Notes under the pieces: model-generated
The model's input: the letters and a program-made list of their open reading frames with translations, nothing else
Told to the model about the DNA's origin: nothing
The model's database searches: none
Program-made: the position numbers and the translations under genes
Assembly (NCBI GenBank): GCA_009829735.1
Contig: CM020620.1
Span: forward strand, 24,340,020-24,404,019
DNA length: 64,000 nt
Direction: 5' to 3'
Source: Pyropia yezoensis
Lineage: Eukaryota > Rhodophyta > Bangiophyceae > Bangiales > Bangiaceae
Shown: positions 1-64,000 of the stretch, one piece after another
Layout: every line of letters begins with the position of its first letter
Numbering within the stretch: position 1 is the stretch's first letter

Positions 1-774
1 CCGCCCCCACTGGACGACGACCGTGGCGGCGGCAGCGGCGGCGGCGGCGGTGCCCCCCCCCGCCCCCGCGACCCGGTGCTGGCGGCGGCGGTCGCGGCGG
101 CCGCCGCCGACGCGGCCGCCGCGCGTGCCGACGCGGCGGCGGTGCGGCGGCAGGCGCGGCGGCTGGTGACCGCCGCGGCGGCCGAGGTGGCCGCCGCCGC
201 GGCGGCGCTGGACCGCCTCCTGGGGGTGGTCCACGCGCAAGCGGCGCAGCTGGCGGCCCAGCCGCCACGGCCCCGGCAGCACCCGCCGCCGCCGCCGCGG
301 CCGGCAAGCCAAACGGCGGGCGGCGGCTGGGTGGCGGCCACCGGCGGGGACGCCCCTCACGGCCGGGCGGGGACGGCGGCAGACGGCGACGGGCGCTCCA
401 CGTCGGCCGCCCCCCCGCCCGCCGCCGCCGCGCCTGTGGCCGCCGCACCGGCGGCGGCGGGCTGCTGGACAGACGCGGCGGTGCGGGCGGCAGTGGCGGC
501 GGCCGCCGCGGCGGCGGCGGCCGCCGCAGACGCCCGGCGGGAGCGGGAGGTGGCGTGGCTCCGCGGCCGCCTCGTCGCGTGGCGCGACGCCGCGCTCCGC
601 GCGCGCGGCGGCGGGTCGGGTGTGGCAGCGGCGGCGGCGGCGGCGGCCGCGGGTGGGGGAGTAGACGACGGCGGGGGGGGGGAAGGCGACGGTGGATGGG
701 GGGAGGGGGGGGAGGAGGGGGAGGCCGCCCGGCCGCCCGACGCGGGTTCCCCGGCTGGCGTGGCGGATGCGTGA
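1..774 (+). CDS. 3' part of an Ala-rich, coiled-coil-like protein (partial)
   Basis: The reading frame is open from the first base of the window to a TGA at 772-774, so this is the C-terminal part of a gene that starts upstream; no ATG is present in the visible part. The protein begins Pro/Asp/Gly-rich and then has long alanine stretches broken by regularly spaced Arg, Asp, Gln and Leu (for example RRQARRLVTAAAAEV, and later REREVAWLRGRLVAWRDAAL). This is the composition of Ala-rich amphipathic helices or coiled coils. It ends in a Gly/Asp tail. No enzyme motif is visible and I do not recognise the family. In such GC-rich DNA several frames stay open by chance. The frame is favoured because its charged residues are helically spaced rather than purely repetitive. 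Confidence that it is coding is moderate to low. Confidence 0.4.
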   Translation, partial: PPPLDDDRGGGSGGGGGAPPRPRDPVLAAAVAAAAADAAAARADAAAVRRQARRLVTAAAAEVAAAAAALDRLLGVVHAQAAQLAAQPPRPRQHPPPPPRPASQTAGGGWVAATGGDAPHGRAGTAADGDGRSTSAAPPPAAAAPVAAAPAAAGCWTDAAVRAAVAAAAAAAAAAADARREREVAWLRGRLVAWRDAALRARGGGSGVAAAAAAAAAGGGVDDGGGGEGDGGWGEGGEEGEAARPPDAGSPAGVADA

Positions 775-975
775 GGGGACGGTCGGCCGCCGGCCGCCAG
801 CCGCTGCCGCTGCCACGGTTCCTTGCCGTGGCGCGCCGTTGCGGTTGGTTGCCGCCGCCGCTGCCGCTGCGTGGCGGGTGCGTGAGGGGGCGGTCGGCCG
901 CCGGCTGCCGCCGGCTGCCGCTGCCGTGGTTCCTTGCCGTGGCGCCGTTGCGGCTGCCGCCGCCGCTGCCCTCTT
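760..975. repeat. Two tandem copies of a ~111-bp GC-rich unit
   Basis: The block starting GTGGCGGATGCGTGAGGGG at 760 recurs as GTGGCGGGTGCGTGAGGGG at 871. Both copies continue through GGTCGGCCGCCGG, a CTGCCGCTGCC stretch and GGTTCCTTGCCGTGGCG. The first copy overlaps the end of the upstream reading frame, including its stop codon. The rest of 775-1509 is GC-rich low-complexity DNA with C-runs (1440-1466) and shows no further supportable gene. Confidence 0.75.
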
Positions 976-1509
976 CCGTTGCGGCTGCCACCGCTGCGTT
1001 GGGTACCACCCCAGAGCCGCCATCCCCTGCCAGCGGGGCCGGCCGCTCGTGCATCCTTCCCCGCACCCCCTCCCCTCTCCTGTCCCCCCCCTCCCGCAGC
1101 AGGCAGCGTCCGGCCGTCCCTCCCCTGCACTGTCGACGGCGGCGGCGGCAGCGGGTGGGCGTGCAGAGCCCTCCGCGGCGGCGCGGCGGCGCGGCGACAC
1201 GCGAGCGGCCCGCTGGCCTGGGGTGTGGGGGGAGCGCGCGTGGTGCGCACGCAGGGAGGAGCAACATGAAGGCCACGCGCTGCGCGGCCCTCTTTACATG
1301 TCTGGTGTGGCTGTCATGGAACGGCCGGGGTGTCCCCGCCACCGGCTCCCCCCGCCCTCCTCATTAGCGGTGCGTCGGAGCCGGTACGCCCCCCCGCCCT
1401 TCCCCCTCCTGCCTCCCCTCCCCCTCGCTCCCTCCCTACCACCCCCCCCCCCCCCCCCCCCCCCCTCCCCCCTCCCCTCTGCCAAAACCCCTCGCCCCTC
1501 CCCAGAGGC

Positions 1510-2490
1510 CTACAGGTGCCTCCCCGACCGCCACGTGCGGCGGGGCGCCGGCTTTTGCTTGGCCGGCGCCTTCTTCCCCCCCTTGGGCGGCTTGCCCGGC
1601 CAGCAGCACCCGTTGCTCTTGCCGTGCACGGCGGGCCCGCGGCACTTTGCGCAGCAGCGGGCGCGCTCCCAGTAGTTCTTTTTGCGCAGGCAGCAGAGGG
1701 CGGGGGTGCCAAACTCGCGGGGCCCACAAAAGGGGACGCCCCCCGGCTTGACCCGGGGCGTCAGCACCAGCCGCGGCACCTTGGCCGACCGGCACGCCGT
1801 CACCTGACACCGCCGGTAGACGGCGGGCGCCCAGCTGCCGCAGCGGGTCACCGCCTCGGTGCCGCCGCCGCCGCCGCCGGGGGCGGGGCGGGTGCGGGCG
1901 GCGGCGTCGCACCAGCCCGACGCGCGGCAGTCCACGTCCAGGGCGGGCGCCACGCCCGTGCCGTACGTGCCGTCGACCCCCACCGGCGGCCGCACCAGCC
2001 CCGACGCACCCCCGCCGCCGCCGCCGCCGCCGCCGGTGGTGGTGGCGGCGGCCGCCGCCACCCACCGGCGGCGGGCGCGGAAGCAGCACTGGCGGCCGCC
2101 GCCGTCCCGGTCCGCCCGCGCCCAGTCGACGGTACAGAGCGCGCCGTCGGCGGCGGCCTCGAGCCACCCGACGCAAAAGCCCATGGACCGGTCAACGCAG
2201 CAGAGGTAGGCGCGGGCGTCGCCGGTCGCGCGGTAGGCGGCGAGGCAGGCGGGGAGGTTGACGGCCGCCGCCGGCTGCCGCGGCGGCGGCCGGGCGGGCA
2301 GGTCTGGGGTGGCGGCCACCGCCGACGGGGACGGCGGCGGGGGCGGCGCCGGCGCCGGCGTCGGCGGCGGGACCGCCGCGGGGGGGAGGGGGACGCCACT
2401 GCCGCCGGCGGGGTGGGCAACGCCACCACCAATGGCCAGGACGGTGGTGGCGACCAGCAGGGTGGTACCGACCCACCCGCGGGGGGCCAT
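1510..2490 (-). CDS. Secreted cysteine-rich protein of unknown function (326 aa)
   Basis: The chosen start is the ATG at 2490-2488, because the first ~23 residues are a classic signal peptide (MAPRGWVGTTLLVATTVLAI followed by a small-residue region). The frame is open a further 113 codons upstream, but that part is Arg/Pro-rich noise. After the signal comes a Pro/Ala linker (about residues 30-75) and then a Cys-rich body with closely spaced pairs and singles: LCCVDRSMGFCVGW, QCCF, CRASGWC, ALCCLRKKNYWERARCCAKC and GCCW. The C-terminus is strongly basic (Lys/Arg/Pro), and a Gly tract interrupts the middle. Paired cysteines with a signal peptide point to a disulphide-stabilised extracellular or cell-wall protein; the family is not recognised. 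The protein is intronless over its whole length. It is the best-supported gene in the first 8 kb. Confidence 0.75.
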   Translation of the reverse strand: MAPRGWVGTTLLVATTVLAIGGGVAHPAGGSGVPLPPAAVPPPTPAPAPPPPPSPSAVAATPDLPARPPPRQPAAAVNLPACLAAYRATGDARAYLCCVDRSMGFCVGWLEAAADGALCTVDWARADRDGGGRQCCFRARRRWVAAAAATTTGGGGGGGGGASGLVRPPVGVDGTYGTGVAPALDVDCRASGWCDAAARTRPAPGGGGGGTEAVTRCGSWAPAVYRRCQVTACRSAKVPRLVLTPRVKPGGVPFCGPREFGTPALCCLRKKNYWERARCCAKCRGPAVHGKSNGCCWPGKPPKGGKKAPAKQKPAPRRTWRSGRHL

Positions 2491-5400
2491 GGTCGGCGGC
2501 CGATAAAGGGGGGGGGGGCGTGCGGGTCTTGGGTGGGGGGCGGGGGCGTAGGAGAGGGAGCAGAGCACCGCCGCGGGTCCCAGTCGGCCGACGGCGGCTC
2601 CCCCGGTGGTGGTGGCTGCGAGAGGAATGGCCGACGCCCGCGTGTGCTGGGTGCTCTGGGGGGCGCTCCTCCCCCCACCGACCCGCCACCACCGCCGCGG
2701 CCTCTTGTAGCCGTGACGCCGCCGCCGCGGCGATGCGCCGGCCAGCGGTGGGGGACCCGCCGCCGGGTGGCCGCGGCACTGCTGCCTGCGTGCCTGCCTG
2801 CCACCTCGTGGCCGTTGCCCCCCCCACAACCCCCCACCATCCCCCCCACCACCCCCCCCATCCCCCCCAACCCCCCCCCATCCCCCCCAACCCCCCCCCC
2901 ATCCCCCTCACCCCCCCCCCATCCCCCCACCCCCTGCCACCTCGTACCCGTTGCCCCCTCCACCCCGCCCGCCCGCCCGCCCCCCCGCCCGCCCGCCCGC
3001 CCTCCCTCCCTCCCACCCCCTCCCCCCCCCCTCCCCCCCAGCCCCCACCCCCACCCCCAGGGGCTCAACCGCTTTCCCCCTCCCTCCACATCATCCCCCT
3101 CCCCCCTCCCCCCCCCCCCACCCCCCCCCCCATTCCCCCCCCCCCCCTGTGGGCACACCCCCCCCCCCCCCCCCCCCACCGCCCACCGCCACGGCGACGG
3201 CCGCCCCCCCGACGTGGCGTCGGTGGCCAGGCAGCCGCCGTGTCCGCGCTGGCTGCCCCCCCCCCCCCCACCCCCCCCCCGTCTGCCCGGTTGGCCCCCG
3301 CCGGCCTGTCAGCCCCCCCCCCCCCCCCCCCCTCCAAGAGGGGCATGGCCACGGACCCTAACCGGGGGGGCGGCGCGTGGCAAGCCACCGCCGCCACCAC
3401 CGCCGCCACCACCGCCGCCGCCGCCACCACCCCCACCACCGCCACCACCGCCGCCGCCGCCACTACCGCCGCCGCCGCCACTACCGCCGCCGCCGCGCGC
3501 CGCGCGCCGTCCACCCACACGCCCTGCCCGCTTCCCCCCCCCCCGCTCCCCCTCTGGACTAGCCTGCGCACCCGCCCGCGTATCCCCCCCGCCCGCCACG
3601 GGCGGCCGGGCCGCCACGAGCCCGCCCCCGCCCCGCCGCCGCCCCCGCGGCGGGCGTCCCCCCCCCCCCCCCCCCGGCTGCTCGGCCGCGGCCGCCGCCG
3701 CCGCTGCCGCCTCGACACCCCGTTGGGGGCGCACGCGCCCCGGGCGGGGCCAGCAAGGGCTTTTCCCCGCCTCCACCACCCCCCCCCCCCCCACCTCTCC
3801 CCCCCCCCCCCACCCCCCCAGCTTCTCGCCCTGACACTGCTCCTCCCCCCCCCGCTCCTGACGTGACGAGACAGATCGGGCGCCACAATGTCAGCGCGCA
3901 CAGGGGGGGGGAGGGGGGGGGGGGGGTGGCGGCGCCCCCACTCTCCGCTCCCCCACCCCGCCAGCGGTGGCGGCGGCGGCGGCGGTGGTGGCGGCGGCGG
4001 CGGTGGTGGCGGCGGCGGCGGCGGTGGTGGCGGCGGCGGCGCCCGGCTGGCCGCGCCGGGGGCGACAGCGGGTGGGGGGCGGGGGGGGGGGGCCGCACCC
4101 CGAGGGACGCCGCCGTGCCGCCGCGCGCGCGCGCGCGGGGGGGACGGCGTGCGCGTGCGCGCTTGCTGCCCCCCCCCCCCACCCACACCCCCCCCTGCTC
4201 CACCTACTGGGCGGGGTGGCCACGCGGCCGGCACACCCGCGGCGGGGACGGGTGCCCACCAGCCGCTGGCCACGTACCTAGCCTACCTACGGCCACCCGC
4301 CGCCAGTGGCGGCGGCGGCGGCCCCCCCCCGGGGGCGGCGGTCACAGCGGCTACCCCCACCACCCCCCCCCCCCCCCAGTCACCACGCCTGTCCTACAGT
4401 ATTTCGTGCTACATACCCCCAGCACCCCCCCCCCCCCCCGCCCCCCTCGGCCGCCGCTCTGCGGCACAGCGGCGGCACGCAGCCGCCGCGGCCGCGGCGG
4501 GGCGGGGCGGCGTGGCGGCAACCCCGCGTCTTGACAGTCAGCGCGGTGGCAGCGGGAGTGGCACCACCACCTCGTCTTTACCCCCCCCCCCCCCGCTGTG
4601 GGGGTCGCGAGGAGGGGGGGGGGGGAGGGGAAGGGAGGCGGGGGGGCAGCGCGTTGGGCGGCCGGCGGTCTGGGAGCAGAGGAGGGGGCGGGGGGGGGGG
4701 GGGGGGGGGGGGGCGGGAGGCGAGCCACACCGCGCATGGCCGCGGGGCGGCCTGCCGGCCGGCCGGCTTCCCCCCCCCCCCCATTTCCTTTCCCCCCCAC
4801 CCCTGGGGTCTTGGCCGCGGGGCCGCCGGCGGGGGCGGGCAGCACGGGGGGCGTGCCACGTTGGCGCCGTCCACACGGCCACACCTGACGGGCCCACGGC
4901 ATGGGGGGCGCGGCGGAAAGGGGACGCTGTCTGGTAGGGCATCCACCCGTACAGTACAGTATGTACATACCTACCGTAGAGGGGGTAGACGCCGGCGCCG
5001 ACATTGGCGGCGGGCGCGGGCGGCCGCCGCCCGCTGGAGCGACTGACCGCCGGGTGCGCCCCCAGTTGGGGGCGGCGACACTGGGGGGCGGGGCCGACGC
5101 GGTTGTGGCCCGTGCGCCTCCACCCCCCCTCCCCTTGACTTCTCGCGAACAGGCAACACCGCACCTTGCGCCGTCACCAACGGCAGCGCAGCAGCCCTGC
5201 CCCGCCCGCCCCCCCCCCCCCCCCCCCCCCCCCCCGGGCCGGTGCGCTGGTCGCACGCACTGGCGGCGCCCGCCGCTACCCCTGCTACGAGCGCTGCACT
5301 GGCTGCGGTCGTCTAGGTTCATTGGCGGGGGGGGGGTGGCGGCGCGCTCCGCGGGGGGCGTCGTGCAGCCACCCCGTCCCGCCCGGTCCGTCGCCCTGTC

Positions 5401-6898
5401 CGACCGCCCCACCACCCCCAGCGGCCACGGCGGCCACACCATCATGGCACGGCCTGCCATCGCCGACCGCCCCGCTCGGGGGCTGCGTCGTCAGAGGAGT
5501 TCCGAGGCGGAAAGGGGGGGGGGGGGAGGGGGGGGGGCAGGCGCCCGAGCGACACCCTCCCACGAGGGGTGTGCGCGTAACGACTGAACGCCCGGGCCTG
5601 GCACCGCCCCACCACCAGAAGCGGATGCCAGGGGGCCCTCAAGATGCCACCACGAGGGCCACAGCTGTGGGGCGGCTGGCAGGCTGCAGCCATGCCCCAC
5701 TCGCGTGGCGTTGCGCGCTCGGCCGGGCGTCGTATAGCTATGGCTACCTCATGCTCCGCGCACACAAAGGGCAACTTCCTATCCGGCGGCTGTTTCCGCT
5801 CCGCCCGGCACCGGCAGGGCGATGGTGGCGATGGCGACGATGGCGGCGATGGCGGCGATGGCGGCGACGGCGGCGATGGCGGCGACGGCGGCGATGGTGG
5901 CGACGGCGGCGATGGCGGGGACGGCGGAGATGGCGGGGACGGCGGAGATGACGGCGATGGCGGCGACGGGGGCGTCCGCCGCGCTCGGCAGACATGTGTT
6001 CACCTTGGCCTGTGCGTGACCTTGTCCGTGCACGGTTGCAATGTCAGTGTCATGGCCAGTGTCAGTGTCAGTTACTTCGCTTCTCCATCTCAAACTCCGT
6101 TCGTCCGCCAACGCACGCGCCGTCCGCCCAACACCGCCACGGCGGCGGCAGCCCACCCGAGCTCCACATCACGCGTACATACGGTGGCGACCAGTGCTGC
6201 TATCGGGGGTGTGGTGGGTGGGGAATTGGTGGGTAGAGGGGGGGGCGCTTTGATGAGGTGCGCAGTGGGGTGGGTAGGTGTGGCGGGGGGGGGGGGGTGA
6301 CAGCAAACAACGCACAAACCCCGCTGTCGCCAACGCCCAAGGAGACGGAGCGGAACGCACCGCTGCAGGCGGCGCAAACCCGCGGGGCACGCTCCCGAAA
6401 AAAAAACACCTCCAGTGCACGTTGGTAGTTGCCGAGGAGCCGCCCAGCCCGATGGCAGCACCCGCCCCCGCCTTGCGCAGCGTCCGTGGCAGCGAGCACA
6501 GCCTTTCCACGACGCGTGAGCCCAGAAAAAATAGTCCACCCCTGCCGACACAAGCACGCCCTCCCACCCGCCTGCCGCACCAACGTCAGCGGCGGCAGAT
6601 ACTGCCACTCTCGGACACGAGCCACCAATGACGATAGGATCGGCAGGCGGGGGCGTCGCGCTCGCCGTCAGTGGTGCTGAGAGAGGCCGTACCCCGCCAC
6701 ATGGTAGGTATCTATGTGCCAAAGGCCCTGCAGAAGCGTCCGACGCAGGATGGACATCGCGAGCATGCCGCGACAAGTGATCCAACGGCCCAGTACAGGC
6801 GAAGGTGACCAGGCAGGGGCATTCAGAAAGGCACGTTGATGTGACCCCACGCTGCAACCACCGCCGCCACCGCTGCCGCCGCTGCCGCCGCCACCGCT

Positions 6899-6949
<51 letters not shown>

Positions 6950-7315
6950 GCTGTCGTCGCGTGGGCTCGGACACCTTGCGGGTGACGCTCAGCGACGGCA
7001 TCCCGCGGCCGACCCGTTTGGTGGGGAGCGGTCAGCGCCGGCCGCCTCGACTCGGCCGCCTCGCCTCGGCCGCCTCGTCTCCCCACCGCGTGGGAGCGTC
7101 GAGCGCCAGCAGTGCCGCTGGGCCGCCGCGCTTGTCGGCAGCCGCCACGGCCGGTGCCGTCGCGCCGCACCACCCCGCAGCGACGACGGCCGAGGGGGGG
7201 CCGGCGGCCAGCCCGGGAGGGGGCGGAGCTCTGGCCACCCCGCCACGGCCCCGCAGTGGGTCAGCAGCAGCGACGGCAAAGGTGGCGGTCGGGGGGGCGG
7301 AAGGGAGCGGGAGCG
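2491..7315. other. Simple-sequence region without a convincing gene
   Basis: This 4.8 kb is dominated by microsatellites. CCCCCCAAC/CCCCCCACC arrays lie at about 2820-2940 and CCCG arrays at 2960-3010. Poly-C runs fill 3100-3340, CCGCCACC-type arrays 3385-3495 and GGCGGT arrays 3966-4040. G/C runs recur at 4590-4720 and 5205-5235. A GATGGCGGC minisatellite lies at 5819-5968 and a CCGCCG array at 6850-6946. Many frames are open on both strands, but their translations are homopolymeric Pro, Gly, Ala or Arg. The least repetitive stretch (5980-6840) has balanced composition but no recognisable product in any frame. Confidence 0.6.
5819..5968. repeat. GATGGCGGC/GACGGCGGC minisatellite
   Basis: About 150 bp made almost entirely of 6-9 bp units (GGCGAT, GGCGAC, GGGGAC, GGAGAT) with a three-base phase. 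It could encode Asp-Gly repeats on the plus strand or Ile/Ala-rich repeats on the minus strand. No neighbouring sequence supports translation of either. Confidence 0.85.
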
Positions 7316-8250
7316 TCAAACGGCGAGCGCCCGGCCCGGCGCCGGGACGGTCGGGCGGCGGGGGTGCCTAGCGCACACCACCCCGGGCGGGGAGTGTCGC
7401 CGACACGACCGCCGCCGCCGGACCCCCGCCCGCGACGGCAGCGGCGGCGGGCGCCGCCGCCGCAGCCGACGCGGGGGTGACGGCAAGAACGGGCCCGCGC
7501 GGGGGGTCCCCCCCACCCCTCTCCCCTGCCCCCTCCACCCCCCCCACCCCCCCCCCCCCCCCCCCCCCCCCCCCGCCGCGGCAGCGCGGCACCGTGGCCG
7601 CGCCACCCACGGGCGGACCAGCGCCCCCACCGCCATGGTGCGGAGGCGGGCGGTGGTCGCCGCCCCCGACAGGCCGGCCGCCACCAGGCGGGGCGGCCCG
7701 AGGGCGGCCGCCGCCGCCGCGGGCAGCGACCGGATGGCCAGCCGCCCGCCGGCGGTGAGCGCCGCCGCCACCGCCGTCACCCCATGGCAGCCGCCCCCCC
7801 CGCCGAGGGGGTGGGGAGCGTCGCTGGGGTGGGGGTGGTCGGGGTCGTCGCGGTGGCGGCGGCGGCGGCGGCGGCGGCGGCCGCGGCGGAGGGTGCCGAC
7901 ACCCAGGGTGGGGCCGCCGGGCAGGTGCGCCGCCACGGCGGGGGGTGCGAGCGCGCGGTGAAAGTCCGCGACGACCAGGGTGGTGACGTCCGCGGGGGGG
8001 GGGGGGGGGGAGAGGGCGACGTGCGGTGCGCACCCGCGGGCGGAGGCGGCGTCGCCGCCGCTGTCGCCGCCACCGACGCTGGCGGCGGCGGGGGCGCCGC
8101 CGCCGCGACGGCCAGGACCGACGCCACGACGAGCGCGGCGGGGGCGGCGGGGAAGGCCACCACCACGTCCACCGCGACGGAACGGTCCAGGGCGTCGGGG
8201 CAGAGCCGGGGTGTCGGGCCTGGGGGCGGAGGCCAGCGGCGTGTGCGCAT
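7316..8250 (-). CDS. Possible host gene split by a poly-G tract; product unknown
   Basis: Two adjacent minus-strand frames look more protein-like than their surroundings. From about 8250 down to 8010 one frame reads through CPDALDRSVAVDVVVAFPAA and LVVASVLAVAAAA. Below the 17-G run at 7994-8010 a second frame reads DVTTLVVADFHRALAPPAVA and later LTAGGRLAIRSLPAAAAAAL, ending at 7316. They would form one protein only if the G-run length were different. The lower part faintly resembles a Rossmann/methyltransferase-like fold (a GGRLAI turn followed by a helix), but no family can be assigned. The 5' end abuts the inverted repeat of the mobile element that begins at 8368, so the original start may have been displaced. 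Coding status is uncertain. Confidence 0.25.
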
Positions 8251-8262
8251 AACGCAGCCCTG

Positions 8263-8263
<1 letters not shown>

Positions 8264-8304
<41 letters not shown>
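8264..8304 (+). repeat. Uninterrupted run of 41 G
   Basis: Positions 8264-8304 are all G on the given strand. This is the longest homopolymer in the window and lies 64 bp outside the left terminal inverted repeat of the element starting at 8368. Such tracts form G-quadruplexes, slip during replication and are often miscounted in sequencing. Confidence 0.95.
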
Positions 8305-8305
<1 letters not shown>

Positions 8306-8367
8306 GAGGGAGCAGCGGGTGGGGGGCAGGAGGAGCAGGGCGGACGCAAGCGCGCGCCCACGATCGG

Positions 8368-8398
8368 GATCATCAGTAAGCTGCGCCACTCCATTGAG
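8368..8398 (+). repeat. Left terminal inverted repeat
   Basis: This 31-bp sequence (GATCATCAGTAAGCTGCGCC, then CACTCCATTGAG) matches the reverse complement of 19433-19464 at about 25 of 31 positions allowing one gap. The first 12 bases differ only at the C/G in CASTAA. Confidence 0.65.
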
Positions 8399-8510
8399 GC
8401 CCCCTTCTAACGGTTCCATTAGGGGGCATGCCTTTATGGGATCCAATGGTCCCATTACGGGGGGTGCTCTGATGGTACCGTTGGGGTTGATTCGCAACCG
8501 CCCAATGAGT
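8391..8510. repeat. Left subterminal CCATT/CCAAT motif cluster
   Basis: Short related words recur every 10-40 bp: CCATTGAG (8391), CCATTAG (8416), CCAATGG (8443), CCCATTACGG (8451) and CCCAATGAG (8501). CCATTACGGG is shared with the cluster at the other end of the element. In CACTA elements such repeats bind the element's own accessory protein. Confidence 0.6.
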
Positions 8511-9096
8511 CCGATACCGGCCCCTCTGATAGACTCGTATGTCCACCCTCGATCGATGCCTGATTCTGTATACACATTAAGCAGGCTGCAGAATTGTTAA
8601 CCCTAGCTGAGTGCATTTGGGGATTATCTGCAGAAGTGTATGTCGCGTGAACAGTAACAGGACTAAACACATACTTTGCTGTGTCCCACAGTACACCTGA
8701 TAGGGGTCAGCACCCTTACCAGGGCAGGCAGGGACACAGCGACGCCACATGGCCTGGTGGGCAGCGACCCCCACCGGCACGCCTGGCTATTCCGAGCGGT
8801 GCACACCCACCCCCCCCAATAGTCGCCGCACACTCCCTCCTTCCCCACCACTCCCGGCAGCAAACGCCCTGCCCACTACGCAGACAGTGCTGCCCGTTAC
8901 ATACCCGTACCGACGCAAAATCGACACTTCCCGCATGCCCTCTGGCACCACTCGGCGTCCTCTTCACGCCCCGCTACATCCTTGTCGGCTCCGCCGCTAA
9001 CAAAGATGCTGCATGGATGCCCTAGGAGGGCGCTGTCGCCGCCACGCGCCTGCCCCCCGCCGCCCGTCATCAGCAATAGTAATCCGAAGCGACCGC

Positions 9097-11830
9097 TCAG
9101 TTGGAGGGGCGAAGCGCGCACATGTCCAGACTGGACAAGCTCATGCGGCCCTGCCCTTCATGGCGCACTTGAGGAGTGGGGTCTGCTGCTTCAACAGCAG
9201 CCACGGCCGCGCCACCTCCCCAAGAAGCCCGCGCGTTCAACTCGACAGGCAGAGCCTCAGGTGCTGCCGCACTGGAAACAGCGGCAGGTACATTAGCCGT
9301 TGCTGATGGGGTAGGCACGGCGGGGACTGCCTCAGAGAGCACGGCAGCAGCAGCAGCGAGAGCAGCCAGCGGTGCATCAGCGACAGCGGACGGTTGAGAG
9401 GCGGGCACAGCTCGCAGCGTCAACGCAGGTGAGGCGGTGGGTGGCTCAGTGGCAGTGGTAGACTGCGTATCAGCCGAGGTGGCAGTTGGTGTCGCAGCCA
9501 TCGCTGAGGCTGGTCGTGCAGCCGCGGCAGCGGCAGGCGGCGTCCGAGCAGGGCCAGCAGGTGGTGCGAAAGCACGCAGCGCTGGCGTCACAGCGCGCGC
9601 GCCAGTCGCGCCGCGACTGGGAGCAGATGCGCCTGAAGCATCCTTCCTAGCGCGCGGCAACACCAGCATCTGCCTCCGCAAAGGCGCAAGCACCTCCTCC
9701 TTGTACTCGCTGACGCAACCGCGCTCGGCGTCGTCGCCGTCAACGATCACCATACGCCCGTACTTCATGCATTTCTTGTCGTGCGCGACGGCCGTCTCTT
9801 GGCTCTCAATGGCCCACAGCTTCCGCATAACTTCGTCAGCGTTTGTGCCCAAGCTGGATAGTTTGGGAAGCCCAGCCAAAATGGTGAGCTCCATTCGGAT
9901 CTGAAGAGTAAAACGTGCACGGGTGACAGTCGTCGAAGAAGTAGGAGCCAAGCACAACAACAAAAAAAACGTCAGTGCCGGTCTTGATACAAGACCATGT
10001 CTGCCCACACCACAGCACACACGCCAGCCAAAAAGCATGCGCCAGAACGCAACGTACCTTCAAAGTGAACCAAGAAAACTGGGCGTTGAGGAGGCGCAAG
10101 AACGCCTCTGACACTGTCTGAGAGCAGGCCACCAGCAGGCAAGAGGCTTCGGGGACGGAAGAAATGAAGTCGATGATGGCAGCCACGAGAGCGCTGTAGC
10201 TTGTCGTCGATGTGATGAACGTGTTGTCCTCAAGGAGAGCGCGGGCCTGATGGCGGGGCAGCACGGGCACACGATGACGCCCTCTCTGCACAAAGTGGCC
10301 GTATTCCTTGTGGGACACGAGGCCGTCCAGGTAGGAGGCGAAGAGCATGCCCTTGGCCTTAAAGTGCCAGGTGGCAATGTCCCGCTTGGCATACCCAGCA
10401 AAGTTGTCGATGGTAAACTTTTCCGAGTCGCTCTTCGTCGGGAACCTGAACTTCGCGAACACAACCTGCTTCGCGGCCTCCTCCGTGACGTTGAGACCAC
10501 TGAAGATCGTCTCGACCGCCAAACTCGTGACGCCGTTGCTGTTCAAGTAGATTTGCGCACGGGTTGTTGGCGTGCACCACAAACGGACATACCTCAGGTT
10601 GAGGTCGTCCTGCATCGAAAAACAAGATGGGCAAGAAAATAACCACATAAAGTACGACACACAGACCAAAAAAAGTCGCTTCTGAGTTAGTTTCCGCAAG
10701 TACCGAAGCAGGCGCTGCCCCATGTGCCCTTGAGCCCTCCGAGATGTACACATATGGCGCTAAAAAACCACGAGAGAGATGGAAAGAGTGTAGTAGCGCA
10801 CACTGAGGTTCTGCGCCCAGAGTGCCACCGGTGGGTCCCCACTGGCACCAGGCCTCTCAACTGCCATCGCAGAGCTCCCGGGGCGCTCCAAGGATGCTCC
10901 GACGACAACAGCCGACGCATCCCTTGCCTTGCTGGCACACATCATCCTCATCATGGCGTCGCTCGCCAGAGCAAGCACCTCCATCTTGTCGACGGCCAGC
11001 TTAGACAGCTCATTACCGCTCCGGACGCCGGCCCGAAGGACCACAAACTCCTTCTCCAGAGCTGCCAGCCTGAGCGCGAGGCTGGCAGCTTCTTGGCCGG
11101 CAGCGGTAGGTGCCGCCGCCACAGCCCCCGCTACCCCACAGCAGGGGGGCCGAGCATCCGATGGGGTTGTGGAAGAGGGGGTGGTAGCACCTGCCGCTCC
11201 AGCGGCGGCAGAAGCCGTTACGGCCCCGCCCTCCACGCCAGCGCGGGGCTGCCGACCAGCGTCAGGCGTAGCTTGAGTAGTTGCAACCACATCAGCCGCC
11301 GCAGCGGCGGGATTGGCCACTGCACCCACTCCAGCTCCGCCTCGCATGGATGGCCGAGCGGCTGATGGAGTTGCGGGAGGGATCGCCGTTGAACGCGCGG
11401 CCGATGCCGCAGACCCGGCTCCGCCGCCTACGGGCGGCCGCGGTGCGGATGGAGGTGGAGGAGGGGTAGTGGTCGCACGTGCTGCTGCTGCCGCAGCAGC
11501 AGCAGCGCAATCAAAAGCCGCAGTTGCAGCCGTGGCTCCAGCCGCTGCCGGTATGCCACTGACGGGACCAGCATGTGAGGCTGAATGTGCTTGAGATGGT
11601 GCAGAGGTACGTCCGGCTGGCGCAGATGGCGGACCAGCAACAACGCCGGCAGTTGCCGGGGAGGCGGCGACAACGGATACAGCCTCCGTCTGGGACGAGG
11701 TCGAAGCCGACTGACGGACGGCACGTCTGCTCTTGGCGGGCGTCACCGTCGCTTTTTCCGCACCCGACGATGGGGCCTTCCGCTTGCCCGCCCCGCTGCG
11801 CGTCGCTGAGTTGGGCTGCCCACGAACCAT
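9097..11830 (-). CDS. Three-exon gene inside the transposon, 794-aa protein of unknown function
   Basis: Exons on the minus strand are 11830-10802, 10609-10058 and 9900-9097. The introns are 192 bp (donor GTGCGC, acceptor TTTTTCGATGCAG) and 157 bp (donor GTACGT, acceptor TTTTACTCTTCAG). All junctions are phase 0 and the joined frame is open. Exon 1 (residues 1-343) carries a bipartite nuclear-localisation-like patch (GKRKAPSSG...TPAKSRR), Ala/Pro/Ser low complexity and a Leu/Glu heptad segment (LALRLAALEKEFVVLRAGV) near residue 270. Exon 2 (344-527) is the globular core (for example LRYVRLWCTPTTRAQIYL and DNFAGYAKRDIATWHF). Exon 3 begins RMELTILAGLPKLSSLGTNA and ends in an Ala/Pro tail. The start is the first ATG after which the basic patch begins; the frame is open 45 codons further upstream. 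Its position, NLS and coiled coil would fit a TnpA-like accessory DNA-binding protein, but this is inference only. Confidence 0.65.
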
Positions 11831-12919
11831 TGCGAGGGCAACAGTGCACGATGAGAGCGCGGGGCCGCCGACGCTGCAGGTGTGGTGGTCGAGGAAGACG
11901 ACGTCGCGGGAGCACGCGGCCGACGTGCCGGTGGAGTGGCCGAGAGGTACCCCCACATGCGGCAAGCACAGCGCGTGCCCATCTGCCGCCTGTCAACGCG
12001 GCAGGCAGGGCACGTCGCCCCACCGCAAGCGCAGGCACCGACCGCTGGGTGCAAAAAGCCAAAAAGCAGGGGCGTGAGGGGAAGGAGAGGGGTATGGGGC
12101 CACCAGGAAAAAGGCCAGACGCACGGCCAAGGAGGAATGGAGCTGGGCAAGACGGAAATAATCAGGTCGACGTCCCGAGAGAGCAGACGAAGAGTGCCAC
12201 GGGCGACTGCCGCACAGGCGCAGCTATGTAAAACGGGCTGCAGCGGGTGCGTCAAAACGCAGTGGCGTACCTCATGCCGCCTGCGGGGAGTCTCTTTCGT
12301 GCGTACCATGTGCCATGGCTTGCCCAGGGCCGCATCTCTCCAAGTCGTCTGGTCCCCGCATGCTGCTGTGCCACGCAGGCACACATCGAGTCGGGCACGG
12401 GGGGGGCTCCGTGCGCACCGGTTGACGTCAGGTGCTGCGCACTTAAAGGCGGTAGGTCTGCTGACAACGCGAAAATAGTGCATCTCCAAAACGACTGCGA
12501 AGTCGATGACTTCAGTCGAAGCGGAATTGACGTCAAAAAAGCAATCAAGTGTGCAGTGGACATTGCGTCCGGCTCCCTAAGGAAAAAACAGGCAGTGGAC
12601 TCCAAGGCTTGACCAGCCCAGAGACGTGGGTGTGGTCTCGTCCACATGCGGCGTCCGATGAGGCCGTGACCGTGGGGAAGTGGTAACGGTCGACCATAGC
12701 CGCCGTTATCAACTTTCTACAAACGCGGCCGTGCTGCCCCAACTGCCGCACTCCACCTATATGTCCACCCCGTGCATCCCCATCCCCTGATCATCAAGCC
12801 TAAACCCACTGGCAGGAGACATCCCATGCACCCTCCCGCACGAGTCATTCACAAGCCTGACACACAACGGCGCAGTACCAACGACGGTACAGACGATGTT
12901 GCGATAACCATGCCCTCCA
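11831..12919. other. Spacer between two minus-strand genes in the transposon
   Basis: About 1.1 kb of mixed composition, including an AT-richer stretch at 12470-12600 (AAAATAGTGCATCTCC and short imperfect GAAGTCG/GACGTC repeats). A plus-strand frame at 12247-12612 is open, but its first half has no protein character and no splice or family evidence supports it. It should contain the promoter of the gene at 9097-11830. Confidence 0.4.
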
Positions 12920-13507
12920 TTAGCAATCACCGCCTGTCTCCCCCTGAGCCAGGCCCGCCGAGCCCGTCCCAACACGAGGCGCACTGACAGCCGCCGCGGC
13001 GTTGCCACCCGACGAGCCCATCTCGAAGGGCGCCACGCAGAAAGCTACCTCCTTGCTACGTTTCGCTTCGGACGCCAACCGCCCTTGAACCAGCACCATT
13101 CCCTGATGCACACGCTCGGCCGTCGCAGCCGCCTTGCGCCCTGACAGCGCCGTGCTCGTCAGAAACTTGACGACTTGGTCAATGTCAAATCCCGGCTTGC
13201 CGCGGTGCACGGAGCGTAGATAGCTCACCGCCAGGACGGTGCGTAAGTGGTTGCGAGTCATACGCTCGCGAAGCAGACGCATCTCCGCCACAGTGTCGTC
13301 AGTGATGGCCAGAGTGCGACCAAGCCCATCACCGACAGCACCAGCGCCGAATGAACGCGGCGCCAGGGACCGCCGGTCAGCGAGAGCGGCTCCATCCCGT
13401 GCAATGTCACCCTCGACAGGCTGCGTGTCCATGCACTGCGCAGCAGCAGGGAGCGAGAAAGCATAGGCGTCCACGGCCGTCCCCAGCAAAGAGTGGATAG
13501 CGTCCAT
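12920..13507 (-). CDS. 195-aa hypothetical protein inside the transposon
   Basis: The start ATG (13507-13505) lies 5 bp after a pyrimidine-rich stretch ending CTTCCCGCAG, which could be the acceptor of a 5'-UTR intron. Upstream of it no coherent coding sequence remains, only Pro/Leu/Ser-rich translation of a pyrimidine tract. The protein starts MDAIHSLLGTAVDAYAFSLP and has a mixed, soluble composition with a charged helical middle (VAEMRLLRERMTRNHLRTVL, then DIDQVVKFLTSTALSGRKAA) and ends in a Gly/Ala tail. No domain is recognised. It is divergent from the transposase gene, with about 530 bp between start codons, so the two may share a bidirectional promoter. This arrangement suggests an element-encoded accessory factor. 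Confidence 0.55.
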   Translation of the reverse strand: MDAIHSLLGTAVDAYAFSLPAAAQCMDTQPVEGDIARDGAALADRRSLAPRSFGAGAVGDGLGRTLAITDDTVAEMRLLRERMTRNHLRTVLAVSYLRSVHRGKPGFDIDQVVKFLTSTALSGRKAAATAERVHQGMVLVQGRLASEAKRSKEVAFCVAPFEMGSSGGNAAAAVSAPRVGTGSAGLAQGETGGDC

Positions 13508-14039
13508 CGTGGCTGCGGGAAGCAAGTCGAGGCGCGTCAAAGAAGCGAAAGCGCCCAACGGAGACGAGCGAGGGCGAGCTGGCCGAGGAAGGCGATTCAG
13601 CCGCAGCGAGCAGGAGCTCGCGCTTGGGATCGTAGGGGAGCGGGCGCAGAAGGGGTGGCAAGGGTGGGGCGCCAAGGGGGAAAGCCCGAAGACCAAGCAG
13701 GCCAGGGGGGAGCAATAGGGAAGGGGACGGAGAGGAGGGAGGGCGGCCGCAGAGAACGCAGAAGAAACGGCCAAATGGAGAGAGGGCCGTGAAATGGTGG
13801 AGGACGTTGCAGAGGAGCGTCAAGCTGAGAGTGGTTCCCGCCGGGCGACGATGGGAGGAGGGCCCCCTATAAACAGGTGGCAAGCGCGCTGGACGCAAAC
13901 CAGTGCGGCGGCAACAGCGGGGCCGAAAGCAGGCCAAAGCTGAACGTGGGCGGACCAAGGTGGCGCCCAGGTGGGGCCTAGGTGGCGCCGCGGGCGGCGC
14001 CCAGGTGGTTGTTGGGCGGCGGGCATCAGCAGCACCGCC

Positions 14040-16947
14040 ATGATGCCCCGTGCAGCATCTGTCGCCCCGGTTGTGATGGCGGTGCAGCTCTTCTCTGACG
14101 CCGCACTGGTGTCTTGGTCAGGAGGTAAGCCTGTCCACTCCCGCCGCACCTCGGAGCTTCTGTGAGTTTGTCGTTAGTGGACACTGGTATCCATGCCGCG
14201 CACCGCTCCTTACACTCCGTATGTATTTTCGTTGTCGCTGTCTTTGAATGTCCTTGGAATGTGCTTTTCTGCTCAATTCCCTCCTCCTCGTCCTCCTCCT
14301 CATCCTTCCGACTGCAGCCCACAACATGTACCCTGTTCGGGCACGTTTTCCAAACGTGATTAGCGGCGTCTCGCAGTGGGTCACTGTCGGCTACCTCCCA
14401 CATCTTAAGCCACGCCACGCCCACACCCGAATTGAGGACGACAAGCTGCGGGTCACCCGCAACCAGCTGCAGCAGCGCTGCCTGGCGGTTCTTCTGGACC
14501 GGTTCATCACAGCAAGCCGCGATGGTGAAAAGGTCACTTTGAAGGAGCACGGGATTTGGACAGTGTTCCCGCGGATATGTTTGTACGTGGCGGACCTGCC
14601 TGAGGAACGGCATGTCCTGGGACTCATGCTTGGCCGGTGCTACCGCATGTGCAGCCACTGTATGGCCGTGAAGGAGGACCTTGGCGCGGCTCAGGTGGAT
14701 GAGTGCTCTCGCTCGGTGGCGCAAACGTTGGCAGTGCAGCTCGAGGCTGCCCTGCTGTTTGACCAGCACACAGGCACGGGCCGTATCAAGCAGATTGGGG
14801 CAATGCACTCGGCTACGCCCTTCGTCCCGATTTTGGGAGCGGTGCACGGCCTGGGCACAGGTACTATGGCCCTCTACAAGATAATCAGTTTCGATAGCCT
14901 ACATGTGCGTTTTTGTGCGTCTTTGTGGGTTGATTTCGTCTGATGACGGCTCTGTTTTTTTGTTGTCGACGTCACGCACTCCTCGTGCGGACGATACTGA
15001 CTTTTTCTTGTCGTCTGAGAACAGGGCTCCTTTTCTGATCGGCTGTTTGCTTCGTGCTCAGGTTGTTAAGCTTGGAATGCTCAAGGATCTGGGCGCGAAG
15101 ATCCCGCAGCTGCTTGCGGTTCTCTGCGAAGGTGGGCAGGCCCGTTACGGCTCTGTGGCCAACTCGCTCATTGCGGTGAATGAGCGTGTGCTTTTCCTCG
15201 GCCGTCTGTGCAAAGCGTCCAAGTATCCACCTGGGTACGTTTGCTTCACCTGAGGCCTCGATTTGCACCTGTTGTGGCGTAGCTGTGGGTCTGCTGGTGC
15301 CCTTGCCCAGAAGCGTCCAACTCGGCAGCTGACCACGAGTCGATGGCTCTGCTCTTGCCTGCTCTGCTCTTGCCTGCCCTGTCGAACTCTTTTCTCTTAT
15401 TCAGCTGCCTGGTGCCGCCTGGGTTTTCTCAAACAACGCTGACAGGAAATGACTGGCGATACGCAGTGGCCTACTGGCCGTCCATGGTGGCGGGTCTATT
15501 TGCGAGGCGACACGACGCCTCGGTTGCCCCCTTTGACTCGGCTCGTCGCCAGTCACCTTACGGTACCCCACCCAAGCGCCGGAAAAAGACGGCGAAGAAG
15601 CGGGCCCGCAGTGTTTCGCCAGCAGGTGCAGATAGCCTGGCTGCTTATCTAGCGGGTGCGAGCGACTGCAGCGGCGACGAGGTCGACTGCGAACAGCATG
15701 AGCCTGTATTATTCAACGCTGCGGGGGCCATGTACGAGAAGGCGTTTCCTGGCATGCCCGTCTCGGACGCTGTCCTGGAGGTGGTTTGTCGGGCGGCTGC
15801 TCTGACCGGACGCATTTGCGGGGACAATATCTCTCCGGGCGGCACCATGACAGGGAAGGAAGCCAAGGACTTGGCAGATGAGGCGCGCACGTTTGTCACC
15901 AAGTACGTGGCGGCGCTGCTGGGAACGATGAATACGAGCAAATTTCACCGCTTGGCCAACCACCTCTTTGCGTCGCTGGTGGACCATGGCAACTTGACGG
16001 ACGGGGACACCAGTGTCAACGAGGGCCTGCACAAGAAGTGCAAGCGTATGTACGCACGGACAAACAAGAAAGTTGATGACTACACGCTACAGATGCTACG
16101 CGCCTGTGAGACGCTTTCCCACGTCCTGGACGAGGCTGCCAAGGAGCAGGTAGAGGCGGACCGCCAGGAAAAGCTGGCCCGCGGTGAAGGGAGCGTCCCG
16201 AAGATGGCAACCGAGGCTGAGATCGATGCGCCGCCGATGGAATGGACTGGCGGCGCGCTGCACCTACCTCCTAACGGAGACGAGGACAGCAGCGCAGACG
16301 AGGCGGACACCCGCAGGCCGCCTGTCAAAAGGCAGCGCCTTTATGGCCGGCGGGCGCGTGTGCGCGACCTCACGGGCTCATCAAAGCACGGGGTGAGCTC
16401 CGAACTTGGGGCCGTTCTTGGGGTGGCGGACGAGGAAGAACTCGTTGTGCGCCACAGCATGGCGTTCACGCCGACCTTGGAATGGGGGGGGCTGCTCGCT
16501 AAGCAGCGCGCGCACTGCACGGAGTCGAATCACGGTATGTCGTGGTACGACTTCATCCGCTACCGGGACCCATCGGCACCAAAGAAGGTGTGCTTCGGGC
16601 GTGTGCTTTATGCAATCTACGGTATCGGTGATCAGGCCACACGGGTTTTGGTGGTGCAACAGTTGGAGGAGGCGACCGCAGACGGGGCCTGTGTGCGCAC
16701 TCGGTTTGGCTTTACTCGCTTGAGGTGGAAGATGGCGGGCAGCGCGGCTGTGCCCTCTCTGGCTGTCGTAGACGTGAACGATGTGCTCCGCCTAGAGCAG
16801 GTAGAGCCGGACTTTGTTCCTCTTACCGAGCGCTACGGCATGTTCGCCAGGCCGGACACGCCCACGTCGACGGATGAGTGGCGCCGCCGCCGGTTCTTCG
16901 TGAACCCCTTCCACTCATGGACATCAAACTCGATAGCGGACATGTGA
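14040..16947 (+). CDS. CACTA/TNP2-like transposase, four exons, ~795 aa
   Basis: Exons: 14040-14124, 14318-14904, 15062-15234 and 15405-16947. Donors are GTAAGC, GTGCGT and GTACGT; acceptors follow pyrimidine tracts (CCGACTGCAG, TTCGTGCTCAG, TCTTATTCAG). Phases 1, 0 and 2 all match, giving a continuous frame. Across the first junction the protein reads FSDAALVSWSG-A-HNMYPV, typical of the TNP2/Plavaka-type catalytic core. Next come YVADLPEERHVLG with CYRMCSHC, then DSLHVVKLGMLKDLG spanning the second intron. Later are a basic patch (PPKRRKKTAKKRARS) and NEGLHKKCKRMYARTNKK. Candidate DDE residues are Asp at 14097, Asp at 14593 and Glu at 16021. The start is the first in-frame ATG of exon 1; an additional upstream exon is likely, because the usual N-terminal zinc-binding region is missing. 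No internal stop or frameshift is visible in the spliced frame. Confidence 0.75.
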
Positions 16948-18049
16948 GACGGTATGTGTGGTGGGGCTATGTGAGGCACTCCGTGCTGGGCACCTGCCTT
17001 TTCATGAGGGGTGTGCGGGTGGGGTCGTCAGACATCTACGTAAAAGCAACGTGATACGATACGTAACGTACGAAATGCGGTTTCGAGCGCCTTTTCCGTT
17101 GCGCCCGCGAGATACGAAGCTGTGTTTCTCCCACGTGTACAAGACCTATGGATTCTTTTTTTTTTTTCAGTGGCTGAGGTCAACCTGCGAACATTCCCAT
17201 CCCCCCCCACACACCTTGCCTGCTTCCTCAACCAACACGCCCAACCATTAAGATCAGCACATTGCACCCGTGGGTTCCCTACTTCTCACTGCTCCTCCAT
17301 GGCCGTGCATCGTATGATGGTCCACAGCCGCGGCACCGTGCACGGCGGCACCCTCAAGCCATCGCTTATCCCCTGCCGCTGCGCTGTGACAGCGACTGCA
17401 ACTCAGACAGGCTGCCGGGTCTCCCACAGACCCCCAAAATAGTGACAGGAGCCAGCGGCGCTGGTCCCAGCTTCTGTCGCAGCACGCTCCCCATACGCAC
17501 GAACCAACGATAAAACAGGCGAGGGCGTCGGCACCGGGCGCCACCCCCGATGCGCAAGTAGTGTTTAAGCTCACCGCGCCGGTAAATGAAAGACCGCAAG
17601 GGGGGGTACCTGCTAGTCCGTCCCCCCCGTCAGTGATGCCCCCCACGCTGCCGCTGCCGTTGCCGCTGCACGTCCTCGCCGCTGCTGGGGCACGGGAGAG
17701 ACGGCGGTGATGTCCGCACCCGCCGAGGAGAGAGAGGGCCGCCATGGCAGAAATAGGCAGTGCCCCCTGCTACCGCGGGCAGGCGCGCGAAAATGCGCCG
17801 CTGTGGCACCACCGCTCGGGCGTGCACGGAGGCGCCACCGCAACAGTGCCCAAGCGACCATGACAGGCCGCGGCCGTCGCGGCCCGCGCACGCGCGCTGG
17901 AGCTGTGACGCGACAGCGGCACAAAACAGCAGGAAGATGACAGCAGCGGTCGCGGAGATGTGCTCGTCGGCCCTCGCCTCCCCGCCTCCGCGAGCGGGCG
18001 TATGGAGAACGAAACCGTCAAGCCCGGCAGCGGCTGCCGCCTCTCGCGC
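16948..18049. other. Right arm of the transposon, no supported gene
   Basis: Downstream of the transposase stop this stretch is first AT-richer (17040-17170, ending in a T12 tract at 17156) and then GC-rich. A minus-strand frame at 17254-17745 (163 codons, several Cys) is open but carries no recognisable motif, and overlapping frames look similar. Confidence 0.4.
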
Positions 18050-18720
18050 TCCCCGCGGCCCGCGCTCGCCGCCGCAGGGGCGGATAGACGAGAGTGGCAC
18101 CCGCTCAGGAGAGGACCGCAGCTGCCTCGGTGGAGCCGCGGCAGCAGAGGCGCCGCAGCGGAGATGACCAGCGCTCACCCCCCCCCCCCCCCGCGCGATT
18201 GGACGTGTGCGGAGGTGCCGCCACGAAAGCGGTCACGCCACGCCAGGACTGCAGCTGCCCGCGCTCACCGCCGCCGGGTTGGTGGGACCACGGCGTCACC
18301 GCTTAGTCGACGGCGGCACTGCACAGTCGGGAGGCCTCCGCAGCGGCCGCAGGGGTGAGGAGTGCCCGTTGGCCGACGCCCCCCCCCCCTCCCCGCGATC
18401 GAGCGTGTGCAGCGGCGGTGCCTCGACAGCGTCCATGTCATGCCGCGGCGGCCCACACCCAACGACGCCGGGGTGGTGGGACGACGGCGGCACAGCACAG
18501 TCGGAGGACGTCGGGCGAGGAGTGCCCGTCGGCCCGCGCCCTCCTGCCCCGCCCCCCCGCGGTCGGGCGTGCGCGACGGTGCCGCCGAGAAAGGGGTCAC
18601 CCCACGCTACGGCCGCCACTGCCCGCCCTCACTGCCATCGTGGTACCCACTCAGGAGGTGTGCTGCCGCCGCGGCGGCAGAGCCGCAGCGGCAGAGCCGC
18701 AGCGGCAGAGCCGTGGGAGA
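18050..18720. repeat. Degenerate tandem repeat, unit ~160-200 bp, with a 14-bp subrepeat
   Basis: The words CGCGATYGGACGTGTGCGG (18193), CGCGATCGAGCGTGTGCAG (about 18395) and CGCGGTCGGGCGTGCGCGA (about 18558) mark successive units. Each is followed by GGTGCC, an AAAGGGGTCAC-like word, a TGCCCGC box and a GTGGGACCACGG box. The array ends in three copies of GCGGCAGAGCCGCA (18674-18715). Units diverge strongly, so copy number is approximate. Confidence 0.6.
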
Positions 18721-19308
18721 GAGGGAGGCGAGGCGCCGGAAGAGTGGTGGGAAGGTGAGGGTTAGCGCGGTCTAGCAGAGCCCGGCCGCATTGCAGAGGA
18801 GCGGGTCATGGGGGAGGTACTTGGCCGCGGTGGCGATAGACTGAGCCTAAAGCAACAGTGTTGTCAGCAAACGTCGCTTCAAGAGTCAACGTTTAAGCCT
18901 AACGCGGACGCATCACGCGAACTGACAGACGTTCGAAGCCCAGGGCCGCCCACATCAGCCTGGATCGTCCTGAACAGAGCTGAATCGAGGATCGGCAAAA
19001 CGAGAGTCCACCGTCGAAAGACAGGCAACGACGCCTACACAGTGCGCACGGGGGTATCAACCAAATTGGTGTACTGTTCGATGACACGCTGAGCCTCGGG
19101 GTCGCCGCCCTAGGCGGTGAGCAGGCGCTCGATCGCTATTTTGCGTGCGCTTAGGCGAGCGGTCATGCCTCAGGTGCCTCACGCGAGGCGCATTCCGTGT
19201 TACTGGGCACTCACTCTGATCGGCTGGACACGGGGTCTCTCCTTTCGAATTATCTTACCGGGGCGGGTCGCTCTCAGAGCGCTGTGGCGCACCCCAACCC
19301 AGACGGAT

Positions 19309-19440
19309 CATTGGGCCCACCCCTTTGAAAGGTCATTAAACCCACATCTCAATGACCTCATAATGGCTCCATTACGGGCCCCACCATTTGCCCATTGGAA
19401 GCTCAATATGTCATTAGACGTCCAATGGACCTCTCAATGG
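19309..19440. repeat. Right subterminal CCATT/CCAAT motif cluster
   Basis: At least nine related words lie in 130 bp: CATTGGG, CATTAAA, CAATGACC, ATAATGG, CCATTACGGG, CCCATTGG, CATTAGA, CCAATGG and CAATGGG. They occur in both orientations and resemble the cluster at 8391-8510. Confidence 0.6.
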
Positions 19441-19464
19441 GCGCGCGCACATTTAGTGATGATC
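19433..19464 (-). repeat. Right terminal inverted repeat
   Basis: Read on the minus strand from 19464 this is GATCATCACTAAATGTGCGC, then GCGCCCATTGAG, matching the left repeat. It includes a terminal CACTA word (TAGTG on the plus strand at 19454-19458). Confidence 0.65.
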
Positions 19465-19736
19465 TGCAACGACCAACTTCTCTGCCAGCCCACAAGCAGC
19501 CCTCTCGTCGTTGGCGTCTCCGCCCCCCTCCCCCCCCGCCGACCGTCCTATTCTATCGGCCCCCCTCCGACCGTCTCCTATCGCCCCCCCCCCCGACCGT
19601 CCAATCCCTCGCCCCACCAAGCTGTCCCCAACGAGCTGACCCACCCGCCACGGCGCTCCACTCCGGCGCCGCCCTACGTCCCGTCGTCGACGAGTCGTCG
19701 ACCGCCATCGTTTGGCCTGGCGCAGGATGGCGGCGG

Positions 19737-21760
19737 CTAGCGCCTCGCAGAGCGGCCCAGCCACGTCGCCCACCCGCGCGACTCGATGGCCGCCGGCTCG
19801 TTGGCGCCCCGCACCCCCTTTGCATTGCGGCCCGGCAGGCGGGCATAGACGGCCGTCGCGCAGCGTTCCGGCTGGCCGTGTCCCCTTTGCACCAGCGACG
19901 CCTCCACCCGCTCCCACACGCGGCGGACGACCACCCACTGGGCGGTCCCGACGGCGGCCGCGGCCGCCGCCAGCGCCGCGTCGAGGGCTGACGGCTCCTG
20001 GCCCGCGTCGCACGAACCGGCACCCGGTTGCCCGGCTGCCCCACCAGCGCCCGCGGCGTCTCCCCCCCGAGCCGCTTGTACGCGCCCCACGCGCTGGCGT
20101 CGGTGGCATAGGCAACGACGGCCACCTGGCCGTTGGCCTTGACGCTCGCGACGAGGAGGTAGGCGATGGGCACGACCGGGGGGGGGGTGTCGGCAATGGT
20201 GAGGGTGGCGGTGGCCAGCGCGTTTGGCGCCGCCACGCTCGCCGCCGTGCCGTAGGCCACGACCGCCTCGTCGCTGTCGGCCGTCCACACGACACGGGGC
20301 CACGTGCGGGGGATGAGGGCGTGTGGAGTGGCGGGCGGCCGCCTGGTCGCCCACCGAGTGGAGGGTGGCCTGGGCTGTGGTCGCGGATGCGCGTCGCCAC
20401 CACCCGGTGGACGGTAGAGAAGACCTCCACGGCCGTCGTGCGGCACTCCTCGACGGCGTCGGCGTCGCCCAAAGAGGCGAGCACCCGCCCCCCCGGCTGC
20501 GCCATTAGCACCATCGCCTCGGGACAGCCCGCTGCCACCCCGCGGCCCGACTTGTCAAACACCAGCCGCGCAAACGCCGCCGAGTCGTACGCCAGGAACC
20601 GGGACTGGCCGCTCGGTTTGGTGACGCAGAGCGGCCAGTAGGCGGCCTCCACGCAGCTGGGGGGGGCGCTCTCGGCGGCCGAGGGGGTGCTGCCCGTGGG
20701 CGCGGGGGCACTCCCAGCGGGCGGGGCGGTCGGGTTGGCAGCCTCCTCGACGACAGCAGCAGCGGCGGCCTTGCTGGCAGCGTCAACGCCCAAGACGGCA
20801 CGCGCCAGGTCGCCGCACAGCCCCGTCCACGTGGGAAACCCATCCTCCTCCACCGCCGTGCCCTGGGCGGCGCTCCACAGCGCCTTGGCAGTCCGCACCG
20901 GGATGGGGTTGTTGTTGGCGCGCGCGTCGGCCTCGGCAGCGGCTGCGTCGGTCGACGCAAAAGTGTCCGCGACAGTGAAGCGTGGCCGACGTGGCTCGCC
21001 ACCACGTGGACGGCCGCCGAGGCAGCGGCGACGATGGCTCCGCGGACCACCTGCAGCTCTGCGTCGCCGCTGGCAGAGTCCATCGCTTCGTCGCCGGGCT
21101 CGCTGACCAGCATCGCCGGCCCCTTGCGGGAGGCCTCGTAAAACGCCTGCTGCGCTGTGCCGTCGCTGTCATACATATATGGTACGCCTTGAGCTCCGCC
21201 GCGCCGCCGACCATCCCGCCGACCATCCAGTAAAACAGTGTCGGGGACAGGGGGGGCGGCACTCTCAGCGCTTGGGGCGGGCTCGCTGGTGTCGTCGTCC
21301 TCGACAGCAGCGGGAGGGGTCTCGCTGGCAGCGGAAACGGCCAGGATGGCGACGGCAAGGGCGTTGCACTCGCGCACCTTTGTGTCGTCCCCATTCGTTG
21401 CCAACGGCTCGTCGCTGGCGGAGCACCACAAGTCCCTGGATTGTGTCGGTTCAAAGTCCGCTTAGTAGCGGCTGGCCTCGGCCTCCCCTCCAAAAAAACT
21501 CAGCGTGGAGGAAGCGTACGTGAGCTACGATCATGATTGGCGCCCGCGGCGGCGGCAATGGCGGCGTCGCGCACGACTGGAACGCGCGGCTGGCTGGTTG
21601 TCTCGCTGACTACCACATTGCCGGGCTGCTCCATCAGCACCGCCGCCCCGCGACGGGCGGCGTGGGAGTAATACCGTTGGGCAACGGCCTTGTCGGCCCA
21701 CGCGGAGAGGCGCCGGACGCCGGAGCGCATGGTGCAGAGTAGATACATAGAACGTCGCCA
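19737..21760 (-). pseudogene. Decayed gene of four tandem copies of an unknown ~150-200-aa domain
   Basis: Four similar segments follow each other on the minus strand. Each has a region like YLLVASVKANGQVAVVAYA, then Ala-rich residues, then a conserved (E/Q)PG(N/G/D) turn at about 21634 (MEQPGN), 21108 (SEPGDE), 20506 (AQPGGR) and 20040 (GQPGNR). An Ala-rich helix with a VHVVA/VHRVVA/QWVVVRRV strand follows. N-terminal parts of the units share DE...ANALA. The copies lie in different reading frames and the changes cannot be introns. Frame switches of one or two bases occur near 21530, near 21175 (TATATATGG), near 21000, between about 20390 and 20320, and near 20020. No family is recognised. 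It looks like a host repeat protein that has lost its frame, or one badly affected by indel errors. The C-terminal end is taken as the stop at 19737. Confidence 0.55.
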
Positions 21761-22094
21761 TGATGAGAGAACGGCTGCGGGAGAGGGTCGGTGGAGGGGG
21801 GGGGCGATCAAGGACGAAGCGACGGAAGTTGGGAAGGGGTAGGTACCTATTTGCCTTGCCTCGACAGCTTCCGCAAGCTTCTCACACTCGCTGCTGTTAC
21901 TGGCTGAGGGTGAGTCGCAGGGGTGGGGCGGTTGGCAGACGGGGGATTGACATTGGGCTGCTGATCTTGCGCTCCTCTGGGCACGGCGCTGCTGCCCCGT
22001 CGGAGTGCGTCCCCTACGGCCACAAGCGCAGACGCGGGCCGTAGCGTGGCTGCCCACCGGATCGAGGACGTGCCATGGAGGAAGGAACAGTACA

Positions 22095-22580
22095 ACGATG
22101 TCCATTGACACGGGCTGCACCACCGACCACCCCCAGTTTTGAAGGCCGCGCCACCACCGAGGCGGGGCCAGGCTCGCCCTTCCAGTCGGGCGACGACGAC
22201 AACTCCCACGGCTCCCACGTAGACGGCACCGTCGGCGGCCGCGACACGGGCGTGGCGCGGGGCGTCAACCTCAAGTGCGTCAAGGTGCTCAACCGGCGGG
22301 GCTCGGGCTCCAGCGCGGACATTGCCGCTGCCTTTGACGCCGACGCGGGTGCCAAGGTGGCCGACCCGTCGGCGCGGATCATCCTGTCGGCCAGCCTCGG
22401 CGGCCGCTTCCGGCCGGGGAGCCCCGACGCGATGGGCACGGCCGCTCGCCGCGCGTCCGAGGCGGGCGTCGTCGTCGTTGTGGCGGCGGGCAATGACGGC
22501 GGGGACGCGTGCGTCGTCTCCCCCGCGTACGAGCTGGAGGGGGAGGACTTTACTATTGTGGCAGAGCTCGTGCGGACCGG
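22095..22580 (+). pseudogene. Broken subtilisin-like serine protease (peptidase S8) fragment
   Basis: Subtilase hallmarks are clear: MSIDTG with the catalytic Asp at about 22105, then HPQF, then GDDDNSHGSHVDGTVGG with the catalytic His, then GVARGVNLKCVKVLNRRGSG and VVVVVAAGNDGGDACVVSPA, the N-containing oxyanion region. The Asp box and the His box lie in different frames: an extra T in the TTTT run at 22136-22139 separates DHPQF from EGRA. The GTSMA box with the catalytic Ser is absent. After VVSPAYE at about 22535 the frame stays open to 22821 but no longer looks like a subtilase. The propeptide and signal sequence are also missing. This is a truncated, frameshifted gene relic. Confidence 0.75.
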
Positions 22581-22821
22581 TGTGGCGGACGGCCAATTCA
22601 CCAGCTGTGGGTGCACGCATCTGCGCTGGGCGTGCAGGGAGAGTCCCGTGGCCGGTGATGGCCACGTTCGTCTCTTGCGTGTGCCCATGAGGGACTGCCA
22701 TCGCATTGTGCACGTGGTCCCGGACTTTGCAGATCTGTTTCTGCGTCGCGGCGCTGGGGCCATCCCCGCCGAGCTGGGTGGAGCTGTCAAAGACGTGCGT
22801 GAGCAGAGGTATCTTGAGTAA

Positions 22822-24117
22822 CGCATTCTGTCCGTCTGGTGGGACGCGCGTGCTTGAGACTGAGGGGCGGGGCATTGAGACGTAGTTCAGACGCCAGACA
22901 TTGAGTCGGTAAGGTACAAGTGAACAGTCTTTAGTGTACCGTTGAGGTGCCGTGTGTTGCTTCGTCAGAGTTGGCGGGGCGTTGAGGGCACCCAGGTTCC
23001 ATTTCCCCTCCCCCTCTCGTCCCCCGTGTCCGCGACGGAATGCTCCCGAGTCTCCGCTCAAATGCCCTCCAGCCGTACCTCTCACCTCCTCCCTCCCCAT
23101 CTCATCCGCTCGGCAGGCCCCTCTGGGAGGCTCTTGATACTACCACTGGAGCTCCCAAGCCCGCCACAGCAGCTGCTGGGACCGCTGCCTAGGCCAAGAG
23201 CGCCCAGACAGCCGCGAGCGGCAGCCGTGCACCACAAGCCCCGTGAAGGGAGCCGGTTTCAGCAGATGGCCGTCGGTGGCCACTCCCACCTGCGTCTGCG
23301 GGGGCGGTGGAGAGAGGGACTCCGCCGCCGCTGGTTGCCATGCTCAGCAGTCCATGGGGTCAGAGCGGAGTGGCGTGACTCCGCCGCCACCACCGCCACC
23401 GCCGCCGCCTGCGTCACAGCCGCCAAAGCCGCCACAGCCGCCGCCACTTCCGCCGCCGCCGCAAACGCTACCACAGATAGCACAGCGGCAGCGCCAGGGT
23501 CAGCTGCTGCCGCGACCGCTGCCGCTTACTGCAGAGTCGACGAGACAGCGGTGCTGGGTGTGCGGGTGCTGGGGGCTGAGGCCGTTGTGCTTGGGGCCGG
23601 GACAGTGGCGGCCACGGACCGCGGCAGTCGCCTCTCTGCAGAGAGTTCCGCCACGCCAGGCGTTGCGCTCGCCGCGCGACGGCAAGGCGTACATGCTAAA
23701 ACCATTTGGACGACTAACCACTCTGGACCAACCAATCGACGGTTAACCCCCCCCCCTCCCCCTCGATTTTGGGCCCATCAGGGGGGGGCGGATAACCCCC
23801 CTGTAGTGCCTCAGGGGAGCCCCTCGTCCACGTGGCCAGTGCCACGTCGAGGGGCCCAGCAACTCCTCATTGACGAGGTGCGTAGTAACTTCTTCCGGGT
23901 GTGGTCTCCACAACCCACTTAGTTTGTTGTTTAGTTTGAGGATTAATCATTAGCAACAGCCTGCGCTCACGCAGAGCACGCAGCATGATGAGCGACCCCC
24001 TCCACCCTCGCGGGGAGGACCATCCCGCCTGGCCGTCGCCGACGCGCCCCCCACCCCTCCCTCTCTTTCCCCTCGGACCCTCACAAACACAGCTACCGCC
24101 CCCTCCCTAATCCCAGC
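22822..24117. other. Intergenic, no supported gene
   Basis: A long plus-strand frame (22942-23922) is open, but its translation is Ala/Thr repeat-like (ACC/GCC triplets at 23380-23480) with no motif. An imperfect hairpin containing CACGTG lies at 23820-23854. Confidence 0.4.
23820..23854. promoter_or_regulatory. Imperfect palindrome around a CACGTG box
   Basis: CCCCTCG-TCC-ACGTGGC, a four-base loop CAGT, then GCCACGTCGAGGGG: a 14-bp stem with a three-base bulge. The left arm contains CCACGTGG, the core bound by bHLH/bZIP (G-box) factors. It could be regulatory or simply a secondary-structure element; no gene start next to it is established. Confidence 0.35.
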
Positions 24118-24444
24118 CTACCAGCAGCCCGCCTTGCCGTACATGACCCCCAATGCAATACAACAATCAAGCCACACCAACAGACAAAACCCCCCTCCAC
24201 CCCCCAGGCCCCTCCACCCCCCCTCTGCCGTCCCCCCCCCCCCCCCCCTTGGTCGAGCCCGCGTAGCCTCCCGCGTCTCCCACGGCTCCCCCTCCGCCAG
24301 CTCATCCCCCCGCCTGCACCCCACAAAGTCAAACCTCCCGTACCGCACGTAGCCGACCAAACCGTGCCATCCGCTCGCGCTCCCGCCGCCCAACGCCAGC
24401 CGCTGCCGCCGCCATCTCACTAGCTCCTCCGGACGCCCCTTAGA
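24118..24444 (-). CDS. Probable last exon of an unidentified minus-strand gene
   Basis: A strong acceptor (TTCTTTCTCAG) precedes an open phase-0 exon of 108 codons. It begins SKGRPEELVRWRRQRLALGG and continues with WHGLVGYVRYGRFDFVGC and GDELAEGEPWETREATRARP, which is protein-like rather than repetitive. A poly-G run (24236-24251) gives a Gly tract, and the exon then ends in a hydrophobic tail with three Cys (FCLLVWLDCCIALGV). Upstream exons could not be placed with confidence: a Pro-rich minus-strand frame at 24904-25197 (PVAEPVAEPPPPTPT) is one candidate. No family is recognised. Confidence 0.35.
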   Translation of the reverse strand, partial: SKGRPEELVRWRRQRLALGGGSASGWHGLVGYVRYGRFDFVGCRRGDELAEGEPWETREATRARPRGGGGGTAEGGWRGLGGGGGFCLLVWLDCCIALGVMYGKAGCW

Positions 24445-25150
24445 CTGAGAAAGAATCCACGCTATTGTCAGCACGCGGTGGCCAGAGGCGGGGGAGAGAA
24501 AGAGCAGACGAGAGGTCAAAGGCAGGAGCGGGGGAGAAGGGGGGGGGGGGGGGGGGGGGAGGGGCAGAGGGGGGGGAGGGGGAGGGGGGGAGGGGGGCAA
24601 CATGGGGGAGGGGGGACAGGTGTACGGGGGTACATGGGGACGGGGAGGAACACGGGGGAGGGCTCCGAGACAGAGGGCTACACGGCGACCATGGCGCGCG
24701 CGGCTGGATTTGCCAGGTCACTCTCTGGCACCGAATCCGCCTTATGATTGGACGAGGCCGGATCTGTGTCGCTTCTGCGGGCGGTCTCAACGATGATTGG
24801 GTGAAAAAGGGCGCGCTTTTATCGAGCACGTCCACGTGGACAGCGCAATCCCTACCCCAAGAGCTCGCCCGCTGGCATTCACCAAGCGCCAAGTCAGCAC
24901 AATCTATCCACCGCCAGTGCCGCAGCCGCGGCCGCCGCCGATGCCGGTGCCGAACCCGCCGGTCGTGGTCGGCCTGCAGGCCCCCCAGCTGGTGCCACGC
25001 CCGCCCGCGGGGGAGGGGGTAGCGGCGGCAGTGGTGGCAGCCGGCACCGGCACCCGCACCGGCACCGCTGTTTGCGGCCGCGCGACGAGGGCTACGTCCG
25101 CCTTGGTCGCGCGCGGCGACGGCGGCGGCGGCGTCGGCGTCGGCGGCGGT

Positions 25151-25187
25151 GGCTCGGCCACCGGCTCGGCCACCGGCTCGGCCACCT
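25151..25187. repeat. Three tandem copies of GGCTCGGCCACC
   Basis: A perfect 12-bp unit is repeated three times. It encodes PVAE-type repeats on the minus strand or GSAT repeats on the plus strand, depending on which is transcribed. Confidence 0.85.
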
Positions 25188-25374
25188 GCTCGACCACCGT
25201 TTTGACCGCCGGCTAGCCGCCAGCTCGAGACCTCCCCACCCCTCATCGCCCCTTTTCATCTCCCCAACACACCCAATCTCCTACTGTCTCCATTGCCCTT
25301 GCTGATCTTCCCCCTCCCCTTCTTTTTTGACTGATGCTTATGTGCCCTGCGCACTGACTCTTTTTTGCTTGCAG

Positions 25375-25557
25375 GAGAGCACGCTGGCATCACCGGCGCC
25401 GCTGCCGCCGCCGCCGCTGTCGCGCCGGGGTAGAGTTGGGGGGGAGGGGGCACGGCGGGAGACGGTGGAGGTCGGCGCTGGGTGCGCTGGCGGTGGCGGC
25501 GGCGCTGTGTTTGTTTGTGGCAACGGCAGCGGGAGCGGGGTGTGCGTGGAAGACGGT
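25375..25557 (+). CDS. Possible internal exon encoding a signal-peptide-like segment
   Basis: The stretch is bounded by a good acceptor (CTCTTTTTTGCTTGCAG at 25358-25374) and a good donor (GTACGT from 25558). One frame encodes RRWRSALGALAVAAALCLFV followed by ATAAGAGC, a typical secretory signal, but it has no in-frame ATG within the exon. Neighbouring exons are not identifiable, and 25560-27480 contains no further supportable coding sequence apart from repetitive Ala/Pro frames. Low confidence. Confidence 0.25.
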
Positions 25558-27480
25558 ACGTGGCGGGACGGGCGTCGGATGGTGCGAGCGTGTGTTGAGG
25601 TTGTCGAGAAGAGGCAGACCTACAGGGGCAGAGTTGGGGGTGCATCGGAAGTAACGGCTGCTGTGTGAGGGTCGGAGCGGGCAAGGGAGGGGGGGAAGCT
25701 AGGCGATGTGTCTCGCGCGTGGTGGGGGTTGTTTGGGGCGGAGTTGGGTGGTTGGAAGCGGGGATAGTGGCGACAGCGAAGTTTGCCGATGCTGCTTTAA
25801 TACATGGACAGCAGGCGGTAGGAAGGACCAGCGGGGGGGAGGGCAGGGTGGATGGGGGCAAAGAGCTGTACTGCGCATATGGAGGAGGGGGGGGAGGATG
25901 ATGGAATGGCTGAGGATGGTGGCGACTTTAGCACGCTAATGCCGGGTCGATGTAAAAAACAAAACTGCCTCGCTACACGTCTGCCTTACTAGCTCTGGAC
26001 TAGGGACAGCAACTACAACTACACCATTACCAAGAAGTAACTCCTCAAGCTGCCCATGGGGGTGCGGTGGAAGCGGCCCGTGGTGGGTCTGCAAGGCCGA
26101 TCTTACCTCCCCGATTCTTAGGGTGTGGGGGGGGTTAGTAGCCGAAATGGTTTTTTCACCCTCGGCAAGGCGGTCTCGCAGTGGGCAGGAGGCAAGTGCA
26201 CAACACAGGCCGGCGCCGGCCGGGATCACGCACTGGCCAATCAGAGAGCTGGGCACGCCACGCACTCGTGACTGGGGTGCCTCGCTCATCTGATTAGTTC
26301 TGAGCCAGGTCTGATGCACATCAGGGGCTGTCTCGAAACCCGATTTTGAGCGGCGACAGCGCTCAAGAATTCTGATCCGGAGCTTGAGCTAGAAAACGTG
26401 ACTGGTGACGATCGCGCGAGCGCGCGCGCGCGCGTGGTCCACGCGGAACCAGGAGGTGCAGATCTGTTTTCGGAGAATTGTGACGGCCTGGAACCTAACC
26501 CCACTGCTTGATGCAATCTACATTGCGCGCAGCGAATCTAGCTCAACGTGTGGCCCCAAGCGATCTGGGCCACGACCAATGGCGTGCAAGTGCAGCCTGA
26601 CCCCACCCCAGTGACCCCGACCTAACCCCAACCTTTAGGAACGGAACCGCCGCGGGCTTGCGGACGGGGAGGTCGGGGTGGGGGCGGACCCGCCCCTTGC
26701 AGAGGTGCGGCTGCTGCTGGGTGCCGACGAGGACGGGGGCGCGCCGGTGGCGGGCCGGGGAGGGGGCGGCGCCGGCCGGGTTTAAGGGCGGACGGGGCGG
26801 CCAGACCGGGGCCGCTTTGAGGGCGGCGGCGGCGGAGGCGGTGGCGGGGGCAGCGGTGGGGGCAGCAGCAGACACACCTGTGGCGGCAGCAGACACACCA
26901 CCGTCTGTGGCGGCGGCAGCAGCATCACCTGTGGCGGGTCCACCCGCCCCGACGGGCCCCCCTGTGGCGGGTGTGGCGGCGACCGAGGCGGCGGCACGCC
27001 CCTCCCCCCCCCCCCCCGCCCCCCCCCCCCCCCCCCCGGCATCATCCCCTCATCCCCGTCCCTGAGCCCCATCGCCGCATCGCGCCGCACCGCGCCGCGG
27101 TCGGTGCTGCTGGCGCGACTGGCGGCGCTCGCGGTAGGCGTCGGGGTCGCGTCGGCCCAGACGGGCTTGCCACGGCCCAGGCAGCTGGGCGTAGCCCCAC
27201 GGGGGGGCGCGGCGCTCGTGATGCTCGACGCCACCTCGGGGGTGTAGCATCCCTGGCCCCGCCTTGGCGCCGACCCGGGACTGCAACCAGAGGGCACCAG
27301 GTGCCAGAACACGCCCGCCGTGTGGTGATGGTTGGCGGCCGTGGCCCGTGCCCGGCACTGGGATGCGGTGGACTACGCTACCCACACGTGAGAGAGGGAT
27401 TTCTGATGGGTGTTTGCATATTTGTGAGGGACTTGATTTGAGAGAATTTGAGTGTGAGATTAGTGAGTGGGAATAGAATT
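25558..27480. other. Intergenic / low complexity before the retrotransposons
   Basis: No gene is supported. A GC minisatellite of GTGGCGGCAGCAGACACACC-type units lies at 26865-26980, and C-runs follow at 27003-27040. A CG-alternating stretch (GCGCGAGCGCGCGCGCGCG) lies at about 26412-26433. At 27061-27247 one plus-strand frame reads SVLLARLAALAVGVGVASAQ, signal-peptide-like, but it lacks an ATG. Confidence 0.4.
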
Positions 27481-27817
27481 AGTAGCGATAGTGGCCCCCA
27501 ACCTGACGAGGTTAGACTCGGGTCGGGGCCACCCGGGGGTATGGGGGGGCTACCTGGCCAACGTGCCGAGGCTCCCCCAGATGCACGTTAAGAGGGACAG
27601 CGAGGCGCCCTTGGCCCGCGCCCTCAGGAAAAAGACAACTGCGCGTTTGCTTTCCTCTTCCCCGTGTGCACTGCCGTGCGTATCTGTTTGCTCTGCGAGC
27701 AGGCACGTAAGGCAACAGGCATACCATTCTCGTAGTTCCCCTTTCTGTGTTATCTGTCCATTTCCTCCGAGGGATATTAACACGTGTCTGAGAGGATCGA
27801 GTTTTGTACCACATATT

Positions 27818-27834
27818 TGGTGGAGCAGCAGGGG
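27818..27834 (+). other. Candidate primer-binding site of copy A
   Basis: TGGTGGAGCAGCAGGGG begins with the TGG complementary to the CCA end of a tRNA and lies about 190 bp upstream of the gag ATG, the expected position. The tRNA was not identified. Confidence 0.3.
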
Positions 27835-28022
27835 ATTGGAGTGTTTGAGAAGAGACATTTGGGAGCAGCGGTCGGGTTGTTCCTGTTCTGTCTTTTTCTG
27901 TGGTTTGGGAATTATTTGCACCCGTTCTCGGGAATCCCATTCCTGGCTCCCCAACCCCTCTCTTGTGGTCTTGCGATCTTTGGGCACGCAGGCAACTGGA
28001 CTGTGGCTGTCAAGAGACCAAC

Positions 28023-29870
28023 ATGGCTACGCTCCCTGGCACGACGGTGCCCGAAGGGGTAGACCCCGCGTCCCTTGACGCATCCCTGGTCACCGCGGGG
28101 GACGCTGCCCAACACGGCGTTCTCCCTACGGGCGAAGCAGACCTGGGCGTGAAACCCGGTAGCGGACTGGAGTCTACAGGCGGCCAAGTACCTCCTGCTC
28201 CCGTTCCTCCGGCTGTCCCTCCTGTGGGAGCCACCCCGGGGTCAACGGCGTTTGAGTCCGCTCGCAGCAGACGTCTTCCTCCTGTCGGTTCTACTCCACA
28301 ACTTCCAGGGATAGCCCCTTGTGTGTTTACTCCTGGACCTACACATGGCAGCTGGGTATGTACACCTCTTCCCGTGGGCGCTAGCAGTGCCCGAGGCACC
28401 GCTGTGGCTGGTTCTACGGGTCACCCTGAGACCTCGACTCCTGGGACCGGCCAAGCTTTTTCTCCCCTTGCTTCCTATGGGGCGGGGAGCTTCAAGACCG
28501 GTAACTGGAGCAGCCGGAGGCGTCGGCGTCGTCGTCGTCGCTCTAGCACCAGCGAGACTAGTTCCTCCAGCTCTGAGGAGGGATACGACTGGGACGCATC
28601 CCCTGGTCCCACCCGGCGCACGCTAGTCGAGTTTGACTTCCCTGCTCACCAAGTGGGGGATGCCACCCTGAACAAGGTCACGTACTGGGGCAACTACCGG
28701 CTGGAGAACCAAGACCAAGGTCACACCCGGAAGATGGCCAAGAAGATGGCATCCCTGAACCGGCGTATGCAGCCGAGCTTCGGGGGACATCCTAAGTTTT
28801 CCGGGAAGAAACCGGCGCTTATCTTTGCCTTCCTGCGCCGGTTTGTCAAGGCATGCAACGACAACGATGTGTCCGAGGGCAAGGCCCTCTACCTCCTGGT
28901 TAATTTCATGACCGGAGAAGCGGAACAGCGGTTCGCACAGGTTCTAACAGACTCGGCCGGACACATTGTCGGGCTTACCGTTGGGAGCTACCCGGAAGCG
29001 GTCAACTGGCTCCTTTCCAACTACGCTGACGCGGACTCCCTGCGCAAGGCAGTGGGCAAATTGAACCGGGCAACCATGGAACGACAGGAGACTCCAGAGG
29101 CCTTCGCCCGCCGTGTCCGGGAGATGAGCGAGGCTTGTGGCAACGTCTACCCTGAGGACAGGCTCAAGATGATCTTCTCGGAAGGGCTTCCTCAGTACCG
29201 TCATGTGGACGCTGAGAACTACCATCAGGAACACCAAGAACATACCTTCCAGCAGCTGATGGCCTACACCCAGGGCAAGTACCGGCAAGCCAAGGCCCTC
29301 CAAGCCCCCATGGTATCGACTCCCAAGCCGTTGTCGCGAGTTCGTCCCGGACCCGACAAGTATAAGGGAGGTGATAGCCCTGTACCGATACTCGCAGTTG
29401 GCGAGGCCTCACCCGTGGGGTCAGGAGAAAAGTGGGGCGGCTTCGTTTCTAAGGAGCAACCTTCCCTGGTCGCCCCCAAGCAGGTCAAGAACCAGCCGTT
29501 CCGGTCTTGTTGGCTGTGCCAGAAGTTTGGAAAAAACCACTCGCACACGCGACACCCAAGTTGGGGCGGTGCGCAAGGGCTGCCTCCCGTGTCGGGGGAA
29601 CCGGAAGAAGTGCAAGTCGCACACACTCTATCCCTGTTGTGGGGCAATCCCCCCACTGACAAACAAGAAGATGGTGTGTGGGCCAACAGTTTCTTGGTCG
29701 GGACGGGGAAGCAAGGTCAAGCCCCGTTGTCCCTCCCCTCATCCCCCCAGGGTCCCCTCAGAATCTCGCCACTCAGAATCTCCCACCCCAGCACCTGCCC
29801 ACCGGGCCACACGAAAAGTCAAGACGATAAATGCAGAAAACTCTCAAATCCAAGTTGGGTTTACTACTAA
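28023..29870 (+). CDS. gag: Gag polyprotein of retrotransposon copy A (615 aa)
   Basis: Gag forms the virus-like particle of Ty3/gypsy elements. The start is the ATG in ACCAACATGGCT; the frame is open further upstream but is not protein-like there. The N-terminal ~160 residues are Pro/Ser/Gly-rich. An Arg run (SSRRRRRRRRRSS) and a Ser/Glu stretch follow. The helical retrotransposon-gag domain then runs over about residues 225-430 (FLRRFVKACNDNDVSEGKAL, EAVNWLLSNYADADSLRKAV, EAFARRVREMSEACGNVYPE). A C-x2-C-x6-H-x-H zinc-knuckle variant (CWLCQKFGKNHSH) lies near residue 500. The stop at 29870 seems secondary: compared with the inverted copy at 32.6 kb, two bases are missing near 29832, and without that loss the frame would run on into integrase. 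Confidence 0.85.
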   Translation: MATLPGTTVPEGVDPASLDASLVTAGDAAQHGVLPTGEADLGVKPGSGLESTGGQVPPAPVPPAVPPVGATPGSTAFESARSRRLPPVGSTPQLPGIAPCVFTPGPTHGSWVCTPLPVGASSARGTAVAGSTGHPETSTPGTGQAFSPLASYGAGSFKTGNWSSRRRRRRRRRSSTSETSSSSSEEGYDWDASPGPTRRTLVEFDFPAHQVGDATLNKVTYWGNYRLENQDQGHTRKMAKKMASLNRRMQPSFGGHPKFSGKKPALIFAFLRRFVKACNDNDVSEGKALYLLVNFMTGEAEQRFAQVLTDSAGHIVGLTVGSYPEAVNWLLSNYADADSLRKAVGKLNRATMERQETPEAFARRVREMSEACGNVYPEDRLKMIFSEGLPQYRHVDAENYHQEHQEHTFQQLMAYTQGKYRQAKALQAPMVSTPKPLSRVRPGPDKYKGGDSPVPILAVGEASPVGSGEKWGGFVSKEQPSLVAPKQVKNQPFRSCWLCQKFGKNHSHTRHPSWGGAQGLPPVSGEPEEVQVAHTLSLLWGNPPTDKQEDGVWANSFLVGTGKQGQAPLSLPSSPQGPLRISPLRISHPSTCPPGHTKSQDDKCRKLSNPSWVYY

Positions 29871-29994
29871 GCTAACTATCCCAAACTTAGGGAATATGGA
29901 CCCAAATACATGGGGAGGAACGGATCAGGCTAGTGGCCTGCCGCCCCTTGCATGGCACGTGTTGCCCCCCTACCTGGGGGTCAATACTGCCACA
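29598..29994 (+). repeat. Inverted-repeat arm 1 (gag tail plus spacer)
   Basis: This 397-bp segment is matched in reverse orientation by 32519-32917, starting at GAACCGGAAGAAGTGC and ending at TACTGCCACA. Identity looks high by eye, with scattered substitutions and small indels. About 2.5 kb separates the arms. Confidence 0.85.
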
Positions 29995-30909
29995 ATCATG
30001 AACGCAGTGGCTGACCACCGGATCACTGCTTACGGCGTGATGAAGCAACTCCTCTCCGATAACGGAGCAATTCTGACATCAGCATTCTGCACTAAGGTCA
30101 TGTGCATGTTCGGGATCGAACCACGTCGGGCTTCCGACTGCCACCCACAAACCAACGGGCAAGTGGAGCGGTTCAACCGCACTATCGTTAAGATGCTCCA
30201 ATGCTACGTGGCAGAGCACACGAACACGTGGGACAGGCTCCTGTCTGTACTCACCCTGGCATACAATGTCAGGCCCCACCGGAGCACGAACATTGCCCCA
30301 CTGGAGGGGGTCATGCCTATGGGCGTCGGTAACCTGACGCTGCCACCGGGCAGATGCACTCGGTATGACATACCGAAGGGGCGACCGGCCGAGCGGATCC
30401 ACTTAGCTTGGTTGGCCAAGCTATCGTGGCTGATACCTGAGCTCAAGGGTGCCCTTGACCGTACACAACTTCAATACAAGAAGAACTTCGACGCCCAAGT
30501 ACGGGCACGCAACGCAACCCTGGTAACAGGTGACTGGGTCTATATCAGACACCAGAAGTTCCGCGAGAACTACCTCATGCAATCGGATGATGTTACACCG
30601 GCGCCGAAGCCGGAACAGCCCCAGCCGGTACCGGCTGGGTTGCTACATGAAGCTCTTACCACACACCGGTCAGATGACCCGGTGGGCCCGGATGGAATCC
30701 CATACCAGTTAGGGAGCATCGTCGGACATACCGACCCAGACCTGCCAGAACCCTGGTACGTCAAGGTGATGTGGGTCGGATACGACTCACCGACCTGGGA
30801 GCAGAAGGACAAAGTGCCACGCCAGATCCTCATGTCATACATGAGGCGACGCCGCCTACCGTACCTACCCAACCGACACCGACTTCGGCTGTTGGGGGGT
30901 GGGGCTTAG
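29995..30909 (+). pseudogene. pol: Integrase C-terminal half plus chromodomain (truncated pol)
   Basis: The reading frame is open from 29371, +1 relative to gag. Integrase homology starts at about 29986 with TATIMNAVADHRITAYGVMK. The second and third catalytic residues are present with canonical spacing: Asp in LSDNGA (30058) and Glu in GQVERFNRT (30166), with 35 residues between. The HHCC zinc domain and first catalytic Asp are missing, so the enzyme cannot be complete. Downstream come WDRLLSVLTLAYNVRPHRST and the GPY/F-like region. The end is a chromodomain (YQLGSIVGHTD, WYVKVMWVGYDSPTWEQKDK), which marks the element as a chromovirus and normally targets integration to modified histones. 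The stop is at 30907-30909. Confidence 0.85.
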
Positions 30910-30925
30910 ACCTACTAAGTAGGGT

Positions 30926-31310
30926 GTGACAAGCATTCCGCCAGACGTAAATTCACTAAGTCGGAGCGAGTTTAAGAAAACTAAGTGGGCTACTGACCTT
31001 AACAAGTTTTAGCTTAAAGAGAAAGAATGACTTCGATAAAAACGAAGTATCCTGGGGCTTACACAAAGGCAAACCCACATCCATGGAGGCAAGTGACGGA
31101 GTAAGGAAGGATGACCTTCACGCGTATTAACCGACCAGGATGGGTTGGGGCGCGAGAGAAACTGAAGCAAGCCACAACTACGCCGAGAGTGGTACCCCCG
31201 GAAGGCAACAACCAGAGTCATGCAATGCCCCATCTGGGGATGAGTTCACACTCACGACTACCCGACGACCATAAGGGTCACCGGGTCCCTCTCTCTCATA
31301 ACGACAGCCC
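30926..31310. other. Junction region between two opposed retrotransposon copies
   Basis: Mixed-composition, AT-richer DNA without a reading frame. It begins with TGTGACAAGC and may contain the 3' LTR of copy A and the remains of copy B's 3' side. The two could not be separated. Confidence 0.4.
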
Positions 31311-32917
31311 TCAGTAGGGGGTACCCCCACCAGCAGAAGGAGGCCACTCACGCGTCGCCGCGTACACTTCCATACTCCACCGGTCGGCAATCTCACGACG
31401 GTCAACCGAGCGAGTAAACTCAGTGCATAGCTCCACTAGAGTGCTGCTACCAGCCTCCACTACCTCCAGGGCCAGCTGGATGCGGCCCAACACCCAAACG
31501 AAGCAACGTGCGGTACCAACCAGCGCAGCACCTGTGGGGTTATCCCTCGAGCTAATTGAGAGACCCTCCCGCAACTCGCGGGTAATAAGGGCGTCAACGC
31601 CCTCGTATCACAAGTGGGGACCCCCGTCCGGCACGAAGGGGGCGGACGAGGGTACCTGCGGACCCGGAGGAGCCGGTATCGGCACGACAGGAACCGGCTC
31701 AGCTACCACCGGAGCCGGTAGCGCCCGGTACGGGGCGCGGTAAGACCCGGAAAGAGGGGTAGACCCCATGGAAGCAGCCCCACCGGGAACCCGGCGGGAC
31801 TCCCCGCGTCGAAGGGACGCTTCACTTTCTCCACCCGTCGATTCCTACTCACGGGGACTACGACCAGCCCCCATCGGAGTCGGATTACCGAACCACGGGG
31901 CCATCAACTGAAGAGGATCATGGATGACCATGGGAATACCCAGGTCAGGGACAGCCTCGGTGGACGACCACCCATGGTAACTAGCCTCACCCGGGAGGGC
32001 CCGGCGGATGCGTAGGGAGTGACGGGGCAGGGAAAGATCCCCAGCCTGCGGATCGCGGTACGGAGGCAGGTTCAACACCTCCGCCCAGTTCACGACATCG
32101 TGAAAAGCCAGAAGGGCCTCCCACTCACGGGCCAGCCCCGTCTTGACAGCAATGGTGTCAACACCCAGCTCCCCGATGTGCCGACGGACACCCCTCGGAA
32201 GACAGGACAGCTGACCCTGCCGACGAGCGGATAACAGGAAAGAAGAAGCCTGCCCGAGGGTGACCTTCAGAGTGAAGGGACCCTGCAACGGGTGCACGGG
32301 CCGAGAGGCCAGCACGCTACCGAAAAACAGAAGGCACGGACCGGTGTCAAACCGGAACGCCGGGGCGGGTTCCCACCCCTCCTGCCACCCAGACGGGCGC
32401 ACCAGAGTGTACAGCGGCGCGCGACCGTTACCGGTCTGCAGCGCACACGTAATGTCGGTGCGAGACGCATCCTCCATGATACCTTGGTTGCGGCGCCAGC
32501 TCGACGCCGACTTCAGCCTGTGGCAGTATTGACCCCAGGTGGAGGGAAACACGTGCCATACAAGGGACGGCAGGAAGCTAGTCTGACCCGTTTCTCCCCA
32601 TGTATTTGGGTCCATATTCCCTAAGTTAGAGACAGTTAGCTGAGTAGTAAGTCCAAGTTGGACTTGAGGGTTCTTTGCAGTTTTATCGTCTTGAATTTTC
32701 GTGTGGCCCGGTGGGCAGGTGCTGGGGTGGGAGATTCTGAGTGGCGAGATTCTGAGGGGACCCTGGGGGGATAAGAGGAGGGACAGCGGAGCTTGGCCTC
32801 GCTTCCCCGTCCCGAACACGAAACTGTTGGCCCACACACCATCTTCTTGTTTACTGGTGGGGGGATTGCCCCACAACAGAGACAGCGTGTGCGCGACTTG
32901 CACTTCTTCCGGTTCTC
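31311..32917 (-). pseudogene. Fused gag-tail / family-B upstream-ORF product
   Basis: One frame is open from about 32917 to the stop at 31845. It joins the gag tail (VAHTLSLLWGNPPTSKQEDG), the spacer (NLGNMDPNTWGETGQTS) and the family-B domain (LKSASSWRRNQG, ALQTGNGRAPLYTLVRPSG, ASRPVHPLQGPFTLKVTLGQ). It keeps a Trp codon (TGG) where the 58-kb copy has TAG. After 31845 further protein-like sequence continues in other frames, notably 31574-31311 (GVDALITRELREGLSIS, FVWVLGRIQLALEVVEAG), so at least one frame break is present. The function of the family-B domain is unknown. Confidence 0.65.
32519..32917 (-). repeat. Inverted-repeat arm 2 (gag tail plus spacer)
   Basis: This 399-bp segment is the reverse-oriented partner of 29598-29994. 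Its final TACTGCCACA is the exact point where both copies diverge into different downstream sequences. Confidence 0.85.
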
Positions 32918-33646
32918 AACGTTACGAGAGGCACCCTCACCGTGGCCACCAACTTGGTGGAGGTTACTGTGAGCGGGTTTTGCCACACAGCCCAGCCATG
33001 GGCGGGAAGAGCGCCATCAGATATCAGATTTTCTGCAGTCTTCGTTGTCTATGCTGTTTGATGTTGGTTTCTTTTACCGGAAATGCTCATGACAACTTGG
33101 AGTTGATCTGAAGGGATTCTAAACGTTAGACTGGAATGGTGCATTAAGCGTAACCATTCACAGGCTGGCCCATACACTGACGGCTGTGGCCTCGACTTCG
33201 ATGATGTTTTTTTCATAACGCCGAGGATAACATGCGCATTTTCAGATTGTGCAAACACGTACCAGATACGTGATTAAATGACTTGCTAGCGAATGAAAAA
33301 TCTGCAACGAGATGCTTTGAGTCGTGCTTGTCGGCTAGGACACAGACGGAAGGTTATTCATGAGTTTGGGCAAACACCCAGTGTTTCATGTGCGGGACAA
33401 AGTTCGGTCTTTCCTCGCGCGCGGATCTTACGGACGATGGCATGGCGTCCGGCATCGGCGGCAATGTACTCTCAGACGTCGCCGCATCGATCGCTCAAAA
33501 TAGAATAAAGCTCGCATTCAGTGTGGAGCGTCGCGTGGACATTAGTCTTGCGACAGCACGTCACACTCTCTCCTGAGTTGATACGGTGCACGAGAAGCAC
33601 GGAAGGAAGGAAATTTAAATTGTTTTCTAACGTTGCATGAGGATCA

Positions 33647-33684
33647 CTCTGAAATACTGCTGGTACTCTGAAATACTGCTGGTA
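33647..33684. repeat. Perfect 19-bp tandem duplication
   Basis: CTCTGAAATACTGCTGGTA occurs twice head to tail with no mismatch. No gene is nearby. Confidence 0.9.
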
Positions 33685-33825
33685 GATCGGTCTGGGTTGC
33701 CTCGTGCAAGACTGCCCCACGAACGGAGGCGCGAGATTTCTTTCAACACTTCGCAAAACAACTGCAGTAGTTAATTCATGCAAGTGTTAATGTCAGTCGT
33801 TTGAATAAGTTCAAAGTCGGATACA

Positions 33826-33860
33826 CAGAACAGTTCTCAGAACAGTTCTCAGAACAGTCC
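33826..33860. repeat. Three tandem 12-bp units CAGAACAGTTCT
   Basis: Two perfect copies and one partial copy (CAGAACAGTCC). Each unit contains an inverted repeat AGAAC-A-GTTCT, so the array is a row of dyad sites and might bind a dimeric factor. Confidence 0.85.
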
Positions 33861-34683
33861 CGAAAAAGTCTTAGATTTGTTTCCCGTCTGCTTCGACGAT
33901 GCGGTCGCCCCGTCGACCACCCCACACCGAGGCGCTCGCCACGCAACTGCCGCCGTCGCGCTGTGGGCGCCGTGCCAAGTGGCTAACCCGACCCTGCCCT
34001 GATGGGTGACGGCCGACCAGTCGCGCACCCCGCTGCGCTGCCCCCCGTCGAGGTGGACAACCCTATGCGCTGGATGCATCCAGCGCATTACGGCTTTGGG
34101 CGGGCGGTCGTCCAACCATATGGGCAGTTCACGCGGTGGGTCTGCGCGTCGTGGCCACGAGCACCAACGCATCAGCTGGTGGTTTTTTCTCTGGTGGGAG
34201 GGGGTGGAAAGAGGGGGGGGCGTGAGCTGCGTGGCTGGCTGCCTCCGTGCGTGGCGTGCGCCCCAGTTACAAGTGTTCCAGGCCATAATGGGGTGCGTTT
34301 GCCCGCGCCCCTCGACGGCCCGTGACGTTGTGTCACGGTGGGGGGCGCGTAGTGCGCGGCTCGGTGCACAGCGGCGTCGGCATCTTCAGTCAGTGGTGGC
34401 ACCGCGGGCGGGGCACCCACCGCCAGCCGGCGTTGACCCCGCCGTGGCAGGGAGGCAGTCTGTCGCGTCACGTCCGCCGAGCACGTGCCGCGCCTGGGGC
34501 GCCGCCTGTGCCTTTGCGCGCCGCCGGGTGCCGTCGGGGGTGCCGCAGCCTGGGCCGCGCCAAGGCTCGCGGAGGGTGCGGGGGGGGTTGGGCGGGGGGC
34601 GACTCCGTTGTGTAGATTGGGGGTTCGGCTAGCGGGCGGCCGCTGCGTGCAGCTGTCAGGCCATCCGGCCTGTCACGCAAACG

Positions 34684-37600
34684 ATGGGGCGGCGGGGTGT
34701 CCCAGCCGTAGTCGCGACATCGTCGGGTGGGGCTCGGGACTACCATCTTCCCGGCGACGCTGACGTCCGCGCTTGGGCGGAGCTGCTCTCCCCTTTTGAG
34801 GGGAACCTGTATCTGGCGCCCAAATCGAGCTGCTTCAGCAAGGTCCAGAAGTCGTGGCGATGCGTGACCGGCCGCCCGCAGCTGACCTTCGTCAAGGTGT
34901 GGCTGCAATCCGGGCTCCACTACCGACGAGTGGCGGCTGGTGGGGCCAACACGGGCACGGCGTCTAGACACGGGGAAGCCCTGCCGTTGGGGGGCGCACG
35001 CGGCTTTGGGTTTTTCCCGCTGCTCCGGGACGAGCCCGACTGCACTCAACACTTTTCCGTGGAAGTGTGTCGCGCGCAGAAAACGTTTCGTGGCGGCACG
35101 GCTGGTGCCGACCCGTGGCTGGTGAAACTGGTTGCGCCGTCGTCGGACGTGGAGGATGTCACGTTTGTGGCCACCACGGAGATGGAAGCGAGGCGTTGGG
35201 AGCGGCAGCTGTTGATGCGCGCCGCGCCGCTCACAAAGGTATGGCGCGAGGTTCCCGCAGCGGCCGTGGGGGCTGGCCCTTCCTCGGCGGCTGCGTTTGC
35301 CGCTGGCACTTCTGCTCGCCGTGTTGGGGCTCTGGCTGGCGCCGTCGACAAGATTCTGTCCACAGGTGTCTCTACTACGGTGGTCGGGGTGGTCACCTCC
35401 ATCGCGGACAACGACTTGTTTGATTTGGCCACGTCCGTGGGCGGGCTGGCGGGCTTTGCGGTGGGCGTGCTGTGCACAGCTGTGCGCGTGTGCGTAGAGA
35501 TCCGCCAGCTACCACTCAAGGCGGAGAAGCTGCGGGACGACGTGGGGCGCCTTGCCGACGCGTTGCGAGCGGACCTGCTGCCCAAGGTGACGAAACTGGC
35601 CGACACACGGGCGGAGGGGGCGGAGGCGCTCCTGACCCAGGTGGGTCAGATGTCGGCTTCGTTGGACGCCCTTGTGGGCAAGCTTCTTCACGTCGCCCTC
35701 TCAGTCAAGGCGCGAACGCGCGAGCAGATCAAGTCGAACGACGGCGGCACCGACCCGTCTCTCGAGGCGGAGGTTGCCGCCCGTTTGCAAGACGTGAGAG
35801 ACCTGCAGCAAAATCTGATTGTGGTGGTGACGTGGGAGAACCAGCGGACGATAGGCAGAATTGACGACCGGTCGCTCGCCAAGGAGCAGGCGGATGCGCT
35901 TGCGCTGGTGGAGCGCAGCCACGAGCTGGTGGCAGTACCCCCCGTGCTTGACCGCGTCGTGGTCGACTGGGGCGATTCAGAGGCCCCGTGGTCCAAGTTG
36001 CGCGACGCGGTGCTGCGTGATCCGGGCGAGGCGGTTGCCGGGATGTGCGCGTGCATTGCCAGCACCAAGGGCATGGGGGGAGTAGGCAAGACAGTCATCT
36101 GCCAGCTGGTTGCCGCACAGGCGAAAGAGGAGGGCCGCCGGTACGCGGATGGTGTTTTCTGGGTCAAGCTGGGCCAGGGAGCGGGCGAGGCCGAGGCGAT
36201 GAAGGGTATGCTGGCGGTGGCGACCGTGGTGGCCCGGAAGGAGGTTGCAGCAGCGTCCGTCGCGGTGGCGGCGGACAAGCTGCGTGGGGTGCTGGCGAAC
36301 AAAGCATGCTTGATCGTGGTGGACGACTGTTGGGCCGCATGCCTGGCGGATCCTTTTGTGAGCGCCGTCGAAGGCGAGGCATGTCGCCTCTGCTGCCTGC
36401 TCATGTCCACCCGGTTGGACGGGGTTGCCAGCATGGCCTCCGATCAGTGCTGCGTGAAAGTCGGGCCGATGGCCGAGCACAGGGGGCGGGATGTGCTGCT
36501 GGAGCACTCCAAACCCCGGCCGGAACCGAAGTCGCAGGTGGACGAAGCGCATCTTGCCGTGCTTCTGAAAGCAGCTGCGGGTCTGCCCTTAGCGCTGGCT
36601 GTGCTGGGCTCGGTTGTTCGCACCAAGGGGTGGGGATGGGCGGCCGCCGAGGTGCACCAGTCGTTTGTTTCACAGCCCTGCCCACGCGGTGGTGAGCATT
36701 CGTCTCTGTGGGCCTGCTTTCAGGCCAGCTACAAGCACTTGGACGCCATTGGCATGGAGCCTGAGCACTGCCGGGAGCTGTACATGGCGTTGTGCGTGGT
36801 GGAGAAGCAGGAGTGGCTACCAATGTCGGCGCTGTCAGCACTTTGGGGCGTGGACGAAGACGTTGCCAAGGTTTACGCCAACCTGTTCGGCGACGTAGCG
36901 TTGGCAACAGTACGCCCACAGGTGCAGGCGGGAAAGGACTCGCTGGTGTTGGGCCTGCACGACTTGCTGGTGGACTGGATCCACTATGGGCTGGTGCTCA
37001 AGCAGAACAAGCGCCAGCACTTCTACAAAGAACTGGTGGAGGGGTACGCAGCCCGCCTGGGGCGCGGCGTGCCTCCGGCGGTTGGGGAGGTCTCGGACGG
37101 ACAGAGCCGCCCGTGGTGGGCACTGGACGACGAGTATGCCAAGCTCACCGTGTGCCGTCACCTGAACGCTGGTGGCGATGTCTTGCGGCTTGAAGCGGTG
37201 GCGCTCCTTTGTGACTGGCGGTGGATTGCGTGGCACGTGGGCCGGAGCGGTCTCTCAGCCGTGGACTACCGGACGGATTGCCGTCGGTCTCAGGTGGCAC
37301 TCTTGGAACGCATCGCAACGGTGGTGGACGGGGCTATTGCTGTGTCATCCACCCTGGGAGTCCCTGCGTTGCAGCAGGTCGCATTTGAGCTGGCGGAGCG
37401 CCTGAGAGCCGCCGCGCTCTCAGGTGACGCACTTGCCTGCCACATGCAACGTCTCGTGCGCGATGCCAGGCACTGCGTGGCGCGGCCCTCGGTTGAGTTG
37501 CTTGGAGATGGTGGACTGCCTATGCCACAAGAAGTGAGCACCTTCGGTTGTGGCGCGCACGAGCCACATTCTCTCATCACCCTGCGCGACGCCAGCGGAA

Positions 37601-40032
37601 GAGCGCTTGTTGTATCTGGCGGGGGTGATGGTTCGCTGCAGGTGTGGGACGTGGAGCGGGGGGCACGTGTTGCTGTCCTCGAGGGCCACACGGCCTGCGT
37701 CGTTTGCTTGTGTGTGGTTGACGTTGCATCTGGAGCGGCCGACGTTGCTGCGCGGTGTACGGTGCGGCGGGTTGTGTCGGGTTCGGTTGATGGTTCTCTA
37801 CGGGTGTGGGACGTCGAGGGCGAGAAGTGTGTGGCGCTTCTGGAAGGCCACACGGCCGCGGTCTTGTGCGCGTGTGTGGGCAAGGTGGCCAGCAGGACGG
37901 GTGTTGGCGCAGCGGGGGGGACGGTTCAGCGTCTGGTGTCTGGTTCGGCCAATGGTGCCCTGCGTGTGTGGGATGTGGAGCGGTGGGAGTGCGTGGCAGA
38001 GCTGACAGGCCACACGGAGCGTGTCGGGGTCGTGTGTTTTGCAGAGGTGCCCGTTGGGGCGGCCGAAAGTCGAGCGGGCGCGATGGCACAGCGGGTTGTG
38101 TCTGGCTCAAAGGACGGTACGTTGCGGGTGTGGGATGTGGAGGGCAAGAAGTGTGTGGCGACGCTGACAGGCCATACGGACGATGTTGCGTGCATGTGTG
38201 TGGTGGAGGTGCCCGATGGGGCGAGCAGTGGTGCGGCGGATAGGACGGTGCAGCGACTTGTGTCTGGGTCGGAGGATGCGACGCTGCGGGTGTGGGACTT
38301 GGAGCGGGCGGAGTGCATCTCCGTGCTCCAGGGCCATGGGTCGTGGGTTGATTGCGTGTGTGTCGTGAGAGTGGCGAATGGGACGGCCGGTGGTGGGGGC
38401 GGCGGGACGGTGCAGCGAGTCGTCTCAGGGTCGCTGGATCATACGCTGCGGGTGTGGGATGTGGAGCACGGAGCGTGCTTGGCCAAGCTGGACTGCGGAT
38501 TAGACTGTGCCTGGGCACTATGTGCCGTGCACTGTGGCGGTGGTGTCGATGACAGCGGGGGCGGGCGGACGGTGCAGCGGGTCGTGTGTGCAATGGATTC
38601 AGGGAACCTCCAGGTGTGGGACGTTGAACGCGAGGAGCGCGTCGCGGAGCTGCTGGGCCACACGGGCCTTGTTCGCTGCATGTGTGTTGTGGAAGCCACC
38701 GGCTGGGTGGGTGGTGTCAGTGGCGACGGGACGGTGCGGCGCGTGGTGTCTGGGTCGGATGACCACACGCTGCGGGTGTGGGATGTGGACCAGGGGGAGT
38801 GCGTTGCCGGACCGCGAGCCCACACCGCTTATATCTCGGACTGCCGCGCGGTGGAGGTTTCTGTTGAGGCGAGCGATGGCGCGGCGGTGAGGACGGTGCG
38901 CCGTGTCGTGTCCGGGTCGCATGACAAAACGCTGCGGGTGTGGGACGTCGAGAGCGGAACGTGCGTGGCGGTCCTAAAAGGCCACACGGACAGAGTTTTA
39001 CCCCTCTGTGCCGTGGAAGTGGCCGCTGCGACTGTTGGAGTTGGTCGCCAGGCCTCGGTGCAGCGCGTCGTGTCTGGGTCGGCAGACAACACGCTGCGTG
39101 TGTGGGATGCAGATCGGGAAGAGTGTATCGCGATACTGGAGGGCCACACGGCCACTATCTGTTGCGTGTGCGTGGTGGGGGTTTCCGTTGAAGCGGTAGA
39201 TGGTGCGGCGGTAAGGACGGTGCAGCGGGTTGTGTCTGGGTCAGCAGACGGGACGCTGCGGGTGTGGGATGTAGTTCAAAGGAAGCGTATCGCGGTGTTG
39301 GAGGGCCACACGAGCGCCATTTCTTGTGTGCGTGTGGTGGAGGTTTCCGTGGAGGCGGGCGATGGTGCGGCGGTGCGGACGGTGCAGCGCGTCGTGTCTG
39401 GGTCGGAGGACAAGACGCTGCGGGTGTGGGACGTCGAGAGCGGAACGTGCGTGGCGGTCCTGAGAGGCCACACGGGCCGTGTCTCGGACATGTGTGCTGT
39501 GGACGTGGCCGCCGCCGCTGATGGGGGTGGTGGCCCTCGGACGCGACGCTTGGTGGTGTCTTGGTCGGACCTGTACCGGGAGGATGCTGCGGTTATGGTG
39601 TGGGATGTAGAGAGCGGGGAATGCGTCACTGTCCTCAAGGAATTCCCGCGCTCGGTCAGGTGCATGTGTGTGGTGGAGGTCGCCGATGGGTCGGGTGGTC
39701 GAGGGGGTGGCGAGGTGGTCCAGCGGTTGGTGGCTGGGTTGATGAACCGCACGCTCCAGGGGTTGGACATCTCTGCAGACGGATCTGTTCTGCCTGCCTT
39801 CACACTCAAACTTCCTGGCTGGCCCACCAAGCTGATCGCTGTTGCTGGGCACCCGTCTCTTTTGCTTGCCGTGTGCTTCGGGGGTGCGACCGTGCTCGTG
39901 GATGCTGCCAACGGTCGCTTTTGGCCAATGGCGTGCCCCCCCGGAGTGGGTCGTGCTCTCTCCCCTGCCATGGACCGTCTGGTGCTTTGCACTGGCACTG
40001 GTTCCCTGCACGTTGCCCGGCTGCTGCTCTGA
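34684..40032 (+). CDS. NLR-like STAND NTPase: PH - helical - NB-ARC - 14 WD40 blades (1782 aa)
   Basis: Single exon. Domains in order: a probable PH domain (about residues 35-178: FEGNLYLAPKSSCFSKV, KSWRCVTG, closing helix EARRWERQLL). Next is a mostly helical region (about 190-420) with a hydrophobic stretch (LAGFAVGVLCTAVRV) and long amphipathic helices, reminiscent of HeLo/RPW8-type four-helix domains (inference). The NB-ARC has P-loop GMGGVGKT (463-470), Walker B CLIVVDDCW (542-550), sensor LLMSTR (572-577), GLPLAL (633-638) and an MHD-like LHDLLVDW (758-765). Residues about 955-1782 form fourteen WD40 blades (LRVWDVE...CVAVLEGHT). This is the APAF1/fungal-NWD layout: ligand sensing by the propellers, nucleotide exchange by NB-ARC, signalling by the N-terminus. 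The start is the first ATG of the frame, just upstream of the PH domain. It probably acts in innate immunity or non-self recognition, inferred from architecture. All key NTPase motifs are intact. Confidence 0.9.
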   Translation: MGRRGVPAVVATSSGGARDYHLPGDADVRAWAELLSPFEGNLYLAPKSSCFSKVQKSWRCVTGRPQLTFVKVWLQSGLHYRRVAAGGANTGTASRHGEALPLGGARGFGFFPLLRDEPDCTQHFSVEVCRAQKTFRGGTAGADPWLVKLVAPSSDVEDVTFVATTEMEARRWERQLLMRAAPLTKVWREVPAAAVGAGPSSAAAFAAGTSARRVGALAGAVDKILSTGVSTTVVGVVTSIADNDLFDLATSVGGLAGFAVGVLCTAVRVCVEIRQLPLKAEKLRDDVGRLADALRADLLPKVTKLADTRAEGAEALLTQVGQMSASLDALVGKLLHVALSVKARTREQIKSNDGGTDPSLEAEVAARLQDVRDLQQNLIVVVTWENQRTIGRIDDRSLAKEQADALALVERSHELVAVPPVLDRVVVDWGDSEAPWSKLRDAVLRDPGEAVAGMCACIASTKGMGGVGKTVICQLVAAQAKEEGRRYADGVFWVKLGQGAGEAEAMKGMLAVATVVARKEVAAASVAVAADKLRGVLANKACLIVVDDCWAACLADPFVSAVEGEACRLCCLLMSTRLDGVASMASDQCCVKVGPMAEHRGRDVLLEHSKPRPEPKSQVDEAHLAVLLKAAAGLPLALAVLGSVVRTKGWGWAAAEVHQSFVSQPCPRGGEHSSLWACFQASYKHLDAIGMEPEHCRELYMALCVVEKQEWLPMSALSALWGVDEDVAKVYANLFGDVALATVRPQVQAGKDSLVLGLHDLLVDWIHYGLVLKQNKRQHFYKELVEGYAARLGRGVPPAVGEVSDGQSRPWWALDDEYAKLTVCRHLNAGGDVLRLEAVALLCDWRWIAWHVGRSGLSAVDYRTDCRRSQVALLERIATVVDGAIAVSSTLGVPALQQVAFELAERLRAAALSGDALACHMQRLVRDARHCVARPSVELLGDGGLPMPQEVSTFGCGAHEPHSLITLRDASGRALVVSGGGDGSLQVWDVERGARVAVLEGHTACVVCLCVVDVASGAADVAARCTVRRVVSGSVDGSLRVWDVEGEKCVALLEGHTAAVLCACVGKVASRTGVGAAGGTVQRLVSGSANGALRVWDVERWECVAELTGHTERVGVVCFAEVPVGAAESRAGAMAQRVVSGSKDGTLRVWDVEGKKCVATLTGHTDDVACMCVVEVPDGASSGAADRTVQRLVSGSEDATLRVWDLERAECISVLQGHGSWVDCVCVVRVANGTAGGGGGGTVQRVVSGSLDHTLRVWDVEHGACLAKLDCGLDCAWALCAVHCGGGVDDSGGGRTVQRVVCAMDSGNLQVWDVEREERVAELLGHTGLVRCMCVVEATGWVGGVSGDGTVRRVVSGSDDHTLRVWDVDQGECVAGPRAHTAYISDCRAVEVSVEASDGAAVRTVRRVVSGSHDKTLRVWDVESGTCVAVLKGHTDRVLPLCAVEVAAATVGVGRQASVQRVVSGSADNTLRVWDADREECIAILEGHTATICCVCVVGVSVEAVDGAAVRTVQRVVSGSADGTLRVWDVVQRKRIAVLEGHTSAISCVRVVEVSVEAGDGAAVRTVQRVVSGSEDKTLRVWDVESGTCVAVLRGHTGRVSDMCAVDVAAAADGGGGPRTRRLVVSWSDLYREDAAVMVWDVESGECVTVLKEFPRSVRCMCVVEVADGSGGRGGGEVVQRLVAGLMNRTLQGLDISADGSVLPAFTLKLPGWPTKLIAVAGHPSLLLAVCFGGATVLVDAANGRFWPMACPPGVGRALSPAMDRLVLCTGTGSLHVARLLL
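37570..39800 (+). repeat. 162-bp coding repeat array (14 WD40 units)
   Basis: The word GTGTGGGA (or its equivalent) occurs at 37642, 37804, 37966, 38128, 38290, 38452, 38614, 38776, 38938, 39100, 39262, 39424 and 39598. A degenerate unit lies at 39760. Eleven consecutive intervals are exactly 162 bp; one is 174. Each unit encodes 54 residues, longer than an ordinary WD40 repeat because of a V/A/D-rich loop. Confidence 0.95.
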
Positions 40033-43000
40033 CCTCCCCCCCCGCTCCGCCCGCTCCCCAGCCCACCTGATCCACCCGCTGCGCGGGCGCCACGGAGCGG
40101 CGGCCGGCCGCCACCCCTCGCCCTGCCGGCCAGGCGCGTCGCCGACACGTGCCCGCGCCACCCCCGCGGCGGAATCGGCGGCACGCCCCCCCCCCCGCCT
40201 GCGCGTGGCCGGCTCGCCCTCCGCTACGCCGCGGGCGCCCGCCGCCCCACACCCCCCCTCCCCATCCTCATCTCCGTGTGTGGGCCCGACGGGCTGGCGC
40301 ACCGTGCGGCGCCGCGCGCCGTGGCGGCTGCGGCGCGGTCGGGGCGGGGGGCCGTCGGGTCGGCGGGCGGCCGGCGGCGCCGTGGCGCCCCGCGCGCGGG
40401 CACACGCTGCCGGTGCACCACGGCCGTCGCGGCGGGGGTGGGGGGCCCGTGCCGGCGGCCGTCCATGCGCCGCCGCCGCCCCGCCCCGCCACGGGCGCGC
40501 GTCACGGGCTGCGTTGGGCGCCGCTGTGGCGGGGGGCTGCCCCCCGCCCGCGGCGGCGTCTGGCGTGAGCGCGCGTGGTGCCCCGTGGTACGCTTCCCCC
40601 TCCTGCCGTGCCCGCCTCTCTCTGTGCGGCGTGCCTTGCTTCTCCCTGGCCGCCACGACCCCGCGACCTGCCTGTCTGAACGCCCCGCGCGCGCGGGCCC
40701 GGCCTGTGTGTGCTTTTGTTTCTTCACCCGCCGCAGGGGCCCGCCCGGCGTGGCCGCCTGACCGCAGCTGCGGGCTTGCGCGTGGCCGCCCCCGCCGTCG
40801 CGCGCAGCCCGCCAGGGTGACGCCCAAGGCGAGCTGGCGGTCTGGACGTGGGCGCGGGGGCGGGCGGGTCATGGGCGCCCAGGCATTCGGCTGGCGGCGC
40901 CGGGTTGGCACGCGCGTGGCGGTGGTGGGGGCGGCCGTGCTGTAGAGGGGCTGGCGGCGGCGAGCGTCGGCTGTGGCTGCGGCCCCGTCGGCCTGCCAGC
41001 CGCGAGGACGACGCCGGGCGAGAGGCCCCCCGCCGCGACCAAGCGAGACCCCCCCCCCCCCCCCCCGCGGCGCCGGCGGCGGCAAAAGACGTCGACGGCG
41101 GCAGGGGACGTGCTGCTGGCGGCGGTGGATAACGGTTGCGCCGCCGCCCGCGGCGCGGCCGCAGCCGCCGCAGCCGCCGGTGGCAGAGGTAACGCCGGTG
41201 GCGTCGGCACGGTGGGCGCGTCCGGGACTGTGGCTGGGGTGGCTGGCCCCTGGCAGCATGGGCAGACGGCGGGCGCGCGGGCAAGCGGGTGGCGCGCTGG
41301 GCAGCGTCTGGCGCGGCTTGGGCGGCGGCGGCCTGCCGACTGGGCTTGAGGGGCGGGACGGGCTGCGGGGCGGCTCATGATGTCTTTTTGTTTGCGTACC
41401 ATCTTTTTTCTTGCTTTCTCGGGTTGTTCTTGCGTGTGCTGGTGGCATCATGTGTTGTGTGTGGACGATTTTTTTTTCTTCTTGCAGCGGGACGTTGTTG
41501 CATGCTACGACACGACACCCCCATCCTGCTGGCGTCACGGGCGGGCTCTCGGGGGCCCAGCGGCACCCCTCCGCGTGGCGGTTCGGGCCACACCCCAACG
41601 CGCCCACTCAGCGGCGGTAGGTACCCGCTCCCCGCCCCCCCCCGCCTACTTCCCCGTCTGGTGACAAGAGACGGTCACGGCGTCCGCCGTCGGTTGGTGG
41701 GGGGACTCCTCCTGTCGACGCCCCCAGCGTACAACCCTCCGCCGCCCCACCCTACCGCCACCGCCACTGCCTACTCCCTCACTTGCCCATTGACAGTGCA
41801 GCAAAAAGCGCATCAGGGTTGAGCGTGCAAGCAACTCCACCGCGTCGTCAACGACGTGCGGCACAGACGGCAGTGGCAGCGGCAGAGCTAGTGGCGGACC
41901 AGCCGCCTCCCCGCCGGGATGGGGGAAGGTACCCGCCCAAAGACCACCGTCTGGCAGGCGGGCGGGTGAGGGGGACGGAAGGTGGGGAGGGCGAAGGGGG
42001 ACCACTTAACCGCGCGCCTTCCGCACAGGGGGGAGGGAGGAACGGTACCTGCCCCTCCTGGCGACGGAGTATGGCCGCTCGTCGTGCGAGCCACCCCCCC
42101 TTCATCAGCTACAGGCGCCGCGCCACAGCGAGCGTCGCAATGCATGTGGCGTCGACGAACAGTGTAGCGCATAGCGGCCGCCGCGTTGCAGACGGCAGCC
42201 GGCTCCGAGGCCCCCAGTTGGTGCCGCCCGCACGGCCGCAGCAACTGCAGGCATCAGCTGTCGTGGCGCCGACGAGCGCCACTGTCGGCCCGGTGGGCAC
42301 ACGCGGCGGCACCCGTGCGCCTGCCGTCGCGTCGGCTACCACAGCAGCAGTCAAACAGCAGCGCAAGGAGAAGGTGCGCACGTTTTCAATGCCTACGCAC
42401 AGAAACCGGCCGCGAGGTGAGCGGCAAGCAGGTGGGCAAGACGTCGGCTGCACGTGGACGTTCAGAAGGCCTACAGGGGCCCGACTTGTCGACAACGCAA
42501 TCGACGGGTTTGACGCGTCAGGCACGGCATGCGCTGACCGTCGCCGCCGCCTCGGGCACACCCCACCGCAACGGCCGCACCGCCCGCGTGCGGCGGCGGC
42601 CGCGCCGACCGCTCACGTGGCATGCCCGCTGCCGCGACGGCCACTACCGCGGGGTGGGTGACGCTGTGCATATTCTACGCACTCCCACGCCGTTCCCATA
42701 TGGGAACCGAGCCTGTGGGCACGGTGCCCGAGTCGCCGCCGCTGCGCACGCCGCCCCGCACGGTGGCGGGGGGCCCGCTCCCTCATCCGGTCGCCCGCGG
42801 CGCCGCCCGAGCCGGCGCCAACCCCGCGCTCGACGGCGGTTGCGAGAAGCCAGGTCGGCGATGCTCGTGCTCGATAGGTCAATACCCCTCTGCGTGGGCA
42901 CATGGACAGGGACAGTGAGTCCCTCCCAGCGCTGGATGCCGCGCAGCGCGTGGTCTCGCAACCCCGCGGGATGGCCTCCACCACACCAAAGCCGCCGCCG

Positions 43001-43221
43001 TGCGGCCCAACCCCCAGGCGTCCCCGACACGAGGACCCCCCCCTTCTGGTGCGCTCCCCTGTCGGGCGGGAAGCCCGACCCGCGGGTCCACACCGCACCG
43101 CACCCTGCACGGGAAGGGCGGCACAGGCATGCTCCCGCAACGGGCTGCGCCACAACTATTTATCGTTCCCTCCTCTCCCCTGCCCGCCCCCCCTCCCCCC
43201 CCCTACACCCCTCTGACGTGC
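40033..43221. other. GC-rich region with at least one probable intron-bounded exon
   Basis: Open frames on both strands are long but repetitive. The one splice-supported candidate is 41488-41618 on the plus strand: a T-rich acceptor (TTTTTTTTTCTTCTTGCAG) precedes RDVVACYDTTPPSCWRHGRA, and a GTAGGT donor follows. Flanking exons cannot be chosen. No other supportable feature is seen between 41620 and 43221. Confidence 0.35.
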
Positions 43222-44401
43222 TCACGCCGCCGGGTCCCCCGCCGCCGGCGGGTACACCTCGTGGATGACCCGGCTGACGACCGCCCCCGGGTCCAGCACC
43301 GCCAGCACCCGCTGGCGGACCTGCCCCGCCCGCGGCGGGGTGGCCGACCCAAACTCCACGACGCCCCCGCCGCGTGCGTCGGCCATGACAGACAGGTACA
43401 GCCCGTCCTCCAGCGCCACCACCCGGTCCGTGCCGCCGTCGCCGCCGTCGCCGCCGCCGCCGTCGCCACCACCACCAGCGGCGGGCGCCCACCGCACCCC
43501 CTCCACCGTCCACGATACAAGCCGGCGGCCGTCGCCGCTGCCGCTCCCGTCGCCGTCGCCGTCGCTACTGTCCACAAACGCCATCACCGTTGCGGTGCCG
43601 GCGCCGGCGGCCGCCACGGTGGGCCCCGGGTAGCCCCCCACCCACGCGTCCACCGGCGCCGCCGGCGTGGCGGGCGGCGCCGGCGGCAGCTCCACCGCCC
43701 CCCCGTCGACGCCCACCCACCCCTCCACGCGGGCCTCGCGGATGGAGGCGAGCAGCGCCGGGTGCGGGGCGCCCGGCGGCCACATCACCACCACCGACCA
43801 CGCCGCCGCGGCGTCGGCGCGGAGGTAGAGCTCAAGAAAGGGGACGCCCGCCGCTGGTGGCCCGCCGAGATAACCCAGCAGCCCCCCGCCCGACGCGGCC
43901 ATGACGCACTGGGGCCCGCCGCCCCCGCCGCCGCCGCTGCCGCCGCCGCCGCCGCCCGCGACGGGCGGCGGCACCACCACTGGCGCGTCTGCGTCGGCCG
44001 GGATGGGCTCGGTCCACCGCTTCTCGTACAGCCCGTCCACGTCGCGGCGGGTGGCGGGGGCGCCCCCCGGCGGGTCGACAGAGGCCAGGTTGATGTGGAG
44101 TAGCCCTTTGGGGGCGCCGCCGCCGCCGCCGCCGCCGCCCGCCGCCGGCGGCGGCACCGCCCACACTCGCGCGCCGCGGTAGTGGGTGGCGCGCGGCAGC
44201 GCTGCGGCGGGCGCCGACAGCGCCGGGCGGGGGCCAAAGCCGCCCCACTCGCCGGCGAGGCCGTAGAAGCGGCCGTCGGGGAGGAGCGTCGGGTGGACCG
44301 CCGCGTGGATGGCGCCGCGCGTCACGGCCACCGCCGACGCGGGGGGCGGCGTCGTCAGGGGGGGGGGGGGGGGGGGCACGGCGCCGCCGCGGCGACCGCA
44401 T
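43222..44401 (-). CDS. Hypothetical Gly/Ala/Pro-rich protein, frame split by a poly-G tract
   Basis: The main frame runs from about 44357 to the stop at 43222 and looks like a folded protein interrupted by Gly tracts: VTRGAIHAAVHPTLLPDGRF with YGLAGEWGGFGPRP, GLLHINLASVDPPGG, LYEKRWTEPIPADADAPVVV, PFLELYLRADAAAAWSVVVM, RVEGWVGVDGGAVELPP, DRVVALEDGLYLSVMADARG and AVVSRVIHEVYPP. That frame has no ATG near its beginning. A suitable ATG at 44401-44399 (MRSPRRRRAPPPP) lies in another frame across the G19 run at 44358-44376, so a one- or two-base change in that run would join them. An upstream exon is the alternative. Alternating strand-like segments suggest a beta-rich protein of 300-380 residues; the family is not recognised. 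It is transcribed in the same direction as its neighbour at 45534-48680. Confidence 0.55.
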
Positions 44402-45533
44402 CTTGGACGCTGCCGCCGCCGCCGCCGCCGCCGCCGCTCATCGCCATCGCCGCCGCCGCGGCCGCGCGGCGCCCAACCGCCAGCGCCGGGCGGGTGCGGA
44501 GAGGGCCGGTCGGCAGGCCGACGCGGCGGTGCCCGCCGGCCGCGACGGCCTGTCGCCAAGGAGGGGGGGTGGCGGCGACAAAGGCAGGGAGGGAGCGATT
44601 CAGCTCACCCCGCCCTTGCTTGTTGGGCGTGGGGGGCTCCATGAAGCGTACGAGGTGGGACGCGTGGGGGGGGGAGGCAAGACGCGCGGGGCGGTGGCGC
44701 CTGAGCCCAACGGGTTGATGCGACGCGCTTCCTTGCAGAAAAGAGGCGACCACGCCGTGGTCCAGGCTAGCCGAGCCGGCGCGGGACGGGAGCCAACGTG
44801 GTCACTCACGAGGAGGTATGGGTATGCAATCCTCTTCCGCACGAGACAGCGATGGGACTTATTGTGTGCCGCGCCGAGGGCGGCCAAGCGCACGTGAGCA
44901 GCTGATGGAGGGGGCACCACCCTTTACGGAGTTTGCCCCTTCGCCGAGGACAGACTAGCCTGGCGTGCCCCTTCCAAAGGGGCAGCCTGGCAACGCCCGG
45001 GGGGACTGACGCCTTCAGCCCACCGTCCAAGCAACAACGATGGGTGCACATCTGAGCACGGTATGGGAGGCCCTGTGGGGTATAGGTAGAGAGAGAACAA
45101 GAGAAGGACTTCTATTCGTTCAAGATACACCAGTCTTTCCGCAGTGTCATAGTCCACGAAGCGCAGTGTACTGTACATACTTGTGGGGTGGGGCGGTGGT
45201 CGTGCGCCGCCTCGGCCGGTACTCGCCGTTGCGTCGCGCGGTGGTGGGGGGGGGGGCGGGGCGGAGGGTGATGGGCGGCCGCGGTCGAATGGCAGCAGCA
45301 CAGCTGGCCGTGGCTGCCTCCCGCCGCTGACCTTCCCGCGGGACGGGGGGACGGGGGGAGGGGGGGCGGGGCGAACCTGCTACCGCCCGTAAGGTGGGCG
45401 GACCAACGGCGCCTCGCGCGCGGGACGACAGTGTAGGTTAGGCCCTGTTTCACGACGGGCAGCCGAAACACTCCCCCCCCCCCCTCCGCCTCTCGTCACT
45501 CTCCCCCCCTCTTGCTCTTGCCAAACCGCTCGT
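44402..45533. other. Intergenic, no supported gene
   Basis: This separates two minus-strand genes. It contains GTACTGTACATAC at about 45169-45181 and G/C runs, and no convincing frame. It should hold the promoter of the gene ending at 43222 and the 3' end of the next. Confidence 0.4.
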
Positions 45534-48500
45534 CTACTGCGCAGTCGAGGTGGGGGGGGCAATGATGACGCGACCGCGGGTGACGGCCTCTCGGTCCGGC
45601 CCGGTGCTGCCGAGGCGCCGCTCAGGCAGACACAGCGACGAGGAGGAGGAGAGGAGGGCGTGCACCCGCACCGTCTGGACGGTGCGGAGGTACGAGTCGA
45701 GGGGCGCGCTGGGGAACCGCCCCAGCTGCAGCAGGTAGCTGCTAAAGGGGCTGGGACACGCGCGGGGGGTGTCGAGGAAGGACACGGCGCTGGTGCGGCG
45801 CTCACAGAATGGGCGGAGCGCGAGAGGCGCCCCCGTCGCCAGCGGCGCGTCCGCTAGGGGCACCAGCAGGGACGCCGCGTCGTACGAGACGATATCCACA
45901 AACGACCGCCGGAACGTCTGGCGGCCGACCTGGTCGACAAACGCCGCCACCGCCGTGCGCCCCGGCGGCAGGAGCGCGTCGTCCCCCCCCAGCAGCTCCA
46001 CCCCCATCGACACCATCCGCGTGTTGAACCGGTTCCTGTTTGGCGCACACCCGTTGGAGGTGGTCCCCGCCGGCAGGTTGCGGGTGGGCGGGGAGGTGCG
46101 GCCAAAGGCGCCACAGTCACCAAAAAAGGAGAGCGTGAAGGGAAACTTGACCGCCGCCCCCGACCGGAGGAGCACCGGCGGGGGGCCGCCACCCGACGCC
46201 ACCGCCGACGTGTTGAGCGGGTTGACGGGCACGTCAAAGAAGAAAAAGCGGCGGTCGGGCAGCTCCCCGAGGCACACGGCCGTGCGGCGAAACACGCGGA
46301 AGAGGGTGGCCCGCGCGGCGTCCAGCGCCAGCATGTCGACCGCGACGGGCAGCACGCCATTGGCCTCCAGCCGCCGGCGCGCAAAGGCGGCGAGGACGTC
46401 CCCAAAGTCAATCAGCGACACCTGCTTGAAGGACGCGGCGGTGGCGGCGAGGCCCTCGAGGGCGCCCAGCCGGGCGACCTCGTACTGGGCCTGCAGCGCC
46501 TCGACGGCGTCGGCACGGGCGAGCGCCCCCTGGCCGCCTCTGATGAGCCGCTGCAGCTCCTCCCGCTGGGCTGTAAGGCTGGCCGCCTCGACGGTCAGCG
46601 CCGCCAGCTCCACGTCAATGTCCAGAATGGTGTCAATGAGGTCCACCCGAGCCTGGGCGTTGATAAACAGACGCTCAAAGGCGGCCTTGACCTCTGGGAG
46701 GGTGCTGAAGTCGTCGGCTGCAAAGGCACAAGCAATCTGCGCGGTGAGCTCCGCCGCCTTGCTCTCCAGCGCCGCCGACCGGATGGCCGCAATGGTGTCG
46801 ACGCTCTGGATGAGCGACAGGTCTGCCGACAGGTCGACCACGCCGGGAAAGTTGTTGCGGAGGTCCAGGTCCGCCCCGGCGTTGAGGAGGTCGGCCAGAC
46901 CGCCAATGCTGCACCCGCTTGCCGTCGCCTCGTCCACAATCTCGCGTACCACCTCTTGGATCTCCACGACCGACTGGATGGCCGCAAAGGGGTCCTTGCC
47001 GGCAACGGCGCCGCCGAGGCCGGCGCCTGCCGACAGCAGGCTGAAGAACTGGTTCAGCTGCCGCTCCCCCGCCAGCTCTACCGCCTCTGCCTGCGCTGCG
47101 GACAGGCGGGTGGCGGCTTCCGCGAGCGCCACGGCAATCTCTTCCTGGATCCGGTCCACCGCCAGCACCTGGAGGGTGCGGCGGTCCCGCAGGGAGCGGC
47201 GGATGGCCTGAAAGTTCTTGGCCGGCAGGCTAATCGCCGCGGCGGCGGTCACCACCGACAGCAGATTGGCCTCGGCAGTCGCCCGGCTGGCCGTGTCTGC
47301 CACCCGCTGCGCATACGCGTACTGGTCGTCAAGGACGTCGGCAAGCGCGCCGGGGGATGTGCGCGTCAGGGCGGCGCGCCCAAAGATCCCCGCCCCCGCC
47401 TCTGCGCGGCTGTCCTGCACCCGCGCCCCGGTGGCCGCCATCATCCGCTGTGGAAAAGGGAGCCCCGGCGCCGCCCGCTCCACGGCCGCCGTTACTTCCA
47501 TGGCAGCGGCCTTGGTGGCCGCCGACGCGGGGGACGCCGCCGGCGCGCCCTGCAGCGTCAGGAGGAGGTCGACGTAAAAGCGCTCGAGCAGCCCCACCCA
47601 CAACCGCAGGTCCCCCCTCGGCACGTCTGTCGCGGCCACCGTGGCGGGGGTCTGCCGGACCAGCGCACCAGGGGCGCCGGCCGGGCCCGCGGGGCCCCGC
47701 CTTCCGGTCGAGCCCGACCGCGTCCGCGGGCGGGTGATGGTGGTGGTGGTGAAGCGGCAGCGGGTACACAAGAATCCAGAGCAGCGGCAGCGGGTGACCT
47801 TGCGGAAGGCCGGCAGGTTGGGGCCGCCGGAACCCCCCCTGCCGCCGGCCCCCCCGCCGCCGCCGGCACCACCAAAGATCCGTGCCACGACCAGCGGGGG
47901 GCCATTCACGCTCGCCTCGACCAGCACCACCCGGCCGCCGGCGCCGCCGGCGCCGCCGGCGCCACCCGTGCCGCCGCGGGCGCCATTGCCCGACGCGCGC
48001 CCTTGGTTCCCCTCGGTGCCCCTGCAGCCCCGAATGGTGCCGGTGCACCGCCCGTTGGACGGCGCCGTCCCGCGGGCGCCGTTCCCCCCGTCCCCCCCCG
48101 GGCTCGCCAGGGAGCCGCCGCCGCCAAAGGCGGCCACCTCCAGCGGGGGCCCCTCGGCGATCATCCGGTCGCAATAGATGACGATAGCGCCTGCGGGCTG
48201 GCCCGCCGCCGCCCGCGGCGGCGTCGTCCCCGTCCGCCCCGTGGCTGCCTTGGGCGGCTTGCGCTGCGGCGAGTCCCCCGCCGCCCCATTGACCTGTAGC
48301 GTCACCGCGCCGACGGTGGTGCACTCCTGCGCGTACAGGCGGGTGGTGGGGATGCCCCGAAAGTCCAGGAACCGCCCGTCCAGCCGCAGCCGCACCGCAA
48401 AGACCGACAGGTCCGCCCGCGCCGCCCGCGCGTTGCCCATCACCGCCTGCACCGCGGCCGAGGTGAGCGACACGGCGTTGCCGCTGACCCGGAAGCCCGC

Positions 48501-48680
48501 CTTGGTCGCGTCTGGCCCCTCCACCCGCACCGAGGTGAGCTGGGCGGCCGCGCCGCCGGCGTTGGCCACCAGCCCCACCGCCGCCGCCGCCGCCGCCACC
48601 GCCACCGCCACCGCCGCCGCCACCAACCTGCGGGGGTGGTGGCCGCCGCCGCCGCGGCGGGCGCCGCGTGCCTCCGCCAT
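45534..48680 (-). CDS. Large secreted protein, Gly-rich N-terminus and long helical domain (1048 aa)
   Basis: The start is the ATG at 48680-48678, chosen because a signal peptide follows a short basic leader (HHPRRLVAAAVAVAVAAAAA, predicted cleavage after residue ~46, before QLTSVRV). The frame is open 74 codons further upstream without protein character. Residues 47-185 look globular. Residues 186-286 are Gly-rich (GGTGGAGGAGGAGG). A Cys cluster (CRCSGFLCTRC, 298-308) precedes a short collagen-like run (GRRGPAGPAGAPG, 326-338). About 340-800 is Ala/Leu/Glu-rich and helical (ELQRLIRGGQGALARADAVE). The C-terminal ~250 residues are beta-like with spaced Cys. It is intronless. Composition and signal point to an extracellular-matrix, cell-wall or vesicle-lumen protein; the function is unknown and no catalytic motif is visible. 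Confidence 0.8.
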   Translation of the reverse strand: MAEARGARRGGGGHHPRRLVAAAVAVAVAAAAAAVGLVANAGGAAAQLTSVRVEGPDATKAGFRVSGNAVSLTSAAVQAVMGNARAARADLSVFAVRLRLDGRFLDFRGIPTTRLYAQECTTVGAVTLQVNGAAGDSPQRKPPKAATGRTGTTPPRAAAGQPAGAIVIYCDRMIAEGPPLEVAAFGGGGSLASPGGDGGNGARGTAPSNGRCTGTIRGCRGTEGNQGRASGNGARGGTGGAGGAGGAGGRVVLVEASVNGPPLVVARIFGGAGGGGGAGGRGGSGGPNLPAFRKVTRCRCSGFLCTRCRFTTTTITRPRTRSGSTGRRGPAGPAGAPGALVRQTPATVAATDVPRGDLRLWVGLLERFYVDLLLTLQGAPAASPASAATKAAAMEVTAAVERAAPGLPFPQRMMAATGARVQDSRAEAGAGIFGRAALTRTSPGALADVLDDQYAYAQRVADTASRATAEANLLSVVTAAAAISLPAKNFQAIRRSLRDRRTLQVLAVDRIQEEIAVALAEAATRLSAAQAEAVELAGERQLNQFFSLLSAGAGLGGAVAGKDPFAAIQSVVEIQEVVREIVDEATASGCSIGGLADLLNAGADLDLRNNFPGVVDLSADLSLIQSVDTIAAIRSAALESKAAELTAQIACAFAADDFSTLPEVKAAFERLFINAQARVDLIDTILDIDVELAALTVEAASLTAQREELQRLIRGGQGALARADAVEALQAQYEVARLGALEGLAATAASFKQVSLIDFGDVLAAFARRRLEANGVLPVAVDMLALDAARATLFRVFRRTAVCLGELPDRRFFFFDVPVNPLNTSAVASGGGPPPVLLRSGAAVKFPFTLSFFGDCGAFGRTSPPTRNLPAGTTSNGCAPNRNRFNTRMVSMGVELLGGDDALLPPGRTAVAAFVDQVGRQTFRRSFVDIVSYDAASLLVPLADAPLATGAPLALRPFCERRTSAVSFLDTPRACPSPFSSYLLQLGRFPSAPLDSYLRTVQTVRVHALLSSSSSLCLPERRLGSTGPDREAVTRGRVIIAPPTSTAQ

Positions 48681-50758
48681 GACGACTGCCTGCGTACAGA
48701 CAATAGGCCGGGCCCGTCCAAGAAGAGTGGCCGGCAGGGGCGGGGTGCGGATGTGGGGAGGGAGGGGGGACGGGAGCAGCACCACCGCCGGTCGACACAC
48801 GGAGAGGGGGGGCAGGCCGGGGGGGGGGCGGCGGGCTGCGCGGGCCACTGGGATGACTGCAACAGCGGGGATGCCCCTCCCAGTGGCCAGGTGGGTGCTC
48901 AAGTAGGCCCGCGCCGCTGCCTAGCGGCTAGCCCCGTCCCCCCATTGCGCCCCCCCCCACCCCCCCACAGGGGCAGCAGACATGGCGGCCCACCCCGTGG
49001 CACCCTGCAGGCGCACGGCACACACCACCCAAGGCGGGAAGGGCGGCGGGCGATGGGCTCGGTGGCGGGGGGACGCCGCCGCCTCCCCCCCCCCCCCCCC
49101 CCCGAGGGCGGGGCGGGGGGTGGGTGTCCACGCCGCGTGCACCTCCTCCCAGAGACCGGGCGCGTCGCCGTCAGCCACCCCCGGCCACAGGGTGCGCGGG
49201 CGTCTGCCCCCCCCTTTCCCACCCGGCGGGGGAGGTGGGGGCGGGGGGGGGGGGGGGGGGGGGTTCCCCGTCCTCGCCCCACCGGATCGTTGGCCCCGCG
49301 GCGTGCGTGCCACAGCAGGGGCGGGACGGCGCGCAACGCCCCAGCGGGAGGGGGGCGGGGGCGGGGCGGAGTGCATCGGCTGGGTGGCGAGAGGACGCGC
49401 CGCCCACCCGCCCCCGCGAGGGGGTAGTGGCGGCGGACGGCGGTCAGCCAGCTTCCCCCCCCCTCACCGCGGGCTCGCGGGGGAGCGCGTCGCGGCACCC
49501 ACAACGCAAGCGGCCACCCTCTTCCCACCCACAGTGATCATGGGCATGACGCCCCCCCTCCCTCCAACAGTGGCGGGGGGTCGGGGTCGAAACAACGAGG
49601 GCGATGCAAGGCGGGGCGGACAAGAAGCACACGCCGCCCACCGAGAGAGGGCCAGGGCGCCGGCCGGGGTGGGGCCCAGTTGAGTCCGCCACAGGCCGGC
49701 CAGCGAGAGAAGACACGCACCAATCCGCCCGCGGCCCGCGGCCGCGGCCGGCCGCTTGCCCCCCCCCATCGAGACTCCTCTCGGCCGTCCCGCGCCGCGA
49801 GAGAAGACGCACCGTGGCCGCGGCGTGTGCCTCACTGCCCCGTGTGGCTGCGGCCGCCGCGGGGCGCGGCGGGAGCCAGCCCAACAGTGTTGGCAACGGG
49901 GCTAACAAACCACCACGACAGTGGCTTCCCTTTCATTGGCGGATGTGTCCAACGGCTCGAAATGGACACACCGTGCGGTCGCACCAGGGCGCGTGCGGAG
50001 GGGCGACGAGAGAGAGAGAGCTTCCGACCTACCTCCTCCACTTGGCTGCATGGAGGAGACGTCGGGGGGCGGGGGGCCACCCGCCAGGCGGCTTGTGTTT
50101 TCTGCCAAGAGTGGTCGGCTCGCAACTCCGGTTCTTGTTGGGACCACGTGAGCCAACCGACGGGCAGGCAGGCCTCGCAGCGTTCGAGAGATCCCCTTGC
50201 GGAGGATGCCCAGGCGCCCTTGCCTTCCCGCCCCAGATCTGAGAGGTCTGGCGCTGCTCTTCACGCGCGTCTTTTGCATCGCGGTGTCTACGCTTTCCTG
50301 CCGCTGTATGTACCTATCGGCGGCCGCGGCTGCCCCCGTTGCTTCCTCGCGCTGTGGGTGAAAACCATACTCTACCGCGCCGCTGCCTCGCAGCGCAGGC
50401 CGCTGGCCGCCCCGCCAAGCCGGCCGCTGCCGCCGTTGGCGCGCGGCGGCACGCGCCTCCGTCGCGGCACGCCGTCGGGGCCGGCCGCCCACCAGCGGCG
50501 GCAGCGGCAGCGGTGACGGCTGGAGGTGCAGCGGCCCCCTATTCCCCACCCCCCCCCCCCCTCCCCCCCACCCGCGAGGGTCTGTTGAATCTCTGTTCCG
50601 GTCCTCCCACCTTCGCCGCCCACGCCCCCTTCCGCGCGCCCCCCCCCCGCGCGCCCCCCCCCCTGTCTTGCGGGCTCACGGTATCCCCGTCTGGAGCGCG
50701 CCGGCGACGGTGCGGGGCGCCACCAGGGACGCCGCCCCCCGGAGCTACTGTTTCCCCG
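48681..50758. other. GC-rich intergenic region
   Basis: Several overlapping frames on both strands give Arg/Gly/Pro-rich translations without motifs. G-runs occur at 49239-49263 and C-runs at 49087-49103. An AT-richer patch with mixed composition lies at 49890-50360. Nothing here is supported as a gene. Confidence 0.4.
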
Positions 50759-51080
50759 ATGTCTTTGTCGTTCACCAAAGCCCCGGCGGTGTCGCGGGCC
50801 CCCGTGCGGCGGGACGGGCGTCGGGGGCGGGCCGAGGATGTGGGGGGGGGGGGGGGGGTGTGTGGGCCGGCCGGCCAGGCCCGCGGGCTTGGGGGATGCC
50901 GCCGTGCCCCGTTCCACGGCCGCCCCTGTTTCTTCGCCCGGCGGCACCTGTGGGGTCGGGTCTGCAGGGACGTCCCCTACCGCCATTGTCTGCGACGGGG
51001 AACCCTCCAGCGACGCATATCGGCCCGCCCGTTATACTCTTGACGACATTCTCGGCGCGTCGTTCATCCACGGCGGCTAG
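50759..51080 (+). CDS. Small hypothetical protein, frame split by a G17 run
   Basis: ATG at 50759 starts MSLSFTKAPAVSRAPVRRDG. After the G17 run (50842-50858) the frame one base later continues with protein-like sequence: VSSPGGTCGVGSAGTSPTAI, then SSDAYRPARYTLDDILGASF, stopping at 51080. The frame continuous with the ATG instead turns Arg/Cys-rich and ends at 51043. A single-base change in the G-run would give about 106 residues. The product is unknown. The gene is convergent with TSR3 on the opposite strand. Confidence 0.35.
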
Positions 51081-51698
51081 GCGTGACCAGGGGGCCAAGC
51101 GCCAGAGGCTGCCACACAGCAGCGCGCAAACAACACGGCGGCGTCGCCCAGCAGCTCTGGTTATTCCACAGAGTTATCGTCCGACCCCCCCCTCCGTCCC
51201 CCACCCCATCCCCTCGTTTCTCCCGCACCCGACGCCCGCGCTCTCCTCGTCACCACCCCCCGGCTTCACCCCATGAGGGGTGGAGCGCAGCCACCATCGC
51301 CCGGAGGTGGCGCTTGCCCACCGCCCGCGCTGTCAGATGCCGGGCGCGTCTAGTAAGCGGAGGCTGCCGTCAAGCAGGGGGGGGGCGGGGGCGCCCTCAG
51401 CCGCCCCTACCACCACCGCCGTCAGCGGAGGGTGAGGTGGCGCCTCCGCGGTCAAGGCAATACCCCGCAGTGGCGGGGAACGGGGAGAGGTCAAAGGGGG
51501 CAGCGGGTGCACGATTCTCCTACTGCCCCACTGCACGGCCGCCGACGACGCTCCACGCCCGCCAACCTCAGAGTAGAGCATGACTGTATAGGCTCCCAAA
51601 AAGAACAGGGATTCCACGGAGAGAGAGCACCCAGTCACAGCCTGCCCCCTCCCCAAAGACTCCCCTCGAGGCCACAGCCGGCCCATGCGGGCCGCTCC

Positions 51699-52568
51699 CT
51701 ATACATGCAACCCCTGCAGAGCGTCACCGGCGCTGTCCGCGTCGGCAGCTGCCGCCCTCATCAGAGCCGCCTCGCAGGGACGCGCTCGCCCCCCGCCTCC
51801 CCCCCCCGTGCCGCCGTCGTTGTCGCCGTCGCCCTGGCGCACGTCCACATCCAACCCCCCCTCCCCCGCCGCCCCCTCTTCTTCCTCTTCCTCCTCTTCC
51901 TCCGCCTCCTCCTCCTCCACGTCCCAGCCGGCACGCCGAAAGCCACCAATATCCTCCCCTTCCTCCTCACTGGAGCTGCCGTCGGCGGCGAGGGCCCCCC
52001 ATCCCCCCCCCGCGCCGCCCGCGCGCCGCTCCCGTGCCGCCTCCTTCTCCGCCTCCCGCGCCGTCACCTCCCGCTCACAGCTGTCAATGTACGCCGCCTG
52101 CACCGCCACCACCCCCGCGCTGTCTGCCGTCGCGGCGTACGCGTCGAGGAGCTCCGCGTTGAGCGCAAAGAAGCTCTCCCCCCACCCAAAGTGCCCCATT
52201 ACTGCCCGCGCCTGCGACCGCTCCCCCCCAATCCACAGTCCCGCCGCCAGCGCCTCGGCGCAGGTGAGCTTGAGCGGCCGCCCATAGTTGACCGGGTTGG
52301 CCGCGAGGAGGAAGGGGAGCAGCCGCGGCACCCCCCCGCGGAGGACCCGCCAGTCAATCTCGTCGACGCGTGCCCACGAGCAGTCGACGACGGTAAGGCC
52401 GCCGCGGCGGAGGGTGTCGCCGTCTGCGGGGGATAGCGCGACGGTGGCGGTGGGGGTGAGCAGGAGGCCCCGGCAGGGCTGGGTGAGGCGGAGGGAGCGG
52501 AGGGCGCCGACACGGGCAAGGCGGCGCCCCGAGCACCGCCGCGGGTCGCACTGGTTAAAGTCCCACAT
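51699..52568 (-). CDS. TSR3: 18S rRNA aminocarboxypropyltransferase TSR3
   Basis: TSR3 transfers the 3-amino-3-carboxypropyl group from S-adenosylmethionine to the hypermodified pseudouridine of helix 31 of 18S rRNA during late 40S maturation in the cytoplasm (family knowledge). The signature is unmistakable: MWDFNQCDPRRCSGRRLARV, LSPADG, GLTVVDCSWARVDEI, LPFLLAANPVNYGRP, LTCAEALAAGLWIGG and FGWGESFFALNAELLDAY. The C-terminus is the usual acidic tail (EEEEAEEEEEEEEE). From the ATG at 52568 the protein has 289 residues. A second ATG at 52708 (MGRRQRQQHAANQASRAYPA) looks like the true basic N-terminus of the family but is in another frame. The frames meet at the G10 run 52593-52602 (C-run on the coding strand), suggesting a one-base homopolymer error or polymorphism. 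Single exon. Confidence 0.93.
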   Translation of the reverse strand: MWDFNQCDPRRCSGRRLARVGALRSLRLTQPCRGLLLTPTATVALSPADGDTLRRGGLTVVDCSWARVDEIDWRVLRGGVPRLLPFLLAANPVNYGRPLKLTCAEALAAGLWIGGERSQARAVMGHFGWGESFFALNAELLDAYAATADSAGVVAVQAAYIDSCEREVTAREAEKEAARERRAGGAGGGWGALAADGSSSEEEGEDIGGFRRAGWDVEEEEAEEEEEEEEEGAAGEGGLDVDVRQGDGDNDGGTGGGGGGRARPCEAALMRAAAADADSAGDALQGLHV

Positions 52569-52708
52569 GGCGAGGGGGACGAGCGGGGTGTCGGGGGGGG
52601 GGTGGGGGGAGGGGGGGAAGCGCCCCGGGGGGCATCGACAGGCGGCTCCGCGGGGTAGGCCCGAGACGCCTGGTTGGCAGCATGCTGCTGCCGCTGGCGG
52701 CGGCCCAT

Positions 52709-55433
52709 GGTGGCAACGAGCGCAGGGGGTGATGGGAAGAGAGAGGGTGAGAGCGGTACAGGTGAGAAGGGTAGAAACAAAGTGGACATGAGATGGGGAT
52801 AGAAGGCGTGGTGAAGGGAGAGACACAGCCGGACTGTCCTCGCCGGGGGGTTTCAGAAAAGCTGTTCATGATGGAAGTCGTTTGTGGAACTCAATTTATC
52901 AGAGCACTTCATATTTCACCTGACGAGAGTGCAATCGTCCTTGTAAATGTACAGTATTTCTCCAATGCAAGACACACTTTACGACGACCGTGAGCCGCGA
53001 AATCCCAATCTAGATACGCCCGATGAATGGACAACGAACTCATCGCATGGAGACTTCGGCACGTCAAATGTGGGTCGGTGGCGTGGGTCGGGGACACGTT
53101 TTTGCCACGTTGAGCCTCCGACCCACATCAGACGACCCATAAATGGCTATCCACCCCTCCGTACCCACGTGACGTCCATTCCATGTTCCAATCGCTTCGT
53201 GTGACGCGGTACTGTACCGTGTGAAGGGCTTGGAAGAGAACGCGTCGACGGGCCTCGTGTGACGAACCTGTCTTTTTAAGTTTATTACAATTCCGATAAG
53301 AAATTCTCAAGCTCCCCTGCCTCGGTGGCTCCGATCACCAGAGAAAGTCGCGGCCGCGTGCCCACTTGCGTCGTACCGTTCGCGCACGTCCGCCCTGAGT
53401 AGCACACACACGGCCTTGCACCCCCACTTGGCCTCCCTGGCGTCGGCATCACGGCGGCGGAGCGCGGGACCGACAAGTCGCCCCGAGCAGCACTCCCAGG
53501 ACGAGCGGTGCATCGCAGGAGGTGGGCGAGACAGGCGACGTCCCCGCGATGCAGGCCACTCGGTGTCTGAGGAGTTGGTCGGCGTGGGGAGGGGGAAGAG
53601 AGAGGTGACACAAGGTTCTCTCTGCTCTTGCGGGGGGGGGGGGGGGTGAAGGTGAGGAAACAGAGATCTGACTGCTCTTGTCGGTTTTGCTCCCCCCCAC
53701 CCCCCCCCAACCGGCAGAGGGGGAGGGGGCCTTGACTCCGCCCCGCTTGTTGACGGCGGGAGGTGGGCGGTCCGGGCACGGCGCCCACACGGCGCACGGC
53801 TCGGTCGGTGTGTGAAAGATCGGCGGAGGAGGGAGTCGGTAGGGGAGAGAGGACACGCTGCTATCGGCGGCTGTGCTCCGGCCCCACCCCCCCCCGGACG
53901 CGTGCGCCCGCGTCGACCCGCCGCTGGTGGTGTGCCGTTGCGAAAGAACCTACGTGGCCGATGCCCACACGTGGCGGCTTCCCAATCGAGTCGTCAATAA
54001 GAGGACTCTCAGAACGGCTAAATGCTAGCTCAGTCCGTAGGTACGAGCGATGTGGCGATGTACGATGTGGCGCGGACCAGTGCGCAGCCCTCTCGGAAGT
54101 CTGTACGTGTACATCACAACGTCACATGGTCCAGCCAATGGGAGCCGCGTATGGAGCGATACACGTACACGTACACGAAGGAAGGGCGAGCTTGGAATGG
54201 ACGTCAGATACCGGTCGGAGAGGGCATCCCAAGAGCGCTTCGCGCTACAATATGACGCAATTATTTGAAAGGCTCTCGCTGACACGCCGATACTTGCGAG
54301 GCGACAGCAGCAAGCGAGTGGCGGTTACGCCGCTTGCCAATGCACGGCGTGTGCGCCAGCCCGCAGAAGCCCAGCGCAGTGCTCTCAAACCCGAAGACGT
54401 CCGCGGGTCGAATTTGAGCCCACCACGGCGCGTGCGGACGCGTGCAGACGACGAAAATCGAACAATCAGCATGCCCACGCGGCACTTTTTTTTTTTTACT
54501 TTCGCAAACAGGCTGTGCACGCCATCTTGGCGCCATCTACGTGACTCTTTCCAGACGGCAATGGCTGGGCTTGCCGGAGCCGCGCCCGTGAGTCGCCTGT
54601 TCTGCCTTCGGGTGCGACGCAGGAAGGTATGGGTGGCTACGGAGCGTGTGCAGCACGCAAAACCGTGCGGAGACGAACAACTGGGTCGCACGCGCCGTGC
54701 TAGCGACGCGCGCTGATCCCGGGGACCAACCTTCCTGTGCGGTGGCCAAATGCACCGCAAGGACGGAATGAGCAGCAGAGCGGGCCGGTGGTCGTACTTC
54801 GCTCTGGCAACACTGATAGGATACACCAACATCTGACCATCCATTCCGTACTGTCACGCACAGGGCGCTTCAGCAAGCTCTCGCAGCCGCTCTTGTTTGC
54901 AGCGACCCACCGAAAAATACAGCATCATATCGCTCTACCTGCCTCGTTTTGCCGCACCAGCTGCCCATACCTATTCTGTACTGAACGGTGCCATGTCGAG
55001 GCTTCCGTTTCCTCTTGGCGGTTTTGCGCCTGCCCGGGCTCTCGGAAGTCCTGCGCTGGTCGCGGGGGAGCGTCGAGGAGGAGGGGGGGGGCGTCGGGGA
55101 GGAGGGGGGGGGGCGCCGCGGCAGAGGGTCGGGGCGCCGCGGCGGCGGTGGTACGGTAGCGGCGCGAGCAGCGCGGATGCACTGGACGGCAGGGGCGACG
55201 GCGGGTTCATGTATCAAGAGCATGCGGGCCTTTAATTTGTAAACATACGTACTAAGTGTGTGTAGAAACTATAGACAACGCACCCGACCGTGAAGCAATC
55301 ACAGTGTAAACTCCTTTGCGTCTGGAAGCGCTGTCCGCATGCTGTCCAGCCTCTGTAGCACCCGCATCACCCCCTCACGCAATGCGTGCATGTGCACTGT
55401 GATTGTAGAAGCCCACGTCTTGAACGACGCTGT
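52709..55433. other. Intergenic region without a supported gene
   Basis: 52800-53300 and 53980-54900 are AT-richer and show no coding character. 53300-53900 is GC-rich with competing frames; a minus-strand frame ending at 53285 reads RPRLSLVIGATEAGELENFL but has no clear beginning. The plus strand at 55010-55210 gives Gly/Arg repeats only. Confidence 0.4.
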
Positions 55434-57105
55434 CTACATGCGGACCAAGAAAAGGAGCATCAGCATGTCCTCCTCAGAGATCTTGTCTCGGAGGGCCTCG
55501 GCCGCGGCATAGAACTCCTTGGCCGTGATCATCCTCTAAGAAACCTCTGAGAACGTCAACAGGTGTGGCAAACGGCCGCAGCACCGGGTCCTGCAGCACT
55601 TCTGACGCTAGGAAAGGCGTGCCGTCGAGGTCCTGGTCCAGTAGATCACGTTCCTCCGGGTGCACGGCCGCCCCGTCGGGGCCGCCATCAACATGCTGAT
55701 GTCCGTCCGGCTGTTGGCCTCCCTGGTCTGCCGCACTTCCGGCGCAGGCGTTGTCTTCTTCGGGTCCAGCGCCGCGTCCTCCTCCTCAGCGCAGATCCCG
55801 TCGCAAGTGCCATCATTGTGATGCAGGCACTCAAGCGTGTGCCGCACCATCATGCAGCGGGTGTCATTGGGGGTCAGACCGCTTTCATCTGCTGCGACCC
55901 CAGGCTGCAGCCCGTTCGGACGTTGAGGTGTGGGCCCGCCCGCGGCGGCGCCGCCAGCATGTGCAGAAGCGCGCACTGCCTCGGCATCACCCGCCCCAGC
56001 ATCGCCCTCTGCCGCGGCGTCGTCCGCCTCGCCAGGGGCATGTGCGACGCCATCAGCGTTAGAGAGATGGCGCAGTCGGAGGACGAGCGGGCCGGCTTCC
56101 ATCTGTGTCACCGCTCCACAAAGGCAAACATGCAGAGTCCGAAGGCGCTGAGAGAGAGTGCGTGCCACCTTACTCTCCTTACTCAGCCAGGGCTGTTCAG
56201 CGGCCGCATCATCCAGCGCCTTCTGGTCATGAAGTAGGGCCACTGGCATTAAAAAAGAAAACGCCGCCGAGTCCTCCTCTTCCTCCGCCACACAGCCTCT
56301 CTTCCCTGTCCGTTCCACAGCCTTGGCCAGGTCCATGGCCTGCGTCTCGCCCAGGTCCGCTCTGCAGCAGCCGCAAACTTCCAAACGCTCCGTGTATACC
56401 TGAAGGTCCGCCCTAAAACCGCTTCGTGACCGGCACTCCTCAGTATCGTCGGCCCGTGCCGGCAGCTCCGTTACGGCTTGCGCACGGGCAACGTTTGTAA
56501 CCCTTGCCTTGTGATGCTTTCCCATGTCATGCACCCTCCCTTCAACATGATTGTCAGTGATGACAGCCTTAGCAGGCGAGTTATCACCCAAGGAGTCCCT
56601 CGCATGCACCAGTGTGGCGTGCAGGTACAGAGACATCACCCCGGCCGTCTTTCTCTCCTTGTCGAGAGGCTTCAGAGCAGACCACAGATGGGCCAGCAAG
56701 CCCGCTGCAAGCTCCATCACCGCGACAGCCTGGACACGCTTATTCATGGGTGCGGTCCGAGCTTGTCTCCACGCAGCGGTCATCAGCACAGCAAGCGACC
56801 ACATGGACAACACTGCGCTGTCTATAGGTACGCCCACGATATCCGGACACGACAGAATGAGGGCGACGAACTTGATGTGCTCGCGCATGTAGAGGCTTCC
56901 CTGGTTGCTCCTCCCCGTAACACCGCACATGCCTATTTTGGCGATGACCTTGGAGATCTGCCCCTGCTCCGACCAGAAAAAGAATACCAGCTTCTGCATC
57001 ACGCTCCCGGTGCAGTGAAGGACGGGGACCTGCACCACGATAGGAACGCTGCGCACCACGACGTACCCTTGAGCTCCCCTTGCACAGCGCCGGAGCAGGT
57101 GGAGC
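55434..57105 (-). pseudogene. Frameshifted relic of a CACTA/TNP2-like transposase
   Basis: The minus-strand frame (open from 57227, coherent from about 57105) contains LHCTGSVMQKLVFFFWSEQG, corresponding to the D-x-LH motif of the transposase at 14-17 kb. It continues with MELAAGLLAHLWSALKPLDK, SLYLHATLVHARDSLG and DNHVEGRVHDMGKHHKARVT, matching the NEGLHKK...RTN block around the third catalytic residue of that gene. After about 55790 the coding character moves to a second frame (GAAVHPEERDLLDQDLDGTP, LRPFATPVDVLRGF). After about 55535 it moves to a third (MITAKEFYAAAEALRDKISE) that stops at 55434. No GT-AG pair explains either change, so at least two frameshifts are present. The N-terminal catalytic part is absent or split off upstream. 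Confidence 0.65.
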
Positions 57106-58183
57106 ATATCAGTCATCGGCGTGGGCAAGATGACTGGGAGCACGTCGCATCCGCCTGCGCCGCTCGCAGTACACGACGGTTTACAGCAGGAGACAACGGT
57201 CTCCAGCGGCATGGACAGCCGCAGCACTTATGTAGCACAATAGGAATCCGTCGCACGTCCACTCTCAGGGAACACTTACCAAGGGGGATCGGCACCAACG
57301 TCACCGGGAGGCCAAGGTTGCTGTCCTTGGAGCGCAAGCCACGGGACCAAGATGGGAGCCCAAATGGGAGGGGTTTGTTGTTCTACCTTGGCCGGCGGTG
57401 GATTCGCCGCCGGCCCCCACGTTATAAACCCTCGGAGACACTACTAACTACCCTCCACCCCAAGATGCAAGTCCCTCTGGTCATACGTAACTTATAGATA
57501 CCGTGACCAGTACGAACTATCAAATTGAAAGTTAAGGGTTAGAAGTAGCCCCCCCTAATATTAGGGTTACAATACGGCCAACCATATTGCTACATATCCC
57601 CCCCTTAGATTCGGCCCGTCCTCGGGTCGAGTTGCATTCGGGTTACCGAATGTAAGTGGGTCGCGTGACCGTTTACCAGTCGGATGGGGCTTTGCGCCCC
57701 GTCGCGACAGACACCCCTTTTCGAGGTTGTCTGAGGGGGGTGCCCCCCTTTGTGTGGTACACACACGATCCGTTTTCCGGACCGTTAAATTCCCGATGCG
57801 GGTTCTGTTCACGACCCCCCTTTCCGAGGGGTGGTGCAAGCGGATCCGCCACCAGATGTCTGGTGGTAGGGGAGCCCCTCTCGTGTTACCGAGTGAATGG
57901 GGGCGGCCGCTCCCGCTTTTCGCGGGGGCGGTTTCGGGGTGAACCTCTCTTAGTTGCCCCGTACGGGGGTGTGGCCCCGGCCCGCCCAGGTGCCTGGGTG
58001 GAGCCCGTTCGTAGCCTCGTGGAGCGCGGGTCGACCCGCGCGCCTGCGGCGCTTCTCGTGGCCGTTTGTGGTCATAAGCGCGGGCGCCCGCGCTTCCCTG
58101 GCTCGTCCGCGCGAGCGTTCTTCGTACCGGGTCGGGCCGGCCTCGGCTTTTCTGCACGGGGCGCCCCTGCTACCCCGGTCATC
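57106..58183. other. Probable LTR / 5' untranslated region of the retrotransposon
   Basis: No gene is supported upstream of the ATG at 58184, although one plus-strand frame stays open from 57656. The stretch 57420-57610 is AT-richer and contains AGGGTTAG- and TTAGGGTT-like words and TATAAACC (57423), a possible promoter TATA box in the 5' LTR. The LTR limits cannot be set, because the 3' LTR lies outside the window. Confidence 0.45.
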
Positions 58184-59762
58184 ATGTCGGACCCCCAGGT
58201 ACCCGGGGGCGAGGACGACCTCCTGCCTGAGGAGGGGGAAGAGGTGATGGTGGACGACATTCCCGTCTCCGCCACCGCCGCCGAGTGCTTCCTAGCGAGC
58301 TCGTCGGAGGACGAGGACGACCGGGTGACCGTTCGTGTGGCTCCGGAAGGCGCGCCGGGCGGGTTGTCGTCCGTGTGTAGCGGCACGACGGCTCCGTCGG
58401 GTGGCGGGCAACCGCGTGTAGCGGTGGCTTCTACCGCTTCTCCTCCGGCGGCCCGGATGGCTTCTGTCGCCGGTGCCGGCGTGGCTCTACCTCAAGATGG
58501 TGTCGCCGGCGTGGCGGATGGTGGTGGTGGCACCCTGTCCAGTCCGGCGGGTCAAGACGGCGCGGGTGCCCGCCCGGTTGGTGTGTCCGCTGCGGCGGGT
58601 AGCGGGTCTACCCGTGCTGCCCCCGTGGTACCCACGTCGGGTCCGGGTGGCGGCGATGCTCTGCCCGCGGTGCCGCGGGCGTCTGGTGGTCAAGGTGGGT
58701 CTACACCGATGGCAGTGGACTCCGGGAGTTACTCCGGGCGGGCGCCCGCCCTTCTTCTTCCTCCTCGGCCGCGTGCGACTCCGGCGCCGGCCCCTCTGCC
58801 GATGGGGCATCCCCCGGCGCCCCCTATTCTTCCTGGTCCTGCCCGGGTTGCCCCGTTGGGTGGCGGCGTCGCCGTGGCGGCGGGTCAACCCGCCATGTCG
58901 ATGTTCGACTTGGTGGCTCGGGTTCGAGGCCTGACTGTGCAAGAGTCAATGGAGTCCGATGGGCGGATGCGGGTGGACTTCCACCTGCCCCATCCCCGTG
59001 GAGTGTCCTCCCGGCGCGTCAAGGTGGACCCGAGTTGGGAGCGGGAGTTGGTGCGGCTGGTCAACCAGCCGAACGCGGTGCGAGTGGAACACCATTGGAT
59101 CCTGAGTCAGCCGGACGACCGGCATGCGCAGCTCTGGCGCACTCGGGTGGGACGGGGTGAGGTCTACCTCGACCCCGCCTTCGGGGTATGCGACCTGATT
59201 GCTCCCGCGTTACCGCGGGAGGTTGACTACCCGGCTAGTGCACGGGGGATTGCGGCGGCGGCGGAGCCGGTTGCGTTTGGGGAGACGGTGGGCAGTACCG
59301 GTCGGTATCCCGACTTTGATTACTACCCGGGGGTATCCCCGTATCTGTCGTTGACGGCCCCCTACCCGCCTATGGCGGGGTTGAAGTCGGCGTCGAGCTG
59401 GCGACGTAACCATGGTGTCATGGCGGATGCGTTCCGCACGGATATAACGTGTGCGTTGCAGACCGGCAACGGTCGTGCGCCGGTATACACTCCCGTGCGC
59501 CCGCCTCTGTAGCAAGAGGGGTGGGAACCCGCCCCTGCTTTCCGGTTTGACACCGGCTCCTGTCTCCGACACTTCGGGAGTGTGTTGGCCTCCCGGCCGG
59601 TCCACCCGTTGCAGGGTACCTTCACCCTTGAGGTTACCCTCGGGCAGGCGTCCTCCTTCTTGCTGTCCGTCCGCCGGCAGGGGCGCCTGTTTCATCTTCA
59701 GACGGGTGTCCGTCGGCACTCGGGTTGGAGCCAACTTTGGCTTGGAGTCGTTGCCAACTAGG
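58184..59762 (+). pseudogene. Extra upstream ORF of retrotransposon copy C, interrupted by TAG
   Basis: The ATG at 58184 (CATCATGTCGGAC) starts an acidic Pro/Gly/Ala-rich protein (MSDPQVPGGEDDLLPEEGEE). A globular part begins near residue 245 (MSMFDLVARVRGLTVQESME, KVDPSWERELVRLVNQPNAV, ALQTGNGRAPVYTPVRPP). A TAG at 59510-59512 ends the frame. The related copy at 32.4 kb has TGG at the aligned position, and the downstream sequence here remains similar (QEGWEPAPAFRFDTG, ASRPVHPLQGTFTLEVTLGQ) up to the next stop at 59760-59762. So this is a nonsense mutation, or a codon that is read through. No known retrotransposon domain is recognised. Confidence 0.65.
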
Positions 59763-59810
59763 CTTTCGGAGGACGGTGGACCTCCGTTGGTCGGCGATGG
59801 GCTCGCGCCC

Positions 59811-61379
59811 ATGCCCCCGGTTGAGACCCCTGAGGAACGTGGTTACCCCTCAGGTGGACTCCCGGAGGCGGACCGAGACTCAACTGGAGTCGTCAATCCA
59901 CTCCTCGCGGAAACTGTCCGTCGGGAGGCGACCAATGTGTTGCGGCAGACTTTGCCGGACCTGGTGGTCACGATTACGAATACTATTCTGAATCAGATTG
60001 TGGCGAGTTTGCCAGATGGCCTTAATGTCCAGACCGGATTGGGGCTTTCGAGCCCGCAGGCGCAGGGAGAATCCCCCCTTACGCCTATCTCTGGTCGCCC
60101 CGAACTGGGGGCGACACCTGTGACTCCCAACGAGGGAGCCACACCATACTCGGTGGGGCGTACGCCCTTCACGGGGGAGTTCCCCCCGGAAACGCCGGCG
60201 GCTACACCAAGCGCGCCGCGCCGGACTACAGGCACTGAGAGTGAACTTACCCTAGTGCCACAGCGGCTGTTCCCTCAACGTGAGGTGCCGCCCAAGATCC
60301 AGGTAGCCAACCCGGTCTACCAGAGGATCTTTGACTGTGAGACCTACGCCCTCCACAACAAGTCGGTGGCGTATGGTCCTGACCAGGCCCGAGCCATGGG
60401 CCGTGCCAAGAAGAATGCACTTCACTCTTTTGGGCACAAAGCGGAGTGGGATGGAACTCCCCCCCTCCGTGTCTTTGAGTTCCTACGTCGTTTCACAAAA
60501 GCCTGTGACGACAATGCCATAAGTGAAGGCATGGCTTTTTACATGCTACAGGAGTTTACGAAGGGAGACCTGCGGACAGAACTTATGTCCGTCATGCCCA
60601 GCTCCTCAAGTGGAGGCGCTGGGGAGGTGACGTCCTATTTGGAGCTCGTCAACTGGTTGTTGAGAGCCATGGTTGATGAGGCAGCGTTGGCTTCTCAAGT
60701 CGAGGAGTTTACGCAAGCCCATCAGGAAGAGGCGGAGGACGAGTTGTCCTTTGCGGAGCGAGTCCGTAAGCTCAACAATCTTTGTGGGTTTCTTCATCCA
60801 CAAGCTGTGGTGAAGAGTCGATTTGTGGAGGGACTCCATTGGTCAGTCCGGATGGAGACCCGGGAGCATAACACTGCCCGGGCGACCCTGGCCGAGTTGG
60901 CCAGGTTCGCCTATCGCAGAGGCGAGGCCTACCGCAAGTTGCGGGAGGAACAACGCCAGGAGCGTCAGGCCGAGTTGGCCAAGGAACGGGAGGAGGCGCG
61001 CCAGGCCAGAGAGTTGAGAGAGGCACGCCGAATCCGCAAGGAGAGGGTGGTAGCTGCCGTGGGAACTTCCCAGGGTATCCCTTCGTCTTCCCCAGTTGGG
61101 AAGACCCCTCCCGGAACGGACCATCGGTGTTGGAACTGCAACTCCGATGGTCACTGGGCATATGATTGCCCCAAGTTGAGTAAACGCATCCAACAATTTG
61201 TTAGGAATGCGAGTAAAAAGTCGGCTACGAACGAAGTACGTTCACGCCGCGAGGGTGGGTCTCGACCGGTCGTTGCGGTCGCCACACCCTCGGCGGAGGA
61301 GGCGGACACGTCGTCCTCGGACTCGTCGTCTTCCTCCCCGCCCTCAGATTCGGACGCCAAGTCGGCGGGAAACGAATGA
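59811..61379 (+). CDS. gag: Gag polyprotein of retrotransposon copy C (522 aa)
   Basis: The ATG at 59811 is the first plausible start after the upstream ORF. The N-terminal ~150 residues are Pro/Thr-rich. The gag core follows (PPLRVFEFLRRFTKACDDNA, ELVNWLLRAMVDEAALASQV, ELSFAERVRKLNNLCGFLHP), then a charged helix (REEQRQERQAELAKEREEAR) and a canonical CCHC zinc knuckle (CWNCNSDGHWAYDC) for RNA packaging. It ends in a Ser/Asp-rich tail. The stop TGA overlaps the ATG of pol (ATGA at 61376-61379), so pol lies in the -1 frame and may be reached by reinitiation or frameshifting. No internal defects are seen. Confidence 0.9.
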   Translation: MPPVETPEERGYPSGGLPEADRDSTGVVNPLLAETVRREATNVLRQTLPDLVVTITNTILNQIVASLPDGLNVQTGLGLSSPQAQGESPLTPISGRPELGATPVTPNEGATPYSVGRTPFTGEFPPETPAATPSAPRRTTGTESELTLVPQRLFPQREVPPKIQVANPVYQRIFDCETYALHNKSVAYGPDQARAMGRAKKNALHSFGHKAEWDGTPPLRVFEFLRRFTKACDDNAISEGMAFYMLQEFTKGDLRTELMSVMPSSSSGGAGEVTSYLELVNWLLRAMVDEAALASQVEEFTQAHQEEAEDELSFAERVRKLNNLCGFLHPQAVVKSRFVEGLHWSVRMETREHNTARATLAELARFAYRRGEAYRKLREEQRQERQAELAKEREEARQARELREARRIRKERVVAAVGTSQGIPSSSPVGKTPPGTDHRCWNCNSDGHWAYDCPKLSKRIQQFVRNASKKSATNEVRSRREGGSRPVVAVATPSAEEADTSSSDSSSSSPPSDSDAKSAGNE

Positions 61380-64000
61380 CCGTTGGGGCTGGTCGTCCGA
61401 AGCTCACAACGGCAGCCTCGGCCAAGTGGGCCAGGAGGACGAACCAACCGTGCCGGATACTGCGGCGACCTAAGGGAGTCCGCCCACCTCGGGTAGGACT
61501 CCCCAAGAACGTAAACCCACGTCGGGTCATCGCGGTGCTGACGGGTGAGAACTTCCAGGTGGCTGGACGGGTGCAACTTGCCCCCGGCCGTGCATGCTGT
61601 ACCCGAATCGTACTTGATACCGGGTCAGGAGCCTCCTTGATACGCAAGTCGCTATTACCAAAGGAGGTGAAGCTCCAACGCTGGAGGTCCAAAGCTGACC
61701 ATATGATTGACATCAATGGTGGGGTACTTCCCATCGTTGGTGCCGTGACCCTACCAACTAGGTTGGGGACCCATGAGGTCGACGTGACCTATGGCGTAGT
61801 TGAGAATATATCGGTACCCCTGCTTCTGGGTACCCCTTATGTTGTTACACAAGTGCCTTCGATTTGTGGCCCTGAGTACTGGGTCAAGTTGATGAATGGG
61901 GAGACTATCCCCATCCTTGGTAAGGGAAAGTCTGTGGCTCCTGTGACAGTCTCACAGTCGAAGCCTGTTTGTTCGGTGAGGGAAGGGTTTACTGCTACCC
62001 TGCGTTTAGCCCGCAAAGTCACGTTGCCCCCCAACTCGGTGGCGCACGTTGATGTTGTAACTGATTTTACGGGGAACGGGTTGGTGCACCCTCACCCCCG
62101 TCTTGCTCGCAAGCACCAAGTGCATGTTGCCCTTGGCAAGATGGACTCCAAAGCCGGAGTCCCGTGGAGGATCCAGGTGATGAACCTGAGCCCGACGCCC
62201 AAGTACTTCAAGTCGGGAGCCAAGTTCGGCTATATCGACCAACACGAGGGACCGGTAGTAGCGGTCACCCTCAACGCGGGCGCAAGTAGCGACCCGAAGT
62301 CCGGAAAGGAGAAGCATCAAGCCAAGTCGGCTGCCTCTCCTCGACCCCATGTGAACATGGAGGGTGTCTCCCCCAGGTTGAGGGTTCAAGTTGAACGCCT
62401 CTTGGACCAATATCACAAGTTGTGGGATGGTCAATTGGGACTCATGAGAGCCACCGAACACCGGATCGAGTTGAAGCCCGGTGCACCCCCTATACGCCAA
62501 CAACCGTATAGGGGAGGGCCCCGTTCAAGGGCCCTCGTTAAGGAGCAAGTCGCTCGCATGGAGGCCCTCGATGTGATCGAGGCCAGCAACGCCGAGTGGG
62601 CGAGTCCGGTGGTTATCGTCCCCAAAGTTGATGGGACCCCCCGGTTTTGTATCGACTACCGTAAGCTCAACGAGAGCACGGTGCAGGACAGTTATCCCCT
62701 ACCTAGGATGGATGACTGTCTGGACTCTCTGGGGGAGGCAAACGTGTTCTCTACCCTGGACTGTAACGCGGGGTACTGGCAAATTCCCATTGCCCCGGAG
62801 GACAGGCATAAAACTACCTTTACCTGTCACTGTGGTACCTACCAGTGCAAGCGTCTACCGTTTGGTCTGTGTAACGCGCCGGCAACTTTCCAGCGCGCTA
62901 TGGACATGATTCTGGCCGGAGTACGGTGGCAGATCTGTCTCGTGTACCTAGACGACATCATTGTGATCTCCCGAAGTCCGGAGGAGCACATTGGCCATCT
63001 TGGCCAGGTGTTCAAGCTACTTGCTGACGCCGGTGTGTCACTGAAGGCGAGTAAGTGCCACCTCTTCACTCAAGAGGTGGAATACTTGGGACATGTTGTC
63101 CGCCCGGGGCGTCTCAGTGTCAACGAGAAAAACTTGAGGGCCATCCGTAAGGCTCAGTACCCCCGGACCCAGACCCAGATGAGGAGCTTCCTCGGGATGT
63201 GTAACGTGTACCGACGTTTCACAAAGGGCTTCGCCAAGGTGGCGAAGCCGTTGAATGAGCTAGTGAGCTCAACGCTACCGAAGAACCTGCCTCCCCCAAG
63301 TCGGGTGGAGCAGGAATCCTTTGAGACTCTTCGGGACCTTCTGCTGAAGCCCCCCATCTTGGCTATTCCCAGGTTGGGAGGCCACTACATCCTGGATGTG
63401 GAAGCTAGCTACGACCAACTTGGTTGTGTGTTGCTTCAGCAGCAGCCGGACAAGGAGTACTTGCCGGTGGGATACTTTAGTAAGGGGCTGAACTCGGCCG
63501 AGAAGAACTACGGAGTCACCGAGTTGGAAGGACTCGCAGTGGTGTGGGCGGTGACGTCACTTCGTCACTTCCTGGAGGGTGAGAAGTTCTTCATCCGCTG
63601 TGACCACCGCGCGTTGCAGTTCATCTTTAAGACGGACTGTACGAACACTCGTCTCAACCGGTGGAGGGTGCGACTGGCACCCTTCAACTTTGACATTGAA
63701 TACCGACCTGGCAGGCAACATGCCCTTGCCGACGGCCTCTCTCGGGTACCTACCGAGGGGCTGGACACTAACCCAGTCGATGAGGACATCCCCATCGTGG
63801 GGGTAGTCACGCGCTCGGGTCAGGCGTTGAACCCCGAGGCGCCAGGGAACAAGAAGTACTTGCCCCTGTCCCTGGAAGAGGTGGTGAAGGCCCAGGCTGA
63901 GGATCCCTTCTGCACGTCGCAGAGGGATACATTGGATACGGTGGTTGAGACGCGCTTCTTTCAGGGAGACGATGGCCTCCTCATGAGGAGAGGGGTATTC
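61376..64000 (+). CDS. pol: Pol polyprotein (protease - reverse transcriptase - RNase H), partial
   Basis: The frame starts at the ATG overlapping the gag stop and is open to the window end (875 codons). The aspartic protease has DTGSGASLI (Asp at residue 81) and a PLLLGTPYV strand. Reverse transcriptase has RFCIDYRKLNESTVQDSYPL, STLDCNAGYWQIPIAPEDRH, RLPFGLCNAPATFQRAMDM and the catalytic box YLDD (residues 524-527). RNase H follows (AEKNYGVTELEGLAVVWAV, FIRCDHRAL, ADGLSR), but its first catalytic position reads VEAS (GAA at 63401-63403) where TDAS is normal. The last visible residues (DDGLLMRRGVF) are the usual entry to the integrase zinc domain. Apart from this substitution, no defect is visible. 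Confidence 0.93.
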   Translation, partial: MTVGAGRPKLTTAASAKWARRTNQPCRILRRPKGVRPPRVGLPKNVNPRRVIAVLTGENFQVAGRVQLAPGRACCTRIVLDTGSGASLIRKSLLPKEVKLQRWRSKADHMIDINGGVLPIVGAVTLPTRLGTHEVDVTYGVVENISVPLLLGTPYVVTQVPSICGPEYWVKLMNGETIPILGKGKSVAPVTVSQSKPVCSVREGFTATLRLARKVTLPPNSVAHVDVVTDFTGNGLVHPHPRLARKHQVHVALGKMDSKAGVPWRIQVMNLSPTPKYFKSGAKFGYIDQHEGPVVAVTLNAGASSDPKSGKEKHQAKSAASPRPHVNMEGVSPRLRVQVERLLDQYHKLWDGQLGLMRATEHRIELKPGAPPIRQQPYRGGPRSRALVKEQVARMEALDVIEASNAEWASPVVIVPKVDGTPRFCIDYRKLNESTVQDSYPLPRMDDCLDSLGEANVFSTLDCNAGYWQIPIAPEDRHKTTFTCHCGTYQCKRLPFGLCNAPATFQRAMDMILAGVRWQICLVYLDDIIVISRSPEEHIGHLGQVFKLLADAGVSLKASKCHLFTQEVEYLGHVVRPGRLSVNEKNLRAIRKAQYPRTQTQMRSFLGMCNVYRRFTKGFAKVAKPLNELVSSTLPKNLPPPSRVEQESFETLRDLLLKPPILAIPRLGGHYILDVEASYDQLGCVLLQQQPDKEYLPVGYFSKGLNSAEKNYGVTELEGLAVVWAVTSLRHFLEGEKFFIRCDHRALQFIFKTDCTNTRLNRWRVRLAPFNFDIEYRPGRQHALADGLSRVPTEGLDTNPVDEDIPIVGVVTRSGQALNPEAPGNKKYLPLSLEEVVKAQAEDPFCTSQRDTLDTVVETRFFQGDDGLLMRRGVF

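Follow-up and report, generated by a model that had tools for sequence, protein, structure and literature searches.

A putative NLR-type STAND receptor of Pyropia yezoensis with a predicted PH-fold and helical N-terminus ahead of its NB-ARC and WD40 modules

The window, a 64,000-nucleotide stretch of the Pyropia yezoensis genome, carries a single open frame at positions 34684..40032 of the forward strand, which encodes an NLR-like (STAND) protein of 1782 aa. The frame begins with an ATG and has no internal stop, and an in-frame stop lies 18 codons 5' of this ATG. Over the same positions, stops number 37 and 26 in the other two forward frames and 19 in the single reverse frame that was examined. 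GC content by codon position, calculated along the frame in six bins, was uneven as in coding sequence (0.69-0.74, 0.45-0.55 and 0.67-0.80), and it was nearly even in the 300-base flanks. An earlier note on this DNA had described the gene as intronless, and the single open frame fits this description, which is drawn from the genomic frame rather than from transcripts. In the database searches made, the product of this gene came up only as an unnamed protein, P0001. The last residues of P0001 resemble sequencing adapter read-through, so that this C-terminus is probably not biological. Ten of the 89 ORFs of at least 200 aa in the window were scanned as neighbors at E 0.001, with one match, a zinc knuckle (zf-CCHC, 2.1e-05) in the ORF at 59451-61379 (+), which is perhaps a retroelement fragment.

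The earlier note had also assigned the sequence to an algal genome. This was borne out by light-harvesting genes, by the paralogous locus L009, whose searched region matches the hypothetical protein I4F81_005506 of Pyropia yezoensis at 100% identity, and by a relative in Porphyra umbilicalis. The nearest chain to a light-harvesting protein of this genome was 7y5e_72 (8.6e-68), from a structure that we take to be that of the red alga Porphyridium. The RuBisCO large subunit was not found in the assembly searched, presumably because the plastid contig is missing. For Pyropia yezoensis, the published scaffolds measure 43.6, 34.3 and 29.4 Mb, with 65% GC, in the accessible part of that report (PMC7423979). 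We also considered a bacterial or phage STAND protein, and rejected this because there was no NCBIfam or PADLOC match at E 0.01 and the genome has light-harvesting genes.

The protein contains an NB-ARC ATPase domain at residues 460-666 (36061..36681, +; Pfam 5.7e-19). The five motifs named in the earlier note were all recovered in the order given there: the P-loop GMGGVGKT (residues 463-470; 36070-36093, +), the Walker B motif CLIVVDDCW (542-550; 36307-36333, +), MSTR (574-577) with the sensor R (36397-36414, +), GLPLAL (633-638; 36580-36597, +) and LHDL (758-761). The last of these lies in an APAF-1-like winged-helix domain (36769..36981, +) that is sub-threshold in Pfam. The APAF-1-like_WHD profile matched at 0.085 in the window protein (residues 640-975), at 5.9e-06 in L009 and at 7.6e-05 in L014, with scores of 13.5, 26.8 and 23.3 that all fall below the curated cut-off of 27 bits. 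APAF1_C gave no match in residues 640-975. The protein thus combines an NB-ARC domain bearing P-loop, Walker B and sensor with a C-terminal repeat sensor, the combination by which NLR/STAND proteins are recognized. By sequence, the nearest solved NB-ARC chains were MLA13 and RPP13-like protein 4, which we take to be ZAR1; at E 0.011-0.015, these matches are too weak to place the NB-ARC domain.

Next to these modules, the N-terminus was silent at the sequence level. A Pfam search of residues 1-411 at E 10 gave no match, neither to PH nor to CARD, and comparison with the PDB by sequence gave chance-level matches only. The profile check proposed in the earlier note therefore recovered NB-ARC and WD40 but not PH. 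The structure prediction proposed there for residues 1-420 did support the PH fold that the note placed at 35-178: seven strands are followed in the AF2 model by a closing helix at 166-180, as expected of the barrel with its C-terminal capping helix in the PH superfamily, and PH structures match the model over a predicted fold of about residues 35-182. We place the predicted PH-fold domain at residues ~31-185 (34774..35238, +), with the segment ARRWERQLL (169-177) inside the closing helix. The Foldseek match is one of fold level only (probability 1.00, best E 0.02), and the mean pLDDT was 65 for the best N-terminus model and 56-58 for the other four. The idea that the PH call was wishful reading was dropped after this model and structure comparison, despite the silence of Pfam. 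Judging from its sequence, the domain lacks a strict or canonical lipid-binding motif and has a basic beta1-beta2 loop, with six K/R and no D/E in the window protein. This loop was net positive in all 13 sequences counted, by just +1 in L023; L016, one of the 14 sequences printed, was left out because its N-terminus does not align.

The PH-fold domain is followed by a helical module at residues ~202-416 (35287..35931, +), with a predicted four-helix core at ~254-390 and a hydrophobic stretch at 255-273, as seen in hydropathy and in two AF2 models built from overlapping family sets. We had expected a HeLo, MLKL, RPW8 or CC domain here. This candidate was set aside, since the matches listed for the predicted four-helix core were other bundles (IncA, mitofusin, BAR domains, designed bundles and other helical proteins). 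The Pfam profile of NACHT_N (PF17100) matched one of 11 family members at E 0.31, which is chance level. Within residues 1-460, hydropathy averaged over 19 residues peaked at 1.77-2.31 in 25 of 25 proteins. A transmembrane helix at 255-273 was nevertheless rejected, given that the peak does not always fall at the same helix and that similar peaks occur elsewhere in the proteins.

Peptides and small GTPases are common ligands of PH/PTB-like folds. The PH and helical parts might therefore be protein-interaction adaptors of a soluble, apoptosome-like receptor that recruits a downstream enzyme. The structure matches of the N-terminus include PTB domains (CCM2) and the Rac2-bound split PH of PLCgamma2, and the missing canonical lipid motif and the sub-threshold APAF-1-like winged helix point the same way. 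However, the positive charge of the loop across the counted sequences argues for a membrane, as does, less specifically, the hydrophobic stretch of the helical module, and we regard the adaptor explanation as rather unlikely.

The earlier note had proposed a search for paralogues, and the fusion of PH/helical, NB-ARC and WD40 parts does recur in paralogues of the same genome. In the genome, 32 NB-ARC places were found, of which 21 (16, the window and four more) were read as sequence. The N-terminus of the window protein matched 18 of the 32 at E <= 0.01, more than chance would give, and in 13 of these 18 it lies in a single open frame with NB-ARC; in L016 and L024, the match begins only at residue 109 or 139. 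A tree built from residues 1-960 grouped the window protein with P0002/P0004, L014, L015 and P0005 in one clade (support 1.000), and the other sampled members, including the genes with 47-residue units, fell apart from it. Searching with the N-terminus of L009 gave 11 proteins among 7,999 scored candidates (those sharing most words). An organism was named for three of the 11, two from P. yezoensis and one from Porphyra umbilicalis, and the 7,999 gave no evidence of a PH-bundle module outside Bangiales.

Several other loci were observed in passing. The frame of L012 (C2:23629764-23631710) is broken in the assembly, and P0002, which matches this stretch piecewise (100%, 91% and 99% identity for the three parts), is open over it; an intact copy may thus exist, the break being an assembly error or a real polymorphism. 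L030 (3-2501, -) carries the PH/helical N-terminus in diverged form ahead of NB-ARC, and L032 (352-3099, +) has a long low-complexity lead, NB-ARC and, by eye, possibly a PH-like stretch. In L031 (3-1616, -), a Trypsin_2 peptidase domain (4.1e-08) precedes NB-ARC; in L029 (1059-1985 and 3-1055, -), Trypsin_2 (3.2e-05) is under the cut-off and Trypsin and NB-ARC lie in separate open frames. These two loci represent another STAND type of this genome, one headed by a protease, and the accessible part of a survey of this species lists a Trypsin+NB-ARC+TPR gene (PMC6928737).

We calculated dN/dS between the window gene and L017, its nearest and broken copy. The value was lowest in NB-ARC (0.30), followed by the helical module (0.53), the winged helix with linker (0.59), WD (0.65) and PH (1.01), with 0.62 overall; these values partly reflect relaxed selection on the decayed L017. 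WD was the fastest part in L009/L010 (0.77, against 0.38 for PH) and in L010/L013 (0.70), whereas in L009/L013 the winged-helix stretch (1.05) was faster than WD (0.61).

The WD40 region (37534..40029, +; Pfam 4.7e-55) contains fourteen blades with a recognizable WD-type motif, counted by eye, which agrees with the number in the earlier note. Eleven of these units are spaced at exactly 54 aa (residues 991-1584; 37654-39435, +), one lies at 951-990 and two more extend up to 1696, leaving a weak C-terminal stretch at 1697-1782. TRF reported a 162-bp tandem period at 38729-39474. At least three equally spaced WD units were found at 15 of 17 loci (the window and L009-L024), the exceptions being L016 and L024. 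Work on fungi sets the bar for high internal conservation at >85% identity across 100 residues or more, and describes the trait as generally rare, with an enrichment among fungal NLRs, in the part of the source consulted (PMC4986451). The window gene, with a mean unit identity of 0.50, lies outside the >85% class of fungal HNWD genes, and five paralogues reach it: L009 (0.92), L014 (0.91), L021 (0.89), and L010 and L022 (both 0.88). L012, L013 and L015 showed 0.82-0.84, and the remaining seven arrays 0.39-0.60.

In Podospora, the variable WD positions are given as 10, 11, 12, 14, 30, 32 and 39 in the portion available (PMC12222747). The variable positions of our arrays had been seen before these sites were taken up, so that the comparison is not blind. 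We presume, from the HET-E repeat, that the sites correspond to GH+1, +2, +3 and +5, SGS+1 and +3, and WD+1. All 15 arrays showed an excess of amino-acid-changing differences at these seven sites over random seven-site sets; across arrays, 0 to 361 of 20,000 random sets were as high (15 of 20,000 for the window gene), although neither these site counts nor the pN and pS counts below are independent, because units share descent. At the seven sites pN exceeded pS in 11 of 15 arrays (the exceptions being the window gene, L011, L020 and L023), whereas at the remaining WD sites, pooled, pN was below pS in all 15.

We also determined whether the nearest DNA unit of each WD unit lies in the same gene. 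This was the case for all units of L010 (6/6), L011 (8/8), L012 (12/12), L014 (11/11), L015 (7/7), L021 (12/12) and L022 (15/15), and for 9/10 of L009. The counts were low for the window gene (2/11), L013 (1/3), L017 (0/7), L018 (0/3), L019 (2/6), L020 (0/5) and L023 (0/5). Thus, in eight of 15 arrays, about half, units pair within the gene, as in fungal repeat homogenization. The window gene counts among the stable members of the family; its array is older than the L017 duplication, since its units pair mostly with those of L017. The nearest unit of each of the three counted L018 units was in L019, with a mean identity of 1.00, which suggests a recent copy between chromosomes (L018 on C2, L019 on C3); L019 has an in-frame stop.

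The layout was then compared with known systems. APAF-1/Dark and the algal NB-ARC-WH-APAF1_C-WD40 proteins (PMC8891106) share NB-ARC, the winged helix (sub-threshold here) and WD40 propellers with the window protein. Unlike APAF-1, however, the window protein has no CARD or APAF1_C match, and carries PH and helical modules instead. The accessible part of that report notes rhodophyte NB-ARC, WH and APAF1_C proteins and an Ulva APAF1_C/WD40 relative with 13-15 WD repeats, which shows no phenotype when mutated and whose expression tracks bacterial symbionts (PMC8891106). Together with a WD array that predates the L017 duplication, this relative would suit a conserved STAND protein of ordinary kind that regulates development or stress and plays no immune role, but the family is large, partly decayed, so far found only in Bangiales and fast in its WD evolution. 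Such a large, partly decayed and lineage-limited family with fast sensor evolution is the usual signature of recognition genes, and we consider the ordinary regulator improbable.

The paralogues resemble the fungal HNWD proteins HET-E, HET-D and HET-R (PMC4986451, PMC12222747) in their near-identical WD units, in the same variable blade sites and in the homogenization of units within genes; the window gene itself differs in its divergent units. Fungal HNWD proteins carry NACHT and HET domains, whereas the window protein has NB-ARC and the PH/helical N-terminus. The likeness to APAF1 and fungal NWD proteins drawn in the earlier note thus stands for NB-ARC plus WD40 and for the fungal WD repeats, but does not extend to NACHT and HET, which are fungal. 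The plant CC-NLR resistosomes (ZAR1, MLA13) have the NB-ARC nearest by sequence, weakly, and a helical bundle before it, but they have LRR instead of WD40 and no PH ahead of the bundle, and the likeness of the bundles is positional.

NB-ARC+WD40 proteins are already known in P. yezoensis, where the accessible part of one survey lists their genes as putative R proteins with a single R domain and without fusion (PMC6928737). They share the NB-ARC+WD40 layout with the window gene of the same species, as does an NBS+WD40 protein of Porphyra umbilicalis, and differ in that the part consulted mentions neither a PH/helical N-terminus nor repeat analysis. We infer that, with their identifiers unmapped, they are very probably members of the same family. 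Upon red-rot (oomycete) infection, three of the seven listed NB-ARC+WD40 transcripts, whose identifiers are not linked to the window gene, were up 1.5-2.2-fold at both stages, as given in that part (PMC6928737). This induction, and the position of the window gene outside the near-identical class, speak against allorecognition in place of pathogen defense, in which the family would police fusion or self/non-self like HET-E/HET-D in Podospora; five paralogues with near-identical units that vary at HET-E sites and are homogenized within genes would suit such a role, but we think it unlikely. In the literature that we searched, which included few subscription journals, we found neither an NLR with PH, NB-ARC and WD40 nor internal WD40 conservation in red algae. 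Of the layout, only the PH/helical N-terminus appears undescribed in that literature, which agrees with the impression in the earlier note that PH had not been described in such a receptor; the hypervariable repeats, too, go unmentioned in the parts consulted.

Based on the NB-ARC motifs, the predicted PH fold with its basic loop, the family expansion, the tight selection on NB-ARC, the WD variation at HNWD sites and the red-rot induction of NB-ARC+WD40 genes, we lean, by a little, towards the explanation that the gene belongs to a family of NLR-type STAND receptors in Bangiales that are membrane-held, opened by ligand and oligomerizing, and that act in defense or non-self recognition. The feature described in the earlier note is real and its interpretation is supported; the layout is a variant of the NLR/STAND kind, and the mechanism is proposed by analogy. 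The resting protein would be ADP-bound and held by its PH domain at a membrane bearing phosphoinositides or acidic lipids. Ligand binding to the top face of the WD propellers would open NB-ARC, and ADP/ATP exchange would lead to oligomerization of the kind known from APAF-1 or plant resistosomes. Once clustered, the helical bundles would act at the membrane, most likely permeabilizing it or recruiting a partner, with a local defense or cell-death response to a parasite, or non-self recognition, as the expected outcome.

More tentatively, and with less conviction than for the receptor itself, we suggest that Bangiales may have their own receptor system, built of PH-bundle-NB-ARC resistosomes that are tethered to the membrane. 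Their WD propellers would diversify through repeat homogenization and through selection at the ligand-face sites of HET-E/HET-D. The fungal solution would then have arisen a second time, with PH as the way to the membrane. If this is true, the red algae, in which intracellular immunity has been mapped only sparsely, would gain a defined receptor family whose mechanism can be tested, and the PH domain would join the parts list of NLRs. Hypervariable WD40 recognition of the fungal style would also have an independent case, in a cultivated seaweed that is subject to an oomycete disease.
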